From an uncultured bacterium (GTDB lineage: Bacteria; Cyanobacteriota; Vampirovibrionia; Gastranaerophilales; Gastranaerophilaceae), in assembly GCA_902774905.1 (NCBI GenBank), contig CACYKF010000004.1, forward strand, positions 37,025-101,024: 64,000 nucleotides of DNA. The letters run 5' to 3'. Made by a program: the position numbers and the translations under genes. The first letter of the stretch is position 1; every line of letters begins with the position of its first letter. Positions 1 through 64,000 of this stretch are shown one piece after another. The notes beneath the pieces are model-generated. The model saw nothing but the letters and a program-made list of their open reading frames with translations, did no database searches and was not told the DNA's origin.

Positions 1-12
1 TTTTTCTTTTCG

Positions 13-55
13 GTTCACTTTTCTTTTTGCGTCGCAATCAAAAAGAAAAGTGAAC
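13..55. repeat. Perfect 17-bp hairpin at the window edge
   Basis: Positions 13-29 (GTTCACTTTTCTTTTTG) are the exact reverse complement of 39-55, with a 9-nt loop. It may be a terminator for a gene left of the window or a dispersed palindromic repeat; neither can be decided from here. Confidence 0.6.
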
Positions 56-61
56 ATATTA

Positions 62-84
62 AGAATATCTTAGCGAGATATTCT
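62..84. repeat. Small perfect inverted repeat
   Basis: AGAATATCT (62-70) pairs with AGATATTCT (76-84) around a 5-nt loop. It lies just after the 17-bp hairpin and upstream of no visible gene. Function unknown. Confidence 0.45.
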
Positions 85-193
85 CATAATATTTTTTATG
101 TAAATAATTGCTTGACATGTACAGCAATAACAAAACATATTCCTTTAATAGAGAACAGAGATTATATATCTGAACGAACTTATTTCCTTTGAG

Positions 194-3100
194 TTATTCA
201 AGTGTTAAAACTCTGTCAAGACAAGCCTTTGGCGAATATTGCCATTCTCTAAAGGTTATGCGTTTAACTTTATATCCGCTTCGCTCAAGTATAGATTGCT
301 TTTTCATATTTGAAATATTAGATTTTTGCTTGTCTTCAACACCGTCGATTTCAAGTATAAACTTGTCATCCACAACCAAATCCGCACTCAAACCTGCAAT
401 ATCAACCCCTGCAAGTACATGATGGTCAAGTTTACGAATTTCATCGGCAACTTCACGCTCAAATGAGTTTTTATAAATATTTGCATCTATTTCGTCATTT
501 GCAAGCGCGCGTTTGCGTTCCAAATACTCTTTGATATATGAAATATAATTTCTAAAATGCCCTTCTGACATTGTTTCAATATCGTGTGAAACAAAGTTTA
601 TACATTTGTTTTTCGCTCTTGTAATCGCAACATTAAACAAATTCGGTTTCTGGATAAATGTAATGCTCTGCGGATGAGAATTGTTTGCAAAGCCCCATGA
701 AATAAGCATTATATCTCTTTCATCACCCTGAAAAGTATGTGCTGTACCAATCTCAATCTGATGTTTTTTAATCATGTAATCAGACAAAACTTTCGGGACA
801 GAAATTTTCAGTTGCTCAACCTGCGCTCTGAAAGGTGAAATTATCCCGATTGTTGTCGGATTATCAGGGTTATTTTTTTCGTCATCCACAATAATTTCAT
901 GCAAAACTTTGACAAGTTCTTCGACTTCAGGCAGGTTTCTTGTTGCATCAGAATCAACTTTTCCGTCTTGAACTTTGATCAAATCCAAAACTTTTTCATC
1001 AAGTTTGTCCTTGCGCATAACTCTTATTCTGTCTGAATAGAATTCACGGTTAGAAAAATTGATTACAGGCGGAAGGCTTCTGAAATGCTCATCAAGCATG
1101 ACAGAATTCATTGAATAATAATCCGCCAAATCAAACATAGAGTTTGTTCTGAATCTCCACATCAATTGATATTTATCAGGGATACCGTATTGGCTTAAAA
1201 ACGACTGTTCTTTGGCTTTTTCAAGGAAAGACAGGTGCGGTAATTGTTTATCATCACCAACTATAACCGATTTTTTTGCACGATACATAATAGGGAAACA
1301 ACTTGCAATATCGCACTGCGAAGCCTCATCAATAATTGCAACATCAAACATTCCGGGTTTTAAAGGCAAACTGTCAGATACCGCATAAGTAGTAACACAC
1401 CAGCACGGAAACGCCTCTAATAACGGCTTGAAATCTTCTGTTTCAAGTATATTTTCAGAATTTTTTCTTCTGTTACTTACAAGAGATTTTGCATGAATTT
1501 TTATTCTGCGAACTTTTTTTGCATCACGCAAAAGAGATTTCAACGCTTCACGACGAGAACTTTTGAGGATATTTATTGCCAAAGATTTTTGTTTTCTTTT
1601 GAGTTGACGAATTTGTTCCATCATAACATGAAGATTACCGATTTTTTGAATATCCGCTTCAATCTTTCTTAATTGCCATTTTTGAGTAATAAAATCAAGT
1701 TCGACTTTCAGGCGGTCTAAATTCTCACTCTCAACTTCAAAATCTTTTAAATCAAGAATTTTTTTGAGTTGTCTTAAACTTGACATATTTTTTAAACCCG
1801 CAAAAAATCCTGCTTTTTCCATATTTTCCGTCAAAGTTTTAATAACATCATTGATATTATCAATTTCGGATTTTTTAAGCGGTCGCCTGATATATTGCAT
1901 ATCGCCGACGGTCATAGAGTTTTCTTTAATTTCATCTCTCAAATCGTGCCATTTTTTCTCAAGTTTTATGATATTTTCGCATTTTTGTTCGGTTTCACGA
2001 ATAATATCGAGATGTTTTTTCATATCATCTACATCTGCAAAAATATAATCTTCAACATCATCATCAAGATTAATTTTATTATTGGTCAAATCTTTAAGTT
2101 GATTACTTAATTGTCTTTGGTAATTTAATCTGCCTGCTCTCAATGCAAGATATGGAGCACCAAGACTGTTTAAACGATCAGCAACAACATCAACAGCCTT
2201 ATCCATACGGGACGCAATCAAAACTGTTTTCCCGTTTGCTATCAGGTGTGCGGCAAGGTTTACAATAGTCTGAGATTTTCCTGTTCCCGGAGGTCCTTGT
2301 ACCGCAATAAATTTATTGTTTTCAATATTTTTGATTACTCTTTCCTGCGAATCACTCAAAGACAAAGGAGTAATCGGATAGAAAGGAGTATTGTCGTCTT
2401 TTACCGTGTTTCTTTCAACCGCCTGATTATATTCATCATTAATGACTGACAAAGTTGTTTCACGATAAACTCCGCTTGGTTTTTCTGCGATTTGCAAAAG
2501 TTCGTGCAAAACACCTGCCGTAACTGTCGGGCGTTTTGTCAAAATAATTGCACTTTGATAGGTTACACAGAGTTTTTTGAGGTCACCCTCATATTTTTGT
2601 TTCTGCTGCTGAATATCATCTTCAATGATTTCGTCTAAATTATCACCGTTTATTTCCATATTTGAATAATCTGGCGTTTCATCTCTTGAAACATTATCTT
2701 CATCTGCATCTTCACTGTTATCAAGAGCAATCTCAACATCAGGAATAAGTGATTTTAGTGTAGTTAAGAAAATATCCATTTTTTCTTTTGTAATAGGTAA
2801 ATCAGGCACAACATCCAAAATACCTTCCAAAAAAGAATCCACTTCATCGTCATCATCACTTTTTTTCATCAAAGATGCCAATGCACCGGTATTTAAAGAC
2901 AAAATATCTTCCTGACGAATACAGTTTATATTTACACCGTTTCGCTCCAACTTGCACGGAACATACAAAAGCGGGGTCAAAAACTCATTACGGCGCTTGG
3001 ATTTTCCGTTTCTGCCGACTAAAAACATATAACCGTAAATTAAATATTTATCTCTTGAATTGTTTTCACTCTGAATCATAAGTTCGGTCAAATTCGGGTT

Positions 3101-3313
3101 TGCACCGTCGAGTTTTAAATATTCAAGACCGTCTGTCAGCAAAGTTTCTTTTTCTTTTAAGAAAATCCATTTATTATCTTTATCACCTTTTAGATTTCGA
3201 AAAGTTGAACTTTTAACCTCCTCACGCACACAGTCATGCAGATATTGGCTGATTTTCTTGATAAAACTGTTATTAAATGCTGAATTTAGTGCTTTTGTTG
3301 CTTCCTGTAACAT
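194..3313 (-). CDS. SF1 (DNA2/UPF1-like) helicase with C-terminal Vsr/DUF559-like nuclease domain
   Basis: A 1039-residue superfamily 1 helicase. Seen: Walker A GPPGTGKS at 340-347, Walker B DEAS at about 662-665, GDDKQLP soon after, the late motifs HTFQGDERD and VAITRAK, then a final ~90-residue segment with FEREVADEI, SADLVVD and FILEIDG, the D...ExD pattern of Vsr/DUF559-type PD-(D/E)xK nucleases. An acidic linker (about 154-235) separates a divergent N-terminal region from the helicase core. Helicase-nuclease fusions of this kind are known in phage-defence loci, but no other defence gene is visible here, so that role is inference. It could instead act in DNA repair. The gene is monocistronic and its end faces the window edge. 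Confidence 0.85.
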   Translation of the reverse strand: MLQEATKALNSAFNNSFIKKISQYLHDCVREEVKSSTFRNLKGDKDNKWIFLKEKETLLTDGLEYLKLDGANPNLTELMIQSENNSRDKYLIYGYMFLVGRNGKSKRRNEFLTPLLYVPCKLERNGVNINCIRQEDILSLNTGALASLMKKSDDDDEVDSFLEGILDVVPDLPITKEKMDIFLTTLKSLIPDVEIALDNSEDADEDNVSRDETPDYSNMEINGDNLDEIIEDDIQQQKQKYEGDLKKLCVTYQSAIILTKRPTVTAGVLHELLQIAEKPSGVYRETTLSVINDEYNQAVERNTVKDDNTPFYPITPLSLSDSQERVIKNIENNKFIAVQGPPGTGKSQTIVNLAAHLIANGKTVLIASRMDKAVDVVADRLNSLGAPYLALRAGRLNYQRQLSNQLKDLTNNKINLDDDVEDYIFADVDDMKKHLDIIRETEQKCENIIKLEKKWHDLRDEIKENSMTVGDMQYIRRPLKKSEIDNINDVIKTLTENMEKAGFFAGLKNMSSLRQLKKILDLKDFEVESENLDRLKVELDFITQKWQLRKIEADIQKIGNLHVMMEQIRQLKRKQKSLAINILKSSRREALKSLLRDAKKVRRIKIHAKSLVSNRRKNSENILETEDFKPLLEAFPCWCVTTYAVSDSLPLKPGMFDVAIIDEASQCDIASCFPIMYRAKKSVIVGDDKQLPHLSFLEKAKEQSFLSQYGIPDKYQLMWRFRTNSMFDLADYYSMNSVMLDEHFRSLPPVINFSNREFYSDRIRVMRKDKLDEKVLDLIKVQDGKVDSDATRNLPEVEELVKVLHEIIVDDEKNNPDNPTTIGIISPFRAQVEQLKISVPKVLSDYMIKKHQIEIGTAHTFQGDERDIMLISWGFANNSHPQSITFIQKPNLFNVAITRAKNKCINFVSHDIETMSEGHFRNYISYIKEYLERKRALANDEIDANIYKNSFEREVADEIRKLDHHVLAGVDIAGLSADLVVDDKFILEIDGVEDKQKSNISNMKKQSILERSGYKVKRITFREWQYSPKACLDRVLTLE

Positions 3314-3463
3314 GAAATTCCCCTGTTTATAATGTTAATAGTTTTTTCATTTTACACTATTTTAGGCTAAAATCAATAATTTCACATCATTAATTTAATG
3401 GATATAAATATAGCAAAAAATTAAATTTACGAACTTTTTGATATTACAAAACTTAAAACAAAC

Positions 3464-3492
3464 TTGAAGTTCATGCCTGTAAAATTTATAAT
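3464..3492 (+). promoter_or_regulatory. Promoter of prs
   Basis: TTGAAG at 3464-3469 and TATAAT at 3487-3492 are separated by 17 bp, a near-consensus sigma-70 promoter. The predicted transcript carries a GGAAAGG ribosome-binding site at 3514-3520, 12 nt before the ATG at 3533. Confidence 0.75.
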
Positions 3493-3532
3493 ACATCATG
3501 CTGGTGTGAGTATGGAAAGGAATTAAATATAA

Positions 3533-4552
3533 ATGGCTGCTATTGAAGAAAAAACTTATCCTGAATTAGAAAGGGCTATCAGTCCTAATCATGACATTAA
3601 ACTCTTTGCGGGACGTTCAAATCCTGCATTAGCACAAGAAATTGCAAACGAACTCGGAACAAGTATCGGACCTATGGTTGTAAAAAATTTTTCTGACGGG
3701 GAAATTTATGTTCAGGTCAAAGAAAGTGTCAGAGGAGATGATGTTTTTATCATTCAGCCGATATGTAATCCCGTTAATGAAAATCTTATGGAATTATTGA
3801 TTATTATTGACGCATTCAAACGTGCAAGTGCAAAATCAATTACTGCAGTTATTCCATACTACGGTTATGCAAGACAGGACAGAAAAACTTCAGGCAGAGA
3901 AGCCATTACAGCAAAACTTGTTGCAGATTTGCTTACAACAGCAGGAGCAGACAGAGTTCTTGCAATGGATTTGCACACAGGTCAAATTCAGGGATTTTTC
4001 AATATTTTAGTTGACCACATTTTTGCTGCGCCGATAATAACAAATTATATAAAAAGTTTGAATATTAATCCTGAAGAAATGGTTGCCGTTTCCCCTGATA
4101 TGGGCGGAGCCAACAGAACAAGATATTTTGCAAAAAAACTTGATTGCCCTATCGCAATTATTGACAAACGCCGTGACAAACACAATGAAGCAATAGCCAC
4201 AAATGTTATAGGTGATATTGAAGGTAAGGTTTGTTTAATGTTTGACGATATTATTGATACGGCAGGAACAATCTGTGAAGCGGCAAAATTATTGAAATCA
4301 AGAGGGGCAAAAGAAATCTATGTCGGTGCAACTCACCCTGTTTTCTCAGGTCCTGCGGTTGAGAGATTAGGTTCAGCACCTATAACCGAATGTATTGTAA
4401 CAAATACTATTCCGCTTGATATGAGCAAAATGCCGTCTAATATTAAGCAACTTTCTGTTGCACCGTTACTTGCTCAGGCAATAGCAAGAATCCATGATGA
4501 TGAATCAGTAAGTTCTTTGTTCGGTTTTGAAAAAGAAATGCAGGTTAACTAA
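3533..4552 (+). CDS. prs: Ribose-phosphate pyrophosphokinase
   Basis: Makes PRPP from ribose 5-phosphate and ATP; PRPP feeds purine, pyrimidine, NAD, His and Trp synthesis. Seen: DLHTGQIQGFF, the segment SPDMGGANRTRYF followed by DKRR (catalytic flexible loop), and the PRPP loop DDIIDTAGT. The 339 residues exceed the usual ~315 because of a ~20-residue N-terminal extension, consistent with the start chosen behind the promoter and GGAAAGG. It stands alone between its promoter and a terminator at 4575-4606. Two PRPP users, nadC and upp, also occur in this window. Confidence 0.97.
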   Translation: MAAIEEKTYPELERAISPNHDIKLFAGRSNPALAQEIANELGTSIGPMVVKNFSDGEIYVQVKESVRGDDVFIIQPICNPVNENLMELLIIIDAFKRASAKSITAVIPYYGYARQDRKTSGREAITAKLVADLLTTAGADRVLAMDLHTGQIQGFFNILVDHIFAAPIITNYIKSLNINPEEMVAVSPDMGGANRTRYFAKKLDCPIAIIDKRRDKHNEAIATNVIGDIEGKVCLMFDDIIDTAGTICEAAKLLKSRGAKEIYVGATHPVFSGPAVERLGSAPITECIVTNTIPLDMSKMPSNIKQLSVAPLLAQAIARIHDDESVSSLFGFEKEMQVN

Positions 4553-4574
4553 GTAAGGTAATATATTTATAAAA

Positions 4575-4606
4575 AAACAGACTGCCAAATTGGCAGTTTG
4601 TTTTTA
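4575..4606 (+). terminator. Terminator of prs
   Basis: Stem CAGACTGCC / GGCAGTTTG (one G-T pair) with A-rich 5' and T-rich 3' flanks. It could also act on the autotransporter transcript arriving from the other strand. Confidence 0.75.
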
Positions 4607-4632
4607 TTATTGTTTTTGTATTTGATATGGTT

Positions 4633-7600
4633 TTATTTACCGTTTTTTTTAGCAGAGGGATCTTTACCTATTGCCCATCTAAAGCCGGCAGATAAAGCAA
4701 TACCATTTCTTCCGCCGTTGCGAAGCATTGCCTGAGCAAAGCCCGTAAATCTTTCACCCCAGCGTTTTTGTAATCCGACACCATACTGAATGTACGGTTT
4801 TACACTCATATTCGGTAATGAAACATTTTGTGCCTTGAAATGTGTGTCATCCATTATGTTCCATACCATCTGTACTCCCACATAAGGCTGCCAACCATGT
4901 TTTAAATTCCCGATAAATTTCAAGCCCGGTGCCATATTTATTGCATGCAACGGATCAGATTTAATTCTTACTCCCGCAGAATTTGTATAATCAAAAGTAT
5001 TTACAAATGTATAACTCATTAACCAACTTGGCTGAATTATGAATTTACCCTTTGCAAGTTCCCAATTATATCCCGTCTTACTTGCTACACCTGTCATTAA
5101 CATTGGAAAATCTTCACTGCCATACATTGTAGATGCATCTGCTACGCTTGCTCCGACATTTGCAGTTAATGCAGTAAAGAAATCACCTTTATACCATATT
5201 CCTGTTGCACCTAAATTACCGCCGTTTTGGTATATTGAATTACCCTGATAATTTTGGTGAGAACCATTGTACCCGATATAAACAGAATATTGATAATCCC
5301 AGCCGTTCTTAGTTTCATACATTTTAGAATCACCGCCAAAGTATGAACCATACATTATATTTTCGGCATTTGGACCGCCATTGAGATTTACTTTTTCAAA
5401 ACTTGCATAAGGTCTGAACCATCCCGCACTGTCTTTTTCAGGCAAATATGTCGGACTGAATACTTTAGGTTGAACTTCTGAAGCATAACGATTTGCCATT
5501 TTGTAAGCCTGTCGTTCTTCACGAGTCATAAGCATTTTCATATCCAAATTTCTGAATGCTTCGTCATAAGAATTCAATTGAGATAAGTATCCGCCCAACT
5601 GTGCAGCAACAGGACTTACCGTAACCGCAGGGTTGAAACTGTCATAACCACTCCCTGCTCTTGCAAGCCCGAATACGACAGTTCCGTCTTCCGTCACTCC
5701 GAAATTCGTATTATATTTATAAATCGGAGTTGTTAAAGACTGAGGTTTCAATCCGAAAACTACCGACCTTTTTAATTCCGTATTTTTAAATTCCGGACTG
5801 ATAATTGGTACTTCATAATTATCTTTTGTTAAAATAGTACGTTCATTGGTATTAATAAGATTTACATTGTCAATATTAATCGTTCCGTAATTAGTAATGG
5901 CATCGTCTTCATTTTCAAAAACAAAAGTATCTGCTTTACCGTTTTTTATATCCACATCAATTGCCAAATTGGTGTCCTCATTAAGATATAATTTTGACAA
6001 ATCGACAGGAGTTGCTTTATCATTTTGCAGATTAATATTTGCTCCGTTTAAAATAAGAAAATTTGTTCCGCCCGCCAATAAAGAATCCTTATTAACATTA
6101 ATTTCTCCACCTGCTGCATTGATGGTGGTATTTGAAAGTTGCCCGTTTAATTCAAGATTGTTTGCTTTGCTATATAATGCTACATTATCAGTCTTATTGA
6201 GAATAATATTATCCCCATAAGCAACAACTTTTGAATTTTCATTACTTTCGCCTGTAATTTTACCTGCAACAACAATTTCAGAACCTTTATCTGACATTAA
6301 AAGAACATTTGAACTATCGTCTAAATATATAGCGTTATTACTGCTTACAATTGCAACCTGAGGATTCTCCGAACCTGATACAATATTTAACATACCACCA
6401 TTTTGAACAGTATAGGTTCCTTTATTTTCCTCGCCTTCTGAAGCATAAAAAGTATTAGTTTTTATTGTCGTACCTTGCGGATTTGTAGTCCCGTCAATAA
6501 TAAGCCCCTTATGCCCATCAAAATTCAGGCTGTCACCACTGACTTCAAAAGTTTTCCCCGTAACTGTTCCGCCATCTGCATTTTGAATTTCACCTTCAGC
6601 AACAATATAATTAGATGTTTTGGCATCCTGCGCGGCATCACCAACACCGTTTGATGCTGAAACAGAACTCACTACAAGATTTTGTTTTGAACTGTCTTGT
6701 GAGAGGGTATATTTTTTCCCGTCATAATAAACATTTGTTGAGGAGGTTCCTAAATCAACCAAAGCATTTGTAAACAGAGGTTTTTCATAATCCGTTCCTT
6801 TTGCTTTGAGTTGAGAAACTTCACCTTTATCAGCATAAACTCTTGAAATTACTGTCGTTCCTGTACTTCCTGAAGTATCAGTTATATTGAATGTGTCCCC
6901 CAAATCAACATCAAGTTTTGAACCGTCTGATGTAACTAACTTATTAATTTTTATATTTTCTTTTGTCTGATTACTTGTATCAAGTTCACCTGCATTAAGA
7001 CGCAATTCGTTATTAATATTTGATACATTGAAAGTTTCTAATATTTTACCGTCAGAAACATTAATTGCACCGCTTCCTGTAATACTTTCTTCAGTATTTT
7101 GAGTTTTTATTGATGTGTTACCTGTAATATTAAGAACTCCGTTATTTGTTATATTATACACATCAATAGTTTTAGATTCGTTTGAATTCCCAAAATTCAG
7201 AGTTCCGTTGACATTCATTTTTAAGGTATTAAATATGGCATTTTCTCCGGTTATGTTATCCGAAAAACTACCATAGTAAGAATCTGTTCCATTTCCAAAA
7301 TTCAAATTTGTAAAGTAAATTTTACTTACATCTTCACCGGTCACAGGTTGACCTTCACTATCCTGAACATACATACCTGCTCCGGACTGAACTGAGTTCC
7401 ATTCAGAAATAATATCGCCTTTTACACTTGAACCGTTTTCTATATTGATATTTTTTACATGTGCATTTTCGGAAATATAAATTGATGCTTTTTGACCTTC
7501 AAGTTTGCCTGATACATTAAAATTTTCCACCAAAGGACCCTGTAATGCATCTTCGGCAATGGGGTTCTTCTTTCCGTCAAATTCAGAATATGAACCTCTA

Positions 7601-9102
7601 CCGGAATATAATTCACCCATTACATTTTTACCGAAATCAAATTCGGCAGCCACACCGCCATCACCCTTTGCGGTTACTTCTGAACCCGAATTTAATGTAA
7701 TTGTATGATTCTTACCCCACATAGTTGCAATACCGATACTTCCTGCACTTGCAGTATCAATTTTATTTCCGGTATTAAGAGTATATGAGTTATTTACACC
7801 ATCAATTCTTGCCCCGATTGTATATTTACCGTCAGATAATATATCCGAAACCTGAGTAATATTGTTATTATCACCGTAAATATGCAGACCTATACCATTT
7901 TCTGTCGTACTTCTGCCTGAATACATGCCTGATGTTTCATCCCAAACACCACCATAACCTCTTGTAAAAACCTCTGACATATTATCAAGATAATAAGATT
8001 GACCAAAATATTTTCTCATATCAACATCATAACCAAGGTCTTTTAATACAGCCAATTCGGCTTCCATAAGTATTGCCCAGTTCTGATAATTTTGGTGTGA
8101 CATAAAACTGTTTTTAAGTTCAATATGAGATAATTCCGGTCTGGAATCTTCTATTACATTGACCGGCAGCCCCAAAACCAAAGGACGCTTTGCCAAAGCA
8201 TCATAATAATTAGAATAATTTTTCAATCCGCCTTTATACATTATATATGCTTCCATATCTTCAACAGAAACATTATTTAATCCTGTAAGAACTTTCAAAG
8301 TTTCTTTTCCCGCAAAATACGGAGCATAATGCAAAATATCAAAAATTCCGCCTTCATCCATATTATCAATTTTTAGGGACATACCCCGAGCAGCAGCAAT
8401 TTCAAGTGAAGGATTATAATATGATGCAGAAGAAACATTTCCCTTATATATCCTCAAATAACTGTCCCAAATTGAAATAGGAGAATTTACATTTCTTGAA
8501 AAATAATAACTAAAATCATCTTGTTTTACTCTGTATTGAGATGTACCGCTTGCAAGACCAATTGAATGATACATTTCATGAATCATAGTTGAATATATAT
8601 CAGGCAAGTGCTCCTTAAAAATAGCCGAAGAACCATCATAATTGCTCCATTTAGGTTCTGATTCAATTAAACCAAGACCAACTTCAATTAACCCGTGGAA
8701 TTCCGGCAAAGGTTCATCTTCATCAGGAATTATCTGCTTATTAGTCATCATTGAATTTATTAATGTATACATGTAATTTGAATTAGTGACTTCATAATAG
8801 TCGCTTGATGCAAATGCGTTAAGTTCGTTTGAAGAATATATTCTGTAAATCGGTAAATTATTCGGAGTAAAATTGATATATTCTGTCCACTTTTTTGCCG
8901 CATCAAAAAGAGCACTCATTTGATTGTTTGTAAGATTATATGTAGAAGTAACCGCTTTATTATCATAATTAAAATATTCTCCTGCATCATAAATATCAAA
9001 AGCATAATGCACGGAACCTTCCGGCACCTCATATCTTGTATATGAAAATGCAGGAACAGATAATAATGTACTCAAAACCAAAGCGAAAAATATCTTTTTC
9101 AT
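4633..9102 (-). CDS. Autotransporter with N-terminal zinc-metalloprotease-like region
   Basis: A 1489-residue surface protein. Seen: a signal peptide (MKKIFFALVL..., cleavage near AFS20), a globular region with the zinc motif HEMYH at 175-179, a long Asn/Gly/Ser/Thr-rich repetitive passenger (about 390-1150) typical of a beta-helix, and a C-terminal region from about 1225 with alternating aromatic strands (GWFRPYASF, YQYSVYIGY, ALSAGFRWAI) typical of a type V autotransporter barrel. The last strand is followed by about a dozen residues rich in Lys, whereas classical barrels end at the aromatic residue. It implies an outer membrane. Protease activity is inferred from HExxH alone; the third zinc ligand is not identified. 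Monocistronic; convergent with prs. Confidence 0.85.
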   Translation of the reverse strand: MKKIFFALVLSTLLSVPAFSYTRYEVPEGSVHYAFDIYDAGEYFNYDNKAVTSTYNLTNNQMSALFDAAKKWTEYINFTPNNLPIYRIYSSNELNAFASSDYYEVTNSNYMYTLINSMMTNKQIIPDEDEPLPEFHGLIEVGLGLIESEPKWSNYDGSSAIFKEHLPDIYSTMIHEMYHSIGLASGTSQYRVKQDDFSYYFSRNVNSPISIWDSYLRIYKGNVSSASYYNPSLEIAAARGMSLKIDNMDEGGIFDILHYAPYFAGKETLKVLTGLNNVSVEDMEAYIMYKGGLKNYSNYYDALAKRPLVLGLPVNVIEDSRPELSHIELKNSFMSHQNYQNWAILMEAELAVLKDLGYDVDMRKYFGQSYYLDNMSEVFTRGYGGVWDETSGMYSGRSTTENGIGLHIYGDNNNITQVSDILSDGKYTIGARIDGVNNSYTLNTGNKIDTASAGSIGIATMWGKNHTITLNSGSEVTAKGDGGVAAEFDFGKNVMGELYSGRGSYSEFDGKKNPIAEDALQGPLVENFNVSGKLEGQKASIYISENAHVKNINIENGSSVKGDIISEWNSVQSGAGMYVQDSEGQPVTGEDVSKIYFTNLNFGNGTDSYYGSFSDNITGENAIFNTLKMNVNGTLNFGNSNESKTIDVYNITNNGVLNITGNTSIKTQNTEESITGSGAINVSDGKILETFNVSNINNELRLNAGELDTSNQTKENIKINKLVTSDGSKLDVDLGDTFNITDTSGSTGTTVISRVYADKGEVSQLKAKGTDYEKPLFTNALVDLGTSSTNVYYDGKKYTLSQDSSKQNLVVSSVSASNGVGDAAQDAKTSNYIVAEGEIQNADGGTVTGKTFEVSGDSLNFDGHKGLIIDGTTNPQGTTIKTNTFYASEGEENKGTYTVQNGGMLNIVSGSENPQVAIVSSNNAIYLDDSSNVLLMSDKGSEIVVAGKITGESNENSKVVAYGDNIILNKTDNVALYSKANNLELNGQLSNTTINAAGGEINVNKDSLLAGGTNFLILNGANINLQNDKATPVDLSKLYLNEDTNLAIDVDIKNGKADTFVFENEDDAITNYGTINIDNVNLINTNERTILTKDNYEVPIISPEFKNTELKRSVVFGLKPQSLTTPIYKYNTNFGVTEDGTVVFGLARAGSGYDSFNPAVTVSPVAAQLGGYLSQLNSYDEAFRNLDMKMLMTREERQAYKMANRYASEVQPKVFSPTYLPEKDSAGWFRPYASFEKVNLNGGPNAENIMYGSYFGGDSKMYETKNGWDYQYSVYIGYNGSHQNYQGNSIYQNGGNLGATGIWYKGDFFTALTANVGASVADASTMYGSEDFPMLMTGVASKTGYNWELAKGKFIIQPSWLMSYTFVNTFDYTNSAGVRIKSDPLHAINMAPGLKFIGNLKHGWQPYVGVQMVWNIMDDTHFKAQNVSLPNMSVKPYIQYGVGLQKRWGERFTGFAQAMLRNGGRNGIALSAGFRWAIGKDPSAKKNGK

Positions 9103-9252
9103 TTCTATCCTCTATAATATTAATTCCAAATAATACAATTATGTTATCACAAACTCTATGAATATATAAAAATATTTAATAAATTAGCAATTTTTTTTCT
9201 GTGTATGTTTTTATTAATGTATAAGGTTAGAATTACAAATTGCAGGTAGAAC

Positions 9253-10299
9253 ATGATTAACAATACTAATACGGATTACGCAGATTACACATTAGGCGCA
9301 GGCGCAGGCTATTTATCCTACAAAGGAGCAACAAAATTAGGTGCAAAAATCAGAAAACCTTATGCGCAGACTGTTATGAATAATATGAGATCTTTTTCTG
9401 CAATTCCGCTAAATAGGGATGCCTTAAAAAAAGCAACCTACGACGGATATGTTCAGTCAGGACTAAAAGCAAAGAAAGTCTATCTGCATAATGTTACATC
9501 TGACAATGTAGAACAAATGGAAAAACTTATAAAGAAAAAGTCATTTATTATCGGCAAAAATTCAAAATTATTCCAAAAATTAAACAAGATAAAAAGAAAT
9601 CCGAATACAAGACCTCTAAATCCTAAAGAACAAGAAGAATTTGCGCAAAAATTATCACAATATCTTAAAAATAAAGAATACAAAAAGGCATGGCAAGAAT
9701 TTAAAAATGCTTGCAAAGGTAAACCGATAAGCACATCCGGAACTCCTGACAAAATCATTAAATCTGATAAGGCTCAAAAACTCTCAACAAAATTAAAAGT
9801 TGTTGCAAAGGGTGAAAATGCATTCTATTCCCCGATAACAAAAGATATAATGATTAACACGGACAAACTTGGCGGTGCATCATTCCACGAAATGGGACAT
9901 GCGTTGAATGCGACAGGCTCAAAAGCCATAAAAGCACTTGCAATAGGTCGCCATATAACAAGATTATTCGTACCTTTAATTCTTGCCGTAGGGTTATTTA
10001 AATCTAAAAAGAAAAACGGACAAGAACCAAACGGAATTATTGATAGAGCAACAACATTTATAAAAAATAATGCAGGGAAACTGGCTTTTGCCGCTCTGAT
10101 ACCAACACTTGCAGAAGAAGGACTTGCAAGCATCAGAGGCGGGCAAATTGCTAAAAAAGTTTTAGACCCGAAACTTTTAAAACAGGTAAACAAACACAAT
10201 TTCTTTGCATGGACAACATATCTTGCAGGCGCACTTGTAACATCAGGTTCTGTCGCTTTGGCAGTAAAAATTCGTGATGCCATTGCAGAGAAAAAATAA
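9253..10299 (+). CDS. Membrane protein with HExxH metallopeptidase motif
   Basis: I do not recognise the family. The 348-residue protein has HEMGH at 212-216 in a helix context (ASFHEMGHALNA), then a hydrophobic segment at about 238-249, and a second acidic motif LAEEG at 286-290 that is a plausible third zinc ligand of a gluzincin, within a hydrophobic stretch. A last hydrophobic helix covers about 318-338. The N-terminal half is basic and soluble. A peptidase acting at or in the inner membrane fits, but the substrate is unknown. Start: ATG preceded by AGGT. Divergent from the autotransporter gene, which also carries an HExxH motif. Confidence 0.7.
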   Translation: MINNTNTDYADYTLGAGAGYLSYKGATKLGAKIRKPYAQTVMNNMRSFSAIPLNRDALKKATYDGYVQSGLKAKKVYLHNVTSDNVEQMEKLIKKKSFIIGKNSKLFQKLNKIKRNPNTRPLNPKEQEEFAQKLSQYLKNKEYKKAWQEFKNACKGKPISTSGTPDKIIKSDKAQKLSTKLKVVAKGENAFYSPITKDIMINTDKLGGASFHEMGHALNATGSKAIKALAIGRHITRLFVPLILAVGLFKSKKKNGQEPNGIIDRATTFIKNNAGKLAFAALIPTLAEEGLASIRGGQIAKKVLDPKLLKQVNKHNFFAWTTYLAGALVTSGSVALAVKIRDAIAEKK

Positions 10300-10318
10300 A
10301 ATTTAATTAAATAATAAA

Positions 10319-11632
10319 TTACTTAAAAATTAGAACAGAAATTAGCGCCGTGGTAATTAGCGGAATGTTATAATGTAAAAATGTCGGAATACATGTATCC
10401 CAAATATGATTGTGTTGCCCGTCGGCATTCAGACCTGCAGTAGGTCCAAGCGTAGTATCTGATGCAGGGGAACCAGCATCACCTAATGCAGCCGCAGCAG
10501 CAAGAACAATAATCATTGACGGAATACTAAACCCTAATTTTATAAATATCGGTACAAACAAAACTGCCAAAATTGGTATTGTACCAAATGATGTTCCTAT
10601 TCCCATTGTTATAAATAAACCTACAAACAACATCAATGCCGTTGCAATAAGTTTACTTGACATCATAAACGGTATAATCGCATTTACAAGAGAATCTATT
10701 CCTCCTGTTGCCTTCATTACGCCGGCATAACCCGCTGCCACAAGCATTACAAACGCAACATATCCCATCAAACCGACACCCTCATTTATAAGTTTGTCCA
10801 TTTTGTTGTGGTCAATCGCTTTCAATCCAAAAATTACGGATAACCCGACCAACGCTCCCAAAGGTAAAGACCCTGTCCAAAGTTGAACAACAAGAGTCAA
10901 AATCGCTGCAATTAAGGTTATATAGTGGCTTCTGTGCAGAGTTGTAGATAGTTCTTTTTGTTCTTTGACTTCCAAATTTTCATAAATTCTCGGTTTTCTG
11001 TAACTTATAAAAATTGCAATTAAAAATCCGATAAACATTCCTAAACCCAATACCCAACTTGATTTCCATATATCATTTTTTAAAACTTCAGCACCATTTT
11101 GCACCATATTATCAGCAATCAATCCCTGAAAAATTAACCCAAAACCGGCAGGAATCATTATATATGGTGCTTTTAAACCAAATGCCAAACCGCATGCAAC
11201 AGCGCGTCTGTCAATTTGAAGTTCGTTCATTATGACAAGCAAAGGAGGGACAAGTATCGGTATAAATGCAATATGAACAGGAATTAAATTCTGCGAAAGT
11301 ATTGCTATACCTGTCAGAATAAAAATCAACATATATTTTTTTGATTTAATGGCATTAGAAATTTTTAAAGACAAAATCGGCGCAAGTCCCGTATGAGTCA
11401 TTGATGCTGCAAATGCACCAAGTAAAATATAACTCAATGCTGTTTCAGTATTATCGCCCATTCCTGTGACAAAAATTTTCATGACTTCAGATATTCCCAT
11501 TCCGCCTATTAATCCGCCTGTTAATGCAGAAATCAAAAGTGCCAGCAAAACATTCACCCTGAATAAACAAAGTACACAAAGCAATATAACTGAAATTATT
11601 ATCGGGTTTGTCAAAATCGTAACCATACCCAA
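10319..11632 (-). CDS. NhaC/YuiF-type antiporter family membrane protein
   Basis: A 437-residue polytopic inner-membrane protein with about 11-12 hydrophobic segments, glycine-rich loops (GAFAASMTHTGLAPIL, AAALGDAGSPASDTTLGPT) and a central charged cytoplasmic loop at about 210-235. The pattern fits the Na+/H+ antiporter family related to YuiF and to predicted amino-acid transporters of the NhaC group. The coupling ion and solute cannot be read from sequence. Two in-frame ATGs lie at codons 1 and 3; the first is kept. Its 3' end faces the HExxH membrane-protein gene across 19 bp. Confidence 0.8.
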   Translation of the reverse strand: MGMVTILTNPIIISVILLCVLCLFRVNVLLALLISALTGGLIGGMGISEVMKIFVTGMGDNTETALSYILLGAFAASMTHTGLAPILSLKISNAIKSKKYMLIFILTGIAILSQNLIPVHIAFIPILVPPLLVIMNELQIDRRAVACGLAFGLKAPYIMIPAGFGLIFQGLIADNMVQNGAEVLKNDIWKSSWVLGLGMFIGFLIAIFISYRKPRIYENLEVKEQKELSTTLHRSHYITLIAAILTLVVQLWTGSLPLGALVGLSVIFGLKAIDHNKMDKLINEGVGLMGYVAFVMLVAAGYAGVMKATGGIDSLVNAIIPFMMSSKLIATALMLFVGLFITMGIGTSFGTIPILAVLFVPIFIKLGFSIPSMIIVLAAAAALGDAGSPASDTTLGPTAGLNADGQHNHIWDTCIPTFLHYNIPLITTALISVLIFK

Positions 11633-11704
11633 CAGAATACCATAAACATGGCTAATAAAAGATAGAAAATACGGTAATAGGCAAATTTTAATTATACGAT
11701 TAAA

Positions 11705-11772
11705 TATAATTAATCTTTTTCATACTTCCAGCTATTCTTAATTTACGAGGACTTTTTGTCCTCTTTTTTTTT
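11705..11772 (+). ncRNA. Candidate small RNA, copy 1 (33-nt core plus terminator)
   Basis: The core at 11711-11743 is identical over 33 nt to the reverse complement of 48610-48642. Here it is followed by GAGGAC-TTTTT-GTCCTC (11747-11763) and nine T residues, an intrinsic terminator. No ORF is present, and TATAAT (11705-11710) just before the core may be its -10 box. It sits between divergent genes, so the terminator belongs to an independent transcript. The 5' end is uncertain. The core contains CATACTTCCAGC, whose CUUCC could pair with Shine-Dalgarno-like GGAAG. Confidence 0.6.
11747..11772 (+). terminator. Intrinsic terminator of small RNA copy 1
   Basis: Six-bp GAGGAC/GTCCTC stem, T5 loop and a T9 tail. 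It lies upstream of the promoter of the next gene, so it does not end any protein-coding gene. Confidence 0.8.
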
Positions 11773-11773
11773 A

Positions 11774-11802
11774 TTGACAAAATTAAAAAAAATGTATAGC
11801 AT
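11774..11802 (+). promoter_or_regulatory. Promoter of the exported Lys/Ala-rich protein operon
   Basis: Consensus TTGACA (11774-11779), 17-bp spacer, TAGCAT (11797-11802). It starts right after the terminator T-tail. GTGAAAGG at 11825-11832 is the ribosome-binding site. Confidence 0.7.
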
Positions 11803-11840
11803 ATTTTTAAAAGCAGTAATTATTGTGAAAGGTTTAAATT

Positions 11841-12239
11841 ATGAAAAAATTATTAGCAACCGTTTTAACAGGAATATTAATTTTACCGGCAGGAATATGT
11901 TTTGCCGACACAGTTTATTATGTAAACAGTCAAACTTATCAACCGACATTGTTGGATAAAATTGAAGATTCAACACAAGATTTTGCTGATGCAGTAGGAG
12001 AAAAGAGCGTTGAAGTTGCTGATAAAACAGGAAAAGCCTTCAAAAAAGGAGCAAAAAAGACAGGCGAAGCCGTAAAATCAGGGGCAAAAAAAGCAGGTCA
12101 TGCAACCAAAAAAGGTGCTAAAAAAGCAACAAACTGGTCTGCTACAAAAATTCGCAACGGAGCAGAAAAAATCATAATAAAAACAGAAGATACTGAAACT
12201 CAAACCACAGAAACACAATCAACAGAAACAAAAGAATAA
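11841..12239 (+). CDS. Exported Lys/Ala/Gly-rich repeat protein
   Basis: A 132-residue protein with a clear signal peptide (MKKLLATVLTGILILPAGICFA, cut near residue 22). The mature part carries four to five copies of an 11-residue-like pattern, GKAFKKGAKKTGEAVKSGAK and onward, predicted as an amphipathic basic helix, and a Thr/Glu-rich tail. The repeats resemble histone-H1-like or LEA-like low-complexity helices, but I cannot assign a function. Possible roles are binding a polyanion or the envelope. The stop codon lies 2 nt before the next gene, so the two are cotranscribed. Confidence 0.75.
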   Translation: MKKLLATVLTGILILPAGICFADTVYYVNSQTYQPTLLDKIEDSTQDFADAVGEKSVEVADKTGKAFKKGAKKTGEAVKSGAKKAGHATKKGAKKATNWSATKIRNGAEKIIIKTEDTETQTTETQSTETKE

Positions 12240-12241
12240 TT

Positions 12242-13180
12242 ATGCAAAACAATGTTCTGATGCCCGGGGATAATGCCGGTAATTATGACGAAAAATGGAC
12301 AAAAACATTTGACTTAGGCTTTCTTATTTTATGGATTGTCCTGTTTATTATAATGCTTGCAGTAACCTTCATTTTTGACTCATCACTGTTTTCGGAAAAA
12401 ATATTTTTTACAAAAACACTTATAAAACTTTCAATAATGATGTTATGTTCATTTGTTGGCGGACTTGTTTGCCGACACTTCTGCAATATTGATGAAAAAG
12501 GCTACATCACAACACCAAAAAATAAATGGTTTAAAGTAAATTACACAAGAAAAATCCAGCATTTTGCCGCATATCTTGTCCCTCTTTTAAGCCCTCCTAC
12601 CAAACCTTTTGGGATATTACCGCACTTGTGGGAATCTCTGTCCGTTTTATTTATGTTTTTAATCTTAATTAAACCTTTAAGAGAAAAATCAAAATTTTTA
12701 ATGCTCCAATTCAACTCGCTTGACAGAGTAGAAGACAGACCAAATACCCTGAAATGGATTGTATTGGGTAATATGCTCCCGGGACTTTTAATCATAACCG
12801 TATTTAAACAAATTTTTGAAACATATTTGGGATTACCACTACTTGCAACGATAGTTGTCCTGACTGTCGGAATAGGAGACGGTCTTGCAGAACCTGTCGG
12901 GGTATATTTGGGCAAGAAAAAATATATAGTACCGTCATGGAATCTTAAGCAAAGATATGTACGCTCTTATGCAGGAAGTCTTTGCGTTTATATTTTTGCA
13001 TTACTGTTTATCATTTTGTATAAAGACCAATTTGCAAATTTGCAGGAATTTTGGTCAGCGATAATCCTATTCCCGCCTGTAATGGTTTTTTCTGAAGCAT
13101 TCGCACCACATTCGATGGATACACCTATAATGATGCTTGTCGGATTCTCTTTGCTGTTTGGTATATGTTATATCTTTTAA
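12242..13180 (+). CDS. Dolichol/phytol kinase-like (CTP-dependent polyprenol kinase family) membrane protein
   Basis: A 312-residue polytopic protein. Seen: RKIQHFAAY (about 101-109), like the RK..H motif of polyprenol kinases, GIGDGLAEPVGVYLGKKKY (about 210-228), matching the G-D-G-x-A-(D/E)-x-x-G-x-x-(F/L)-G-K motif of SEC59/VTE5-type kinases, and several membrane helices. These enzymes phosphorylate isoprenoid alcohols using CTP. With GT2, ArnT-like and GtrA proteins elsewhere in the window it could supply lipid carriers, which is inference. It starts 2 nt after the exported repeat protein, with no ribosome-binding site of its own, suggesting coupling. Confidence 0.65.
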   Translation: MQNNVLMPGDNAGNYDEKWTKTFDLGFLILWIVLFIIMLAVTFIFDSSLFSEKIFFTKTLIKLSIMMLCSFVGGLVCRHFCNIDEKGYITTPKNKWFKVNYTRKIQHFAAYLVPLLSPPTKPFGILPHLWESLSVLFMFLILIKPLREKSKFLMLQFNSLDRVEDRPNTLKWIVLGNMLPGLLIITVFKQIFETYLGLPLLATIVVLTVGIGDGLAEPVGVYLGKKKYIVPSWNLKQRYVRSYAGSLCVYIFALLFIILYKDQFANLQEFWSAIILFPPVMVFSEAFAPHSMDTPIMMLVGFSLLFGICYIF

Positions 13181-13316
13181 GCATAATGGGGAACCTTAAA
13201 TTTTACCTACTCACTATAAGTAATCCTTCTTTTATTTATATCTGCCTTACTTACTAATTTAATTACTTTTATATGACCTTAAAATAATATAGGTTACAAA
13301 AAGAAGGATAATTATT

Positions 13317-13559
13317 ATGAAAAATTTTGTTGTTAAATTTGGTGGCGTTATTGTGGATATTATGGCAATTTTAACACTGATAGGCTTATGTATATCAACA
13401 TTTAAAGTTACGGTTGATCAAGGCTGGTGGGCAGGATTAGGATTTTTATGGGCAGGGCTTGTCAGTTTTGTATTCGTATTTTTCATTATATATTTAGTGA
13501 TTTCAATAAATGACAAATTATCATACCCAAATTCCGATAATTACAATAAATATCAATAA
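13317..13559 (+). CDS. Small two-helix membrane protein
   Basis: An 80-residue protein with hydrophobic helices at about 7-28 and 40-64 and a polar Asn/Tyr-rich tail. Ribosome-binding site AGAAGGAT lies just upstream. No family recognised. The next gene, another small envelope-type protein, follows 38 nt later with its own AAAGGAT, so they may be cotranscribed. Confidence 0.65.
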   Translation: MKNFVVKFGGVIVDIMAILTLIGLCISTFKVTVDQGWWAGLGFLWAGLVSFVFVFFIIYLVISINDKLSYPNSDNYNKYQ

Positions 13560-13597
13560 CCAAAATTTGTGTAAATTTCGATAAAAAGGATACTAAT

Positions 13598-13864
13598 ATG
13601 TATAAAATAATAATTTTAATGTTGGGTTTATCTGTATTTTTAATGCAAATACCGTCAATTGCCTATGATACAGGAAATAATATTGCGCAATCACGTTCTA
13701 ACAGTATCTTGAACAAGATTTTTAACGGAAACAGAAATAATAATTACAATAACGGTAATTATGGAAGATACAATGACGATAACAGAAATAACCGAAATCG
13801 CAAAAGACAAAATAACAGAAACAGAAACAGATACAGAAACAATAATTCAAATTACTACAATTAA
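13598..13864 (+). CDS. Exported Asn/Arg-rich low-complexity protein
   Basis: An 88-residue protein with a signal peptide (hydrophobic 4-18, likely cut near residue 22, before the acidic start of the mature part) and a tail made almost only of Asn, Arg, Tyr and Gly from about residue 47. The tail may arise from AAT/AAC repeat expansion. AAAGGAT precedes the ATG at a normal distance. Function unknown; a basic unstructured envelope protein is likely. Confidence 0.6.
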   Translation: MYKIIILMLGLSVFLMQIPSIAYDTGNNIAQSRSNSILNKIFNGNRNNNYNNGNYGRYNDDNRNNRNRKRQNNRNRNRYRNNNSNYYN

Positions 13865-13934
13865 TCTGTAAACTATATTTTTATGCTATTTTGCAATTTT
13901 CGAATGACCCAAAACACAAAAAACAATAATTCTG

Positions 13935-13967
13935 AAAAAACGACTTCTTTGCGAAGTCGTTTTTTTG
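13935..13967. terminator. Bidirectional terminator hairpin, left copy
   Basis: ACGACTTC / GAAGTCGT with a TTTGC loop, A6 before and T7 after. Its right half and the following bases are duplicated at 14192-14232. It probably ends the small envelope-gene transcript. Confidence 0.7.
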
Positions 13968-14216
13968 AAAAAGTTTGGGCAGGGGTGGGTTGTCTTGAGT
14001 TATGACAATTTTGTTTCGCACAAATTTATATCACTTCGCTCGCCATCGACAGCACTCCACGTTTTGCCTTTTGTGGCAAGTGTGCCACAGGCAAAACCGT
14101 TCCGGCTTTGGCTCGCTCGTTCCGAACCACAAACAGTGGTTCAAGCCCAATCCCCTTACAAAATTTAAATCAAAAAAAAAGACTTCATTAAGAAGTCGTT
14201 TTTTTTTGAAAAAGTT

Positions 14217-14232
<16 letters not shown>
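13953..14232. repeat. Direct repeat of the tRNA-Tyr 3' end flanking a ~200-bp segment
   Basis: 13953-13991 repeats 14192-14232, with two extra Ts in the second copy. The repeat covers half of the terminator hairpin and the last ~15 nt of tRNA-Tyr. Between them, 13992-14191 has no convincing gene but two hairpins: GAACCAC/GTGGTTC, and GTTTTGCC...GGCAAAAC with an inner TGTGGCA/TGCCACA stem. The layout resembles attachment sites at a tRNA 3' end with almost all of the element lost. Confidence 0.6.
14172..14207 (-). terminator. Terminator of the tRNA operon
   Basis: GACTTC/GAAGTC stem with ATTAA loop; A9 on the left gives the U-tail for the minus-strand tRNA transcript. It lies 10 nt beyond the tRNA-Tyr 3' end. 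Confidence 0.75.
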
Positions 14233-14300
<68 letters not shown>

Positions 14301-14336
14301 TATATTTAATTGTCACTCTCGTTAGGTCTTAAAAAT

Positions 14337-14408
<72 letters not shown>

Positions 14409-14466
14409 CTGTGTTCAGAGTATCTTTTGAAAGAAACATTCTTAATATGTATCCCTTCAAAAGATT

Positions 14467-14539
14467 AGCCGGCAATGGGACTCGAACCTACAACCTACGG
14501 TTTACAAAACCGTTGCTCTGCCAATTGAGCTATGCCGGC
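14467..14539 (-). tRNA. tRNA-Thr (TGT)
   Basis: A 73-nt tRNA. Acceptor GCCGGCA/TGCCGGC, discriminator T. The anticodon stem ACGGT/ACCGT encloses TTTGTAA, anticodon TGT; the T-loop is TTCGAGT. It is the first gene of the cluster, 13 nt downstream of the predicted transcription start. Confidence 0.95.
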
Positions 14540-14558
14540 AACTTCTTTCGTAATTACT

Positions 14559-14586
14559 ATTATAAGCCAAAAAAACTTCATGTCAA
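14559..14586 (-). promoter_or_regulatory. Promoter of the tRNA Thr-Thr-Tyr operon
   Basis: On the minus strand TTGACA (14586-14581), 16-bp spacer, TATAAT (14564-14559). The match to consensus is perfect, as expected for a stable-RNA operon. Confidence 0.85.
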
Positions 14587-14642
14587 GCGACTTTGTTTGA
14601 CCTATAATTATATTTATTGAAAAACTTTTAAGGAGAATAGCA

Positions 14643-14984
14643 ATGATTAGAGCAATTGCACCGATTTTTTTATTACTTATATCGAATATTTTTATGACTT
14701 TTGCATGGTACGGACATCTTAAATTCAAATCTTCTGCCTTGTGGGCTGTGGTCTTGGTTAGTTGGGGTATAGCGTTTTTTGAATACTGTTTTCAAGTCCC
14801 TGCTAACCGCATCGGTTACTCAACTTATAACGCTGCTCAACTAAAAACCATTCAAGAAGTTATAACTCTTGTAGTTTTCAGTTTCTTTTCAGTTTTTTAT
14901 CTCAAAGAACAATTCAAATGGAACTACCTTGTCGGTTTTGCCCTAATTGTTCTTGCCGTATTTTTTATCTTTAAAAAATGGTGA
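14643..14984 (+). CDS. DMT-superfamily DUF486 membrane protein
   Basis: A 113-residue protein with four hydrophobic helices (about 5-22, 31-50, 70-88, 93-110) and the conserved middle CFQVPANRIGY, which matches the DUF486 small transporter-like family. Substrate unknown. Start supported by AAGGAGA 8 nt upstream; TATAAT at 14603-14608 is a likely -10. Divergent from the tRNA operon, with overlapping promoter regions. Confidence 0.85.
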   Translation: MIRAIAPIFLLLISNIFMTFAWYGHLKFKSSALWAVVLVSWGIAFFEYCFQVPANRIGYSTYNAAQLKTIQEVITLVVFSFFSVFYLKEQFKWNYLVGFALIVLAVFFIFKKW

Positions 14985-14990
14985 TTGTGG

Positions 14991-15099
14991 GTGAATAGTG
15001 AAATGTGAAAAGTGAAAAGTTCTTTACAGGATTAACCATTGTTAATTGTGCGATAGTACTTAAACCGACTATTCACCATTTACAACTCACAATTCACTT
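14991..15099. repeat. Inverted-repeat (MITE-like) element, copy C
   Basis: Begins GTGAATAGTGAAATGTGAAA and ends with TATTCACCATTTACAACTCA and CAATTCAC, so the ends are imperfect inverted repeats. The inner GTGCGATAG is shared with the copies at 36469-36612 and 37124-37270. Confidence 0.6.
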
Positions 15100-15109
15100 A
15101 TATTCCCTC

Positions 15110-15138
15110 TTGATTTCATGAATTTAGCGTTATAAAAT
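15110..15138 (+). promoter_or_regulatory. Promoter of rpmE
   Basis: TTGATT (15110-15115), 17-bp spacer, TAAAAT (15133-15138), then a ~60-nt leader before the ATG at 15201. Confidence 0.65.
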
Positions 15139-15200
15139 GTACTCAGTCGAAATATTACACAAAAATTCAGGTTTGGAATCCTGAAGGAAAGAGGTAAAAA

Positions 15201-15404
15201 ATGAAAGCAGATATTCATCCGGAATACAAAAAAACAGTTATCAAATGTGTATGCGGAAACGAAATTGAAACAGGTTCAGTTCAGGATAACATCACTGTTG
15301 AAATTTGCAACAAATGCCATCCGTTCTACACAGGACAACAAAAAATTCTTGACTCTGAAGGTAGAGTTGAAAGATTTAACAAAAGATACGGTAAGAAAAA
15401 CTAA
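15201..15404 (+). CDS. rpmE: 50S ribosomal protein L31 (zinc-binding type)
   Basis: A 67-residue ribosomal protein of the large-subunit central protuberance. Seen: MKADIHPEY start, CxC at 16/18 and CxxC at 36/39, the zinc-binding set of the C+ L31 type, and the conserved HPFYTG and [11 protein letters not shown]. Strong ribosome-binding site AGGAAAGAGGT. Monocistronic: its own promoter and a 16-bp terminator at 15423-15458 bracket it. Confidence 0.97.
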
Positions 15405-15422
15405 TCCGTTAAAATACAGTTT

Positions 15423-15458
15423 AACAAAAGAGGTGCAATTATTTGCACCTCTTTTGTT
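15423..15458. terminator. Terminator of rpmE
   Basis: Perfect 16-bp stem AACAAAAGAGGTGCAA / TTGCACCTCTTTTGTT around TTAT. Confidence 0.85.
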
Positions 15459-15563
15459 TATGCTTTTATAAATTCAATTGTTGAATATCAAAATTGCAAA
15501 TGAACTTAATAATTTAATCAAACAATTTTAGTATTAAAAGCCAAAAGCATTTTACTTTATAAA

Positions 15564-16925
15564 CTATTTTTTCTTTTTAGATTTTGTTTCCTTTTTATTT
15601 TTTTCATTACTTAAAGGTGAAATTTTGTTTATATTATCATATTGCTCTTTTATATATTGATTATTCTTATTTAGATTATAGGCATTTGCGATATATTCTT
15701 TTGCATTTTCCAATGCGCCGGCTCTTTGTAATATCTTATAAATTGCTTCCGAATTATACGAAGCGTACAAATATGCTATTGCATTGGTTTTGTTTAGTTC
15801 AAAATACTGCTTAAAGTATTTAGCCGATTTTTTAAACTCACCATTTACATAAGACTTATAAGCAAATCTTAAATAAACATCCTCCATTGATTCAACACTG
15901 TAGTAATTTTCTTTTGACTGTGTTTCATGAGTTTTACCGATAGTCAAAGATTTTCTGTCGGAGGACAATTTTACGGGCATAACTTCGGAGTTCATAATAT
16001 TATATTTCCCAATTTGTGCCCATTGGTCTTCAATAAAATATTTTCTGTTTTCATAGAAATTTTCTATTCTCTTATTTCCGACAGGATGGTCGCTAAGGTA
16101 TCCGGGGATAACAATATCTGTATTTAAAAATGAAAGCAAGTCAGAAGATTCATCTAAACTGTAGCCTGCTTTGACTGCAAGTTTTGCACCCTCAACATCT
16201 GCGGCATATTCCATGTTTTTACCATCTGTCAGCAGTTGTTGAGATTTTATTGCAAACAATGCTTTTGCGTGAATATCACCTGCTTTGTATAGGTTTTGCA
16301 AATTCATCATTAATCTTGCAATATCCATTTTTCTTTGACTATGCCCCAAAACTGTATGAGCAATCTCATGGCCGATTACTAAAGCCAATGCATCATCATT
16401 GTTATTAAATGAATCATATAAAGATGTACTTATTGCTATATAATTCGGACCTGAGGAATAAGCATTAACATTTTCGGCATCTTTGTATATACCGATACGC
16501 CAATTTATATAATCAAGTTTATTTGCTCTTATTATTCGCTCTGCAATGCGGTAAACTTTGTAGTAATCTTCTCCGTTTGCTTTAGCATCATAACTAAAAA
16601 TTTCACCTTTAAACATTGATTTTTTATATTGAGAATATATTTTATCATCTGCTTTTAATTTTTCCTGATATTTTGCTTCATCAACCTCCTGATAGTCCGA
16701 AAGTTTAAATATTTTAGGGTCTTTTATATAAATATTTTGTTCAGGTTTTGAAGTAAAATAATTAAAATTTTTCTGTATAGCATTTTGATTTGAGAAAAAC
16801 TTTTGAGTTGTATTATACTTTTGTGCATGCTGCATTTCTTTGATTTGCAATTTTGCATAATCACGGGCGACTGCGCAATTAGCGATAAAAATACTTGCAA
16901 GCAGTAAAACAAATATCTTTTTCAT
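15564..16925 (-). CDS. M48-family zinc metallopeptidase with C-terminal TPR-like region
   Basis: A 453-residue exported peptidase. Seen: N-terminal signal (MKKIFVLLLASIFIANCAVA; either a lipoprotein-like Cys17 or ordinary cleavage after AVA), the M48 signature HEIAH at 186-190, and downstream EYAAD at 239-243 giving the third ligand and the usual ExxxD. NAYSSGPNYIAIS upstream is also typical. The C-terminal third has alpha-helical repeat features (AKYFKQYFELNKTNAIAY). This is the BepA/YfgC-like layout, periplasmic quality control, which is inference. AAGGAGT precedes the start. No operon partner. Confidence 0.88.
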   Translation of the reverse strand: MKKIFVLLLASIFIANCAVARDYAKLQIKEMQHAQKYNTTQKFFSNQNAIQKNFNYFTSKPEQNIYIKDPKIFKLSDYQEVDEAKYQEKLKADDKIYSQYKKSMFKGEIFSYDAKANGEDYYKVYRIAERIIRANKLDYINWRIGIYKDAENVNAYSSGPNYIAISTSLYDSFNNNDDALALVIGHEIAHTVLGHSQRKMDIARLMMNLQNLYKAGDIHAKALFAIKSQQLLTDGKNMEYAADVEGAKLAVKAGYSLDESSDLLSFLNTDIVIPGYLSDHPVGNKRIENFYENRKYFIEDQWAQIGKYNIMNSEVMPVKLSSDRKSLTIGKTHETQSKENYYSVESMEDVYLRFAYKSYVNGEFKKSAKYFKQYFELNKTNAIAYLYASYNSEAIYKILQRAGALENAKEYIANAYNLNKNNQYIKEQYDNINKISPLSNEKNKKETKSKKKK

Positions 16926-16994
16926 TCTTAACTCCTTTTATAAAATTTATGATAATACATTTCAAAATAAATTTCAACAGGAAATATTTTTAAG

Positions 16995-17474
16995 TTACCC
17001 TCTCCATCTGTCGGACAAATAACTCAAAATTGCACCGCCGATTTCTTCATTCGGGTCAAAAGTCTGATTAGGATTATTTGGTTTCATTGAGTTTTGAATA
17101 AGCATTTTACATAACGGTCCAAAAGCATCAGGCACCTGAATTTTACGGTAAATTCCCGCTAAAAATGTCTGAATATTTGGCGACTGAGTTTGATTAAATC
17201 TTGAAAAAACAGGATAGAGTTTGTCAATCCCTTTCGTACCGCTATCAATCATTCTGTCCATAATATAAAGAGTTTCAGTAACCTGTGCTTCATTATTTGA
17301 ATGTTCCAAAATATCTGTCAGATAAGGCAAGGCATTTTCTTTTTGTTTTACAAAATAATCTACTTCGTTTTTATCAAATACACAATAATTTCTGTCTTTT
17401 GTCGGTAATTGAACAGAGGCACAAATATATCTCGGATATGGATTAATATTATATTGAGTAACAGATTGAATCAT
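16995..17474 (-). CDS. Unrecognised protein, third gene of the 17-19.7 kb operon
   Basis: A 159-residue protein without signal peptide or membrane helix. The middle (about 45-125) is helical, with hydrophobic spacing like HEAT or Armadillo repeats (YLTDILEHSNN, LYPVFSRFNQ, PLCKMLIQ). It starts 5 nt after the stop of the 505-residue membrane protein. No family recognised; a soluble partner of the two upstream membrane-linked proteins is likely from synteny only. Confidence 0.65.
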   Translation of the reverse strand: MIQSVTQYNINPYPRYICASVQLPTKDRNYCVFDKNEVDYFVKQKENALPYLTDILEHSNNEAQVTETLYIMDRMIDSGTKGIDKLYPVFSRFNQTQSPNIQTFLAGIYRKIQVPDAFGPLCKMLIQNSMKPNNPNQTFDPNEEIGGAILSYLSDRWRG

Positions 17475-17479
17475 AATTT

Positions 17480-18997
17480 TTACGAATAAACAAACGGCGG
17501 TCCGTTTTTAATTTCAAATAAAATATTTTCTGCCATTGTTTTAAGTTCATCTTTTGTGCGCTTTCCGCTATCGACCTGCTTATAAAATTCTTTAACAAGC
17601 GGATTTATTGCAGAATCTTTTTTGGCTTTAAAGTTTCTCAATTCGGTTGAAACAAGGCGTTTTTGCAAATCAAGTTCAGTCTGTGCATTGATTTTTTTGA
17701 CCTGAACTTCTTTTAGTGCTTCGCCTGACAGTTTACCACCATAGCCTATTGCTGTTATGCCTGTTATTCCGCCAAACAACAAACCAAACTGTGGATTTGA
17801 TGTGTCTAAAAGCCAATTGTAGAAAAATGCTTTGTAATCATCAACAAATGAATTAAATGCAGGTTTTGGAGTTCCGTCACCACCAATATTTGGATTAACC
17901 TTTGTAGTTGAAGTTTCTATTTTTTCAATAACTTTTTTCTCAAAATCTGCTTTTTCTTTATCAGTCCAATTTAATGCCAAAATCTGCTCTTTTACAAACT
18001 CTTTTATTCCTTTTGAATTTTCAATTTCAACAAACATGTGTTCAAGATTTTCCGCATCGGCAGACTTTGTTTCATTAGTCGAAGTTTTTACTATCTGAGA
18101 AATTGCTTTTTTCGTATTTTCAAGACTTTCCTGCAAGTGCATTTTACTTTTTGTAAGGTTTTTGAGTGACAAAAATCCGAGTCCGACAATTCCGACAAGA
18201 GTACCAATGCCTAATAAAATGTTGCCGAAATTATTTACCCCCTTTGCCATCGGCATTTCGCCCTGTGAGGAGGCAAAATTCTCATTAGCACTAAACGCAA
18301 ACTGTGCAAAAGTCTTGCGACCAAACGGAGTATCCGGTTTTTCTTCAGGCGGGTTTAAAAATCCCTCAAATTCTTTTGTGTATTTTGAAAGCATTGAACG
18401 AATTATTTGCATTTTGCCTGAAAATGACTGCGTTTCAACTGCAATCAAATTTTCCTGCAAATTTTTCTGAATATTTGCTTCTTTGCGTTTTACCCAAATA
18501 TCTTTGTAACCGTCAAAAAATGTTTTGCCCATAAATGCCATTGCAGACAGAGTCAATACCCCTGCACCCGCTATAAATGTTTTGCTGTTCGGACTTTGTA
18601 CCATCTGATAGATAACCTGAGAAGTTTCCTTGCTCAAATTAACATTTCTTGTAACCGCAGGAATCCATTTTTCTTTTGCAAGATTTTTTGACGCTTTTGC
18701 ACTGTATCTGACAAAACCCGTAAGACCTGCGATTGCACCCATTACTCCCAATGCAACCGTACTTAAAGGCAAAAGTTTTTTATCGACAATCAGGTTATCT
18801 TTATATAATTGAGCAGGCATGGATGCATCATCAGAAATTATAAAAGTATCTTTCAGATTTGACAATGAAACTTCATTATCTTTGACAAAACTATTGACTA
18901 CAACCCCCTCTCTTGTTGAATTGATGTTGCGTTTTTGGGATTGAGTCATGTTTCTGTGCTGAATCAGTTGTTCGTTTGCAAAAGGATTAATGTTCAT
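17480..18997 (-). CDS. Unrecognised multi-pass membrane protein
   Basis: A 505-residue protein with four hydrophobic segments (about 76-96, 140-158, 256-276, 398-420), each followed by long Lys/Glu-rich helical loops. Its tail is EILFEIKNGPPFVYS. The internal pairing of short membrane anchor plus helical loop repeats twice, suggesting an old duplication. Its start overlaps the upstream gene by 11 nt, so translation is coupled. No family recognised. Similar in general style to the 521- and 252-residue proteins near 49-51 kb. Confidence 0.7.
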   Translation of the reverse strand: MNINPFANEQLIQHRNMTQSQKRNINSTREGVVVNSFVKDNEVSLSNLKDTFIISDDASMPAQLYKDNLIVDKKLLPLSTVALGVMGAIAGLTGFVRYSAKASKNLAKEKWIPAVTRNVNLSKETSQVIYQMVQSPNSKTFIAGAGVLTLSAMAFMGKTFFDGYKDIWVKRKEANIQKNLQENLIAVETQSFSGKMQIIRSMLSKYTKEFEGFLNPPEEKPDTPFGRKTFAQFAFSANENFASSQGEMPMAKGVNNFGNILLGIGTLVGIVGLGFLSLKNLTKSKMHLQESLENTKKAISQIVKTSTNETKSADAENLEHMFVEIENSKGIKEFVKEQILALNWTDKEKADFEKKVIEKIETSTTKVNPNIGGDGTPKPAFNSFVDDYKAFFYNWLLDTSNPQFGLLFGGITGITAIGYGGKLSGEALKEVQVKKINAQTELDLQKRLVSTELRNFKAKKDSAINPLVKEFYKQVDSGKRTKDELKTMAENILFEIKNGPPFVYS

Positions 18998-19670
18998 GTG
19001 CTATCCTTTCTTCTTCACGCTTAAATTTGCGTGAAAGACTATGCAAAAATGTCTTGAGATTAAACGCTTTTTGAGTTTCGTCAATTTTCTTTTCTTCATC
19101 ATCAGTTTCGTCTGCACCAAAAACAAAGAAAATAGATTTGAGTTTTTTCTTGATACCGCCCATAAGATTTGATAATGATTTTGAAACGGCTGCTTTCATT
19201 TCCCCGTAAACTGCCGCCAATTTATCCGCAATATCAACAAATTTTTGTGCGAAATTAGCCATAGCATTTGGTATCTGTGCCATTATATTAACTATTCTTG
19301 CAACAACCTGTGTAAGAACAAAATTCACAGGAGCAGAAATTATTGCAGGCATTGTTTTTGAAATATTTGAGGCAAATTCTAAAATTCTCTGATGAACATT
19401 TTCAAGATTTTTATTAAATTGCACCATAGATTGAATAAAACTTTGCTGATTTGCTTCGGCTCTTTGTCTTGCCGCTTTTTGCGCTCTTAGCATGGCACCT
19501 ATTGCGGCGCATTGGTTATAAGTCATTTCCCCGACATTACGAGGGGTATCTCTTTTTGTCGTAGAATTACCGCCTGCCATTCCACTACATATAGGACATG
19601 CGCCTGCAGGAAGTCCATGCGGACAACTGCCGAGTTTCGGATTATGAATATGCGGTGCTCCTACTGACAT
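18987..19670 (-). CDS. Unrecognised protein with Cys/His-rich N-terminus
   Basis: A 227-residue first gene of the operon. Residues 5-32 carry HIHNPKLGSCPHGLPAG and CPICSG, a Cys/His cluster that could bind a metal. The middle (about 60-175) is a long amphipathic helix region with a hydrophobic stretch at about 108-130, and the tail is highly charged. Its ribosome-binding site AGAGGA (19683-19678) lies inside a terminator-like hairpin, see the leader entry. No known family. Together with the two downstream genes it may form a membrane complex. Confidence 0.7.
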   Translation of the reverse strand: MSVGAPHIHNPKLGSCPHGLPAGACPICSGMAGGNSTTKRDTPRNVGEMTYNQCAAIGAMLRAQKAARQRAEANQQSFIQSMVQFNKNLENVHQRILEFASNISKTMPAIISAPVNFVLTQVVARIVNIMAQIPNAMANFAQKFVDIADKLAAVYGEMKAAVSKSLSNLMGGIKKKLKSIFFVFGADETDDEEKKIDETQKAFNLKTFLHSLSRKFKREEERIAHEH

Positions 19671-19840
19671 TAAAAAATCCTCTCTGAATTTAAAGAGGAC
19701 ACATCATAAGACTTTCATATTATTTTCTCAAACTGTGCGTGAAAAAATAATTATCCCTTGAGTGTTCCGACTTTTACGGCTGCGCCAGCAGTTGAAGATA
19801 TTCACTCCATTTCCTCTTTGTTTCATGATAGTAAAATAAG
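19671..19840 (-). promoter_or_regulatory. Structured 5' leader with terminator/antiterminator switch
   Basis: On the minus strand: AAAGAGGA (19819-19812), a closing pair GAGTG/CACTC (19807-19803 with 19764-19760) enclosing CTGC-TGGC-GCAG (19791-19780) and a CCG...CGG hairpin (19779-19767), a stem at 19751-19741/19729-19719, then TCCTCTTT-AAATTC-AGAGAGGA-T6 ending next to the ATG. The last hairpin both looks like a terminator and hides the ribosome-binding site. AAAGAGGA can pair perfectly with its 5' arm, giving an alternative fold. I do not match it to a known riboswitch class. Confidence 0.6.
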
Positions 19841-19887
19841 GAAAAAATCATGTCAAATATAAAGGCACATATTGTTACAAAAAATTA

Positions 19888-20352
19888 TCAGTAATTAAAT
19901 GGTGAAACTCTGTGCCATTTTCTGAAAAACGGAAATGCGTTATAAAAAATATCTGTCGTAGGAGATTTTAATTTTTTAATTATCGTAACAATCGGGTCCC
20001 CTGCTCTTTTATTCCATATTACTGTTGAAGCAGAACTCGGACTATAAAACACAGCCTCGGATAATTTGAGTTTCTTGAGCCCTTTTTCATTTCTGATAAA
20101 AGGTTTGAGCAGATTTTTAAATAGTTCAAACTCTTTTAAAGATATATAACGTGGTACATTTGGATCAAAGTCATTCAGTTCAAGTTTACGCTCCAATTTT
20201 TCAAGCGCGGGGGTTAAAACATATTTTCTTTTTCCTGCCATCTCAATATATCCGCAATCCTGGCCATGGTACAAAACCTGTTTTGCATACTTTTTAAATG
20301 TCATTCCCGGAGTTAAATTGTTGAGACCTGTTCTGATTTTTGAAATAAACAT
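19888..20352 (-). CDS. Unrecognised basic protein
   Basis: A 154-residue soluble basic protein with no signal or membrane helix. The central part (YVLTPALEKLERKLELNDF, then YISLKEFELFKNLLKPF) is helical. No family recognised. There is no Shine-Dalgarno; TTATAC or TATACA lies 5-6 nt before the ATG, like the leaderless genes in this window. Divergent from leuS. Confidence 0.55.
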   Translation of the reverse strand: MFISKIRTGLNNLTPGMTFKKYAKQVLYHGQDCGYIEMAGKRKYVLTPALEKLERKLELNDFDPNVPRYISLKEFELFKNLLKPFIRNEKGLKKLKLSEAVFYSPSSASTVIWNKRAGDPIVTIIKKLKSPTTDIFYNAFPFFRKWHRVSPFNY

Positions 20353-20459
20353 ACATGTGTATAAAACGCAAAAAAAATTTTTTTTGCTAATATTTTACAA
20401 AAAAATTCAAAATTGTTCATGCTATAATTGAGCAAAAGAGAGTAAATGGAGTACAAAAC

Positions 20460-23087
20460 ATGAAACAAAGTTATTATCCGCAGGAAATTGAAAAAAAATG
20501 GAAAAAATATTGGGAAGATAATAAAGTTTTTAAAACAGAAAACGATAACGGAAAGCCTAAATATTACGCATTGTCGATGTTTCCATACCCTTCAGGGAAA
20601 CTTCACATGGGACATGTTCGTAATTATACAATTACAGATGTCATTGCAAGATTTAAAAAAGCAAACGGGTTTAATGTTTTGCACCCGATAGGCTGGGACA
20701 GTTTTGGACTTCCGGCTGAAAACGCTGCTATGAAACATAATGCAGACCCTGAAAAATGGACTGATGAAAATATTGCATATATGACCGAGCAATTGAAAAT
20801 GCTTGGTTTATCTTACGATTGGGACAGAGAAGTAACAACATGCAAACCTGATTATTACAAATGGACACAGTGGATTTTCTTACAGTTGTATAAAAAAGGA
20901 CTTGTTTATAAAAAAGAAGCCGCAGTAAATTGGTGTCCTGATTGCGGAACAGTACTTGCAAACGAGCAGGTAATTGACGGCAAATGCTGGAGATGCGACA
21001 GTGAAGTTGAGAAAAAATATTTATCTCAATGGTTTGTAAAGATTACACAATATGCAGATGAATTATTAAAAGACTTAGACCTTTTAAAAGGATGGGGCGA
21101 TAATGTAAAAACAATGCAGGCAAACTGGATAGGAAAATCTCACGGCGCAATTTTCCGTTTCCCTGTTGTTGATGCACCGTCAGGGGAAAAAATGGAAGTT
21201 CCCGTTTATACAACAAGACCTGACACCGTTCATGGTATAACTTACCTTGTTGTTGCACCGGAATACAAAGATATTGAAAAATTAACCACATCAGAAAATA
21301 AAGATGCCGTTGAACAATACAGAGCAAATGCCCGTAAAATGTCTGAAATTGAAAGACTTTCAACAGACAGAACAAAAACAGGTGTTCCACTCGGAACTCA
21401 TTGTAAAAACCCGTTTACAGGCGAAGTTTTCCCTCTTTGGACTGCTGATTATGCTTTGGTAGAATACGGAACGGGAGCAGTTATGGCAGTTCCGACACAT
21501 GACACTCGTGACTGGGACTTTGCCCATAAATATAATTTACCCCTGAAGGTTGTAATTGCAAATGATGAGATTCTGAAACAAGTTCAGAATGACCATTTTG
21601 AGTTATCAGAAGCATATACAGAAGAAGGGGTATTGATAAATTCAAATGAATTTAACGGAATGAAAAATACTGAAGCGAAAAAAGCAATTACCCAAAAAGC
21701 AGTAGATGAAGGTTTTGGGGAATTTAAAACACAATTCAGACTTCGTGATTGGCTGATTTCCCGTCAAAGATACTGGGGCGCACCAATTCCTGTTGTTTAT
21801 TGTGATAAATGCGGTATCCAGCCTGTACCGGAAGATCAACTTCCTGTATTATTACCAAAAGATGTCGATTTCTCTGTTGTAGGTAAATCACCTATAACAA
21901 CTTCACCAACATTTAAAGATGCTGTTTGTCCTGTTTGCGGCGGGCATGCAACAAGAGAAATGGATACAATGGATACATTCATTTGTTCAAGTTGGTATTA
22001 TCTCCGCTATGCAGATGCAAAAAATGACAAAGAATGTTTTAACAAAGATATAGTTAATCATTGGTTACCTGTTGACCAATATGTCGGTGGTATTGAACAC
22101 GCAATTTTACACCTTTTGTATTCAAGATTTTTCACAAAAGCATTGAGAGATTGCGGACTTTTAGATTTTGATGAGCCGTTTAAAAACCTGTTAACTCAAG
22201 GTATGGTATTAAAAGACGGGTCAAAAATGTCAAAATCAAAAGGCAATACAGTTGATCCTGATGAGATATTTGAAAACTACGGAGCAGATACCGCAAGATT
22301 ATTTATCCTGTCAGATTCCCCTCCTGCAAGAGATTTTGACTGGTCAGATGCAGGCGTTGAAGGCTGCTATAAATTCTTAAACAGAGTTTGGCGACTTGTA
22401 GCATCAAATGCTGAAAATATTAATCTGAATTATTTATTAGGCTCAAATCTTGCAAAAGATAATGACGATTTGGTAAGAACAGTACACATGTCAATTAAAG
22501 GCATTACAAACGATATTACAAACGAATTTCAGTTTAATACCGTTATTTCAAAATACCGTGAACTTGTTAATGCGATTTATGACTGGCAGAACTTAAAGAT
22601 GCGGAGTTGCGGTGCGGCTTGCGAGAGCAAGACGGCAGGCAACGAGCATAACATGTCCGCCGTTGTGACCGAAGCGGGAGCGCAGGGAATGGAGCAATCT
22701 TTGATTGCACAGGCGGGAAAAGATTATTTGACTGACGAGGATAAAAATGTTTTGAGTTTTGCAATTGTTTCAATGCTCAAACTTATGTCACCTGTTGCAG
22801 TTTATTTAACTGAAGAAGCATGGCACGAATTGGGCGGTGAAGGTTCAATCCACGATCAGCCTTGGTGTAAGTGGGACGAAAATCTTGCCAAATCAAGTTC
22901 TATAACAATGGTTGTTCAGATTAACGGTAAAGTTAAAGACAAAATCGAAGTTGATGCGGAAATTTCCAAAGAAGAAATGGAAAAACAGGCACAAAATAGC
23001 GATAAAATAAAAGAACTGACCGCAGGAAAAACAATAATTAAAACTATTGTCGTTCCGGGGAAATTAGTTAATATTGTTGTAAAATAA
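20460..23087 (+). CDS. leuS: Leucyl-tRNA synthetase
   Basis: Charges tRNA-Leu. Class I synthetase: HMGH at 49-52, KMSKS at 589-593, a Cys-rich zinc region (CPDCG...CWRC and CDKCG...CPVCGG), and the CP1 editing domain with the usual TRPDT motif. The 875 residues exceed most relatives partly because of two in-frame repeat insertions: residues 370-378 (EILKQVQND) and about 714-752, the latter in markedly GC-rich DNA. GGAG 8 nt before the ATG and TATAAT at 20423-20428 support the start. Monocistronic. Confidence 0.97.
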   Translation: MKQSYYPQEIEKKWKKYWEDNKVFKTENDNGKPKYYALSMFPYPSGKLHMGHVRNYTITDVIARFKKANGFNVLHPIGWDSFGLPAENAAMKHNADPEKWTDENIAYMTEQLKMLGLSYDWDREVTTCKPDYYKWTQWIFLQLYKKGLVYKKEAAVNWCPDCGTVLANEQVIDGKCWRCDSEVEKKYLSQWFVKITQYADELLKDLDLLKGWGDNVKTMQANWIGKSHGAIFRFPVVDAPSGEKMEVPVYTTRPDTVHGITYLVVAPEYKDIEKLTTSENKDAVEQYRANARKMSEIERLSTDRTKTGVPLGTHCKNPFTGEVFPLWTADYALVEYGTGAVMAVPTHDTRDWDFAHKYNLPLKVVIANDEILKQVQNDHFELSEAYTEEGVLINSNEFNGMKNTEAKKAITQKAVDEGFGEFKTQFRLRDWLISRQRYWGAPIPVVYCDKCGIQPVPEDQLPVLLPKDVDFSVVGKSPITTSPTFKDAVCPVCGGHATREMDTMDTFICSSWYYLRYADAKNDKECFNKDIVNHWLPVDQYVGGIEHAILHLLYSRFFTKALRDCGLLDFDEPFKNLLTQGMVLKDGSKMSKSKGNTVDPDEIFENYGADTARLFILSDSPPARDFDWSDAGVEGCYKFLNRVWRLVASNAENINLNYLLGSNLAKDNDDLVRTVHMSIKGITNDITNEFQFNTVISKYRELVNAIYDWQNLKMRSCGAACESKTAGNEHNMSAVVTEAGAQGMEQSLIAQAGKDYLTDEDKNVLSFAIVSMLKLMSPVAVYLTEEAWHELGGEGSIHDQPWCKWDENLAKSSSITMVVQINGKVKDKIEVDAEISKEEMEKQAQNSDKIKELTAGKTIIKTIVVPGKLVNIVVK
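21567..21593 (+). repeat. In-frame dispersed repeat in leuS (insertion 1)
   Basis: 27 nt encoding EILKQVQND. On the other strand it reads GTCATTCTGAAC...CAGAATCTC, the same family as the intergenic hairpin at 40925-40977. The editing-domain region of other LeuRS proteins normally runs straight through here (family knowledge). Confidence 0.7.
22599..22717 (+). repeat. GC-rich in-frame insertion in leuS (insertion 2)
   Basis: About 119 nt, visibly GC-rich against its AT-rich surroundings, encoding a Ala/Gly/Ser-rich segment (RSCGAACESKTAGNEHN and onward) within the tRNA-binding helical domain. It includes a small GCTTGC-GAGA-GCAAG hairpin. No relative elsewhere in the window. Confidence 0.65.
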
Positions 23088-23137
23088 TATATTCTTCCGC
23101 CATTGTGAAAGTTAGGTGAAAAAGTTATTTTAATACA

Positions 23138-23180
23138 TTCCTCCCCTCGGTAGGGGAGATTAGGTGGGGTTTGAGTTAAT
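23138..23180. repeat. CCTCCCC...GGTGGGG family repeat
   Basis: Intergenic copy: CCTCCCC, TAGGGGAGATTAGGTGGGG. Related to the in-gene copy at 30641-30684 in cca. Confidence 0.55.
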
Positions 23181-23182
23181 AT

Positions 23183-23238
23183 GTAAGTTGGGCTTTCAGC
23201 CCAACAAATAAAATGTTGGGGTAGAAACCCCAACTTAC
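23183..23238. repeat. REPIN-like pair of palindromes downstream of leuS
   Basis: GTAAGTTGGGC-TTTCA-GCCCAAC (23183-23205), 9-nt spacer, then GTTGGGG-TAGAAA-CCCCAAC + TTAC (23215-23238). The two hairpins are inverted relative to each other. Same sequence family as the copies in and around the RAYT gene. Confidence 0.8.
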
Positions 23239-23294
23239 TTATTCCTCCCTATTTAGGGAAGAAAACATAACTCACTATTCACAATTCACTTAAT

Positions 23295-24296
23295 TTAAAA
23301 CCGTCCATCACATTGAGTCTGACAGAATTTACATCTGCCCTGATTATCAAGATTATATTCCAATAACTGATAACCGTTGCGGACAATTACACCCTTGCCA
23401 CAATTTTTGCAGTAGGTCGTTGAAGTTTGAATATTGGTAATATTACCGGTATATACATAATTAAGTCCAACTTCTTTTGCAATTTTGTATGCCTTTATGA
23501 GTGTTGAAAATTCAGTTACTTTACGGTTCTCAAATTTATAACGGGGGAAGAATGCACTAAAATGCAAAGGAACATCTGCTCCGACATTATTCAAAATCCA
23601 CTCACATTCGGCTCTCAATTCTTCTTCGCTGTCATTTTCGCCCTCAATGAGCATTGTTGTAAGTTCTGCATGGCAATTTGTTTGGTTGCAGACATATTTA
23701 ATCGTATCAAGCACAGGCTCTAACTTTGCAAGACAATTTTTTGCATAAAATTTTTCGCTGAAACCTTTTAAATCAATATTTGCACCGTCCATATAAGAGA
23801 AAAACTCTTTTGCAGGTTCAGGATTAATATAGCCTGAAGTTACCGCAACAGTTTTTATACCAAACTGACGGCATAATTTTGCACAGTCAAGCGCATACTC
23901 AAAAAATATAATCGGGTCATTATAGGTAAAAGCAACACTTTTACAGTTGTGTTTCAGCGCAAGAGCGACAATATCCTGCGGAGAATTGTAATTCAAACTT
24001 TTAGGGTCAGATTTATTTTTCGTAGTTTGCCAATTTTGACAAAACTGACAACCCATATTGCACCCTAAAGTGCCAAAAGATAATACACCCGTTGTGGGAT
24101 AAAACTGATAAAGAGGCTTTTTCTCAATAGGGTCAATCGCCAAACCAGTATTATAACCGTAAGTATCAAGAACAATTTGTCCGTTTACATTTTTACGAAC
24201 ATGGCAAAAACCCTTCTGATTATCGCTTAAAATACAATTACGAGGACAAATTGTGCATTGAATTTTACTGTTTGTTAAGATATTTTGATATTTCAT
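23295..24296 (-). CDS. amrS: AmmeMemoRadiSam system radical SAM enzyme
   Basis: A 333-residue radical SAM protein. Seen: N-terminal CTICPRNC and CHVR, the cluster motif LGCNMGCQFCQNW (CxxxCxxC), and C-terminal CKNCG/CKFC pairs. This layout identifies the AmrS (PflA-related) protein that co-occurs with MEMO and AMMECR1 proteins; the chemistry of the system is not well established. The divergent neighbour is the AmrB-AmrA fusion. No Shine-Dalgarno; the -10 TATAAT on the minus strand ends 7 nt before the ATG, so the mRNA is probably leaderless. Confidence 0.93.
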   Translation of the reverse strand: MKYQNILTNSKIQCTICPRNCILSDNQKGFCHVRKNVNGQIVLDTYGYNTGLAIDPIEKKPLYQFYPTTGVLSFGTLGCNMGCQFCQNWQTTKNKSDPKSLNYNSPQDIVALALKHNCKSVAFTYNDPIIFFEYALDCAKLCRQFGIKTVAVTSGYINPEPAKEFFSYMDGANIDLKGFSEKFYAKNCLAKLEPVLDTIKYVCNQTNCHAELTTMLIEGENDSEEELRAECEWILNNVGADVPLHFSAFFPRYKFENRKVTEFSTLIKAYKIAKEVGLNYVYTGNITNIQTSTTYCKNCGKGVIVRNGYQLLEYNLDNQGRCKFCQTQCDGRF

Positions 24297-24303
24297 AAAT
24301 TGT

Positions 24304-24311
24304 ATTATAAT
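24304..24311. promoter_or_regulatory. Palindromic divergent -10 element serving amrS and amrB-amrA
   Basis: GTATTATAATAC is a perfect 12-bp palindrome, so both strands read TATAAT (plus 24306-24311, minus 24309-24304). The plus-strand box ends 6 nt before ATG 24318 and the minus-strand box 7 nt before ATG 24296. Both genes lack a Shine-Dalgarno. Confidence 0.7.
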
Positions 24312-24317
24312 ACTGTT

Positions 24318-25661
24318 ATGAGAAAAATAAAAGAAGCAACAGTTGCCAACACTTTTTATACAGGCAGCGCAGAGGATTTAATTTTACAGATACAGAATTT
24401 TAAAGAAACAAGCAAAAACTTGTATAAGTATGCTACAAGAGCGGTAATTGTACCGCACGCAGGGCTTGTTTACTCGGGAAGGCTTGCCTATGAGGGTATA
24501 AGCCAACTTGATAAAGGGATAAAAAACCTTTTTATCTTTGCTCCATCCCACAGAGTCGGTTTTAACGGAATAGCAATTTCAAGTTATGATGCTTGGGAAA
24601 CACCTATTAGCACTTCTGATGTTAATCAGGAGATTTGCAAAGAATTGCACGACAGATTCGGGGCAAACCTCAATGATGATGCAATGGCTGCAGAACACTC
24701 CATTGAAGTCGAATTACCGATTATTCAATCGGTTTTTGACAATGTCAAAATCATTCCTGTTTTAATCGGCAAGGAAAATCCTGAAATTATCAGAAATATT
24801 ATTGAAACATATTACCCGAACAAAGAAAACGGGTTTATAATTTCGTCTGATTTAAGTCATTATTTGAATGATGAAAAAGCGAAAGCCGCTGATAAAGTTA
24901 CCGCAAATATGATTGAAACCGGTAATATCGGAAACTTTAGATATGAACAGGCTTGTGGTGCTGTTGGGATTGCAGGACTTGTAACATTTGCAAATACTCA
25001 TAAATTTTCAATGATAAGAATTGATTTGGCAAATTCTTCCGAAGTTTCGGAAGATAAGTCAAAAGTAGTCGGTTACGGGACTTGGTTTTTGTATGAAGGT
25101 GACAAAAACGAATTTATCGCAAAATATCATCCGGCATTTGTAATTGATATTTGCAAAATCATTATTCAATCGGAATTTGACCAAAAGCCGATGTCAATAA
25201 TTTATCCGCAGGTATTTGACCAGCCGGGTGCATGTTTTGTTACTATTGAGAAAAACGGTCATTTGAGAGGTTGCATCGGTTCAATTGTTGCACACAGACC
25301 ACTCATTACAGATTTGGTTGAACATGCAAAAGATGCAGCATTCAAAGATACAAGATTTAGCGCAGTCAGAGAAGAAGAATTGCCTGAACTTAAGTTTGCG
25401 GTATCAATTTTAACAGAGCCGAGAAAAATTGTATTTGATAATGAAGAACAATTAATGGAAAAAATTGTTCCGAATGAAGACGGTATAATCATTCGTGACG
25501 GCGATTTTCAGGCAGTATATTTGCCGTCAGTATGGGCAGAATTACCTGACAAAACTGAATTTATGAAATCTTTGAAAAAGAAAGCAGGAATGGACGAAAA
25601 TCATTTCTCCGAAACTTTTGAAGCATTCAAATTCCACACAATTTATATTAAAGAAAGATAA
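24318..25661 (+). CDS. AmmeMemoRadiSam proteins B (MEMO) and A (AMMECR1), fused
   Basis: The MEMO domain (about residues 20-275 of the long reading) carries VPHAGLVYSGRLAYEG, FAPSHRV and EHSIEVELP. The AMMECR1 domain (about 285-445) carries GACFVTIEKNGHLRGCIGSI, VAHRPLITDLVEHA and a FKDTRFSAV strand. Many genomes encode these separately. An upstream ATG at 24285 would overlap the divergent promoter and amrS start; ATG 24318 fits better, 6 nt after TATAAT. Family links are to an uncharacterised radical-SAM pathway. It shares regulation with amrS. Confidence 0.9.
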   Translation: MRKIKEATVANTFYTGSAEDLILQIQNFKETSKNLYKYATRAVIVPHAGLVYSGRLAYEGISQLDKGIKNLFIFAPSHRVGFNGIAISSYDAWETPISTSDVNQEICKELHDRFGANLNDDAMAAEHSIEVELPIIQSVFDNVKIIPVLIGKENPEIIRNIIETYYPNKENGFIISSDLSHYLNDEKAKAADKVTANMIETGNIGNFRYEQACGAVGIAGLVTFANTHKFSMIRIDLANSSEVSEDKSKVVGYGTWFLYEGDKNEFIAKYHPAFVIDICKIIIQSEFDQKPMSIIYPQVFDQPGACFVTIEKNGHLRGCIGSIVAHRPLITDLVEHAKDAAFKDTRFSAVREEELPELKFAVSILTEPRKIVFDNEEQLMEKIVPNEDGIIIRDGDFQAVYLPSVWAELPDKTEFMKSLKKKAGMDENHFSETFEAFKFHTIYIKER

Positions 25662-25676
25662 TTTTACTTTGTAATT

Positions 25677-26072
25677 ATGGACAAATGGCTAAAACTGCCT
25701 GATTTTATCAGGTTTTTAATAATAGGTTGTATTAATGCAGGAATTTCGTATTTAATTTATGCAATATGCGTACTTATTTTCGGTACCGGACAATATCAGT
25801 TGTGTGTTGCATTGCAGTGGATTTTGTCATCTGTTACCTCTTATTTGAACCAAAAATTCTTTGTATTCTGCACAAAAGGGAATTATATCAAAGAATATCT
25901 CAAATGTTGTTCAACCTGGGCTGTGAGTTATGTTTTGAATGTAATAATTTTGGAAATTATGGTCAGATTTTTAATCAAAAATGTATTTATTGCGCAATTT
26001 ATCAGTTTGTTTTTGGTTTCAATTGCAACTTATGTATTGTTCAAATTCTTCGCTTTCAAAAAAGCGGATTAA
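25677..26072 (+). CDS. GtrA-family membrane protein
   Basis: A 131-residue, four-helix protein of the GtrA type, thought to help flip or position polyprenyl-phosphate-linked sugars. Seen: FIRFLIIGCINAGISYLIY start, SYLNQKFFVF (GtrA hallmark: N-x-x-F-x-F), and a final FKFFAFKK. It lies 15 nt after amrB-amrA with no ribosome-binding site, so it depends on read-through and coupling. The 3' end overlaps the ArnT-like gene by 4 bp (convergent). Confidence 0.85.
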   Translation: MDKWLKLPDFIRFLIIGCINAGISYLIYAICVLIFGTGQYQLCVALQWILSSVTSYLNQKFFVFCTKGNYIKEYLKCCSTWAVSYVLNVIILEIMVRFLIKNVFIAQFISLFLVSIATYVLFKFFAFKKAD

Positions 26073-27751
26073 ATTTTGAATGACTTAATTGTAACAAGTT
26101 TGTACTTTTTACCTTCTTTTAGAGTGTCAAAATCAAATCTTTGCGACATATTTTCGATATCTTTATTTCTTATAATTGTTTTGATTTCAGGGTTTAAAAG
26201 AATTTTTTCATCATCAGAAATAGTTTCCTCATCCGTGTCAACAGTCACATAATTGACCTTATCACCGTAATAATAAAGTACGGAATATTTGCGGCCGCCA
26301 TTTATTACTGCAACTTTAGAATTATTATCCTTACAATATTTTGCAAATTCCATCAAATCATTTTGCCCGAAAGAATAATCCATATTATAAAATAACTTTG
26401 TTCCAAATGCTGATAGTACAAGAATTAACAGAGCATAAGAAATAAACACTCCTTTAAATTTTTCTTTTTTTGCAAGTAATATGCTTGAAATTCCAAATAA
26501 ACCTGTAACCGCTACGCAGAACCATTGTATTATTTTCACATCAGCATATATTTTTTCGGGTAAGAATAATCCCATAAAACACCCGACAATAGAGGCAAGA
26601 ACAAATATTCCGCCCAAAATGTAAACGGTTAAATTAATCTCTTTTTTGTACTTGGCATTGAATATGTAATCTTCCCACGCATAAGCAATAATAAATGATG
26701 TAAAGAAATAAACAGGCAAAATGTAGGTTATAAGTTTTGTACTTGATGATGAAAAAAATAACATCGTAAATAAAAATCCTATAACATTAAACCAAAGAAA
26801 CTTATACTTAATGTCATTGCGAGGGCAAAAGCCCGAAGTAATCCAGCCTTTTATTTTTGTAATTCCGACTGCAAGTGCAGAAAGGACATACGGAAACATT
26901 CCCCATAAAATTGTAAGAAAATAAAAATAGAACGGTTGTTTTCTGTGAATTTCGCTTGATGAAAAGAACCTGTTTATATGATGTTTCATTATATATTCGT
27001 TAAAAAACAACGGATCATGAATGTTAAACATTGCAATATGCCAAGGCAGAACAATTAATAAAAATAATAAAATTCCAACAATAAAATATTGTGGTTTGAA
27101 GATTTTTTTGAATGACTTATTAAAAATAGTGACAAAAAACATTGTCCCGAAAGGAACGACAAATCCGGGAATTCCTTTTGCCATAACGGCTAAACCTGAA
27201 AAAATATAGAAAAGCCACCAAAAATATTTGACATTTTTTTCTTTTACAAATTGAGTCAAGAACCCAAACATTACAGAAAAACCAATACATGTTGTCACAA
27301 CAATATCAAGAATGGCAAATTTTGCAAGCATAACAAATTCCATTGTCGTTGCAAGAATAACGGCACTAATCAAACCATATCTGCGTGAAACAACTTTTTT
27401 GCCGACAAAATACATCAAAAAAGTACACAAACTTCCATATAATGCAACAGGAAATCTTGCACTAAATTCATTTACATGACCAAATAGTGCGAACGACAAA
27501 CATTCACCCCAAAAATAAAGAGGTGGTTTTTCAAAGAAATATTCGCCATTCAAATACAAAGTCATAAAATCTTTTGTATTAAACATATCTCTTGCCATTG
27601 AAACATATCGGGTTTCATCAACATCCATCAGCGCATAATTGCCGATATTAAAGAAAAATACAAAATAACAAAATATTATAAGCCCCAAAATCGTAAAAAC
27701 TTCAGAGTGTTTTTTTACAAAATCCAACACTTTTTCCATAAAATATTCCAT
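26069..27751 (-). CDS. ArnT-like (GT83) membrane glycosyltransferase
   Basis: A 560-residue polytopic protein with about 11-12 helices in its first 440 residues and a periplasmic C-terminal part. DVDETRY at 43-49 in the first loop gives the catalytic acidic pair of PMT/ArnT-type enzymes, and YFFEKPPLYFW after it is typical of the family. It likely moves a sugar from a polyprenyl-phosphate donor to lipid A or another envelope acceptor. A repeat is inserted in frame at about residues 302-313. The start overlaps nothing, but the ATG lies 2 nt past the GT2 stop, so the two form an operon; ATG codon 5 is an alternative. Confidence 0.88.
   Translation of the reverse strand: MEYFMEKVLDFVKKHSEVFTILGLIIFCYFVFFFNIGNYALMDVDETRYVSMARDMFNTKDFMTLYLNGEYFFEKPPLYFWGECLSFALFGHVNEFSARFPVALYGSLCTFLMYFVGKKVVSRRYGLISAVILATTMEFVMLAKFAILDIVVTTCIGFSVMFGFLTQFVKEKNVKYFWWLFYIFSGLAVMAKGIPGFVVPFGTMFFVTIFNKSFKKIFKPQYFIVGILLFLLIVLPWHIAMFNIHDPLFFNEYIMKHHINRFFSSSEIHRKQPFYFYFLTILWGMFPYVLSALAVGITKIKGWITSGFCPRNDIKYKFLWFNVIGFLFTMLFFSSSSTKLITYILPVYFFTSFIIAYAWEDYIFNAKYKKEINLTVYILGGIFVLASIVGCFMGLFLPEKIYADVKIIQWFCVAVTGLFGISSILLAKKEKFKGVFISYALLILVLSAFGTKLFYNMDYSFGQNDLMEFAKYCKDNNSKVAVINGGRKYSVLYYYGDKVNYVTVDTDEETISDDEKILLNPEIKTIIRNKDIENMSQRFDFDTLKEGKKYKLVTIKSFKI
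26813..26847 (-). repeat. In-frame GTCATTGCGAG repeat in the ArnT-like gene
   Basis: On the plus strand GTCATTGCGAG, GGCAAAAGCCC and GAAGTAATCC follow each other. The same start occurs intergenically at 28745. It encodes ITSGFCPRNDI in a cytoplasmic or periplasmic loop between helices. Confidence 0.7.
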
Positions 27752-27753
27752 TC

Positions 27754-28707
27754 TTAAATAAGTTCAATATCTTTGATATAACGAGGTCTTGCTTTGACTT
27801 CTTTATAAAGTTGTCCGACATATTCACCTATTATGCCCAAACAAAACAACTGAATACCGCCAAAAACACTTAACAACACAACAATTGTCGCCCAACCGCT
27901 TGGTGAGTTATGCCAAAAAATCTTTTCTATAACTGTTTCAAGCCCGACACAAAATCCGATTAATGCCATGAAAAATCCTAAAACAGCCACCATTCTTAAC
28001 GGAACAATGCTGTAAGATGTAATCCCGTTTAGCGCCAAAGCCATAAGTGAAGCATAATTAAATTTTGATTCGCCTGCCATTCTTGGTTTTACATCAAAAT
28101 AAACAGATGTTGATTTTAACCCGACTTCATGGAAAAATCCTCTCAAAAACAACAATTTTTCAGGATACATTTCAAGAATATCAAGCGCATGTTTGCTTAT
28201 CAGCCTGTAATCCGAATGATTTGGAGGAATGTGTGCCCCGAGTAAATTCATTGTCTTATAAAACGCAAGTGCAGTATATTTTTTCAAAAACGAATCTGTT
28301 TTTCTGTTGTTTCGTATCCCCAAAACAACATCAAAACCTTTTTGATATTCGTCAATAAATTTTTCTATCGCCCATTCATCTTGCTGCAAATCCGCATCAA
28401 TAGACACCACACAATCGCAACCGATATTTCTTGCACCTTCCAAACCCGCAAGAATTGCTTTTTGATTGCCGTAATTTCTTAAAAATTTCAAACCTTTTAA
28501 AAGTTTATTTTCCCCGTGCAATTTTTCAATTATACTCCAGGTTGAATCCTTTGAACCGTCATCTATCAGATACAAATAACTGTCCTCACGAACTTTGCCC
28601 TTTGATATTAAATCATTTATAACCAAAAATAATTTATTAACAGTATTTTCTATACAAAGTTCCTCGTTATAACACGGAATAATAATTGCTAATTGCGGTT
28701 TTTCCAT
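27754..28707 (-). CDS. GT2 polyprenyl-phosphate sugar transferase (DPM1/ArnC/GtrB-like)
   Basis: A 317-residue GT-A glycosyltransferase: IIPCYNEE start, LIDDGSKDST, SIDADLQQD (DxD metal-binding), then two C-terminal membrane helices (about 230-285). It transfers a sugar from a nucleotide donor to a polyprenyl phosphate at the cytoplasmic face. It feeds the ArnT-like enzyme 2 nt downstream and matches the GtrA protein nearby. GAGGAATT precedes the start. Confidence 0.9.
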   Translation of the reverse strand: MEKPQLAIIIPCYNEELCIENTVNKLFLVINDLISKGKVREDSYLYLIDDGSKDSTWSIIEKLHGENKLLKGLKFLRNYGNQKAILAGLEGARNIGCDCVVSIDADLQQDEWAIEKFIDEYQKGFDVVLGIRNNRKTDSFLKKYTALAFYKTMNLLGAHIPPNHSDYRLISKHALDILEMYPEKLLFLRGFFHEVGLKSTSVYFDVKPRMAGESKFNYASLMALALNGITSYSIVPLRMVAVLGFFMALIGFCVGLETVIEKIFWHNSPSGWATIVVLLSVFGGIQLFCLGIIGEYVGQLYKEVKARPRYIKDIELI

Positions 28708-28744
28708 AATTCCTCGCTTTTTTAATCAATTTTTTTTGGAACAT

Positions 28745-28877
28745 GTCATTGCGAGAAAAATTTTGTCATTCCGTACTTGATACGGAATCTGAAAATTTTT
28801 CGTAGCAATCTCATCATTGCCACTGTGTCCTATAGAATAACGAGATTACTACGCTCGCTTCGCTCGCTCGTAATGAC
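28745..28877. repeat. Compound GTCATTGCGAG dispersed repeat
   Basis: Starts GTCATTGCGAG, contains GTCATTCCGTA-CTTGA-TACGGAAT (an inverted repeat) and ends CTCGTAATGAC. It shows several families nested in one spacer upstream of the ChbG/HpnK-like gene. Confidence 0.65.
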
Positions 28878-28950
28878 AAGTTATTTTGTCATATTTATAC
28901 TTTACTGACCATATTTATATTATAATACTAACAGGATAAAGGCAATAAAA

Positions 28951-29796
28951 ATGACTAAAAAATTTATATTAAACGCGGACGATTTTGGAATGTCACAGGC
29001 TTTTAATCAAGCCGTATTAAAGGGTTATCAGCAGGGTATTTTAACTTCAGCAAGTATTTGTTCAAACGGAGAAGCATTTGAAAGTGCTGTTGGTGAAATT
29101 ATTCCCCAATGCCCAAATTTATCTGTCGGAGTTCACCTTAATATAATTGAAGGAAAATCTCTGACTGATGTACGCATGCTGACAGATGAATACGGGAATT
29201 TTAATAACGGTTACGGCGCACTCATTTTGAAATCATTTAATCAAGAATTTTTACAACAGGTTGAACAGGAATTTAGGGCGCAGATTAAAATGGCAATTTC
29301 AAGAACGAAAATTGATCATATAGATTCACATGTTCATACACATGCAATCCCTAATATTTTTAAAATTGTCGTAAAACTTGCCAAAGAATACAATATTCCT
29401 TATGTCAGAACACAATTTGAGCATTTTTATATGATACCGTCAATAAAAAAACACCTGACACTTGCCTATCCGATTAATTTAATAAAAATAATACTTTTAA
29501 ATACATTTACAATGATAAACAAGCCGTTATTAGAAGAAAATAACCTTAAAACAAATGATTATTTAATCGGAGTTGGTTATACAGGTATGATGAGTGACAG
29601 AACTATTGCATACGGCTTGAAATCTTTGATGAAAAAAGACTGTCTTGCAGAAGCGCTCATTCACCCGTGTGATTATGATGATGGTAAAACAGATCATCAT
29701 ACAACCGAATTTGAACTTACTCAAAACGAAGATTTACGCGCATTTATAAAAGAAATCGGCTTTGAATTATCAAACCATACAGATGCCATTTTGTAA
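28951..29796 (+). CDS. ChbG/HpnK-family carbohydrate deacetylase
   Basis: A 281-residue TIM-barrel hydrolase. Seen: NADDFGMS (Asp10, Asp11 metal ligands), the family motif ILTSASICSNG, HLNIIEGKSLT, and HIDSHVHTHA carrying the metal-binding His pair, plus HPCDYDDGKTDHH near the end. Family members deacetylate N-acetylated sugars, including chito-oligosaccharides and hopanoid head groups. Next to ArnT-like and GT2 genes, a lipid-linked sugar is the more likely substrate (inference). TATAAT at 28921-28926, AAAGG before the ATG. Confidence 0.87.
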   Translation: MTKKFILNADDFGMSQAFNQAVLKGYQQGILTSASICSNGEAFESAVGEIIPQCPNLSVGVHLNIIEGKSLTDVRMLTDEYGNFNNGYGALILKSFNQEFLQQVEQEFRAQIKMAISRTKIDHIDSHVHTHAIPNIFKIVVKLAKEYNIPYVRTQFEHFYMIPSIKKHLTLAYPINLIKIILLNTFTMINKPLLEENNLKTNDYLIGVGYTGMMSDRTIAYGLKSLMKKDCLAEALIHPCDYDDGKTDHHTTEFELTQNEDLRAFIKEIGFELSNHTDAIL

Positions 29797-29798
29797 TC

Positions 29799-29827
29799 TT
29801 GTTTAAATATGAGTTTTGCTATAAAAT
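29799..29827 (+). promoter_or_regulatory. Leaderless promoter of cca
   Basis: TTGTTT (29799-29804), 17-bp spacer, TAAAAT (29822-29827), 6 nt, ATG 29834. Transcription would begin at the start codon. Confidence 0.6.
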
Positions 29828-29833
29828 ACCCCT

Positions 29834-30958
29834 ATGAACCTTAAAGACCAAAATCTTTATTATATAGGCGGTGTAGTGCGAGATGAAATTCTTGGGCTGC
29901 CAAGTTTTGATATTGACCTGACTTATAACGGTGATGCGATTAAGTTTGCAAAAAATTTGCCTAATGCAGAAATTTTGCAGATTAATGAGCCGTTTGGGAC
30001 TGTAAGAATTAAACTTGACGGAAAAGAAATTGATATCGCATCAACAAGAAGTGAATCTTACCCTCAAAAGGGACACCTGCCGATTGTTGATAAAATCGGA
30101 TGCAGCCTGAAAGAAGATGTCCTGCGCAGAGATTTTACAATTAATGCCATGGCGAAATCCACTCTTACGGGAAAAATAATTGATTATACAGGCGGGCTAA
30201 ATGACATTAAAACAAAAACTTTGAGGGTTTTGCACAACAACAGTTTTATTGATGATCCGACAAGAATTTTGCGTATGTTAAAATTTGCCGTTCGTTTCGG
30301 ATTTGAACCTGACGAACATACACAAAAACTGCAAAACGAATATTTGTCAAATATAAATTACGATATGAGTTATCAACGCTTAAAAAAAGAACTTGCGGAA
30401 ACATTTAACCTGAACAAATATGAAGCGTTTAAAAGATTTGTAAATCAGGGAATTTATAAACTTATATCTCCGTTAGAATTTGAACTGCCAAAATATGATT
30501 TTTCACCGCTTATTGAGCAATTTTTACCTGATAATATATGGATTATATATGTCGGACTTTTGCCTGATATTTCAAATCTTCCTCTGACAAAAGAAGAAAA
30601 ACAAATTGTTGATGAGTTCAGAAAACTGAAAAAGTTATGTCCTCCCCTTGAGGGAGGACCGAAATCTTTGATTTCGAGGTGGGGTAACGACTTTGAAATA
30701 TACAAAACATTCAAAAATATTCCGCCTGAATCAGTCGTAATGTACTCAACAATTAACCCGGAAGTTGTTGAAAAATACTTATACAACCTTAAAGACATTG
30801 AAATTTTAATCAACGGTAATGACCTGAAAAACCTCGGCATTGAGCCATCACCAAAATATCAGAAATGTTTTGATTATATTTTGAAGAAAAAAATTTCCAA
30901 TCCAAAATTGTCAAAAGATGATGAAATTAAACTTGCCAAAGAATTTTTTAACTTATAA
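29834..30958 (+). CDS. cca: CCA-adding tRNA nucleotidyltransferase / poly(A) polymerase family
   Basis: Completes tRNA 3' ends, needed because none of the three tRNAs here encodes CCA. Seen: GGVVRDEILG, DIDLTYNGD (catalytic Asp pair), FGTVRIKLDGKEIDIASTR, RRDFTINAMA, then a helical RNA-binding part. A 44-nt repeat (30641-30684) lies in frame within the helical part, residues about 270-284. The 374 residues are near average. The start has no Shine-Dalgarno and follows TAAAAT by 6 nt. The 3' end overlaps upp by 6 bp. Confidence 0.9.
   Translation: MNLKDQNLYYIGGVVRDEILGLPSFDIDLTYNGDAIKFAKNLPNAEILQINEPFGTVRIKLDGKEIDIASTRSESYPQKGHLPIVDKIGCSLKEDVLRRDFTINAMAKSTLTGKIIDYTGGLNDIKTKTLRVLHNNSFIDDPTRILRMLKFAVRFGFEPDEHTQKLQNEYLSNINYDMSYQRLKKELAETFNLNKYEAFKRFVNQGIYKLISPLEFELPKYDFSPLIEQFLPDNIWIIYVGLLPDISNLPLTKEEKQIVDEFRKLKKLCPPLEGGPKSLISRWGNDFEIYKTFKNIPPESVVMYSTINPEVVEKYLYNLKDIEILINGNDLKNLGIEPSPKYQKCFDYILKKKISNPKLSKDDEIKLAKEFFNL
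30641..30684 (+). repeat. In-frame CCTCCCC repeat in cca
   Basis: Two adjacent hairpins, CCTCCC-CTTGA-GGGAGG and GAAATC-TTT-GATTTC, ending GAGGTGGGG. Encodes PPLEGGPKSLISRWG. Related intergenic copy at 23138-23180. Confidence 0.75.
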
Positions 30959-31627
30959 GGTATTAAAAATTCTGTCGCCTGCATCTCCCATACCCGGAAC
31001 GATATAGCCTTTTTCATTCAAATGGTCATCAACTGCTGCAGTAATAATTTCGATATCAGGATAATGACTTTGGATATTTTCAATTCCGACAGGTGCAGCA
31101 ATTATACAAATACATTTTATATGGTCTATCGGAATCCCTTTATTTGCATACAATTCAATAGCACCAAGCAAAGAATTCCCCGTTGCAAGCATCGGATCTG
31201 TAATATAAACATAAAATTTGTCAGGGTTAGGTGCTTCCATAGGAACTTTATTGTAATACCATACAGGTTTTAATGTTTTTTCATCACGATACATTCCCAA
31301 ATGCCTGATTGTAGCCTGAGGAAGAATATCTATCGCTTCGTCAGTAAAAATCAACCCTGCTCTCAAAATCGGAGAAATAATTATTTCAATATCATTATCA
31401 ATAGTTTTTGTGGTAAAAGTTGCTAACGGAGTGGTAATTTCCGTATCCACAAGCGGAAGATTTTTAGCCGCTTCATACAAAAGACATCTTGTAATCTTTC
31501 TTGCAGCAATTCTCATTCCTTGGGCATCGGTATTTTTATCCCGCATGGTGCATAAATTAAGTGATACAACAGGATTATTGATTATCCTCACTTTGTTCAG
31601 ATTGATTTTGTGACTCTGCAGTTTCAT
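30953..31627 (-). CDS. upp: Uracil phosphoribosyltransferase
   Basis: Converts uracil and PRPP into UMP (pyrimidine salvage). Seen: MRDKNTD near residue 28, RAGLIFTDEAIDILPQA, YRDEKTLKPVWYYNK and the PRPP loop DPMLATGNS (one residue off the more usual GGS), then GYIVPGMGDAGDRIF. At 224 residues it has a slightly long N-terminus. Its start lies 53 nt inside the upstream MCE-protein gene, so the two are tightly coupled. Confidence 0.93.
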   Translation of the reverse strand: MKLQSHKINLNKVRIINNPVVSLNLCTMRDKNTDAQGMRIAARKITRCLLYEAAKNLPLVDTEITTPLATFTTKTIDNDIEIIISPILRAGLIFTDEAIDILPQATIRHLGMYRDEKTLKPVWYYNKVPMEAPNPDKFYVYITDPMLATGNSLLGAIELYANKGIPIDHIKCICIIAAPVGIENIQSHYPDIEIITAAVDDHLNEKGYIVPGMGDAGDRIFNTL

Positions 31628-32282
31628 CTTTTACTTCCCTCTTTTGAAAATCTTCTAATTTTTTTCTGAATTTTTGTTCTTCACGAATCATTTGGTCAAG
31701 TTGTTTATTCAATTTTTCTACACTTTGATTCATTTCTGCAGGAGTAACTTCATTATGGCGAGGAATTTTAATTTTAGGAACACTTGAGACCTCTTTTCCT
31801 GCATGCCCAAGATTAACAAAAATTTCATCAATATTTTTGAACATCTTTTTGAATAAACTAATAACTTTGCCCAAACGGGTGGAATCCTTTGACGCAATGA
31901 TATATTCAGAATTTTCATCTTCAGGAGGATAAATTTCAAGTGCCTTTGAACCACCCAAACCTGAGCCCTCAACCGTTGCAATTGCACCTGTCGGTAAGGT
32001 TAAATCCTTTTGCGTAATAATGAATTTTACATAAATATCTGAATAAACATCAGATGATACAAGTTGAATTTTTGTCACATGCCCGATTTGTGTGCCCAAA
32101 AACTTGACGGGCGAACCGACTATCAAACCATCTACATCATTCATAAATATCTGATAACTTTTATACTGAAGTTGTGATTTATAATGATGATATCTGATGC
32201 CAAAAACGCACAACGCAATAATTATAAGCCAAATGGCAAACTCAACCCATGCATAAATTCTAAAAGTATCAGGTTTTCTCAT
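31575..32282 (-). CDS. MCE/MlaD-family lipid-transport protein
   Basis: A 235-residue protein with one N-terminal membrane helix (about 10-27), an MCE domain (about 35-120: GLIVGSPVKFLGTQIGHV, GSGLGGSKALEI), then a coiled-coil-like Lys/Glu/Gln-rich tail (175-235). MCE proteins shuttle phospholipids between inner and outer membranes, so this supports a two-membrane envelope. The matching permease and ATPase genes are not in the window. No Shine-Dalgarno; TATAAT on the minus strand ends 7 nt before the ATG. Confidence 0.9.
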   Translation of the reverse strand: MRKPDTFRIYAWVEFAIWLIIIALCVFGIRYHHYKSQLQYKSYQIFMNDVDGLIVGSPVKFLGTQIGHVTKIQLVSSDVYSDIYVKFIITQKDLTLPTGAIATVEGSGLGGSKALEIYPPEDENSEYIIASKDSTRLGKVISLFKKMFKNIDEIFVNLGHAGKEVSSVPKIKIPRHNEVTPAEMNQSVEKLNKQLDQMIREEQKFRKKLEDFQKREVKDETAESQNQSEQSEDNQ

Positions 32283-32289
32283 ACTTTAT

Positions 32290-32295
32290 ATTATA
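32290..32295 (-). promoter_or_regulatory. Leaderless -10 of the MCE gene
   Basis: TATAAT on the minus strand with 7 nt to the ATG. No Shine-Dalgarno is present. Confidence 0.55.
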
Positions 32296-32315
32296 CACAA
32301 AATAATTTTTTAGGT

Positions 32316-32321
32316 TATTAT
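32316..32321 (+). promoter_or_regulatory. Leaderless -10 of the YkgJ-like gene
   Basis: TATTAT, exactly 6 nt before ATG 32328. It overlaps the divergent MCE promoter region. Confidence 0.5.
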
Positions 32322-32327
32322 GTAAAA

Positions 32328-32717
32328 ATGTTTGACCTTTTAAAATCTATATTTTATGAAATATCATCATACTTTGTGCCTGAAAAGCAGATTTACGAAG
32401 TAACAGGAGAATGTAAAAAATGCGGAAAATGTTGCAACTATATGTATAGCATAGACACTTATACCGAAAAAGAATTTAAAATTATGCAGACGATTTTTCC
32501 AAAATACAAAAGATTTTACATAAAGGGTAGAGATGAAAACGGCAATTTGATTTTTGCCTGCAAACTTGTAACACCGGAAGGACTATGCTCAGACTACAAA
32601 AACCGTTTGCGAATGTGTAAAAAATATCCTGCAAGATTTGTCGCATACAGAGCGCAACTTCACGAAGGCTGCGGATATAAGGTCAATTTTAAAGAATTTA
32701 AAGACTATCTGGACTGA
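32328..32717 (+). CDS. YkgJ-family cysteine-cluster protein
   Basis: A 129-residue protein with the Cys cluster GECKKCGKCCNYM and further Cys in CKLVTPEGLCSDY, LRMCKKYP and EGCGYKV. This family is annotated as zinc- or iron-chelating; the physiological role is unclear. A longer ORF begins at 32184 inside the divergent MCE gene, but the conserved part starts at M 32328, which also follows TATTAT by 6 nt. The 3' end overlaps folC by 20 bp. Confidence 0.8.
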   Translation: MFDLLKSIFYEISSYFVPEKQIYEVTGECKKCGKCCNYMYSIDTYTEKEFKIMQTIFPKYKRFYIKGRDENGNLIFACKLVTPEGLCSDYKNRLRMCKKYPARFVAYRAQLHEGCGYKVNFKEFKDYLD

Positions 32718-34071
32718 TTTTAAACAATTCACACAATTCTGCTATCATATAAAACGAACCGCAAATAATATTCAAATATCCGTCATTAAAATCAAACTGC
32801 GCATCTTTAGTCAATTCTTTGCACTCGACAGGACAGACCGCTTTTAATTCCTCAAAAGTGGCAGAATTTTGATGACTGAAATGATAAAAATAAACCTCTT
32901 GTTCTTCTCTGACACCAAAAGATGAGGCAGGAGTGAGGGTTAAAATCTTCACCATCTTCTCATACTCTTTATTTCTCAGGCATCCGAAAATAAATCTGCG
33001 CTTTGTATTCGGATAATACATATCAAGACTTTCCATCAAACCAGAAATTCCATTGGGGTTATGTGCTCCGTCAATTATTAAATTTTTATCCTTTATATAC
33101 TCAAACCTGCATGGATGTTTAACATTTTGCAGGCCTTTTTGAATTTTATCCTGTTCAATTTGCGGAAAACACCTTTCAATAACCGCAAGTGCAAGCAACA
33201 AATTTTCCTGCTGATAACCCCCTTTGAGCGCCAACATATCCCCTCGCCCCTTTGGGGAGAGGGTCAGGGTGAGGGGCGAAACAATCTCCAATTCTGCACC
33301 AACTTCCATTGCCTTATCATAAAACGCTTCTCTGCCTTCCAAAACTATGCATGGACAATTTTGTTTGATAATTCCTGCTTTTTCAAATGCAATTTCATCT
33401 AAAGTCTTGCCAAGACGCTCTGTGTGGTCATAATCAATGTGAGTGATTACCGAGCACAAATTCTTTTTTATTATATTTGTTGCATCAAACCGACCGCCAA
33501 GACCTGTTTCAAGCACAACAACCTCAACATTGTTATCTGCGAAATACTTAAACATAACAGATGTTAAAATTTCAAATTCCGTCAAGTTGATATTATTTTT
33601 ATTTGCAAGTTCTGATATTTCAAAAACATATTGTGCAAAATTAGAATCTGATATATTTTTACCATTAATTTTTATTCTTTCCGTATATTTAAAAATATGC
33701 GGACTTGAATAAACTCCGACTTTTATCCCCGCTTCATTTAAAATTGAGCCAATAATAGCACAAACAGAGCCTTTGCCGTTTGTGCCCGCAACATGAATAC
33801 AGTTTAACTTATCCTGCGGGTTACCCAAAAGTTCCATTATTTTTTCCATACGCTCTAACCCCAAAGAAATTTTAAATGTCTTTGGTGAAGTCAAAAGTTT
33901 TACTGCATCATTGTATATGGTGTTGGGCTGAAAGCCCAACTTACATTCTTTGTCGTAAGTTGGGGTTTCTACATTGTCGTAAGTTGGGGTTTCTACATTG
34001 TCGTAAGTTGGGGTTTCTACATTGTCGTAAGTTGGGGTTTCTACCCCAACATAATAATGATTTTTATTCAT
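32698..34071 (-). CDS. folC: Dihydrofolate synthase / folylpolyglutamate synthase with repeat-derived N-terminus
   Basis: Adds glutamate to dihydropteroate and folates. Seen: LGLERMEKIMELLGNPQDK, then P-loop HVAGTNGKGS (about 95-104), LTEFEILTSVMFKYFA, ETGLGGRFDATN, and INGKNIS-type loops. Residues 8-50 come from a repeat block: tandem NVETPTYD units and KECKLGFQPN. A second repeat lies at residues 266-277 (LTLTLSPKGRG). The start is ambiguous: ATG 34071 reads through the repeat and overlaps the upstream RAYT stop by 8 nt; homologs begin near residue 50. Confidence 0.93.
   Translation of the reverse strand: MNKNHYYVGVETPTYDNVETPTYDNVETPTYDNVETPTYDKECKLGFQPNTIYNDAVKLLTSPKTFKISLGLERMEKIMELLGNPQDKLNCIHVAGTNGKGSVCAIIGSILNEAGIKVGVYSSPHIFKYTERIKINGKNISDSNFAQYVFEISELANKNNINLTEFEILTSVMFKYFADNNVEVVVLETGLGGRFDATNIIKKNLCSVITHIDYDHTERLGKTLDEIAFEKAGIIKQNCPCIVLEGREAFYDKAMEVGAELEIVSPLTLTLSPKGRGDMLALKGGYQQENLLLALAVIERCFPQIEQDKIQKGLQNVKHPCRFEYIKDKNLIIDGAHNPNGISGLMESLDMYYPNTKRRFIFGCLRNKEYEKMVKILTLTPASSFGVREEQEVYFYHFSHQNSATFEELKAVCPVECKELTKDAQFDFNDGYLNIICGSFYMIAELCELFKISPDSL
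33241..33276 (-). repeat. In-frame CCCTC...GAGGGG repeat in folC
   Basis: Plus strand reads CCCTCGCCCCTTTGGGGAGA, GGGTCAGGGTGAGGGG. The same kind of repeat is in nadB (39503-39536) and, in part, at 38836-38864. It encodes SPLTLTLSPKGRG. Confidence 0.8.
33922..34050 (-). repeat. REPIN block with 24-bp tandem units at the folC N-terminus
   Basis: GTTGGGC-TGAAA-GCCCAAC (33922-33940) at one end and GTTGGGG-TTTCTA-CCCCAAC (to 34050) at the other, with three exact 24-bp units (33952-33975, 33976-33999, 34000-34023) and a 21-bp fourth. The whole block is 129 nt, 43 codons, so the folC frame is kept. Confidence 0.9.
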
Positions 34072-34663
34072 AGTTCATGTCCTTTACATTACTAAAATCG
34101 CACCAATTTTCATCATAAAAACCTGCTTTTACAAACTTGATAAAAGATGAATATTCCCAGTCCTTAATCATTTTGACATATCCATGTTTTACAGGGTTGT
34201 AATGAATATAATCAATATGATTATTTAATTCTTCTTGTGAAGTTATTGTATGTTCATAATATCTTCGTTGAAAAATCCCCTTTTCACCTTTATTTACATA
34301 ACCATAGGTCGGCTTGATAATACTGTTGGGCTGAAAGCCCAACTTACATTCTTTGCCGTAAGTTGGGGTTTCTATATTGCCGTAAGTTGGGGTTTCTACC
34401 CCAACATTATAATTTCTTGAAAAATAATATTTAATTGAAGTTATAATTCTTGGATAATCATCTATATTTTTCGGATTTAAGATGACATGAATATGATCGG
34501 GTAAAACACAAACAGAAATTGTTTCAAAAGAAAAATAATTTTTTGCATTTTCAAACGCTTGTCTTAACAAATTTATATTATTTATAAATATATTTCTTCT
34601 CTGATAAGATAAAATTATTATATGAACAAAAGAATTTTGAATAAACACTCTGCGATAATTCAT
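34064..34663 (-). CDS. REP-associated tyrosine transposase (Y1 / RAYT family)
   Basis: A 199-residue single-strand-DNA transposase. Seen: HUH motif as HIH at 57-59 (VLPDHIHVIL), the tyrosine region QRRYYEHTI at 132-140, and HYNPVKHGYV at 154-163, which is typical of the RAYT group. Such proteins move or fix REP palindromes. Here the matching palindromes lie at both ends and inside the gene: residues 87-113 come from a REPIN copy (34324-34405) placed in the loop between HUH and Tyr motifs. Activity after the insertion is unproven. TATGAT lies 6 nt before the ATG; no Shine-Dalgarno. Confidence 0.88.
   Translation of the reverse strand: MNYRRVFIQNSFVHIIILSYQRRNIFINNINLLRQAFENAKNYFSFETISVCVLPDHIHVILNPKNIDDYPRIITSIKYYFSRNYNVGVETPTYGNIETPTYGKECKLGFQPNSIIKPTYGYVNKGEKGIFQRRYYEHTITSQEELNNHIDYIHYNPVKHGYVKMIKDWEYSSFIKFVKAGFYDENWCDFSNVKDMNYE
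34324..34405 (-). repeat. REPIN copy inside the RAYT gene
   Basis: GTTGGGC-TGAAA-GCCCAAC (34324-34342), spacer with TTAC...GTAA, two copies of the GTAAGTTGGGGTTTCTA unit, then the closing CCCCAAC (to 34405). Encodes VGVETPTYGNIETPTYGKE and CKLGFQPN. Confidence 0.9.
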
Positions 34664-34669
34664 AGATTT

Positions 34670-34675
34670 ATCATA
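34670..34675 (-). promoter_or_regulatory. Leaderless -10 of the RAYT gene
   Basis: TATGAT on the minus strand, 6 nt before the ATG at 34663. Confidence 0.5.
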
Positions 34676-34682
34676 GCATAAA

Positions 34683-34766
34683 GTTGCAGGTTGGGCTGAA
34701 AGCCCAACTTACAATTTTTATAACCTTCTTGTAAGTTGTAGGTTGGGCATACTTGCCCAACACAAT
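34683..34766. repeat. REPIN copy upstream of the RAYT gene
   Basis: GTTGCAGGTTGGGC-TGAAA-GCCCAAC then TTAC, an 18-nt spacer, and GTAAGTTGTAGG followed by TTGGGCATACTTGCCCAAC. The second hairpin is a longer variant, also seen alone at 35071-35102. Confidence 0.8.
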
Positions 34767-34869
34767 AACTTATATTTTTAATCATAGCATAAAATATATT
34801 GTCCAAATCCAAAATAATAGGCAATTTTTTATAATAAAAATACTTTATATAATTATAAAGGGGAAATAA

Positions 34870-35070
34870 ATGTTTATTGTTGTTAGGGAAAAATTATTAC
34901 AAAATATTGTTCACAGTCGCAAATTTTTAAAATTTACAAATAAGACTTTTCATAAATGTTTTGGAAGCGGCATTAAAGAGACAATAAATAAACATCCGAA
35001 TGTTAAAACCGCATTACAAAAGACAAAAAGTATCTGGGACTATTTTGATTTATTGATAGAACTATCTTAA
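34870..35070 (+). CDS. Small unrecognised protein between REP copies
   Basis: A 66-residue basic protein (MFIVVREKLLQNIVHSRKFL...) with a good AAAGGGGAAATAA ribosome-binding site and AT-rich upstream DNA. It lies between two copies of the TTGGGCATAC-type REP. No family recognised; it may be cargo of the repeat region or an ordinary small gene. Confidence 0.5.
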   Translation: MFIVVREKLLQNIVHSRKFLKFTNKTFHKCFGSGIKETINKHPNVKTALQKTKSIWDYFDLLIELS

Positions 35071-35102
35071 TTGTAGGTTGGGCATACCTGCCCAACACAA
35101 TA
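35071..35102. repeat. Single REP hairpin
   Basis: TGTAGGTTGGGCATACC and TGCCCAACACAAT: stem TTGGGCA/TGCCCAA. It follows the 66-residue gene by one base and reaches the accC stop. Confidence 0.75.
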
Positions 35103-35103
35103 A

Positions 35104-36453
35104 CTATATGCCTTTTCTTTTATAGAAATCTTCAATAAATCCTGTGTTAAAGTTACCGCTTATAAACACTTCATCTTCAATAATAGCCTGATGGAACGGA
35201 ATTGTTGTTTCAACACCTGTTACAACATACTCTTTCAACGCACGATACATTCTTCTGCGTGCTTCGTTTCTATCTCTGCCCCAGCAAATTAATTTTCCTA
35301 TCATTGAATCGTAATAAGGCGGAATAGCATAATCCTGATAAACATGTGAATCAACTCTTACCCCAAACCCACCGGGAGCCAAATAACCTGAAATTACACC
35401 CGGATTTGGCATAAAATCTTTTCTTGGATCTTCTGCATTGATACGACATTCGATAGCATGACCTTTAAGTTGAATATCGTCCTGAGTGTAATGAAGTTTT
35501 TCGCCTGAAGCAACATAGATTTGTTCTTTTACAATATCAACATTAGAAATCATTTCGGTAACACAATGTTCAACCTGAACTCTTGTATTCATCTCCATAA
35601 AGTACCATTTGCCGTCATGATCAAGCAAAAATTCACATGTTCCGGCACCTTCGTAATTGATAGCCTTAGCCGCACGAACAGCCGCCGCACCCATCTGCGC
35701 TCTTGTTTCTTCATCAATAGCAGGTGAAGGGGCTTCTTCCAGCAATTTTTGATGGCGCCTTTGGATAGAACAATCTCTTTCGCCCAAATGGACAACATTA
35801 CCAAAACTGTCACCTAAAATCTGTACCTCAATATGTCTTGGGTTTTCAAGGTATTTTTCGGCGTAGACATCAGGGTTGCCAAAGAAATTTTTCGCTTCAG
35901 ACTGACAAAGTTCCATATTGATTTCAACTTCTTCGTCACTTCTGCAAATTCTCATACCCTTACCGCCACCGCCTGCGGTTGCTTTAAGGATAATCGGATA
36001 ACCGACACGATTAGCAAACTCTTGCACTTCCTCAACAGTTTTAACAATACCAGTTCCCGGAGTAACAGGAACATCATTTTCTATCATAGTTTTACGGGCA
36101 GTCGCTTTATCACCCATTTTGCGCATTGCTTCACTACTCGGGCCGATAAATTTTATACCCTGTTTTTCACAAATTTCGGCAAAATCGGCACGCTCCGACA
36201 TAAATCCATACCCTGGGTGAATTGCATCAGCACCTGAAACCATTGCAGCAGACATAATTGACGGAATATTCAAATAACTGTCGGCACTTTTTGCAGGTCC
36301 TACACAAAATGCCTCTGTTGCCAATCTTACATGCAAAGAATTTGCATCTGCCTGAGAGTATATTGCAACAGTCGGAATCCCGATTTCTCTGCACGCTCTT
36401 ATTATTCTGACTGCTATTTCGCCTCTGTTTGCGATTAAAACTTTTCTAAACAT
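35104..36453 (-). CDS. accC: Biotin carboxylase subunit of acetyl-CoA carboxylase
   Basis: ATP-dependent carboxylation of biotin on BCCP, first half of the malonyl-CoA reaction. Seen: KVLIANRGEIAVRIIRACRE, AIHPGYGFMSE, KATAGGGGKGMR (glycine-rich ATP loop), FMEMNTRVQVEHCVTE, and ECRINAEDP. 449 residues, standard length. GAGGAACA precedes the ATG. It follows accB by ~190 bp that hold a copy of the MITE-like repeat, so cotranscription would read through the repeat. Confidence 0.97.
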   Translation of the reverse strand: MFRKVLIANRGEIAVRIIRACREIGIPTVAIYSQADANSLHVRLATEAFCVGPAKSADSYLNIPSIMSAAMVSGADAIHPGYGFMSERADFAEICEKQGIKFIGPSSEAMRKMGDKATARKTMIENDVPVTPGTGIVKTVEEVQEFANRVGYPIILKATAGGGGKGMRICRSDEEVEINMELCQSEAKNFFGNPDVYAEKYLENPRHIEVQILGDSFGNVVHLGERDCSIQRRHQKLLEEAPSPAIDEETRAQMGAAAVRAAKAINYEGAGTCEFLLDHDGKWYFMEMNTRVQVEHCVTEMISNVDIVKEQIYVASGEKLHYTQDDIQLKGHAIECRINAEDPRKDFMPNPGVISGYLAPGGFGVRVDSHVYQDYAIPPYYDSMIGKLICWGRDRNEARRRMYRALKEYVVTGVETTIPFHQAIIEDEVFISGNFNTGFIEDFYKRKGI

Positions 36454-36468
36454 TTTTGTTCCTCTTTG

Positions 36469-36612
36469 TTATTTATAATGGCGGGGCAGGTACCCCGCCC
36501 TATTATTCTATTTTTTTTGTGAATTGTGAGTTGACCTTTACAAATTCAATTATTGTAAAATGTGCGATAGCAACGATAACAACTATTCACGACTCACATA
36601 TCACAATTCACA
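36469..36612. repeat. MITE-like element, copy A (upstream of accC)
   Basis: Begins TTATTTATAATGG, GCGGGG-CAGGTA-CCCCGC hairpin, then GTGAATTGTGAGTTGACC ... GTGCGATAGCAACGATAAC ... TATTCACGACTCACATATC. Nearly the same as 37124-37270. The two copies are direct repeats on either side of accB. Confidence 0.85.
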
Positions 36613-36646
36613 AATAGCATGATAAGAACTTAATGCCTTACTGCCT

Positions 36647-37108
36647 TTATTCCACATACATCAGAACCTGACCGAATTCAACAGGTTGCCCGTCTTCAAC
36701 GCAAACTTCAACAACCTTACCGGCAACTTCTGATTTAATTTCGTTCATCATTTTCATTGCTTCAATAATACAAACAACATCACCCTGTTTTACGCTTCCG
36801 CCGACAGAAACAAACGGTGCGCTGTCTGGTGACGGAGCCATATAAAATGTTCCAACCATTGGTGATGTAATCGGTGTTCCCGATTTCTTTTCTTCTTTTG
36901 CTTCTGACGGTGCTTCAATCGGAGCAGATGCAGGTGCGCTGACCGGTTGAACGGCAGGTGTGCTGATTGCAACTGCAGGTGCTGAAGAAACTATTACATC
37001 TTTTCTGATTGTAATAGCCTGTTCGCCGTCTTCTAAAGAAATTTCGGACAAATCCTGTTCTTTAATTATTTTTGCAAGTTTTTCTATATAATCTGTTTCA
37101 AATTTCAT
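36647..37108 (-). CDS. accB: Biotin carboxyl carrier protein of acetyl-CoA carboxylase
   Basis: Carries biotin for acetyl-CoA carboxylase. Seen: an N-terminal helix, a long Ala/Pro-rich linker (about 42-76), and the biotinyl domain with EAMKMMNEI, the biotinylated Lys at about 119. 153 residues, usual for the family. AGAGGGAT before the start. It lies between efp and accC with repeat copies on both sides; efp-accB proximity is also seen in cyanobacteria (family knowledge). Confidence 0.97.
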
Positions 37109-37123
37109 TTTTATCCCTCTTTA

Positions 37124-37270
37124 TTATTTATAATGGCGGGGCAGGTACCCCGCCCTATTATTCTATTTTCGTGAATAGTGAATTGTGAATTGACCTTTAC
37201 AGATTCAATAAATGTAAAATGTGCGATAGCAACGATAACGACTATTCACGATTCACATCTCACAATTCAT
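37124..37270. repeat. MITE-like element, copy B (between accB and efp)
   Basis: Same order as copy A: TTATTTATAATGGCGGGG, GTACCCCGCC, GTGAATAGTGAATTGTGAAT at one end and TATTCACGATTCACATCTC at the other, with GTGCGATAGCAACGATAAC inside. Confidence 0.85.
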
Positions 37271-37281
37271 TTAGTTTTAGT

Positions 37282-37839
37282 TTACACTCTATCCAAGTAT
37301 TCGTTAGTTCTTGTATCAACTCTGATGATATCACCGTTTGCAACAAAGAACGGAACATTTACTACTGCACCTGTTTCCAATGTTGCAGGTTTTGTACCAC
37401 CCTGAGAAGTGTTACCTTTTTCTGATGGTGGAGTATCAACAACTTCAAGTTCAACATGAGGCGGAATGTCAACACCGATAACTTTACCTTCATGTAATAA
37501 AATCATTACATTCATGTTTTCTTTAAGGTATTTTTTACCATCACCTACCTGAACTTCTGATACATGCAACTGATCATAAGTTTCGTTATCCATCATTACA
37601 TAATCAGAACCTTCTTTATATAAGTACTGCATTTCGCGTCTGTCTAATGTTGCTTTTGCAACTTTTTCACCCGCTCTGAAAGTTTTTTCAACAACCTGAC
37701 CTGTCATTACATTTTTCAATTTTGAACGAACAAATGCAGAACCTTTACCCGGTTTAACATGCAAAAATTCAACAACTGACCATAAGCCGTTATCGAGTTC
37801 TATTGTCAAACCTGTCTTAAAATCGTTTACTGAAATCAT
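37282..37839 (-). CDS. efp: Elongation factor P
   Basis: Relieves ribosome stalling at proline runs. Seen: [19 protein letters not shown] start, [19 protein letters not shown] with Lys32 at the position that is post-translationally modified in many bacteria, and a C-terminal [17 protein letters not shown]. 185 residues, normal. Ribosome-binding site AAAGGGGAAAA. First gene of the efp-accB-accC direction. Confidence 0.97.
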
Positions 37840-37928
37840 ATTTTTCCCCTTTTTTAAAAGTAAAATCTTTCTTTGTGAATAAATATTATCATAAAGTTAG
37901 TATTTTTTCAAAAATTTAGGTTAAGTTG

Positions 37929-38759
37929 TTACATATCCAACCCTAAATCGAGTGCAGGTGCTTTTGCGACAATAGCACTTGAAGATATAATATCAACTCC
38001 GCACTGTGCTATTTGCCGGACAGTATTCAAATTCACATTCCCGCTTGCTTCAACAATCGCACGGTGGTCAATGAGTTGTACCGCCTCTTTCATGGTTTCC
38101 AAATCCATATTATCAAGCATAATAATATCGACACCCAACGGTAACGCTTCTTTCACCTGCTCTATTGTGTCACATTCGAGTTCTATTTTGTGAGCATGAG
38201 ATAAGTTTGCCTTAACAGTTTTAACAGCATTTGTAACTCCGCCTGCTACCTGAATATGATTATCTTTAATCATTGCACAATCAGACAAATTAAATCTGTG
38301 CAACGCACCGCCGCCGCATTTAACCGAATATTTTTCAAACGCTCTGAAATTCGGTGTGGTTTTTCTTGTATCAACAATTTTGCATGGCAGTTCACCTATT
38401 GCATCTTGGTATTTTCTTGTTTCTGTTGCAATACCGCTCATTCTTTGAATATAATTTAGCGAAACTCTTTCGCCCAAAAGAATATATTTTGCCGGTCCTT
38501 TAATTTGTGCAAGAACATCACCTTTGTGAATTTTATCGCCGTCTTTAAATAACAGTTTTACTTCAACTTTATCTGACAAAATTTTAAAAACTGTTTTAAA
38601 TACTTCAAGACCGCAAACTATACCCTCAACTCTTGAGGTCAGTTCTGCCTCAAAAATTTTATCTTCACCGACAATACTTTCTGTCGTAACATCACCAAAG
38701 CCGATGTCTTCCTGTAATGCTTTTTTAACATGTTCTTCCACATAAAAACTACTTAACAT
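37929..38759 (-). CDS. nadC: Nicotinate-nucleotide pyrophosphorylase (carboxylating)
   Basis: Makes nicotinate mononucleotide from quinolinate and PRPP. Seen: EDIGFGDVTTESI start, RTPNF-type segment DTRKTTPNFRAFEKYSVKCGGG, HRFNLSDCAMIKDNH and the C-terminal VEASGNVNLNTVRQIAQCGVDIIS. 276 residues, normal. AAGGAAAAT precedes the ATG. nadB lies ~400 bp upstream, same strand; nadA is not in the window. Confidence 0.97.
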   Translation of the reverse strand: MLSSFYVEEHVKKALQEDIGFGDVTTESIVGEDKIFEAELTSRVEGIVCGLEVFKTVFKILSDKVEVKLLFKDGDKIHKGDVLAQIKGPAKYILLGERVSLNYIQRMSGIATETRKYQDAIGELPCKIVDTRKTTPNFRAFEKYSVKCGGGALHRFNLSDCAMIKDNHIQVAGGVTNAVKTVKANLSHAHKIELECDTIEQVKEALPLGVDIIMLDNMDLETMKEAVQLIDHRAIVEASGNVNLNTVRQIAQCGVDIISSSAIVAKAPALDLGLDM

Positions 38760-38801
38760 AATATTTTCCTTTTTATTTATCTGCTGAATATATTTTTATA
38801 T

Positions 38802-38902
38802 GTCGGCATAACAACGCCGACTTATGTTATTTCTTCCCTCTCCAAGGGGGAGGGAGTGAGGGGGTTAGTCCTCCAATTGGTATTTGGTAGGTATGCCCAA
38901 CC
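38802..38902. repeat. Cluster of different short repeats
   Basis: GTCGGC-ATAACAAC-GCCGAC (38802-38821), CCCTCTCC...GGGAGGGAGTGAGGGGG (38836-38864, family of the folC/nadB inserts), and a REP fragment GGTAGGTATGCCCAACCAAC (38887-38906). It is part of the ~400-bp nadC-nadB spacer. Confidence 0.6.
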
Positions 38903-39002
38903 AACATCTGCATCTAAATATTAACATATTATAAAACATTGTAAAGATTCGTAAAATTATTTTGATATGGAAATATTATTAAGTTATTTAAAAAACATCT
39001 GT

Positions 39003-39067
39003 TATAATACAACATAGGAATGTGTTGTTGTTGTGTGTGTGGGGGGGGTAGAGGGTATTATATGTAG
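39003..39067 (+). other. Possible 15-codon Cys/Gly-rich mini-ORF in the nadC-nadB spacer
   Basis: TATAAT at 39003-39008 lies 11 nt before ATG 39020; the frame reads MCCCCVCGGGRGYYM and stops at 39067. It arises from a TGT/TG repeat and an eight-G tract (39041-39048). It may be an accident of simple-sequence DNA. Apart from the repeats, nothing else was found in 38760-39162. Confidence 0.2.
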
Positions 39068-39092
39068 TACTCTGTACCCTATATAATTAGAA

Positions 39093-39118
39093 GTAGGGTG
39101 CGTATAAACGCACCCTAC
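39093..39118. repeat. Perfect 11-bp palindrome
   Basis: GTAGGGTGCGT-ATAA-ACGCACCCTAC between the mini-ORF and the nadB stop. Possibly another REP-like family; it may also help end transcription. Confidence 0.65.
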
Positions 39119-39162
39119 ATGTTAAAATTAATGAAATAATTGATATTATCAAAAAATAAATT

Positions 39163-40746
39163 TCAATTTATTTCATTATGTTGTGCAACTTTATCAGTCT
39201 GCAAAAAGTCTGTTCTGTAGTGCGCGCCTCTTGACTCTTTTCTTTGCAGAGCCGATTTTGCTACAAGTTTTGAAGTAATAAGCATGTTGCGCAATTCGTA
39301 TTCTTCAATATTAGCGCACCATTCAGACTTATTAAACTCATTTTCTATTTGTTCAATATCTTTTAGCGCCTGATTTATAGAATCTGCGTTTCTGAAAATT
39401 CCAACATTTTGCCACATAGTTGTTTTTAGTGCGGATTTTAGTTTGTTTAAATTCAAACCCGCAACGGAATTTGTATGACTCATAAATTTGCCAACAACTT
39501 TGCCCTCGCCCAACAGGAGAGGGATAGGGTGAGGGGTCAAATCTTGACCTGTATTCTTTAAATACTCAGCCGTTTTGTATGCACAGACTACACATTCAAG
39601 CAAAGAATTGCTTGCAAGACGATTTGCACCATGCAAACCTGTTGAAGCGACCTCACCTATTGCAAAAAGATTTTTGACTGATGTTTCGCCGTTCAAATCA
39701 GTCTTTATTCCGCCCATAAAATAGTGCGCCACAGGTGATACGGGGATTAAATCTTTTTCTATATCAATTCCTGATTGCAAACATTTTTTTGTGATAGTAG
39801 GAAATCTTTTCTTCGGATTTTCAAGTTTTGTTGCATCAAGATAAACACAGGACGAATTTGTTTTCTCCATCTGCGTAAAATTTGCCCTTGCCACAATATC
39901 ACGAGGTGCAAGTTCTTCGCGCTTGTCATAATCTTTCATATAATAATAACCGTTTTTATCGCAAAGTTTTGCACCTTCGCCTCTGACTGCTTCGCTAATC
40001 AAAAATCTGTTTTGATGTTCACTATCGTCAAGTGCCAAAGCGGTCGGATGAAACTGGACAAATTCCATATCTCTTAAAACCGCACCCGCTCTGTACGCAA
40101 GCGCAAACCCGTCACCTGTTGCACATGCAGGATTTGTTGTATATTTATAAATCTGTCCCAATCCCCCTGTTGCAAGAATTACAACATCTGAATTAATTTG
40201 CTCATAATTACCGTCAAAAGAAATCAAACCTTTACAAATATTATTTTCAACAAGTAAATCAACTACTGCAGTATTTTCACGAACTTCAATATTTTTATTT
40301 TCTTTTACGGCTTTTACAAGTGCAATTTCCATTTCTCTGCCGGTTGCATCTCCGCCGGAATGTAATATTCTGCGGACACTGTGCGCGGCTTCTTTTGTCA
40401 GTTTGAAATTTCCGTTTTCATCTCTGTCAAACTCAACCCCAAAACCAAGCAAATCTTTTACAACCCTATCTGAATTTTCGCTGATAAATTTGACGGTATT
40501 TTCATCATTTAACCCTGCACCGGCTACAAGAGTGTCTTTGATATGCAATTCAACATTATCCGCATTATTATCTTTTAAAACCGCAACCATTCCGCCCTGT
40601 GCGTAATATGAATTACTTTCGCCCAAAGCGGATTTTGTAATCAGCAAAATTTTTGAACCAAAACAATTTTGTTCCAATTTTAATGCGGTATATAAACCTG
40701 AAATTCCGCTCCCTACTATAACTGCTGAATATTTTAACTTGTCCAT
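39163..40746 (-). CDS. nadB: L-aspartate oxidase
   Basis: Oxidises aspartate to iminoaspartate, the first step of quinolinate synthesis. FAD-dependent: VIVGSGISGLYTALKLE dinucleotide motif, ESNSYYAQGGMVAVL, RRILHSGGDATGREME, ASTGLHGANRLASNSLLEC. The C-terminal helical part fits the family. 527 residues, of which about 404-415 are a repeat insertion (TPHPIPLLLGEGK). Same strand as nadC. Confidence 0.96.
   Translation of the reverse strand: MDKLKYSAVIVGSGISGLYTALKLEQNCFGSKILLITKSALGESNSYYAQGGMVAVLKDNNADNVELHIKDTLVAGAGLNDENTVKFISENSDRVVKDLLGFGVEFDRDENGNFKLTKEAAHSVRRILHSGGDATGREMEIALVKAVKENKNIEVRENTAVVDLLVENNICKGLISFDGNYEQINSDVVILATGGLGQIYKYTTNPACATGDGFALAYRAGAVLRDMEFVQFHPTALALDDSEHQNRFLISEAVRGEGAKLCDKNGYYYMKDYDKREELAPRDIVARANFTQMEKTNSSCVYLDATKLENPKKRFPTITKKCLQSGIDIEKDLIPVSPVAHYFMGGIKTDLNGETSVKNLFAIGEVASTGLHGANRLASNSLLECVVCAYKTAEYLKNTGQDLTPHPIPLLLGEGKVVGKFMSHTNSVAGLNLNKLKSALKTTMWQNVGIFRNADSINQALKDIEQIENEFNKSEWCANIEEYELRNMLITSKLVAKSALQRKESRGAHYRTDFLQTDKVAQHNEIN
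39503..39536 (-). repeat. In-frame CCCTCGCCC repeat in nadB
   Basis: Plus strand reads CCCTCGCCCAACAGGAGA then GGGATAGGGTGAGGGG. Same family as the folC insert at 33241-33276. It falls between the FAD domain and the C-terminal helical domain. Confidence 0.8.
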
Positions 40747-40924
40747 ATTTTATTAATAGTCTTAGTGCCTCTCTGCCTTTTTATAACTATACCCCAAACA
40801 CTTCATTTTATCTATTAAATTTTCATTAAAATAAAAATCCAAAAATAACCTCTTAAAATAATAGTTGACCGTAATGACAAATGTAGGTTGGGGTTCATAT
40901 TTGACTACAAAATAATTAAATGTA

Positions 40925-40977
40925 GTCATTCTGAGCCGTTTAATAATAGGATTCTTCGGCTAAAGTCTCAGAATGAC
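40925..40977. repeat. GTCATTCTGAG inverted repeat
   Basis: GTCATTCTGAG (40925-40935) and CTCAGAATGAC (40967-40977) are exact 11-bp inverted repeats. A REP-like fragment GTAGGTTGGGG precedes it near 40883. Same family as leuS insertion 1. Confidence 0.7.
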
Positions 40978-41016
40978 AAAGGCGAAGAATCTAATCATTA
41001 AAATAAAGAAGGTTTT

Positions 41017-41688
41017 ATGATAAATACACCGCCCATAAAATTAATGTTAGTAGAAGACCACAAACTTATGCGTGTCGGATTAAAATCACTATTTGAACCC
41101 AAAGACGGAATGGAAGTGACATCTGAAGCCCAATCAGGCAAAGATGCCGTAGAGAAATTTCGTACAACACATCCCGATGTGACACTTATGGATATCGGTT
41201 TACCTGATATTGACGGTATAGAAGCCACAAAACAAATACTTGAACTTAATACAGATGCGAAAGTGATAATCCTCACTTCACATTTGAGCGAAAAAGAAGT
41301 GATAGATTCACTTGAATCAGGGGCTCGAGCGTATGTAATGAAAGATATTAATACGGATATTTTAAAAATGGTTATCAAAACCATTAAACAAGGAGCAATG
41401 TGGATAGACCCGCTTGCTGTACCGATTTTGAGAGATAAAAACAGCGGACTTATTCCGCAAAGAAAAATGTCGCGTGCAATGTTTCGCAATCAGCACGCAG
41501 ACCTTACCCAAAGAGAATATGAAGTTTTAAAACTAATCGTAGACGGTAAATCAAATAATGAAATAGCCGAAATTTTGACAATATCATCCCATACTGCAAA
41601 AGCACATGTTTGCAATATTATCCAAAAACTCCTTGTTGACGACAGAACTCAAGCCGCAGTTAAAGCGCTAAAGGAAGGACTCGTTTAG
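41017..41688 (+). CDS. NarL/FixJ-type response regulator (LuxR HTH)
   Basis: A 223-residue two-component regulator. Receiver domain: acidic pair Glu13-Asp14, phosphorylatable Asp59 in LMDIGLPDIDG, and Lys at GARAYVMKD. C-terminal LuxR HTH: LTQREYEVLKLIVDGKSNNEIA...HTAKAHVCNIIQKL. AAGAAGG precedes the ATG. No histidine kinase lies nearby, so its signal is unknown. The 3' end overlaps the 109-residue gene on the other strand by 29 bp. Confidence 0.93.
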   Translation: MINTPPIKLMLVEDHKLMRVGLKSLFEPKDGMEVTSEAQSGKDAVEKFRTTHPDVTLMDIGLPDIDGIEATKQILELNTDAKVIILTSHLSEKEVIDSLESGARAYVMKDINTDILKMVIKTIKQGAMWIDPLAVPILRDKNSGLIPQRKMSRAMFRNQHADLTQREYEVLKLIVDGKSNNEIAEILTISSHTAKAHVCNIIQKLLVDDRTQAAVKALKEGLV

Positions 41689-41989
41689 ACTGCTTAAAAT
41701 TCATAATGTAATCGTGAACATTACGGGCAATATAACCCTGCAAACTTCTGTCCGCATCTTTTAAGCACTCAAAAGCATAAAACACAGTTTTGTTGTAATC
41801 ATACCAGCGTTTCATTGAATACTCTTTTAATTTTGCATCAAATTTGTGCGCATCAAAAGCGTAACCTGCTTTTTTGAGTTCTAACAAAATCTTTCCGGCA
41901 AATTTGATTCTGTCATCACCAAATGATGATTCAATGTTACCAATCAACAAATTAACATCCGGCGATATCTCATACCAGCGTTTTTCCAT
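41660..41989 (-). CDS. Unrecognised small soluble protein
   Basis: A 109-residue helical protein; RWY-(E/D)-(I/Y) appears at both residues 4-8 and 61-65, hinting at an internal repeat. GGAG 9-13 nt before the ATG supports it as a real gene, even though its last 29 bp overlap the response regulator. No family recognised. Confidence 0.6.
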   Translation of the reverse strand: MEKRWYEISPDVNLLIGNIESSFGDDRIKFAGKILLELKKAGYAFDAHKFDAKLKEYSMKRWYDYNKTVFYAFECLKDADRSLQGYIARNVHDYIMNFKQSKRVLPLAL

Positions 41990-42099
41990 GATATTAACTC
42001 CGTTTCCCTTGGGTAAATATATCCTCTGTATATATTATCCGGCATGTTTTTTGAAATTTAAAGTCTAATTAAAAAGGATTAATATAAAAGTTTACAAAC

Positions 42100-42129
42100 A
42101 AAAAAGTCCTCATTCCTGAGGACTTTTTT
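42100..42129. terminator. Terminator of rimP-nusA
   Basis: AAAAAAGTCCTCA / TGAGGACTTTTTT around TTCC. It lies 22 bp after the nusA stop, so infB and rbfA are not next in this operon. Confidence 0.85.
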
Positions 42130-42151
42130 AAATAGTCATTTATAATTAATA

Positions 42152-43405
42152 TTATTCTTCGCTTTCTTCTGATTCTTCAGCGACTTCTTCTTCAACTTGC
42201 ATATCTTCTTCGTCTAATGCTTGCTGATTCATTTCTTCTTCAATTTCTTGCTGAAGTTCATCAGAATTCATAATATCTTCAACTTCATTTTCTTCTTCAT
42301 ATTGAGGTTCTTCAGAATAATTTTGTGCTTCTGATTCTGCTCTTTCCATTTGAGAAGCTGATTTGATATCTATTTTCCAATTAGTCAATTTATGAGCGAG
42401 TCTGACATTTTGACCTTCACGACCAATAGCAAGTGATAATTGATCATCAGGAACAACAACCAATGCTTCGTGCGCTTCTTCATCATCTGCCATAATATCA
42501 ACAGATACTACTCTTGCCGGTGAAAGTGCATTAACTATGTATTCAACAGGGTCTAAAGAATATCTTACAATATCAATTTTTTCATTTTTCAATTCACTGA
42601 CAATAGTCTGAATTCTTGCCCCTCTTGGACCTATACATGCTCCAACGGAATCAACTTCAGGGTCATTTGACCAAACAGCAATTTTTGTTCTGTAGCCTGC
42701 TTCACGAGAAATTGATTTAATTTCAACAATACCGTCTTCAATTTCAGGAACTTCAAGTTCAAATAATTCTCTGACGATTTCAGGATGAGCATGAGATACA
42801 ATTACCTGCGGTAATCTTGTTGTTTCTTTTACATTAAGAACAAAAACTCTGATTCTGTTGCCCGGCTTATAAAATTCTCCCGGGATTTGTTCTTTTCTCG
42901 GCATAATTGCATCGATTTTGCCGATATTTACGATAACATTTCTTCTTTCATCAACTTTTTGAATAATACCAGTAATCAATGTACCTTTTTTATCCAAAAA
43001 TTCGTTCAAAACGAGATTTCTTTCTGCTTCTCTGATTCTTTGAGTAAGAACCTGATTTGCAGCCTGAGCGGCAATTCTGCCAAACTGTTCCGGAGTAACT
43101 TCCAATTTTACTTCGTCACCTAATTCAACATCTTCGTCAATCTCTTTGGCATCTTTTAATGAAATTTCGTTATCTTCATCTTCAACTTTTTTTACAACAG
43201 TTTTTCCTTTGAAGATACCGATTTCGCCACCCTGTTCATCAAGAATTGCTTCAACATTTTCAATTTCTTTTACTCTTAAATGTTTTTTGTATGCCGCAAC
43301 CATTGCATCACAAAGTGAAGATACAATAACTTCTCTTGAAATACCCTTTTCTCTTTCTAATTCTTCAAAAACTTCGTTTAAGTTTCCTGCTCCGATTTTA
43401 ATCAT
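42152..43405 (-). CDS. nusA: Transcription termination/antitermination factor NusA
   Basis: Binds RNA polymerase and modulates pausing, termination and rRNA antitermination. Seen: N-terminal RNAP-binding domain, S1 domain (about 135-200), and two KH domains with VGACIGPRGARIQ and IGREGQNVRLAHKL. After KH2 the protein ends in an extremely acidic tail (about 355-417) instead of the AR repeats of E. coli. AAGGACAT before the ATG. Second gene of rimP-nusA, 22 bp apart. Confidence 0.96.
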   Translation of the reverse strand: MIKIGAGNLNEVFEELEREKGISREVIVSSLCDAMVAAYKKHLRVKEIENVEAILDEQGGEIGIFKGKTVVKKVEDEDNEISLKDAKEIDEDVELGDEVKLEVTPEQFGRIAAQAANQVLTQRIREAERNLVLNEFLDKKGTLITGIIQKVDERRNVIVNIGKIDAIMPRKEQIPGEFYKPGNRIRVFVLNVKETTRLPQVIVSHAHPEIVRELFELEVPEIEDGIVEIKSISREAGYRTKIAVWSNDPEVDSVGACIGPRGARIQTIVSELKNEKIDIVRYSLDPVEYIVNALSPARVVSVDIMADDEEAHEALVVVPDDQLSLAIGREGQNVRLAHKLTNWKIDIKSASQMERAESEAQNYSEEPQYEEENEVEDIMNSDELQQEIEEEMNQQALDEEDMQVEEEVAEESEESEE

Positions 43406-43427
43406 TTTTATGTCCTTTCGTTTATTA

Positions 43428-43910
43428 TTAATCTATATACAACTTTGCTGATTGAATGTTACATTTTGGAATATGTAGTTCTTTACCATCATCAAATCTG
43501 AAAAAGGTTAAACCCTCATTTGTATCATAATCGACAAGTTCTCCTTTAAAGATTTTTTCGGTTTCACCTTCTAAAGGTTCTTTCAATTTTAAACTGATTC
43601 TTTTACCTTTAAATATAATAAATTCTTTTTCTGATTTGAATTTACGCTCTAAACCGGGTGAAGATACCTCCAAATAGTATTTGACAGGTATAAGTTCATC
43701 AAGAAAATCCTCTAAACTTCTTGTTACATTTTCGCAATCATCAAGAGTAATATCACGTTCTTTTGAATACAAAAATATTCTCAAAAACCAACGGTGATTT
43801 TCTTTTGAAAATTCAATCTCTATCGGTACAAGATTGTAACGCATAGCAGTATTTTCAATTAATGGAGTAATTTTAGCCAAAATTTCCAATCTGTTTACTT
43901 CCGTTCTCAT
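43428..43910 (-). CDS. rimP: Ribosome maturation factor RimP
   Basis: Helps assemble the 30S subunit. Seen: N-terminal domain with YNLVPIEIEFSKENHRWFLRIFL and DDCENVTRSLEDFLDE, then VSSPGLERKFKSEKEF typical of RimP, and an SH3-like C-terminal half. 160 residues, standard. AAAGGT ribosome-binding site; immediately upstream of nusA as in many bacteria. Confidence 0.94.
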   Translation of the reverse strand: MRTEVNRLEILAKITPLIENTAMRYNLVPIEIEFSKENHRWFLRIFLYSKERDITLDDCENVTRSLEDFLDELIPVKYYLEVSSPGLERKFKSEKEFIIFKGKRISLKLKEPLEGETEKIFKGELVDYDTNEGLTFFRFDDGKELHIPKCNIQSAKLYID

Positions 43911-43960
43911 CTTTTACCGACCTTTCATTTTAAAAGTTTATAGACTTGCATTATTAGTGA

Positions 43961-43989
43961 AAAAAAGAACGGGAACACCGTTCTTTTTT
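43961..43989. terminator. Terminator after trkH
   Basis: AAAAAAGAACGG / CCGTTCTTTTTT around GAACA. It separates trkA-trkH from rimP-nusA on the minus strand. Confidence 0.8.
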
Positions 43990-44102
43990 GACTTAAGCAA
44001 TACTGCTTTCTATGGTTACATTTTATTATATCCGCTGACTGTTGTAAAGAGGTTGTAAATAAATATAAAGTGAAAGACAAAACTCTCAGCATCTTAACAC
44101 TC

Positions 44103-45566
44103 TTATTTCACTTTCCAAGATTCTTTTCTGAAAAGTACAAGGAACGGAATAATTTCAAGACGCCCGACAAGCATATTGAATATAAAAATAATTTTTGTCC
44201 AAAATGACAATGAAGAATAGTTCCCCATTGGTCCGATTACATGCCCAAGTGCAGGCCCGACATCACCTAATGATGCAATCGCAGAAGTTACACCGATAAC
44301 AATATCGCCCTCAATTCCGATTACAAGCAAAGCGCTTACAATAAAAATTAAGAAGAACCCAAGCATAAAGAAAATTGTCTGTTTAATAACATTTGTCGGT
44401 ACAACAACTTTGTCAATTTTGATACTCAAAACCGCATTCGGATGCAAAATTCTATAAACTTCATTTTTCATATACTTGCATATCAAAAGCCAACGAGTCA
44501 TTTTTACACCACCGCCGGCACTGCCCGAACAAGAAGATAAAAACATTGATATAAATAATATTAACTTCGCGTTCAGACTCCACAACTGATAATCTTCACT
44601 TGAACAACCTGTCGATGTCGCAAGTGAAAGCACCTGAAAAAATGATGCCCCGAAAGAATGTAATATCGAAAAGTGATTTTCAAAATATAAAATCAAAGCC
44701 AAAATAGTGGAAATTGCAATGATAATTTTTGTATAAAACCTAAATTCTTCACTTTTCCAAAACAGGCGAGGATCCATTTTTGTCAAAACTTTTGACTGAA
44801 CAACAAAACTTGCACCTGCAATAAACATAAACACAAATATTATCCCGATAATCAAATTTGAATGGTATCCGCCAATACTTTCAGAATTTGGCGAAAACCC
44901 ACCTGCAGAAAGAGTTGACATCGCATTACAAATGCAATCAAACGGATTCATGCCTGCAAAATAAAGGCAAAGCGCGCATAACACAGTCAAAGTCGCATAA
45001 ACAATCCACAAAGCAGAAGCCGTATTTTTAATTCGAGGAGTGAATTTTTCCTCCGTAGGTCCGGGGGCTTCAGCAAAAAACATCTGTCTGCCTGCGACCG
45101 CAAACTGTGGCATTATGGCAATAAACAGAACTATAATTCCCATACCGCCAAGCCATTGCATAAATGAACGCCAAAACAAAAGTGATTTTGGAATATCAAA
45201 TGAAGTTAAAATTGTTGCACCTGTTGTAGTAATTCCTGAAACAGATTCAAAAAGCGAATCTATAAAACTAAACCCGTTAAATAAAAACGGAATACACGCA
45301 ACCAACCCAAATGAAATCCAAGCCAAAGATGCAACAACAAGTGCTTCGGTTCTTTTTATGTCGTTTAGAGAATCTTCGCTTTTTGAACGCTTTTCCGCTT
45401 TACGCAGAATATCCCCGACTGCCAAAGACAAAAGAGCAGCAGAAAAAAATGCAACAGCGCACTGCCATTCCTGAAAAATCAGTGCAACAACAAGCGGTAT
45501 GAATATCATAAATCCGATATCCACCAACAACAAACCTATTGCATTTGCTATATAATTAAATCTCAT
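44103..45566 (-). CDS. trkH: Trk/Ktr potassium-transport membrane subunit
   Basis: A 487-residue pore subunit of a K+ uptake system with about 10 helices and four P-loop-like segments: GITTTGATIL, STLSAGGFS, SLATSTGCS and ASLGDVGPALG with the usual selectivity glycines. It pairs with TrkA, whose stop codon is adjacent (1 nt apart), so they are cotranscribed and coupled. Confidence 0.94.
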   Translation of the reverse strand: MRFNYIANAIGLLLVDIGFMIFIPLVVALIFQEWQCAVAFFSAALLSLAVGDILRKAEKRSKSEDSLNDIKRTEALVVASLAWISFGLVACIPFLFNGFSFIDSLFESVSGITTTGATILTSFDIPKSLLFWRSFMQWLGGMGIIVLFIAIMPQFAVAGRQMFFAEAPGPTEEKFTPRIKNTASALWIVYATLTVLCALCLYFAGMNPFDCICNAMSTLSAGGFSPNSESIGGYHSNLIIGIIFVFMFIAGASFVVQSKVLTKMDPRLFWKSEEFRFYTKIIIAISTILALILYFENHFSILHSFGASFFQVLSLATSTGCSSEDYQLWSLNAKLILFISMFLSSCSGSAGGGVKMTRWLLICKYMKNEVYRILHPNAVLSIKIDKVVVPTNVIKQTIFFMLGFFLIFIVSALLVIGIEGDIVIGVTSAIASLGDVGPALGHVIGPMGNYSSLSFWTKIIFIFNMLVGRLEIIPFLVLFRKESWKVK

Positions 45567-46907
45567 TTACATTACCTTAAAATGTTCTTTAATCTTTTGA
45601 ACATCTTCCGCTTTAGTAAAGACTATAAGAATATCTTTCACTCTTATCTGAGTATCCCCTTTTGGAATAATAACTCTGCTTCTGCGCTGAATTACACCGA
45701 TAATTGCAGGTGCAGGAAATCGTATATCTTTAATAAACTGTCCGTCAAAATCGGATTTGACAGGAATTTCCAAAACTTCCGCCTCGCCTTGTTCAACTGT
45801 TGCAAGAATATCAACATCCGCTTCATCAAGGTCATTACGCACTTCATTTATTGCGGAAGTTTTTGAAGATACCGCAATATCAATTCCGACTTTTTCAAAC
45901 AACGGAATATTTAACACTTTTGAAACTCTTGCTATAACACGCTTTACTCCAAGTTGCTTGACCAAAAGCGAACATAAAAGGTTTCGTTCATCATTATTTG
46001 TAACCGAAATTACAACATCACAACTGCCGATTTCTTCTTCGTCCAAAAGTTTTAAATCCGTACCATCACCGTTTATTACAAGCGTTGAATTGAGTTCTTG
46101 TGATAAAAATTCACATCTTTCGTAATTCTTTTCGATAATTTTTGATTTAATCTTCATTACTTCAAGATTTTTTGCAAGCATAAACCCGACATTCCCACCA
46201 CCAATTATTGCAACAGATTTTACTCTCTCTTTTTCGTGGAAAAATGTACCCGCAAGAATGTCTAACGACCTTGAAGTACCCATAAATATCAGTTTATCAT
46301 CCGCATTGATTTCTGTTAAACCGTTCGGAATAAATAAAAGTTCATCTCTTTTTATCCCGACAATAATTGTATCTTTGGTAAATCCGCAGTCTTTGACCAT
46401 TTTACCGACAATAGAAGAAGTTGGTTTGACTTTGTATTCCAACAATCTTGCTTTACCATCCGCAAAATTTTCCACATCAAGCGCATGCGCAACTGTAACA
46501 ATTCTGAAAAGTTCCTGTGTCAAAAGTTCTTCAGGCCAGATAATATTATCAATAAAGAAATCGCCCAAATATTCATTGGATTTATCCTGCGCCATTGCAT
46601 TTTGATATTCTTTTTTGGTAACAAAACAAATCGTTTTCACACCGCTGATTTTCTTAGCCGTAAGACAGGCAACAATATTTGCTTCATCTAAGGGCGAACA
46701 TGCAATAAACACATCTGCGCCCATTATGTCTGCTCTTTTTAAGACTCCGATATCAGTTGCACTGCCGCTTACAAAACTTATATCAAGTTTGTCAAATTCT
46801 TCAGAGCGATTTTCTTCTTTGTCAATAAGCGTTATATCGCAATCTTCAAAGAATTCTGTTGCAAGCAAACATCCTATTTCCGTTGCGCCATAAATGACTA
46901 TTTTCAT
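45567..46907 (-). CDS. trkA: Trk system NAD-binding regulatory subunit
   Basis: A 446-residue cytoplasmic gating subunit with two RCK units: TrkA-N domains (KIVIYGATEIGCLLATEF, and VAIIGGGNVGFMLAKNLE near 230) each followed by a TrkA-C domain. It binds NAD(H) or ATP/ADP and opens TrkH. AGGT lies upstream. First gene of trkA-trkH; the YggT gene ends 8 nt upstream, so a longer operon with mtnP is likely. Confidence 0.94.
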   Translation of the reverse strand: MKIVIYGATEIGCLLATEFFEDCDITLIDKEENRSEEFDKLDISFVSGSATDIGVLKRADIMGADVFIACSPLDEANIVACLTAKKISGVKTICFVTKKEYQNAMAQDKSNEYLGDFFIDNIIWPEELLTQELFRIVTVAHALDVENFADGKARLLEYKVKPTSSIVGKMVKDCGFTKDTIIVGIKRDELLFIPNGLTEINADDKLIFMGTSRSLDILAGTFFHEKERVKSVAIIGGGNVGFMLAKNLEVMKIKSKIIEKNYERCEFLSQELNSTLVINGDGTDLKLLDEEEIGSCDVVISVTNNDERNLLCSLLVKQLGVKRVIARVSKVLNIPLFEKVGIDIAVSSKTSAINEVRNDLDEADVDILATVEQGEAEVLEIPVKSDFDGQFIKDIRFPAPAIIGVIQRRSRVIIPKGDTQIRVKDILIVFTKAEDVQKIKEHFKVM

Positions 46908-46914
46908 AAATTAC

Positions 46915-47208
46915 CTACCCGATTAATCCTAAAGAAGAAAAAATCATTATCGCTCCATAGCGTACTATAAACTGAATAAAGAATAATACAATAACTGCAA
47001 CTATAGGTGAAAAATCAAACGGTCCGACAAGCGGAATGATTTTTTTAAACAAGTTTAAATACAAATCCACAGATGATTTTAATGCACTTAATAACGGATT
47101 ATCCCAATTCAGATTGGGCAGCCATGTCAAAAGACATCTGACACAAATCATCCAGAAATATATCTGGAAACACATATCAATCGCCCATATAATTTTTGCT
47201 GCAATCAT
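46915..47208 (-). CDS. YggT-family membrane protein
   Basis: A 97-residue protein with two hydrophobic helices. WMICVRCLLTWLPNLNWDNPLL and the last half FKKIIPLVGPFDFSPIVAVIVLFF match the YggT pattern (R-x-x-L-(S/T)-W-(I/L)-P). In cyanobacteria and plastids relatives affect nucleoid and division positioning; the role here is unknown. Its start overlaps the stop of the next upstream gene by 1 nt. Confidence 0.85.
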   Translation of the reverse strand: MIAAKIIWAIDMCFQIYFWMICVRCLLTWLPNLNWDNPLLSALKSSVDLYLNLFKKIIPLVGPFDFSPIVAVIVLFFIQFIVRYGAIMIFSSLGLIG

Positions 47209-47618
47209 TATTCTTTATCCTCACTTTCGGAATTTTTTTCTTCCTGTTCTTCCTGTCCAAATTCTTCTTTCACTTCCGAAACAACTTTATTAATATAAGC
47301 CTGCTCATTTTTCTTTATCTGCTCCATAAACTGTTCAGGCGTCATAACAAGAACTTTCGGATCCTTTGGCGCATAATATTTTGTATAAATTTTATCAAGT
47401 CCCATCATTATAAGTGCTGAAATTATCAACACAAGCATCGGAGAAATTATAAACCCGAAAATTGGCGGAATAATATAAAATCCGGCAATTTTGAAAATAT
47501 AATTAAACAAAGGATAATTAGGATTTATATTCGGGACTAATGCCAAAAAGCATGCCATTACCACAAAATATAAATAGTAGTTTATCAGTCTGTATAAAAA
47601 TCGTATAAATTTTGCCAT
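47208..47618 (-). CDS. Unrecognised membrane protein next to YggT
   Basis: A 136-residue protein with two hydrophobic segments (about 12-30, 40-78) and a cytoplasmic tail that becomes strongly acidic (EEFGQEEQEEKNSESEDKE). LINYYLYFVVMACFLALVPNIN loosely recalls the YggT start, so it may be an old duplicate. It overlaps yggT by 1 nt and follows mtnP by 3 nt. Confidence 0.7.
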   Translation of the reverse strand: MAKFIRFLYRLINYYLYFVVMACFLALVPNINPNYPLFNYIFKIAGFYIIPPIFGFIISPMLVLIISALIMMGLDKIYTKYYAPKDPKVLVMTPEQFMEQIKKNEQAYINKVVSEVKEEFGQEEQEEKNSESEDKE

Positions 47619-47621
47619 AAA

Positions 47622-48419
47622 TTAATCCAATTTTGTTGAATTTTTACATTCACAATTATTCGCATCTGACGGGATTTTTTCAATCATTTTAAACAACAAT
47701 GATTTAAGATTTTCAACATTGTTATTGAATACTTCCAAAACTGCTTCATGAGAAACAGGAGGAACATCTCCGACCAAACCGGCGTCATAATCGGTTATCA
47801 AAGAAATATTTAACGGGCACATATTGAGTTCTTTTACCAAATATGCTTCAGGAAAAGCAGTCATATTAATAACCTGCCAGCCCTGTCTTGTAAAAAACGC
47901 CGATTCTGCTTTTGTAGAAAATCTTGGACCGTTTATTACAACAACCGTTCCGCCGTCATGAACTTTTATGCCAAGTTCTTTTGCGGTTTCAACAGCGAGT
48001 TTACGAAGTTCCGGACAATAAGTATCGGCAGGTGAAGGATGCTGAACAACAGGTCCTTCAAAAAATGTCGATTTCCTGCCATCTGTCCAATCTACAAATT
48101 GGTCACAAATAACAAAATGCCCCGGTTCAACTTCTTTTTGCAAACTGCCGGCAGCACAAGGCGAAATAACTCTTTTACAACCCAAATGCTTCATTGCCCA
48201 AACATTTGCTCTGAAATTTACCAAATGCGGCGGAATAGAATGATTTCTGCCATGACGAGGCATAAATGCAACTCTGTGTTCACCGATTTTGCCGATAAAA
48301 ACACTGTCACTTGTTTGACCATAAGGCGTATCAACTTTTACTTCTTCAATATCTTTCAGAAAACTGTAAAAACCTGAACCGCCAAATACTCCTATATCCG
48401 CTTTATTTAATATCTCCAT
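47622..48419 (-). CDS. mtnP: S-methyl-5'-thioadenosine phosphorylase
   Basis: Splits methylthioadenosine from polyamine or related metabolism into adenine and methylthioribose-1-phosphate. Seen: IGVFGGSGFY, FMPRHGRNHSIPPHLVNFRAN, SPCAAGSL, GPRFSTKAES, NMTAFPEAYL and ITDYDAGL. 265 residues; the short tail has CECKNS. Strong AAGGAGGAT before the ATG. First gene of a probable mtnP-yggT-trkA-trkH operon. Confidence 0.94.
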   Translation of the reverse strand: MEILNKADIGVFGGSGFYSFLKDIEEVKVDTPYGQTSDSVFIGKIGEHRVAFMPRHGRNHSIPPHLVNFRANVWAMKHLGCKRVISPCAAGSLQKEVEPGHFVICDQFVDWTDGRKSTFFEGPVVQHPSPADTYCPELRKLAVETAKELGIKVHDGGTVVVINGPRFSTKAESAFFTRQGWQVINMTAFPEAYLVKELNMCPLNISLITDYDAGLVGDVPPVSHEAVLEVFNNNVENLKSLLFKMIEKIPSDANNCECKNSTKLD

Positions 48420-48438
48420 AATTAATCCTCCTTATTAT

Positions 48439-48480
48439 GTGAATAGTTAAATGTGAGTAGTGAATTGACCATTTCATATA
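48439..48480. repeat. Partial MITE-like element
   Basis: GTGAATAGTTAAATGTGAGT and AGTGAATTGACC, matching one end of the copies at 36469 and 37124. The rest of the element is not clear. Confidence 0.45.
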
Positions 48481-48580
48481 TTAGTATTTATTGTATATCT
48501 TCAATAATGATATTGTAACTGACAATTCCCTATAATCATGTGCATATTTTACAATACAAATAGGGAATATACAAATTTGT

Positions 48581-48604
48581 AAAAAAAAGAGGGCAAATGC
48601 CCTC
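48581..48604 (-). terminator. Intrinsic terminator of small RNA copy 2
   Basis: GAGGGC/GCCCTC stem with a T8 tail on the minus strand. Confidence 0.8.
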
Positions 48605-48660
48605 ATTGGAATTAAGAATAGCTGGAAGTATGAAAAAGATTATCTACATTAAAAGCAAAA
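48581..48660 (-). ncRNA. Candidate small RNA, copy 2
   Basis: On the minus strand the 33-nt core (48642-48610) is identical to 11711-11743. It is followed by GAGGGC-ATTT-GCCCTC (48604-48589) and eight Us. The stem differs from copy 1 at paired positions, so the hairpin is kept by compensatory change. It sits ~160 nt upstream of mtnP, which it might also affect as a leader. Confidence 0.6.
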
Positions 48661-48703
48661 CATACTTTCTGTGAAATTAGCCTGTCGGTTAATTTTTTAG
48701 TAT

Positions 48704-48744
48704 AAAAAATGATGCCTTCTGTTAATACAAAAGACATCATTACT
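48704..48744 (-). terminator. Terminator after the 252-residue gene
   Basis: AATGATGTC...GGCATCATT on the minus strand with TTTTTTAT after it; about 27 bp after the stop at 48771. Confidence 0.65.
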
Positions 48745-48770
48745 CGGTTAATTATAGGTATTTATGTTAT

Positions 48771-49529
48771 TTATGATTCTGTGTGATTTTTTTTGTAGAT
48801 ATCTAAAAGATTTGTTATTCCGTCTTCATCAATAGCAGGCTTTTGAACAGGTTCTTCAACTTTTTCATTACCTTTCATTGACGGAGATGATTTATCAGGT
48901 TCTTCAGCCGGAAGTTCGCCGTTTTTCATTTTTTCGCGTTTATCAAGCCATTTTTCAACTTTACTTGCAAACGGTGTTGCAATCAACGGAACGATTACAC
49001 GCTTACCAACGATAGTTGCTGCTGCCGTATCTAATACAAACTTGAATACATCTAACGCACCCTTTTGAACTTTATCGTCAAATATTTTTTCAAGTCCGAG
49101 TTTTTTCAAAACGGTTTCGCCTTTTTTATCCATCCACATACGCATTCTTGATACATTATTGGATCTTGCAATCGGATTAAATGATTTATCTAACAATTTA
49201 TTGAATATTGCACCTGAATATTTTCTCATTGCAAGGAACATACCGATTTGAGCAACAATCATCAATAAGCCGTTTGTCAAATCTAATGCTGCAACGAATT
49301 TACGCTTTTCATCAGGTATCTTTTTGTTATTCATACTTTGGGTAACATACATTGCACAACCGATACCATCTTTTGCAATAATTGAACCTACTACTGCAGT
49401 TGCAAGTGCTTTTTCAAGGTTTCCGTCAAATTTGTCACCTAACCATTTTGCAGGTCTTGAATTAGTTGCTTTTGCAATTCCTTTACCTATTCCTTTTAAG
49501 GTGTTAACTCCTATCGCACTGATATTCAT
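48771..49529 (-). CDS. Unrecognised membrane protein, second gene of pair
   Basis: A 252-residue protein with three hydrophobic regions (about 42-62, 86-104, 165-195), Lys-rich loops and a Pro/Glu-rich soluble tail. The ATG overlaps the stop of the 521-residue gene. It resembles the 505- and 348-residue proteins in composition (short helices, many Lys). Function unknown. Confidence 0.7.
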   Translation of the reverse strand: MNISAIGVNTLKGIGKGIAKATNSRPAKWLGDKFDGNLEKALATAVVGSIIAKDGIGCAMYVTQSMNNKKIPDEKRKFVAALDLTNGLLMIVAQIGMFLAMRKYSGAIFNKLLDKSFNPIARSNNVSRMRMWMDKKGETVLKKLGLEKIFDDKVQKGALDVFKFVLDTAAATIVGKRVIVPLIATPFASKVEKWLDKREKMKNGELPAEEPDKSSPSMKGNEKVEEPVQKPAIDEDGITNLLDIYKKNHTES

Positions 49530-51094
49530 TATTTGTCACCTCCCTGTTGTTGAACCTGCTCAGGTGCATTATCTTTTTTTACTCCTGCAAGTTTCGGGAA
49601 AAAGATTTCCATAAATCTCGGGTAAACCCAGTTGAGCGCAGTACAAGTGATTGGTAATGTGATAAATACACCTACACCGATTTTGGTTATCTGATTCCAA
49701 CTCTTATAATTGTTATCTACAAGTTTTTTGTATGCTTTTGCAATATCTTTATATATCTTTTCTTTAATTTTTTTACCGTTTGCAGAACTTGCGAAAGTAT
49801 CTGTATTTTCTAAAAGCGGTTCAAGAATTTTATCACCTTTTTCAAATGTGCAGGCAGCCTGCAATTTTTTAATTGCTTTCTTGATAACATTTTCATCAGC
49901 CAAATGAGGTTCACGAATTTGCGCTTCCATCAATTGAGTAATTCGTTTATTCAAAACTTTATTTCTTTCGTGTAAAGCATCACCGTAATTTTCAACTGTG
50001 AAACCATCTTTATAAGATGAACAAATTTTCTTAATAGAATCTATACGCTGCAAAGTTCTTTCAATTCTGTGAGCACGCAAATCTGCAGGTTTATCCATTA
50101 TTTCGCTTAAAACTACACGCACTTTTGGATTTGTTTCTTTTTCAAGAAGTTCCTGTACTTGTTTGCCAACCTGTTCATAAAGTTTGCTTAACTCTTTTTC
50201 GTCCATTGTTTTTCTGACTTTTTCAACAGGAATATCTTTGAAAATTTCTCTCAAATGATCTTCATTTTCAATTAAAGTTTGCGCTCTGTCTTTGTAGAAA
50301 ACTATTTGGTCACGATTTTTCTTTAGAGCCTTAGCATCATCAATGTAACTGTCAATTTGTTTATTTATCAGTTTTGCAGTTGTTTTGTGTTCAAGATTTC
50401 TTTCGCCGATATGAATTACATTATCTTTTTCCAAACCATCTGCAACAATTTTTAATTGTTCATCTTTAATTTTATCTACTCTGCTGTCAAAATCTTTACT
50501 GTATGCTTCACGCTTTGCTTTAGCATCAGAACTGAACCAGGATTTTATCAAAGATGGTTTTGATAAACCTTCTTCTGCCATTGCTTTTTTAACATTACCT
50601 TTAATATATGAATCAGTATTTATAACCTGCTGATCCAAGTTTAATCTTGCATATTTAGATAATTCGGGATTATTAAATATAGCATCAAGACCTTTGTCAA
50701 TATATTTTTGAACACCTGCCTGGAATAAAATGGCCAAAGCAGCGGAAACAGGCTGACGCATTGCTGTATATTGTTTTGTATTTTCTACATCCTCTTTTTC
50801 TTTTTCAGTAGCATTTTTAGGTGCGCTTACAAACGGATTGAAACCGATAAATATTGGAGCAACCAACCCTGTGCCCAACGCAGTCAATAAAATACCGCCA
50901 ATTTCACCTTTTAACCACTCAAAAGACTTCATAAACTCAATTGCCTTTTTGTGATGAAGCATATTCATCATTTCTTTTTCAATTTGTTTTGATGACATGC
51001 CTGTAAAATTAGGTGATTTTTTTGTACTTCCGGCTTTTAAATTAGGCGTTAATGCCCTTGCCTGATAATTTTGATTTACAATATCTACTTTCAT
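49529..51094 (-). CDS. Unrecognised membrane protein with long helical domain
   Basis: A 521-residue protein. N-terminal unstructured start ending in SPNFTG, then a membrane segment (about 63-84), a long soluble charged helical domain (about 95-455, likely coiled-coil) and a second membrane helix near 470-490. The topology puts the helical domain on one side with two anchors. First gene of a coupled pair. No family recognised. Confidence 0.7.
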   Translation of the reverse strand: MKVDIVNQNYQARALTPNLKAGSTKKSPNFTGMSSKQIEKEMMNMLHHKKAIEFMKSFEWLKGEIGGILLTALGTGLVAPIFIGFNPFVSAPKNATEKEKEDVENTKQYTAMRQPVSAALAILFQAGVQKYIDKGLDAIFNNPELSKYARLNLDQQVINTDSYIKGNVKKAMAEEGLSKPSLIKSWFSSDAKAKREAYSKDFDSRVDKIKDEQLKIVADGLEKDNVIHIGERNLEHKTTAKLINKQIDSYIDDAKALKKNRDQIVFYKDRAQTLIENEDHLREIFKDIPVEKVRKTMDEKELSKLYEQVGKQVQELLEKETNPKVRVVLSEIMDKPADLRAHRIERTLQRIDSIKKICSSYKDGFTVENYGDALHERNKVLNKRITQLMEAQIREPHLADENVIKKAIKKLQAACTFEKGDKILEPLLENTDTFASSANGKKIKEKIYKDIAKAYKKLVDNNYKSWNQITKIGVGVFITLPITCTALNWVYPRFMEIFFPKLAGVKKDNAPEQVQQQGGDK

Positions 51095-51320
51095 ACTACC
51101 TATAAACCTTCCATATATATAGAAACCAAATCAAATAAAAAATTGCTATAAATTTATTAAATGTAAACAAATATTAAGCAAATTTTATATTGTATAAGTT
51201 ACTGTATAAAATCCCCGAAACTACTTATCTGACTTGTATTCCCCAATTTTTAATAAGCAGAAACAAGTTTTATTATATAACAAAAAAATAAAAAAGAAAG
51301 TTTATTTTAAATTTTTACAA

Positions 51321-51350
51321 AAAAAAGCCTTTCGTAAAACGAAAGGCTTT
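51321..51350 (-). terminator. Terminator of the thioredoxin gene
   Basis: AAAGCCTTTCGT / ACGAAAGGCTTT around AAA, with a U-rich tail on the minus strand. In 51095-51320, upstream of the 521-residue gene, I see only AT-rich promoter-type DNA. Confidence 0.8.
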
Positions 51351-51368
51351 CTAAAAATGTTTTAGATT

Positions 51369-51899
51369 TTATTTATTTTTACTGTGAAAATCGTTCATAA
51401 GTTCATCTAACTTATTCATATCGCCAAAGTTTTCATTCTTCAACTGTTCGCGTTTATCTGTTTTTGTATTAACCATGTAAACTGTCGGGAACCCTGCAAT
51501 TTCGTACTTTTTAACCAATTCTTCGTTTTCTTTGTCATCAACATTGACTTTTACAAAATTAAACTGATTTTTATGATTTTTGTAAAGTTCTTCATAAATC
51601 GGCATAAATCTTATACAGAAACCGCACCAATCAGCATAAAATAAAACTATCATAGGTTTTTTAGCCTTGATTGCTTTTGAATACGGAATACCAAATTTAT
51701 AATCTGACGGTTTTTTAGTCGGTTCGTTAGGATCCGGCTGTGCAGGAGCCTCAGCCTGAGCCTGTGCAGGAGCAGCACCGTTTGTTAATAAACCTTTTAC
51801 CTGATAATTTGTAACTGCGCTAAATGTTGTAGCGGCAGCAACAAGTGTTAATAAACCCATTTTTAATGCTTCTTTAGCACAAAAATTTTCTGAACCCAT
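51369..51899 (-). CDS. Membrane-anchored thioredoxin-like protein
   Basis: A 176-residue protein: an N-terminal hydrophobic anchor or signal (about 13-30), an Ala/Pro/Gln linker, and a thioredoxin fold with the active site WCGFC (FYADWCGFCIRF), IAGFPTVYMV with the cis-proline. It probably reduces or rearranges disulfides outside the cytoplasm. GGAGG precedes the start. Its own terminator suggests a single-gene unit. Confidence 0.88.
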   Translation of the reverse strand: MGSENFCAKEALKMGLLTLVAAATTFSAVTNYQVKGLLTNGAAPAQAQAEAPAQPDPNEPTKKPSDYKFGIPYSKAIKAKKPMIVLFYADWCGFCIRFMPIYEELYKNHKNQFNFVKVNVDDKENEELVKKYEIAGFPTVYMVNTKTDKREQLKNENFGDMNKLDELMNDFHSKNK

Positions 51900-52009
51900 G
51901 TTTTAATACCTCCGTTAAATAAATACTTTAACATGTTATTACAAACAAAATTATAATTGCAACTGGAAACTTTTTTGTAAATTTATCTTAATATTTCTTA
52001 ATACATGAC

Positions 52010-52038
52010 TTGAGAAAATATATATCATAGTATATACT
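52010..52038 (+). promoter_or_regulatory. Promoter of the sigma factor gene
   Basis: TTGAGA (52010-52015), 17-bp spacer, TATACT (52033-52038). The ~90-nt leader holds GCGACA-AAAG-TGTCGC (52079-52094) just before AGAGGAG, which could affect translation. Confidence 0.7.
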
Positions 52039-52132
52039 AAATATATACCCCAAAGTAATATCTCGTGTTTGCCCCATTGCGACAAAAGTGTCGCGGGATT
52101 TGTGTTGTAAAAAATAAGAGGAGTTTAATGTT

Positions 52133-53035
52133 ATGAGCAACGGTGAAAAAGTTATTCGCATGAAAACTTGTTATCAAGGTGTAGAAAGAAGAAGTGTACC
52201 AAGAGATGAAAATGATGAATTAAACACATATTTAAGAGAGATTTCTTCTTACCGGCAATTATCTGTTGAAGAAGAAAAAGAACTTTGTAAAAGAATTGAA
52301 AACGGAGATACTCAGGCAAAACAAGAATTAATAAGAGCAAATTTAAAACTTGTTGTCACAATTGCAAGAAAAACTATTCACATGTCAGGATTACCATTCG
52401 TTGATTTAATTCAGGAAGGCAATTTGGGATTGATGGTTGCTGTTGAAAAATTTAATTACAAATTGGGTTACAAATTTGCAACTTACGCAGGCTGGTGGAT
52501 TAAACAAGCGATGTTTAAGGCAATTTCGGAACAATCACATTGTATGAAAATTCCTGTTTATATTCAGGAAACACTTTCAAAATATTCAAAAATCAAATAC
52601 CAGATGGAACAATCAACAAATAATCAGGTTAAAGTTGAAGATATCGCAAAAGAAATGAATGTCGCTCCCGAAAAAATTGAAATGTTTTTATCTGCTTATA
52701 CGAAAACAGTTTCAATAGAAAACGGTATCGAAAAAAATGACGGTAAAGAACTCAATGTTGCAGATATTTTGGCAGATGACAAAGCACTTATCAGCGAAAA
52801 TGTTGAATATCAGTCTTTAAAAAATGATATTAATAATGTGATTTCAACATTAAAAGAGCGTGAAAGAGATGTTGTGCGCATGCGTTTTGGACTTGATGAT
52901 TGCGAAAAATACACTCTTGAAGAAATCGGAAACCTATACGGAGTAACAAAAGAATGCATTCGTCAAACAGAAATGAGAGCACTTAAAAAACTGAAAGCAA
53001 CAGGAGCCCAATTATTAGAATGTTATATCAGTTAG
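52133..53035 (+). CDS. Group-2-type sigma-70 factor
   Basis: A 300-residue sigma factor with regions 1.2 ([11 protein letters not shown]), 2 ([43 protein letters not shown]), 3 and 4 ([40 protein letters not shown]). It lacks a long N-terminal region 1.1, so it is probably not the primary factor. Region 4.2 has Cys and Thr where RpoD has Arg and Ile (RERIRQIE), which could alter -35 recognition. Own promoter with a leader hairpin; monocistronic. Confidence 0.92.
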
Positions 53036-53167
53036 TATAATTTAAATAGTTTACAGGTTTGAAAGTTCATTTCAAATTAATTAATAACTGTAACGAACCT
53101 CAAACATCAAACTCAAAACCCACAAACTTTAAAAATAATTTCTCGTGTTTATTGTAATCCTTTCATT

Positions 53168-53198
53168 AAAAAAGCCGCAATTCAGGTAGAATTGCGGC
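53168..53198 (-). terminator. Terminator of the 115-residue gene
   Basis: GCCGCAATTC / GAATTGCGGC around AGGTA, with A6 on the left giving the U-tail for the minus strand. It may also stop the sigma transcript. Confidence 0.8.
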
Positions 53199-53210
53199 AT
53201 GTTTATAATT

Positions 53211-53558
53211 TTAATCAATATCCCTTGCAAGAATTTTAATCGTATCAACTATAAGGTCTATTTGGCTTTGTTCTTTTGAGACTTTTAATGCTCTTTTCAA
53301 AACTGTCAAAGGACCAACAAACCAATTTTCTTTAAATAATCTGCCGCCAACTTCTGCATATAATCGTGGTTTTTGCATATTTCCGGCAAGATATAAATCA
53401 GTTACCGCTCTGTTATTTTTTAATTCTTTCAAATATTTGTCACCTTGAATTGCTCCGTCTGCCGAACATTTTTTTGCAATGTGCATTACTATTTCACTGA
53501 AATTCGGCTCACACTTTAATGCTCCAAAACTTTGATTACTAACACTTTGAACCTGCAT
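53211..53558 (-). CDS. Unrecognised small protein
   Basis: A 115-residue soluble protein starting MQVQSVSNQSFGALK; the SFGA motif recalls short N-terminal sequences of other unknown proteins here (NFTG in the 521-residue protein). The rest is helical, with Lys/Ala. A terminator and an AAGGAGTTT ribosome-binding site support expression. No family recognised. Confidence 0.65.
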   Translation of the reverse strand: MQVQSVSNQSFGALKCEPNFSEIVMHIAKKCSADGAIQGDKYLKELKNNRAVTDLYLAGNMQKPRLYAEVGGRLFKENWFVGPLTVLKRALKVSKEQSQIDLIVDTIKILARDID

Positions 53559-53632
53559 AATTAAACTCCTTATAAATTTATAAAGTCATGAAAACACATA
53601 AAAAATATTTTTGCTACCAAAATTTTAATTAA

Positions 53633-53668
53633 AAAACCGATTTTGCTATTAAAAACAAAATCGGTTTT
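53633..53668. terminator. Terminator of lysS
   Basis: AAAACCGATTTTG / CAAAATCGGTTTT around a 10-nt loop, 20 bp after the lysS stop. Confidence 0.8.
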
Positions 53669-53687
53669 CAAAACATATTTTAAACAA

Positions 53688-55193
53688 TTAATCTTTTTTC
53701 TTTAATGTCGGGAATGCGATAACATCACGAATTGACGGTGAATTGGTCAAAAGCATAACCAAACGGTCAATACCCATTCCTAACCCGCCCATTGGCGGTA
53801 CGCCGTGTTCTAATGCACAGATATAATCTTCATCTATTGGCATTGCTTCTTCATCACCCTGCGCTTTAGCCTGCATTTGTGCTTCAAATCTTGCTCTCTG
53901 GTCAATCGGATCAGTAAGTTCGGAAAACGCATTGTCTACTTCCCAGCCGTTGATTCTTGTTTCAAATCTTTCGGTCAAACGAGGATTATCTCTGTGAACT
54001 TTTGCCAAAGGTGAAATATCTCTCGGATAATCGTAAATATGAATTGGCTGAATCAGCGTAGGCTCAACTTTTTCTTCAAACACTTTTTCTACCACCTGTC
54101 CCCAATTTGAACATTCTTCAGTATCAATATGAAGTGTTTGTGCTGTTTTTACGGCATCTTCAAATGTTTCTATTTTGTTAAAATCAATTCCGGTTGCTTC
54201 TTCAACCGCACCAAGCATAGTTTTTCTGTCCCAAGGCGGAGTCAAATCGATTTCATTTTCGCCATAAGTGATTTTTGTCGTTCCAAGAACTTCCTTGGCA
54301 ACATAAGCAACAAGTTCTTCTATCAAATCCATCATATCGTAGTAATCTACATAAGCCTGATAAAGTTCTATCATTGTAAATTCAGGATTATGACGGGTAT
54401 CAATACCTTCATTTCTGAATGAACGGTTAATTTCAAATATTTTTTCACTCACACCGCCAACCATAAGCCGTTTTAAATAAAGTTCCGGTGCAATTCTCAA
54501 ATACATATCCATATCAAGCGTATTATGGTGAGTAATAAACGGTTTTGCATTAGCACCGCCTGCCTGCGGATGAAGCATAGGTGTTTCAACTTCCATAAAA
54601 CCTTTATTTATAAGAAATTCACGAATTTTTTGGATAATTAAACTTCTTTTTTGAAAAGTTTTACGAACATCTTCGTTTGTAATCATATCAACATATCTTT
54701 GACGATATTTTGTTTCAACATCTGTCAAACCATGGAATTTTTCAGGTAACGGCAAAAGTGATTTTGAAAGAATTTCTAATGATGTTGATTTGATAGTAAG
54801 TTCACCACGGGGAGTTCTGCGAACAGTACCCTCAAAACCTACGATATCACCTATATCAACTGTTTTTAGAGTCTTTAAATTTTCTTCGTCAAGATTTTCT
54901 TTGTGAGAAAAAACCTGAATTTTACCTGATGCATCAACAAGGTCAATAAACATTCCGCTGTTACGCACAGCCATAACTCTGCCTGCAACTTTGTAACTGT
55001 CAGAAGTTTCCTCACCGACAGGCAGGTTTGCATATTTGTCTTGCAAATCCTGTGCCATAATTGTTTTTTCGTATTTATAAGGATAAGGATTTAATCCTCT
55101 TTCTCTCAAATTGTTTGCTTTTTCAACTCTTATTTGGCGGATTCTGTCTTGTGATGAACCTGCCTCTTTTGCTATTTCCTGAATTTCTGCCAT
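53688..55193 (-). CDS. lysS: Lysyl-tRNA synthetase (class II)
   Basis: Charges tRNA-Lys. Seen: OB-fold with VAGRVMAVRNSGMFIDL, motif 2 FRNEGIDTRHNPEFTMIE and motif 3 GGLGMGIDRLVMLL. 501 residues, usual. AGAGGACAT before the ATG; the upstream ATTATAAATAACAAAGAGG is shared with accC and nearly with accB, hinting at a common promoter-RBS module. Confidence 0.97.
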   Translation of the reverse strand: MAEIQEIAKEAGSSQDRIRQIRVEKANNLRERGLNPYPYKYEKTIMAQDLQDKYANLPVGEETSDSYKVAGRVMAVRNSGMFIDLVDASGKIQVFSHKENLDEENLKTLKTVDIGDIVGFEGTVRRTPRGELTIKSTSLEILSKSLLPLPEKFHGLTDVETKYRQRYVDMITNEDVRKTFQKRSLIIQKIREFLINKGFMEVETPMLHPQAGGANAKPFITHHNTLDMDMYLRIAPELYLKRLMVGGVSEKIFEINRSFRNEGIDTRHNPEFTMIELYQAYVDYYDMMDLIEELVAYVAKEVLGTTKITYGENEIDLTPPWDRKTMLGAVEEATGIDFNKIETFEDAVKTAQTLHIDTEECSNWGQVVEKVFEEKVEPTLIQPIHIYDYPRDISPLAKVHRDNPRLTERFETRINGWEVDNAFSELTDPIDQRARFEAQMQAKAQGDEEAMPIDEDYICALEHGVPPMGGLGMGIDRLVMLLTNSPSIRDVIAFPTLKKKD

Positions 55194-55315
55194 TTTTTAT
55201 GTCCTCTTTGTTATTTATAATAAGTAAATTTATAATAGCATAAACAAAAAATATTATAAAAAATAAGACCTTGTATTGTGCAAGTATGCCCAACATGCAT
55301 TTTATTGTGCATTTT

Positions 55316-55828
55316 TCAAGTCGTTATTATAAAATCAACTTTTTTGTCAAATTTATCAACAGGAAGATTTTCAACAAAAAGTTCTTTCGGAATGGGGCAA
55401 AGAGTTTTAAAATTTTGACCGTATTTATTTATAAATCTGTCATAAAATCCCCCGCCATAGCCCAAACGATAACTGTTTTTGTCACACATCAGAGCAGGCA
55501 CAATGACTAAATCCAAAATTTCTGCATTCACAGGTTTTGAACAGGGTTCATATATACCAAAATCAGATTTTTGCAAATCATTACTATACGGACAAACCAA
55601 AAGTTCTGAGCCATCGACTTTTGGCAGATAAAAATTTTTATTATCATCTTTAGAAAGTTCTTTCAAATCAACTTCAAATTCCGTCGGATAAAAAATCATA
55701 ACATTTTTTGAATCGCAATAAACTGCATTTTTTTTGATTAAATCAACTAATTGTCCTGAAATTTCTTTCATCGGAAGATTTTTGCGAATATTTTTTGCTT
55801 TTTTGCGAAGTTCAATTTTATCAGCCAT
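55316..55828 (-). CDS. 5-formyltetrahydrofolate cyclo-ligase family protein
   Basis: Converts 5-formyl-THF to methenyl-THF using ATP, linking to folC in one-carbon metabolism. Seen: ELRKKAKNIRKNLP start, FYPTEFEVD, and DLVIVPALMCDKNSYRLGYGGGFYDRF, the hallmark of the family. A longer ORF starts at 55894, but homology begins at MADKIELRKK; TATAGT ends 6 nt before that ATG and no Shine-Dalgarno is present. Confidence 0.9.
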   Translation of the reverse strand: MADKIELRKKAKNIRKNLPMKEISGQLVDLIKKNAVYCDSKNVMIFYPTEFEVDLKELSKDDNKNFYLPKVDGSELLVCPYSNDLQKSDFGIYEPCSKPVNAEILDLVIVPALMCDKNSYRLGYGGGFYDRFINKYGQNFKTLCPIPKELFVENLPVDKFDKKVDFIITT

Positions 55829-55834
55829 ATTTTT

Positions 55835-55840
55835 ACTATA
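55835..55840 (-). promoter_or_regulatory. Leaderless -10 of the cyclo-ligase gene
   Basis: TATAGT on the minus strand, 6 nt before the ATG at 55828. Opposite, the CobO gene starts at 55912 after a GGGCTAAAGCCC-type repeat. Confidence 0.55.
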
Positions 55841-55911
55841 TAATAAAATAGCGGCAAAAAAAATAAACGGGATTAAACGGGCTAAAGCCCTCACAATGAC
55901 AGATAGGCACC

Positions 55912-56490
55912 ATGACTGAATACAAGCAAATGAAATTGATAAATCCGAATTGGGACCAGCACGGATATATACAGGTTTATACGGGAGATGGAAAAGGTAA
56001 GACTACCGCATCATTGGGACTTGCAATGCGTGCTTTGGGTAGAGATTGGAAAGTTTTGATTGTGATGTTTACAAAAGGCGGAAACAATTACGGCGAACTA
56101 AATTCATTTCGTCAGTTGTCTGATAAAATCGCTGATAATTTGACTATTGTTCAGGCGGGTTTGGATAGAGTAATTTATAAATCAAACGAATGTGAAAAAG
56201 ATCACAAACAAATAAAAAAAGGCTGGAATTTAGTCAAAAAAGCCGTAAAAAACGACGAATATCAATTGATAATTATGGATGAAGCCAATATTGCTATAGA
56301 TATGGGTATTTTGGATGTCGATGAAGTCGTAAAAGTTTTAAAAAGCAAACCTGATGAGATGGAAATTGTTTTGACAGGGCGTAATGCACACCCAAAAATT
56401 GTTGAAATAGCACATCTTGTGTCAAGAATTGAACCTGTTAAACACTATTGGGATAAGGGTGTTCACGCAAGAAAAGGCATTGAGTATTAA
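55912..56490 (+). CDS. cobO: Cob(I)yrinic acid a,c-diamide adenosyltransferase
   Basis: Adds the adenosyl group to cobalamin precursors (BtuR/CobO type). Seen: VYTGDGKGKTTASLGLAMR P-loop, GGNNYGELNSFR, and DEANIAIDMG; VLTGRNAHPKIVEIA is also typical. 192 residues. The region before the ATG is a repeat fragment (GGGCTAAAGCCCTCACAATG), so the start context was partly supplied by a dispersed repeat. No other cobalamin gene is here; salvage is possible. Confidence 0.92.
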   Translation: MTEYKQMKLINPNWDQHGYIQVYTGDGKGKTTASLGLAMRALGRDWKVLIVMFTKGGNNYGELNSFRQLSDKIADNLTIVQAGLDRVIYKSNECEKDHKQIKKGWNLVKKAVKNDEYQLIIMDEANIAIDMGILDVDEVVKVLKSKPDEMEIVLTGRNAHPKIVEIAHLVSRIEPVKHYWDKGVHARKGIEY

Positions 56491-56535
56491 AAAGTTATCA
56501 AGACAATAAGTCGTTAAGTTCGCATCAAATTATTT

Positions 56536-56635
56536 GTGAATTGTGAGTCGTGAATAGTGAATTGTAATTATCGGTGCTAATACACATTTTATAAATACAA
56601 AATTTGTAAAGGTCTATTCACAATTCACGATTCAC
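56536..56635. repeat. MITE-like element, copy D (inverted)
   Basis: Begins GTGAATTGTGAGTCGTGAAT and ends TATTCACAATTCACGATTCA. The inner part AAATTTGTAAAGG is the reverse complement of CCTTTACAAATT in copy A, so this copy is flipped. It fills the ~300-bp spacer after cobO. Confidence 0.75.
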
Positions 56636-56793
56636 ATAAATGAATTTTGTATTGAAGCGTATTAAAGACTTAAAAAAGATATTTCCCCCAATCGTATTAG
56701 ATAAATTTATTCAAACTATATTAAAAAGTTGATTTTTTGTATTCTGAAATTTGGCATAATAAGAATGTCATCACACATTTTGTAGGAAGAGAT

Positions 56794-56961
56794 ATGAATA
56801 TTAATGAAGAATGTCTTTTGGGTTATTTAAAAAATCCCGATGAATTGTCTAATAATACGGAAATTTTAAAAATATATAACAAAATTCTTGAGCAAAAGTT
56901 TGTATTTAAAAATATTCTTGTCAATTTTCCTGCAATAAATTATACTGAAAGTGCAAAATAA
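56794..56961 (+). CDS. Small unrecognised protein
   Basis: 55 residues from ATG 56794, which has AGGAAGAGAT as ribosome-binding site; an in-frame upstream ATG at 56737 has none. Acidic-to-neutral, no signal or membrane helix. It precedes the CHASE2-GGDEF gene by 67 bp on the same strand. Confidence 0.5.
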   Translation: MNINEECLLGYLKNPDELSNNTEILKIYNKILEQKFVFKNILVNFPAINYTESAK

Positions 56962-57028
56962 GAATTAATAAAAAATTTGCTTCCTTTTAAGGGGAAATGC
57001 CCAAGGGGGTAAATAAAACAGGAAAATT

Positions 57029-58801
57029 ATGCTAAAAAAGATTTTTTATATTCTTTGGATTTTAGTTTTAGGTTTTTTAATAATATTTGGTTTAAAAAAC
57101 GGAAATTACAAAACATTTATTTCCTCAATGGAAAATCGCAGTTTTGATATAAGACAAAGTTATATTTCATCAATCGGTTTGAGGGAGCATAATAAAAATA
57201 TTGTGATTGTTGCCATTGATGATGCAAGTTATGAGTATATTCTTGAAAAATACGGGGAATGGCCTTTAGACAGAAGTGTTTATGCCAAACTGACGGATTA
57301 CATTGAATCACAATCTCCAAAAAGTATTGCTTTTGACCTGATGTTTGTAAAATCAGTTAAAAGTAGTGCAAATTCAGATAAGGCACTAATTGATATTTTC
57401 AAAAAATACAATAATGTTTATACGGCGATGAATCTTGATAATCAGGAGGTTGATTTAAGAAAACCTGCAATTTTGCCTGAAAAATTAGCATTAAATATAA
57501 ATAATAAATCGAAAAAAGTTGATACAAAATATTATGAATTTACAAATTGCAGAAGTATTTTAGACGGAATTTTAAATTCTACAAAAAATATAGGAATGAT
57601 AAATGTTTTGCGCGGTGATGACGGAGTTTTAAGGCAAATGCCGTTATTTTTAAACTACAACGGCAAATATTACCCGCAACTTGCACTAAAAGTTGCACTA
57701 AATTCACTTGGCTTAAACGATAAAAAAGATTTTGAAATAAATAAAAAAGGCGAACTGATTTTAGGCGATAAAAAAATTCCCGTAAACAAAGACGGTTCTA
57801 TTACTCTTAATTGGTATGGCGAAACAGAAACTTTTGAACACATTCCGCTATATAAACTTATTAAAGCAATGGAAGGAGATAAAAACTATAAATTTGATTT
57901 TAAAGACAAAATCGTTTATTTTGGGGCAACCGTTTCAAGCCTTTCGGATATAAAAACCGTTCCTGTTGACAGAGTTTATCCCGGAGTTGAAGTTCAGACA
58001 ACTTATGTAAATAATATTTTGGATAATAATTTGATTAAAAAGATTTCTCCTGCATGGAATATTGTCATCATTATGATTCTTGCGGTTTTGACAATCGCAA
58101 TAGTTTTATCGCTTGACTCTATGCCTGTAATTATCGGTTCTGTAATAACAATTTATTTTGTATATTTAATTTCCGCCTATTATTTTATGATTCACCAAAA
58201 TCTTTGGCTTGAAGTCGTTTCACCGGTAATTTTTATAATCTTCGCATTTATAATAACGGTAATTGTCAAATATCTGATTAAATCGAGAGATTTTGACAAG
58301 CAGTATAAACTTGCAACAACAGACGGTCTTACAGAACTTTATAATCACAGATATTTTCAGGAACAGATGCAGATGTTCTGTTCTAATGCAAAACGCTATG
58401 AAAGTGTATTTTCACTCATAATCTTAGATATAGATTTCTTCAAAAAATTCAACGATAATTTTGGGCATCAATCGGGTGATGCGGTATTAAGACAAGTTGC
58501 TTTTACATTAAAGAAAAATGTTCGTTCAAGTGATATTGTATGTCGTTACGGCGGAGAAGAAATGAGTATTATTTTGCCAAACGCAAAAGAAGATGAAGCA
58601 GTTTCTATTGCCCAAAAATTATGCAATATTGTAGCATCTCAAAAATTTAAACTGAGTAATAACAGAGAAAGTAATGTCACAATAAGCCTTGGTGTTGCGA
58701 CTTACGGACAAACTGACGGTACAGAACCGGCTAAAATTATAGAATCTGCCGACAAAAGATTATATCATGCCAAAGAAAACGGCAGAAACAGAGTAAACTG
58801 A
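57029..58801 (+). CDS. CHASE2-GGDEF diguanylate cyclase
   Basis: A 590-residue membrane sensor that should make cyclic di-GMP. Seen: an N-terminal helix (5-22), an extracytoplasmic CHASE2 domain (about 25-330), three helices (about 338-412) and a GGDEF domain with DGLTELYNHRYF and GGEEM at 508-512. RSSD at 499-502 sits exactly five residues before GGEEM, the inhibitory-site spacing. AGGAAA precedes the ATG. Upstream of the P-loop/TPR gene by 22 bp. Confidence 0.92.
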   Translation: MLKKIFYILWILVLGFLIIFGLKNGNYKTFISSMENRSFDIRQSYISSIGLREHNKNIVIVAIDDASYEYILEKYGEWPLDRSVYAKLTDYIESQSPKSIAFDLMFVKSVKSSANSDKALIDIFKKYNNVYTAMNLDNQEVDLRKPAILPEKLALNINNKSKKVDTKYYEFTNCRSILDGILNSTKNIGMINVLRGDDGVLRQMPLFLNYNGKYYPQLALKVALNSLGLNDKKDFEINKKGELILGDKKIPVNKDGSITLNWYGETETFEHIPLYKLIKAMEGDKNYKFDFKDKIVYFGATVSSLSDIKTVPVDRVYPGVEVQTTYVNNILDNNLIKKISPAWNIVIIMILAVLTIAIVLSLDSMPVIIGSVITIYFVYLISAYYFMIHQNLWLEVVSPVIFIIFAFIITVIVKYLIKSRDFDKQYKLATTDGLTELYNHRYFQEQMQMFCSNAKRYESVFSLIILDIDFFKKFNDNFGHQSGDAVLRQVAFTLKKNVRSSDIVCRYGGEEMSIILPNAKEDEAVSIAQKLCNIVASQKFKLSNNRESNVTISLGVATYGQTDGTEPAKIIESADKRLYHAKENGRNRVN

Positions 58802-58823
58802 TTTGCGTGAATAGTGAATTTTA

Positions 58824-61223
58824 ATGAATACCAACTACATAGAACAAAAAATAAATATAAAAGATTTAACTTCTGATTCTCCTTACAACCCGTATCTTAT
58901 CGGGAATAACGAAAAGCAGATAGAACAAATTTGTGATTTTTTGCAGAATGACAAAAAACTTTTGTTATTAAACGGTTTTGCAGGTTCAGGCAAAGGTGAA
59001 ATTCTTAATTATACCGCTTCACATCTGAATGAAAATGTTGTTCTCATAAAATATATGTGCCTTGAAACAACTATTTTAGATGATATGTTGTTATCATTTT
59101 TTGAAAGTTTCAGAAATTATGCAATAAAAGGAACAATCACTCTGCCAAAGGGGAAAGTCGATAATTTTACCCAAAAAATAAATTCGTATTTTAATGCGGT
59201 CACAAACCCTGTCGTCGTTGTACTTCATTCATTTCAGGCAATTTTGAAAGAAAATAAAAAAGAAATTCTCAATTTTATAGAACACCTTGAAAAATTTGAA
59301 AACATTAAAATAATTTTATCGTCAAGGACATTTGACTATAACGAATTTAATAATATTGATTATGACAGAGTTTCTATTCTTGCGTTTTCAAAAGAGTGGT
59401 TTGAAAAATATCTTCGTGACAATGATATAAAAAATATCGGGCCTTTGTCAAACGAACTTTATAAACAGACAAGAGGATATTATACTTATGTTAATCTCTC
59501 CGTAAGAATAATGAAATTAAGACAATACAGTCTTGTAAAATTTTTGGAAGTATTTTCAAAAAGCGGAATGGGATTTTCCGAATTTGTTCGCAAAGAAGCA
59601 CTGATGCTTATTGACCCCGTCAGTCTGCATCTTTTCAGATTGCTTGCGCTTATGCGAATTCCTCTCCATGTAAATTTAATCAAATCACTGCACCTTTTTA
59701 ATCAGGAGCGAATTTACTTTTTTGTGCAAAATTATTTGCTGTCGGTTGATGGTGAAAACCTGTATCTGAAAGATTTTTTCAGAGAAATAATAGAACAGCA
59801 GATTCAACAGAGTGTAATGCTCAAACTTCACAAAGCCTGCGTTGATTTGTATGAAACACAATTGCCGCTCAAACCTTTAGAGCGTGATTTGAGATTATCC
59901 CGACAAACAATGAGAAATGAAATTGATTATCACTCATTATTCATCCCTAAAAGACCTCAGCAAGTTCAAAACTTTGCACCAAATCTTGCACAGTTTGTTC
60001 AACCGCTTACTCCGAAAGAATCTGAACCAGAACAAATAATATCTGTACCCGCTAAAGAGGAGACTAAAGAAGAAAAAATCGAAAAAATTAACTTCATATT
60101 TGATGATGAATCAATTTTAGATAATATCGCATCTTCTATTAATAATTTTATTCAGGAAACCGTAAACAACAAAGAAATTGCTCTTAACGGCTCGAAAATG
60201 ACTCTGACAGATATTTTAAATTCCGCAAAACAGGAAGAAGCAAAATACAACTACAAACATGCCGTTTTATTGTACCAAAATGCATTAAACAAAACTGACG
60301 ATGACAACTTTGATACTTTTTTACCGACAATTTATCAAAAACTTGTCGATGCATACAAGCATCTGTCCGATTGGCACAATGCCTTGGAATATTTGACCAA
60401 CTTGCAGGATTACTATTTTAATATATCCGAAAACGAAAAAGCATGGGAAGTTCAACTTGAAATGGCAAATATCTACTTTACCACTTACAAACAAGATAAC
60501 GCAAAATATATTCTGCATGAACTCGATAAAAAAGAAAACCTGCCAAATGATTTGAGAATAAAAGTATATCTTTCCCTTGCAAAAATTTCAGGCAATCTTA
60601 ATGAAGAATTTTCTTATTACCAAAAATCCGTAAAACTTATAACTGCCGAAACGGATAAATCCGTTCTTGCCCAACTATTTTATCGTATAGCAGGAATTTT
60701 TGATGAAAAAGACGATATTCAAAAAGCCTCTTTTTACTACAAAAAATGTATCGAAATCAAAAAAGACAATCATTATCTTTCACGCGCAATGGCTAATCTT
60801 GCGGAACTTTATGATGAAGCGGGAAATACCGATTTTGCGGTAAAATATTATGAAAAAAGTATTGAAATTGATAAAGAAGCAAAAAATTATAACGGGCTTT
60901 ATTCAAGTACCCGTCATCTGTCTGAAATCTTTGCCCCGAAAGACAGTGCAAAATCTTTAGAATACTTAAAACAGGCATATAATTATGCAAAAGAACTTAA
61001 TGAACCATTCTACATTGCTGATGTATCATCAGAAATCGGTAATTTTTATCTTTTGAGAAAAGATTTTGAAAATGCTTATAAATACTTTATTCAGGCAAAA
61101 AATACCGCAAAAACTTCAATGACAAAAGATAATGCACAGAAATTTGATTCAAAAATTGAATACCTGAAAAAATTTATCCCTCAGGAAGAATTTGATAAAC
61201 TGGAAGAAAAATATGGAAAATAA
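58824..61223 (+). CDS. P-loop NTPase with TPR repeats (STAND-like)
   Basis: A 799-residue cytoplasmic protein. Walker A GFAGSGKG at 51-58, then VVVVLHSFQAIL as a possible (unusual) Walker B region and RTFDYNEF nearby. A winged-helix-like middle follows, a low-complexity linker (about 375-430), and TPR-type helices from about 460 to 790 (YYKKCIEIKKDNHYLSRAMA). The layout resembles STAND signalling ATPases. In an operon-like order with the c-di-GMP cyclase and rsmG. Ligand unknown. Confidence 0.75.
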   Translation: MNTNYIEQKINIKDLTSDSPYNPYLIGNNEKQIEQICDFLQNDKKLLLLNGFAGSGKGEILNYTASHLNENVVLIKYMCLETTILDDMLLSFFESFRNYAIKGTITLPKGKVDNFTQKINSYFNAVTNPVVVVLHSFQAILKENKKEILNFIEHLEKFENIKIILSSRTFDYNEFNNIDYDRVSILAFSKEWFEKYLRDNDIKNIGPLSNELYKQTRGYYTYVNLSVRIMKLRQYSLVKFLEVFSKSGMGFSEFVRKEALMLIDPVSLHLFRLLALMRIPLHVNLIKSLHLFNQERIYFFVQNYLLSVDGENLYLKDFFREIIEQQIQQSVMLKLHKACVDLYETQLPLKPLERDLRLSRQTMRNEIDYHSLFIPKRPQQVQNFAPNLAQFVQPLTPKESEPEQIISVPAKEETKEEKIEKINFIFDDESILDNIASSINNFIQETVNNKEIALNGSKMTLTDILNSAKQEEAKYNYKHAVLLYQNALNKTDDDNFDTFLPTIYQKLVDAYKHLSDWHNALEYLTNLQDYYFNISENEKAWEVQLEMANIYFTTYKQDNAKYILHELDKKENLPNDLRIKVYLSLAKISGNLNEEFSYYQKSVKLITAETDKSVLAQLFYRIAGIFDEKDDIQKASFYYKKCIEIKKDNHYLSRAMANLAELYDEAGNTDFAVKYYEKSIEIDKEAKNYNGLYSSTRHLSEIFAPKDSAKSLEYLKQAYNYAKELNEPFYIADVSSEIGNFYLLRKDFENAYKYFIQAKNTAKTSMTKDNAQKFDSKIEYLKKFIPQEEFDKLEEKYGK

Positions 61224-61800
61224 ACAGGATTTTGAAAAATATTCTCAACTTTTTATTGAAGAAAACCATAAAGTTAATCTGATTTCAAAAAATGACGAAC
61301 AATTTTTATGGGAAAAACATATTTTTGATTCCTTGTCTTTAGGCAATTTTTTTGACAAATACGGTACTCCTCAAACACTGCTTGATATAGGAACAGGCGG
61401 AGGATTTCCGTCAGTACCGTTAGCAATAAAATATCCGAATATAAAAATCACTGCGGTTGACAGTATCGGAAAAAAAATTCGTGCAGTAAAAAATCTGAAA
61501 AACGGCCTAAATCTTGAAAATCTCACCCCCGTTTGGGATAGAGTTGAAAATATTAACGAAAAATTTGATGTTGTAACTTCCCGTGCCGTTGCATCTTTAG
61601 ACAAAATATGCACTTATGCCCTGCCAAAAACCAAAAACGGAGGATATTTTGTGGCATATAAATCCAAAAAAGCACAGGATGAAATTGAAAATGCACAGGA
61701 TATTCTGAAAAAATTTAACGCACAAATCATTGATATTATTGAATATCAATTGCCTTTAGAAGAAACGATTAAAAGAAATTTAATAGTTATAAAAAAATGA
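61213..61800 (+). CDS. rsmG: 16S rRNA (guanine-N7) methyltransferase RsmG
   Basis: Methylates G527 of 16S rRNA (E. coli numbering). Seen: NLISKNDEQFLWEKHIFDSL, LLDIGTGGGFPSVPLAI (SAM-binding), and TSRAVASLDKI. The start at 61213 overlaps the previous stop by 11 nt and has GGAAG before it; an ATG at 61192 would overlap more and has no support. It usually neighbours mnmG or parA; not here. Confidence 0.93.
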   Translation: MENKQDFEKYSQLFIEENHKVNLISKNDEQFLWEKHIFDSLSLGNFFDKYGTPQTLLDIGTGGGFPSVPLAIKYPNIKITAVDSIGKKIRAVKNLKNGLNLENLTPVWDRVENINEKFDVVTSRAVASLDKICTYALPKTKNGGYFVAYKSKKAQDEIENAQDILKKFNAQIIDIIEYQLPLEETIKRNLIVIKK

Positions 61801-61802
61801 AA

Positions 61803-62078
61803 TTATGCAATATAAGATATTTTATTATCTTTTGCTTCCTGCGCCATTTGTTGTGCTACGGCTTTTTCCTGTGCTGATGCAATCATATAAAGCGTTTGAT
61901 TTTGAGCATTATTCAAAGCAAAACGAGTATCCAAATCGTGCAGAGTATTCATATCATACCCGCCAAAAGACAAATTTCTTGCAACATGCATCATGTTTCT
62001 GCTGTTCTGCATCATAGCCCACTGTGCATTGTGCATTGTATTTATAGCATTCAATCTTGCCATCAAACTTACTAACAT
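61803..62078 (-). CDS. Unrecognised small Met/Asn/Ala-rich protein
   Basis: 91 residues, helical, with unusually many Met (MHNAQWAMMQNSRNMMHVAR). It ends 3 bp after the rsmG stop on the other strand. The start may be M1 or MARLN at residue 6. No family recognised; a structural or coiled-coil role is possible. Confidence 0.5.
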   Translation of the reverse strand: MLVSLMARLNAINTMHNAQWAMMQNSRNMMHVARNLSFGGYDMNTLHDLDTRFALNNAQNQTLYMIASAQEKAVAQQMAQEAKDNKISYIA

Positions 62079-62173
62079 ATTTTATACCCGCCTACTTTAA
62101 AAACTACAAGTGTAGTATAAATTAATTTTCTGATTTTGTAAAGCGGGTAAAAGATTTTGTAACATTTATTTAC

Positions 62174-63088
62174 TCATTCTTCAATAATTTCAATCATTTC
62201 TTTGAGCATTTTATTGTAAGGAGTAGAAATATTATATTTTTCACCCATTTCAATTACTGCACCTGCAAACATTTCAACTTCGGTTTTTCTGCCTGCTTCA
62301 ATATCTTGCAGCATGGAAGTTTTACCTTCTGGGCACATTTTGTCAAACCCTTTAAACGCATCATCAATTATTGTGTCAGTATTTTTTACTCCTTTTGCCT
62401 TTGCGATTTCCACGACTTCAAGCATAATATTTTTGAGTAAATTTCTTATTTTTTTACTGTTTTGCATCTGCCCAAAAGTTTTGTGCAAAATTGCCGAAAT
62501 CTGATTTGAACTAACATTGAGCATAAATTTTAGCCACATTGAGCGCTCAATATCTTCAGGAATACTATAAGAGATTCCGGCTTTATCAAAATAATTTTTT
62601 AAAATTGTTTCATCTTTTTTGTCGGTAATATCGGAATTTAACACCCCAAAAACAATATCTCCCGTACCGTCAAAGGTAATTTTGTTGCCATCTCGCATTG
62701 CACTGTGTCCGATAAAATAGGAATGAATAATATGTTTCCATCCGTATTTTTGCGCAAGATAATCCTCACTTGTAACCCCGTTTAAAAGGGAAAGGATTAT
62801 AGTATCATCTTTTACAAAATTCTTTATGTTATTCAGCACATCAAAAAAACCATTATATTTTGTAGCAATAATTAATAAATCAGCCTTAAAATTCTCATTA
62901 TCCGGTAAAACATAGTTTAATTTTAATTCTTTTCCGTTGAAAATTTTTGGATTTTTAATATATTTTTCAAATCGTTTTTTATCAACAAGAATTTTTAAAT
63001 TTTCATTATCATAAGTACTTATTTTATCGGCATAAATAGAGCCGATAGCCCCTATTCCGCATATCAAAACATTTTTAATTTCTTTCAT
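62174..63088 (-). CDS. 2-Dehydropantoate 2-reductase family protein
   Basis: NAD(P)-dependent ketopantoate reductase-like (PanE/ApbA) protein: VLICGIGAIGSIYADKI nucleotide loop, LSLLNGVTSEDYLAQKYG, and a C-terminal helical domain with LKFMLNVSSNQISAIL and KTSMLQDIEAGRKTEVEMFAG. 304 residues, usual. It could reduce ketopantoate (coenzyme A path) or a related 2-keto acid. No Shine-Dalgarno; TAAAAT ends 9 nt before the ATG. Confidence 0.88.
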   Translation of the reverse strand: MKEIKNVLICGIGAIGSIYADKISTYDNENLKILVDKKRFEKYIKNPKIFNGKELKLNYVLPDNENFKADLLIIATKYNGFFDVLNNIKNFVKDDTIILSLLNGVTSEDYLAQKYGWKHIIHSYFIGHSAMRDGNKITFDGTGDIVFGVLNSDITDKKDETILKNYFDKAGISYSIPEDIERSMWLKFMLNVSSNQISAILHKTFGQMQNSKKIRNLLKNIMLEVVEIAKAKGVKNTDTIIDDAFKGFDKMCPEGKTSMLQDIEAGRKTEVEMFAGAVIEMGEKYNISTPYNKMLKEMIEIIEE

Positions 63089-63233
63089 AGCAAAAATATT
63101 TTAACACTAAAAAATTTTTAATTAAAAAAACTTTACATTTATGAAAATTAGGGCAATTCTCACGAAAAAAAATACTTTATATAAAAGTAGTAGTTATACA
63201 TGTGTGTGTAAATTTTAATAGTGTGGTCTTTTA

Positions 63234-63992
63234 GTGGGAATAGAATTTAATCCTTGGCGGTTGTTTAGCAACCCCGTCAATCAGGTACAATTAAATAACA
63301 AATATACTATCCCTTTTGGAAATAATGTAGGTAAAGACAGTTTTCAAAATAATTCTGTTGAGCGTTTTTTCAATGAAAAAAGCATCATGATGGCGATTGT
63401 TCAAAACCGAGAATTAAAAGATATAATGAGCAAAAACAAGTTGCCTGTCAGGTTAAATATGAAAGAGCTTATGGAGTTGAAACAGGGTCATTGTCGGGAT
63501 AGTGCGGAAATTTGTGCCAAAATTTACAAGGTTCTTCCGCCTGCGCTAAAAAGTCAGGTAAATATAAAAGACCTAAAAGACGGTGCTATGCTTCATGATT
63601 TTGGTAAAGTTTTAATCCCTGCTGAAATTCTTAATAAAGACGGGAAATTAACGGAAGAAGAATTTAAAATTATGCATCTTCATTCAGAACTTGGTTATCA
63701 GTTGCTCAAAAACAGCGGAGTAAATAACGAAGTTTTGGCTTTGATTCGTCATCACCACGATAATCTTGAGAGTAATAATAAATTTGTTCCCGATATGAAT
63801 ATTCAGATTCTAAATATTGCGGATAGATATTCCGCTTTGACGGAAAATCGTGTTTATAAAAAGGCTTTAAGTCCTGAACAGGCATTGGGAATTATATATG
63901 ATGATGTTCAAAAAGGTCGTGTTCATCCGATTCTTTATTATTCACTTGTTCAGGCAGTAAGACAAACCCCTCAGCCCGTTGCAAAAGTTTAA
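63234..63992 (+). CDS. HD-GYP-like phosphohydrolase lacking the GYP motif
   Basis: A 252-residue protein. The HD domain (about 86-230) has His86, HD at 121-122 (MLHDFGKVLIPAEIL), His148/His150, the triple HHH+D at 173-176 and ADRYSALTENR near 196-206, all as in HD-GYP phosphodiesterases. But after HHHD, where HD-GYP proteins read WDGSGYP, it reads NLESNNKFVPDMN. So c-di-GMP hydrolysis is uncertain. GTG start at 63234 is the best available; no ribosome-binding site. Confidence 0.75.
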   Translation: MGIEFNPWRLFSNPVNQVQLNNKYTIPFGNNVGKDSFQNNSVERFFNEKSIMMAIVQNRELKDIMSKNKLPVRLNMKELMELKQGHCRDSAEICAKIYKVLPPALKSQVNIKDLKDGAMLHDFGKVLIPAEILNKDGKLTEEEFKIMHLHSELGYQLLKNSGVNNEVLALIRHHHDNLESNNKFVPDMNIQILNIADRYSALTENRVYKKALSPEQALGIIYDDVQKGRVHPILYYSLVQAVRQTPQPVAKV

Positions 63993-64000
63993 AAAAGTGA

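Follow-up and report, generated by a model that had tools for sequence, protein, structure and literature searches.

The leader that precedes orf227 in the 64,000-nucleotide stretch of Gastranaerophilales DNA analysed here (the window) could be confirmed by sequence comparison as a member of the class II cobalamin riboswitches, a known class found here with a new target. It very probably controls, most likely as an OFF switch, the operon orf227-orf505-orf159, a judgement that leaves out the function of the operon in corrinoid acquisition. The class membership, the fold, the conservation of the kissing loop and of the antiterminator, and the link to the operon were all established by comparing relatives. 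The RNA being of a known kind, the value of the finding lies in the regulated target: a cobalamin riboswitch links to B12 an operon without assigned families that is kept across an uncultured gut lineage.

A reduced class II cobalamin aptamer

A cmscan search of the window gave, at the gathering thresholds, a sole cis-regulatory match, to the AdoCbl-II model RF01689 (positions 19829-19755, minus strand, as all leader and operon features below), with 39.9 bits against a cut-off of 36.5, a margin of 3.4 bits, at an E value of 5e-6 and with an alignment that spans the whole model (1-81 of 81). Ten of the 12 divergent relatives tested were also above this cut-off (38.3 to 50.7 bits), and the 181-nt leader of the window folds more stably than its shuffles (z = -2.42). 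The first-pass annotation, made from the letters alone, had proposed a structured minus-strand leader at 19671-19840, which is borne out, and had reported no match to cobalamin motifs, which the Rfam search overturns. Rfam matches to PyrR, Plastid-atpF and STnc410 were set aside, all being far below their own cut-offs. The PyrR match (22.9 bits against a cut-off of 54) is what would speak for a protein-controlled attenuator, PyrR-like for example, instead of a riboswitch; we regard this as extremely unlikely, given that RF01689 exceeds its own cut-off and that the kissing loop and the P3-P6 covariation described below are specific for cobalamin riboswitches. A literature search of partial coverage found no report on riboswitches of Gastranaerophilales.

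The fold supported by the aligned relatives consists of P3, P4, P5 and P6 followed by P13, with a kissing loop between L5 and L13. Among 39 distinct aptamers, 97.9% of the cells of P3 (GAG/CUC), P4, P5, P6 and one tertiary pair were paired, and changes on both sides of a pair were found in 44 cells against 11.1 in shuffles, a value reached by 0 of 500 shuffles; all slid versions of the fold were far worse, and the junction letters of this core are conserved. The 5' strand of P3 (GAG, 19816-19814) pairs with 19762-19760 (99.1% paired, with changes on both sides) and is part of AAAGAGGA (19819-19812), the 5' strand of the antiterminator. P4 (19809-19793), formed by TGGAG (19809-19805) and CTTCA (19797-19793), is paired in 99.5% of cells, one of its pairs being A-U in 17, G-C in 17 and G-U in 5 aptamers, and another occurring as U-A or C-G. 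P5 (19791-19780) has the form CUG(C)/(G)CAG and carries the L5 kissing-loop strand CUGGCG (19788-19783), and P6 (19779-19767) pairs CCG (19779-19777) with CGG (19769-19767). It is followed by J6/3 (AACA) and the 3' strand of P3, CUC (together 19766-19760), where, in the free state, ACAC is able to pair with the GUGU found in the switching strand.

A long-range tertiary pair, A19792-U19770, is G-C in 20 and A-U in 19 of the 39 aptamers and co-varies perfectly in 104 of 104; it is crossed by P6 and consequently missing from the nested RF01689 structure. A micro-ORF of the form ATG-NAG-TGA within P4 disappears when C-G forms the first pair of P4 and was rejected as a by-product of the aptamer. 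The leader is thus structured as proposed earlier, but the aptamer fold drawn then, two hairpins closed by GAGTG/CACTC, is wrong. The closing stem is not supported: although 90.8% of its cells are paired, its covariation is not above shuffles and 16 of the 39 aptamers break its outer pair, GAGUG belonging to P4/L4 and CUC pairing with GAG of P3.

Downstream of the core, a P13-like hairpin (19751-19719) presents the loop strand CGCACAG (L13, 19739-19733), in which A19736 is bulged, as the partner of L5. All five distinct leaders with CUGGCG in L5, which appear to come from separate lineages, have CGC[A/U]CAG in L13; CUGCCG is accompanied by CGUGCAG in 26 of 28 leaders and GUGCCG by CGAGCA[C/U] in 13 of 15. 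Because the L13 site was picked as the best-complementary place, weaker L5/L13 classes are no evidence. These paired changes point to an L5-L13 kissing loop, and other corrinoid riboswitches are known to have such loops, bulged ones included (PMC9600662, PMC10653944).

As expected for class II, P6 is followed by a short J6/3 (AACA) and then P3 (19779-19760), with no class I P8-P12 extension; L6 carries short insertions in a few relatives. P3 has only three pairs, and P1 and P2 are absent. The outer helix of RF01689 (P2 in the model, its first and last six positions) is not formed, the alignment marking non-pairs there. This helix is peripheral, and since the cut-off is passed without it, the window aptamer can be read as a reduced member of the family. 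A promoter is predicted at 19856-19828 (-35 TTGACA, 17-nt spacer, -10 TACTAT; 10 of 12 consensus matches), and a TTGAC-box pattern is present in 87 of the 98 distinct related leaders having enough upstream sequence. The start predicted from it, near 19821, lies at the 5' edge of the aptamer and leaves no room for P1/P2, the predicted transcript beginning inside the RF01689 outer helix. It also lies upstream of the structure; a start downstream of it had been named in the first-pass annotation as an observation that would speak against a riboswitch. A second promoter-like site (19731-19703) was treated as chance, as its start would fall inside the hairpin arm and it coincides in part with P13 letters that differ between relatives.

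In comparison with the original AdoCbl-II/AdoCbl-variant motif (Weinberg et al. 2010, PMC2864571), the leader shares the P3-P6 core, GGAAA, GUGA, GUAAAAGUC and the GGAA of J6/3, but lacks the outer helix and has a P3 of only 3 bp; furthermore, the taxa listed for that motif are marine, whereas the window comes from a rumen and gut lineage and has a new gene target. The source genome contains a second RF01689 copy (contig C26, 5000-5073), which has the same core (48.5 bits) and precedes nrdD (at C26:5472), but this leader differs in its long outer helix AACCAAATAAG/CTTATTGGTTT and in having a platform of another kind near the start codon.

The switching strand and the hairpin before orf227

No terminator-like site other than the hairpin GTCCTCTTTAAATTCAGAGAGGAT followed by T6 (19700-19672) occurs in the region (shuffle mean 0.2), and the 3' arm of this hairpin, AGAGAGGA, holds the Shine-Dalgarno sequence GAGG (19682-19679) 8 nt before the ATG of orf227, in agreement with the terminator-like hairpin masking the ribosome-binding site that had been described from the letters. 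The switching strand GUGUCCUCUUU (19702-19692) can pair either with both strands of P3, as an antiterminator, or with the Shine-Dalgarno/terminator arm. AAAGAGGA, near the 5' end of the leader, is the exact complement of the hairpin arm TCCTCTTT (19699-19692). The UCCUCU of the switching strand has two possible AGAGGA partners, which lie some 130 nt from each other, in P3 and at the Shine-Dalgarno site. Of 90 distinct leaders, 88 preserve the pairing of AGAGGA from P3 with UCCUCU, so that the paired arms are conserved in relatives; lack of such conservation was the other counter-observation named in the first-pass annotation. The earlier proposal of an antiterminator in a riboswitch-type leader with mutually exclusive pairings is upheld by comparison of about 90 leaders.

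Beyond this core, and with partner shuffles that ignore the relatedness of the leaders, the extension of the antiterminator had a mean of 1.91 Watson-Crick pairs against 1.57 in shuffles (0 of 5000 as high), or 2.06 against 1.76 when G-U pairs were included (2 of 5000), and the ACAC/GUGU pairing scored 313 against 304 (0 of 5000), a small effect. Some complementarity is expected from the Shine-Dalgarno-like character of AGAGGA, and the conserved arms might reflect nothing but a constitutive terminator together with a ribosome-binding site, without any switching. We consider this reading very improbable, because UCCUCU matches two distant AGAGGA copies in 88 of 90 leaders, because the extension co-varies (CAAGAGG/CCTCTTG, TAAGAGG/CCTCTTA, AAAGAGG/CCTCTTT), and because the aptamer and the kissing loop are conserved as well.

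Folding models, which included neither ligand nor kissing loop, gave for the nascent window RNA ending after the UCCUCU arm an antiterminator probability near 1; across 90 leaders the median of this probability was 1.00 and 89 of them reached 0.5 or more, and in the full-length RNAs the probability of the hairpin had a median of 0.94. An antiterminator predicted in the nascent RNA and a hairpin predicted in the full-length RNA are what a kinetically controlled switch would be expected to show. For the full window leader, the equilibrium model prefers the hairpin even when no ligand is present, and the OFF-switch model therefore relies on kinetic, co-transcriptional control.

According to the mechanism that we propose, transcription would begin near 19821 and, with no ligand, GUGUCCUCUUU would occupy both P3 strands, AAAGAGGA pairing with UCCUCUUU and ACAC with GUGU, which would block the Shine-Dalgarno/terminator hairpin and allow expression of the operon. 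Upon binding of a corrinoid, P3 (GAG/CUC) would close and the L5-L13 kissing loop would dock; closure of P3 would release UCCUCU to pair with AGAGGA at the Shine-Dalgarno site, hiding the latter and forming the T6-tailed hairpin just before the ATG, which would stop translation, transcription, or both. Ligand binding, the sign of regulation and the choice between termination and translation are inferences. As a single base separates T6 from the ATG, masking of the Shine-Dalgarno sequence and termination are not separable in the window. In one related leader (L061), one can read a terminator that is separate and has a Shine-Dalgarno sequence of its own behind it, and this supports termination in part of the family.

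Activating corrinoid riboswitches are known (PMC10653944), and the leader might accordingly be an ON switch turned on by B12, like the corrinoid riboswitch of A. halodurans cobT. Yet the antiterminator of cobT is P13 itself and the P13 of the window does not overlap the hairpin, closure of P3 in the window frees the terminator/Shine-Dalgarno strand, and the sibling targets nrdD, metE and btuB fit repression, all of which makes activation quite improbable. An OFF switch thus remains our preferred model.

The minimal P3-P6/P13 layout of the window leader is one that we take to resemble env8. With env8HyCbl of class IIa, as described in PMC10653944, it shares the L5-L13 kissing loop and a P13 coupled to the hairpin of the ribosome-binding site, but the window uses a separate switching strand that pairs with both P3 strands. 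Similarly, the repressing metE corrinoid riboswitch of P. megaterium (PMC10653944) has the kissing loop and an antiterminator that sequesters the 5' arm of the terminator, but it takes its antiterminator strand from the 3' side of P13, where the window uses P3 of the aptamer. One switching strand that recruits both P3 strands would offer a clean system for studying how binding and expression are coupled in B12 riboswitches. In four leaders (L022, L058, L102 and L151) insertions lie between the aptamer and the platform, that of L022 (201-354) consisting of a 59-nt unit repeated 2.6 times.

The operon and its distribution

The three genes orf227 (18987-19670, ATG at 19670, 227 aa), orf505 (17480-18997, 505 aa) and orf159 (16995-17474, 159 aa) overlap, as the first two do, or almost abut. 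Orf227 has an N-terminal CPHGxPxGxCPxCxG motif, of which C16, P17, H18, G19, G23, C25, P26, C28 and G30 are invariant in 28 sequences, followed by a helical region, and Orf505 is helical with membrane-like segments at residues 78-96 and 260-278. None of the three proteins was assigned a Pfam or NCBIfam family, and a search for relatives of solved structure, carried out for Orf505 and Orf159, found none. Comparison of the operon proteins with the BtuB/TonB receptor, BtuC/FecCD and ECF-T/CbiQ gave no meaningful Pfam, NCBIfam or solved-structure match. The structure predictions of Orf505 and Orf227 were of low confidence (mean pLDDT 61 each) and, like the Foldseek search with the Orf505 model (best E 0.085), yielded nothing usable. 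Weak matches of Orf227 to Pfam EzrA and to a PHROG tape-measure family were rejected, as they look like generic helical similarity. Downstream lies an M48 peptidase gene (15564-16925), which is next to the operon in close relatives (L035 and L062, for instance) and was not found at this place in divergent loci, so that it probably does not belong to the conserved operon. Three tRNA genes stand in a row at 14217-14539 of the minus strand.

RF01689 was detected in 57 of 59 related genomes, one to three times each (E 0.1 or better), two copies being present in the source genome. With the N-terminal CPHG..CP motif as marker, the same operon was found behind 49 collected RF01689 loci from several families of the order. 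Wherever enough sequence was available, the operon loci have orthologues of both orf227 and orf505, and most loci, not all, have orf159. A scan with an Orf505 alignment, one genome per species, retrieved 259 relatives, and among the best 80 loci of these 259, which overlap with the 59 genomes and 49 loci above, both the CPHG gene in front of orf505 and the riboswitch ahead of the operon were found in 80 of 80 Gastranaerophilales loci. The leader parses as the aptamer in 79 of them, the remaining one (L114, equal in length to the L022 contig and apparently the same) having an insertion that moves the aptamer further upstream. The named records among the best 80 are Gastranaerophilales or Melainabacteria, with one labelled Muribaculaceae; many of the 80 loci come from rumen or gut MAGs. 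In a search of 289 genomes of the class, orf505 occurs in 182, all within the order except for one weak match. The operon is essentially limited to one order of gut-dwelling cyanobacterial relatives. In genus g38 of family f1, all four sampled genomes (G240, G263, G266 and G272) are without orf505, possibly a natural loss useful for testing the purpose of the operon.

Other RF01689 copies precede nrdD, metE, btuB (with a FecCD permease) and cobT, all of which are B12-logical targets. The nrdD products are of the 753-aa class, with nrdG next in L033; metE follows the riboswitch in three loci (L037, L055 and L067), BtuB-like receptor genes in L003/L023 and L027, BtuB-BtuC operons in L059 and L064 (PF00593 and PF01032 matches at those places) and cobT in L083. 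The nrdD, btuB and btuC assignments were confirmed by family searches, and metE, cobT and nrdG were named from translated N-termini.

Vitamin B12 genes in the genus and a possible role of the operon

Family searches in the 36 genomes of the window's own genus detected no FecCD permease (BtuC), TonB receptor barrel (BtuB), CbiQ (ECF-T) or CbiC, and no MetH cap domain was found in 58 genomes, own genus included. Most of the 36 genomes carry BtuR/CobA, NrdJ and NrdD, and this gene content is the pattern of a salvager of corrinoids whose importer is unknown. Weak PF02310 matches are not classical B12 enzymes: two such proteins, of 842 and 430 aa, are radical SAM proteins of DUF2344 and UPF0004, respectively. 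With NrdJ and BtuR present and importers undetected, a role of the operon in corrinoid acquisition becomes a testable guess, and its genes are candidates for such a role by their regulation only; the operon may serve acquisition or some related B12-responsive function. As for the source of corrinoids in the genus, the operon offers a concrete candidate. The specific idea that orf227-orf505-orf159 constitutes a new B12-repressed acquisition system of Candidatus Gastranaerophilales, in a genus with a B12-dependent ribonucleotide reductase and adenosyltransferases in which the tested BtuB, BtuC, ECF and de novo genes are undetected, is speculative and, in our judgement, rather doubtful. Two genomes of family f7 (G041 and G046) have BtuB/BtuC and the operon together, which counts against a simple importer story.

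Caution about an acquisition role is also called for by six genomes of the window's own genus (G003, G005, G013, G019, G024 and G027) in which family searches detected neither NrdJ nor BtuR and which keep the riboswitch before the operon (leaders L006, L004, L057, L021, L017 and L022, respectively); four are less than 90% complete and two at least 95%, and none has a second RF01689 match before nrdD. They would have either other corrinoid enzymes or a different ligand need. The latter bears on the proposal that the fold was inherited from a cobalamin riboswitch and now recognizes a ligand other than AdoCbl, be it a different corrinoid form such as MeCbl/HyCbl or some other small molecule. These six leaders are above or near the cut-off, class IIa cobalamin switches favour MeCbl/HyCbl over AdoCbl, and J6/3 has the letters AAYR without the UCU motif described for class IIb (PMC11260477), all in line with such a change, even if the junction letters alone do not decide between class IIa and IIb. 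On the other hand, the core letters of J3/4, P6 and J6/3 are identical to those of nrdD leaders of the same genus, the gene absences come from family searches, and a shift among corrinoid forms would still leave a cobalamin riboswitch; we hold a ligand other than AdoCbl to be unlikely, if well worth considering, and retain the class II cobalamin assignment. The window itself encodes a BtuR/CobO corrinoid adenosyltransferase (55900-56490, plus strand; PF02572, E 1.3e-59), one of two copies in the genome.
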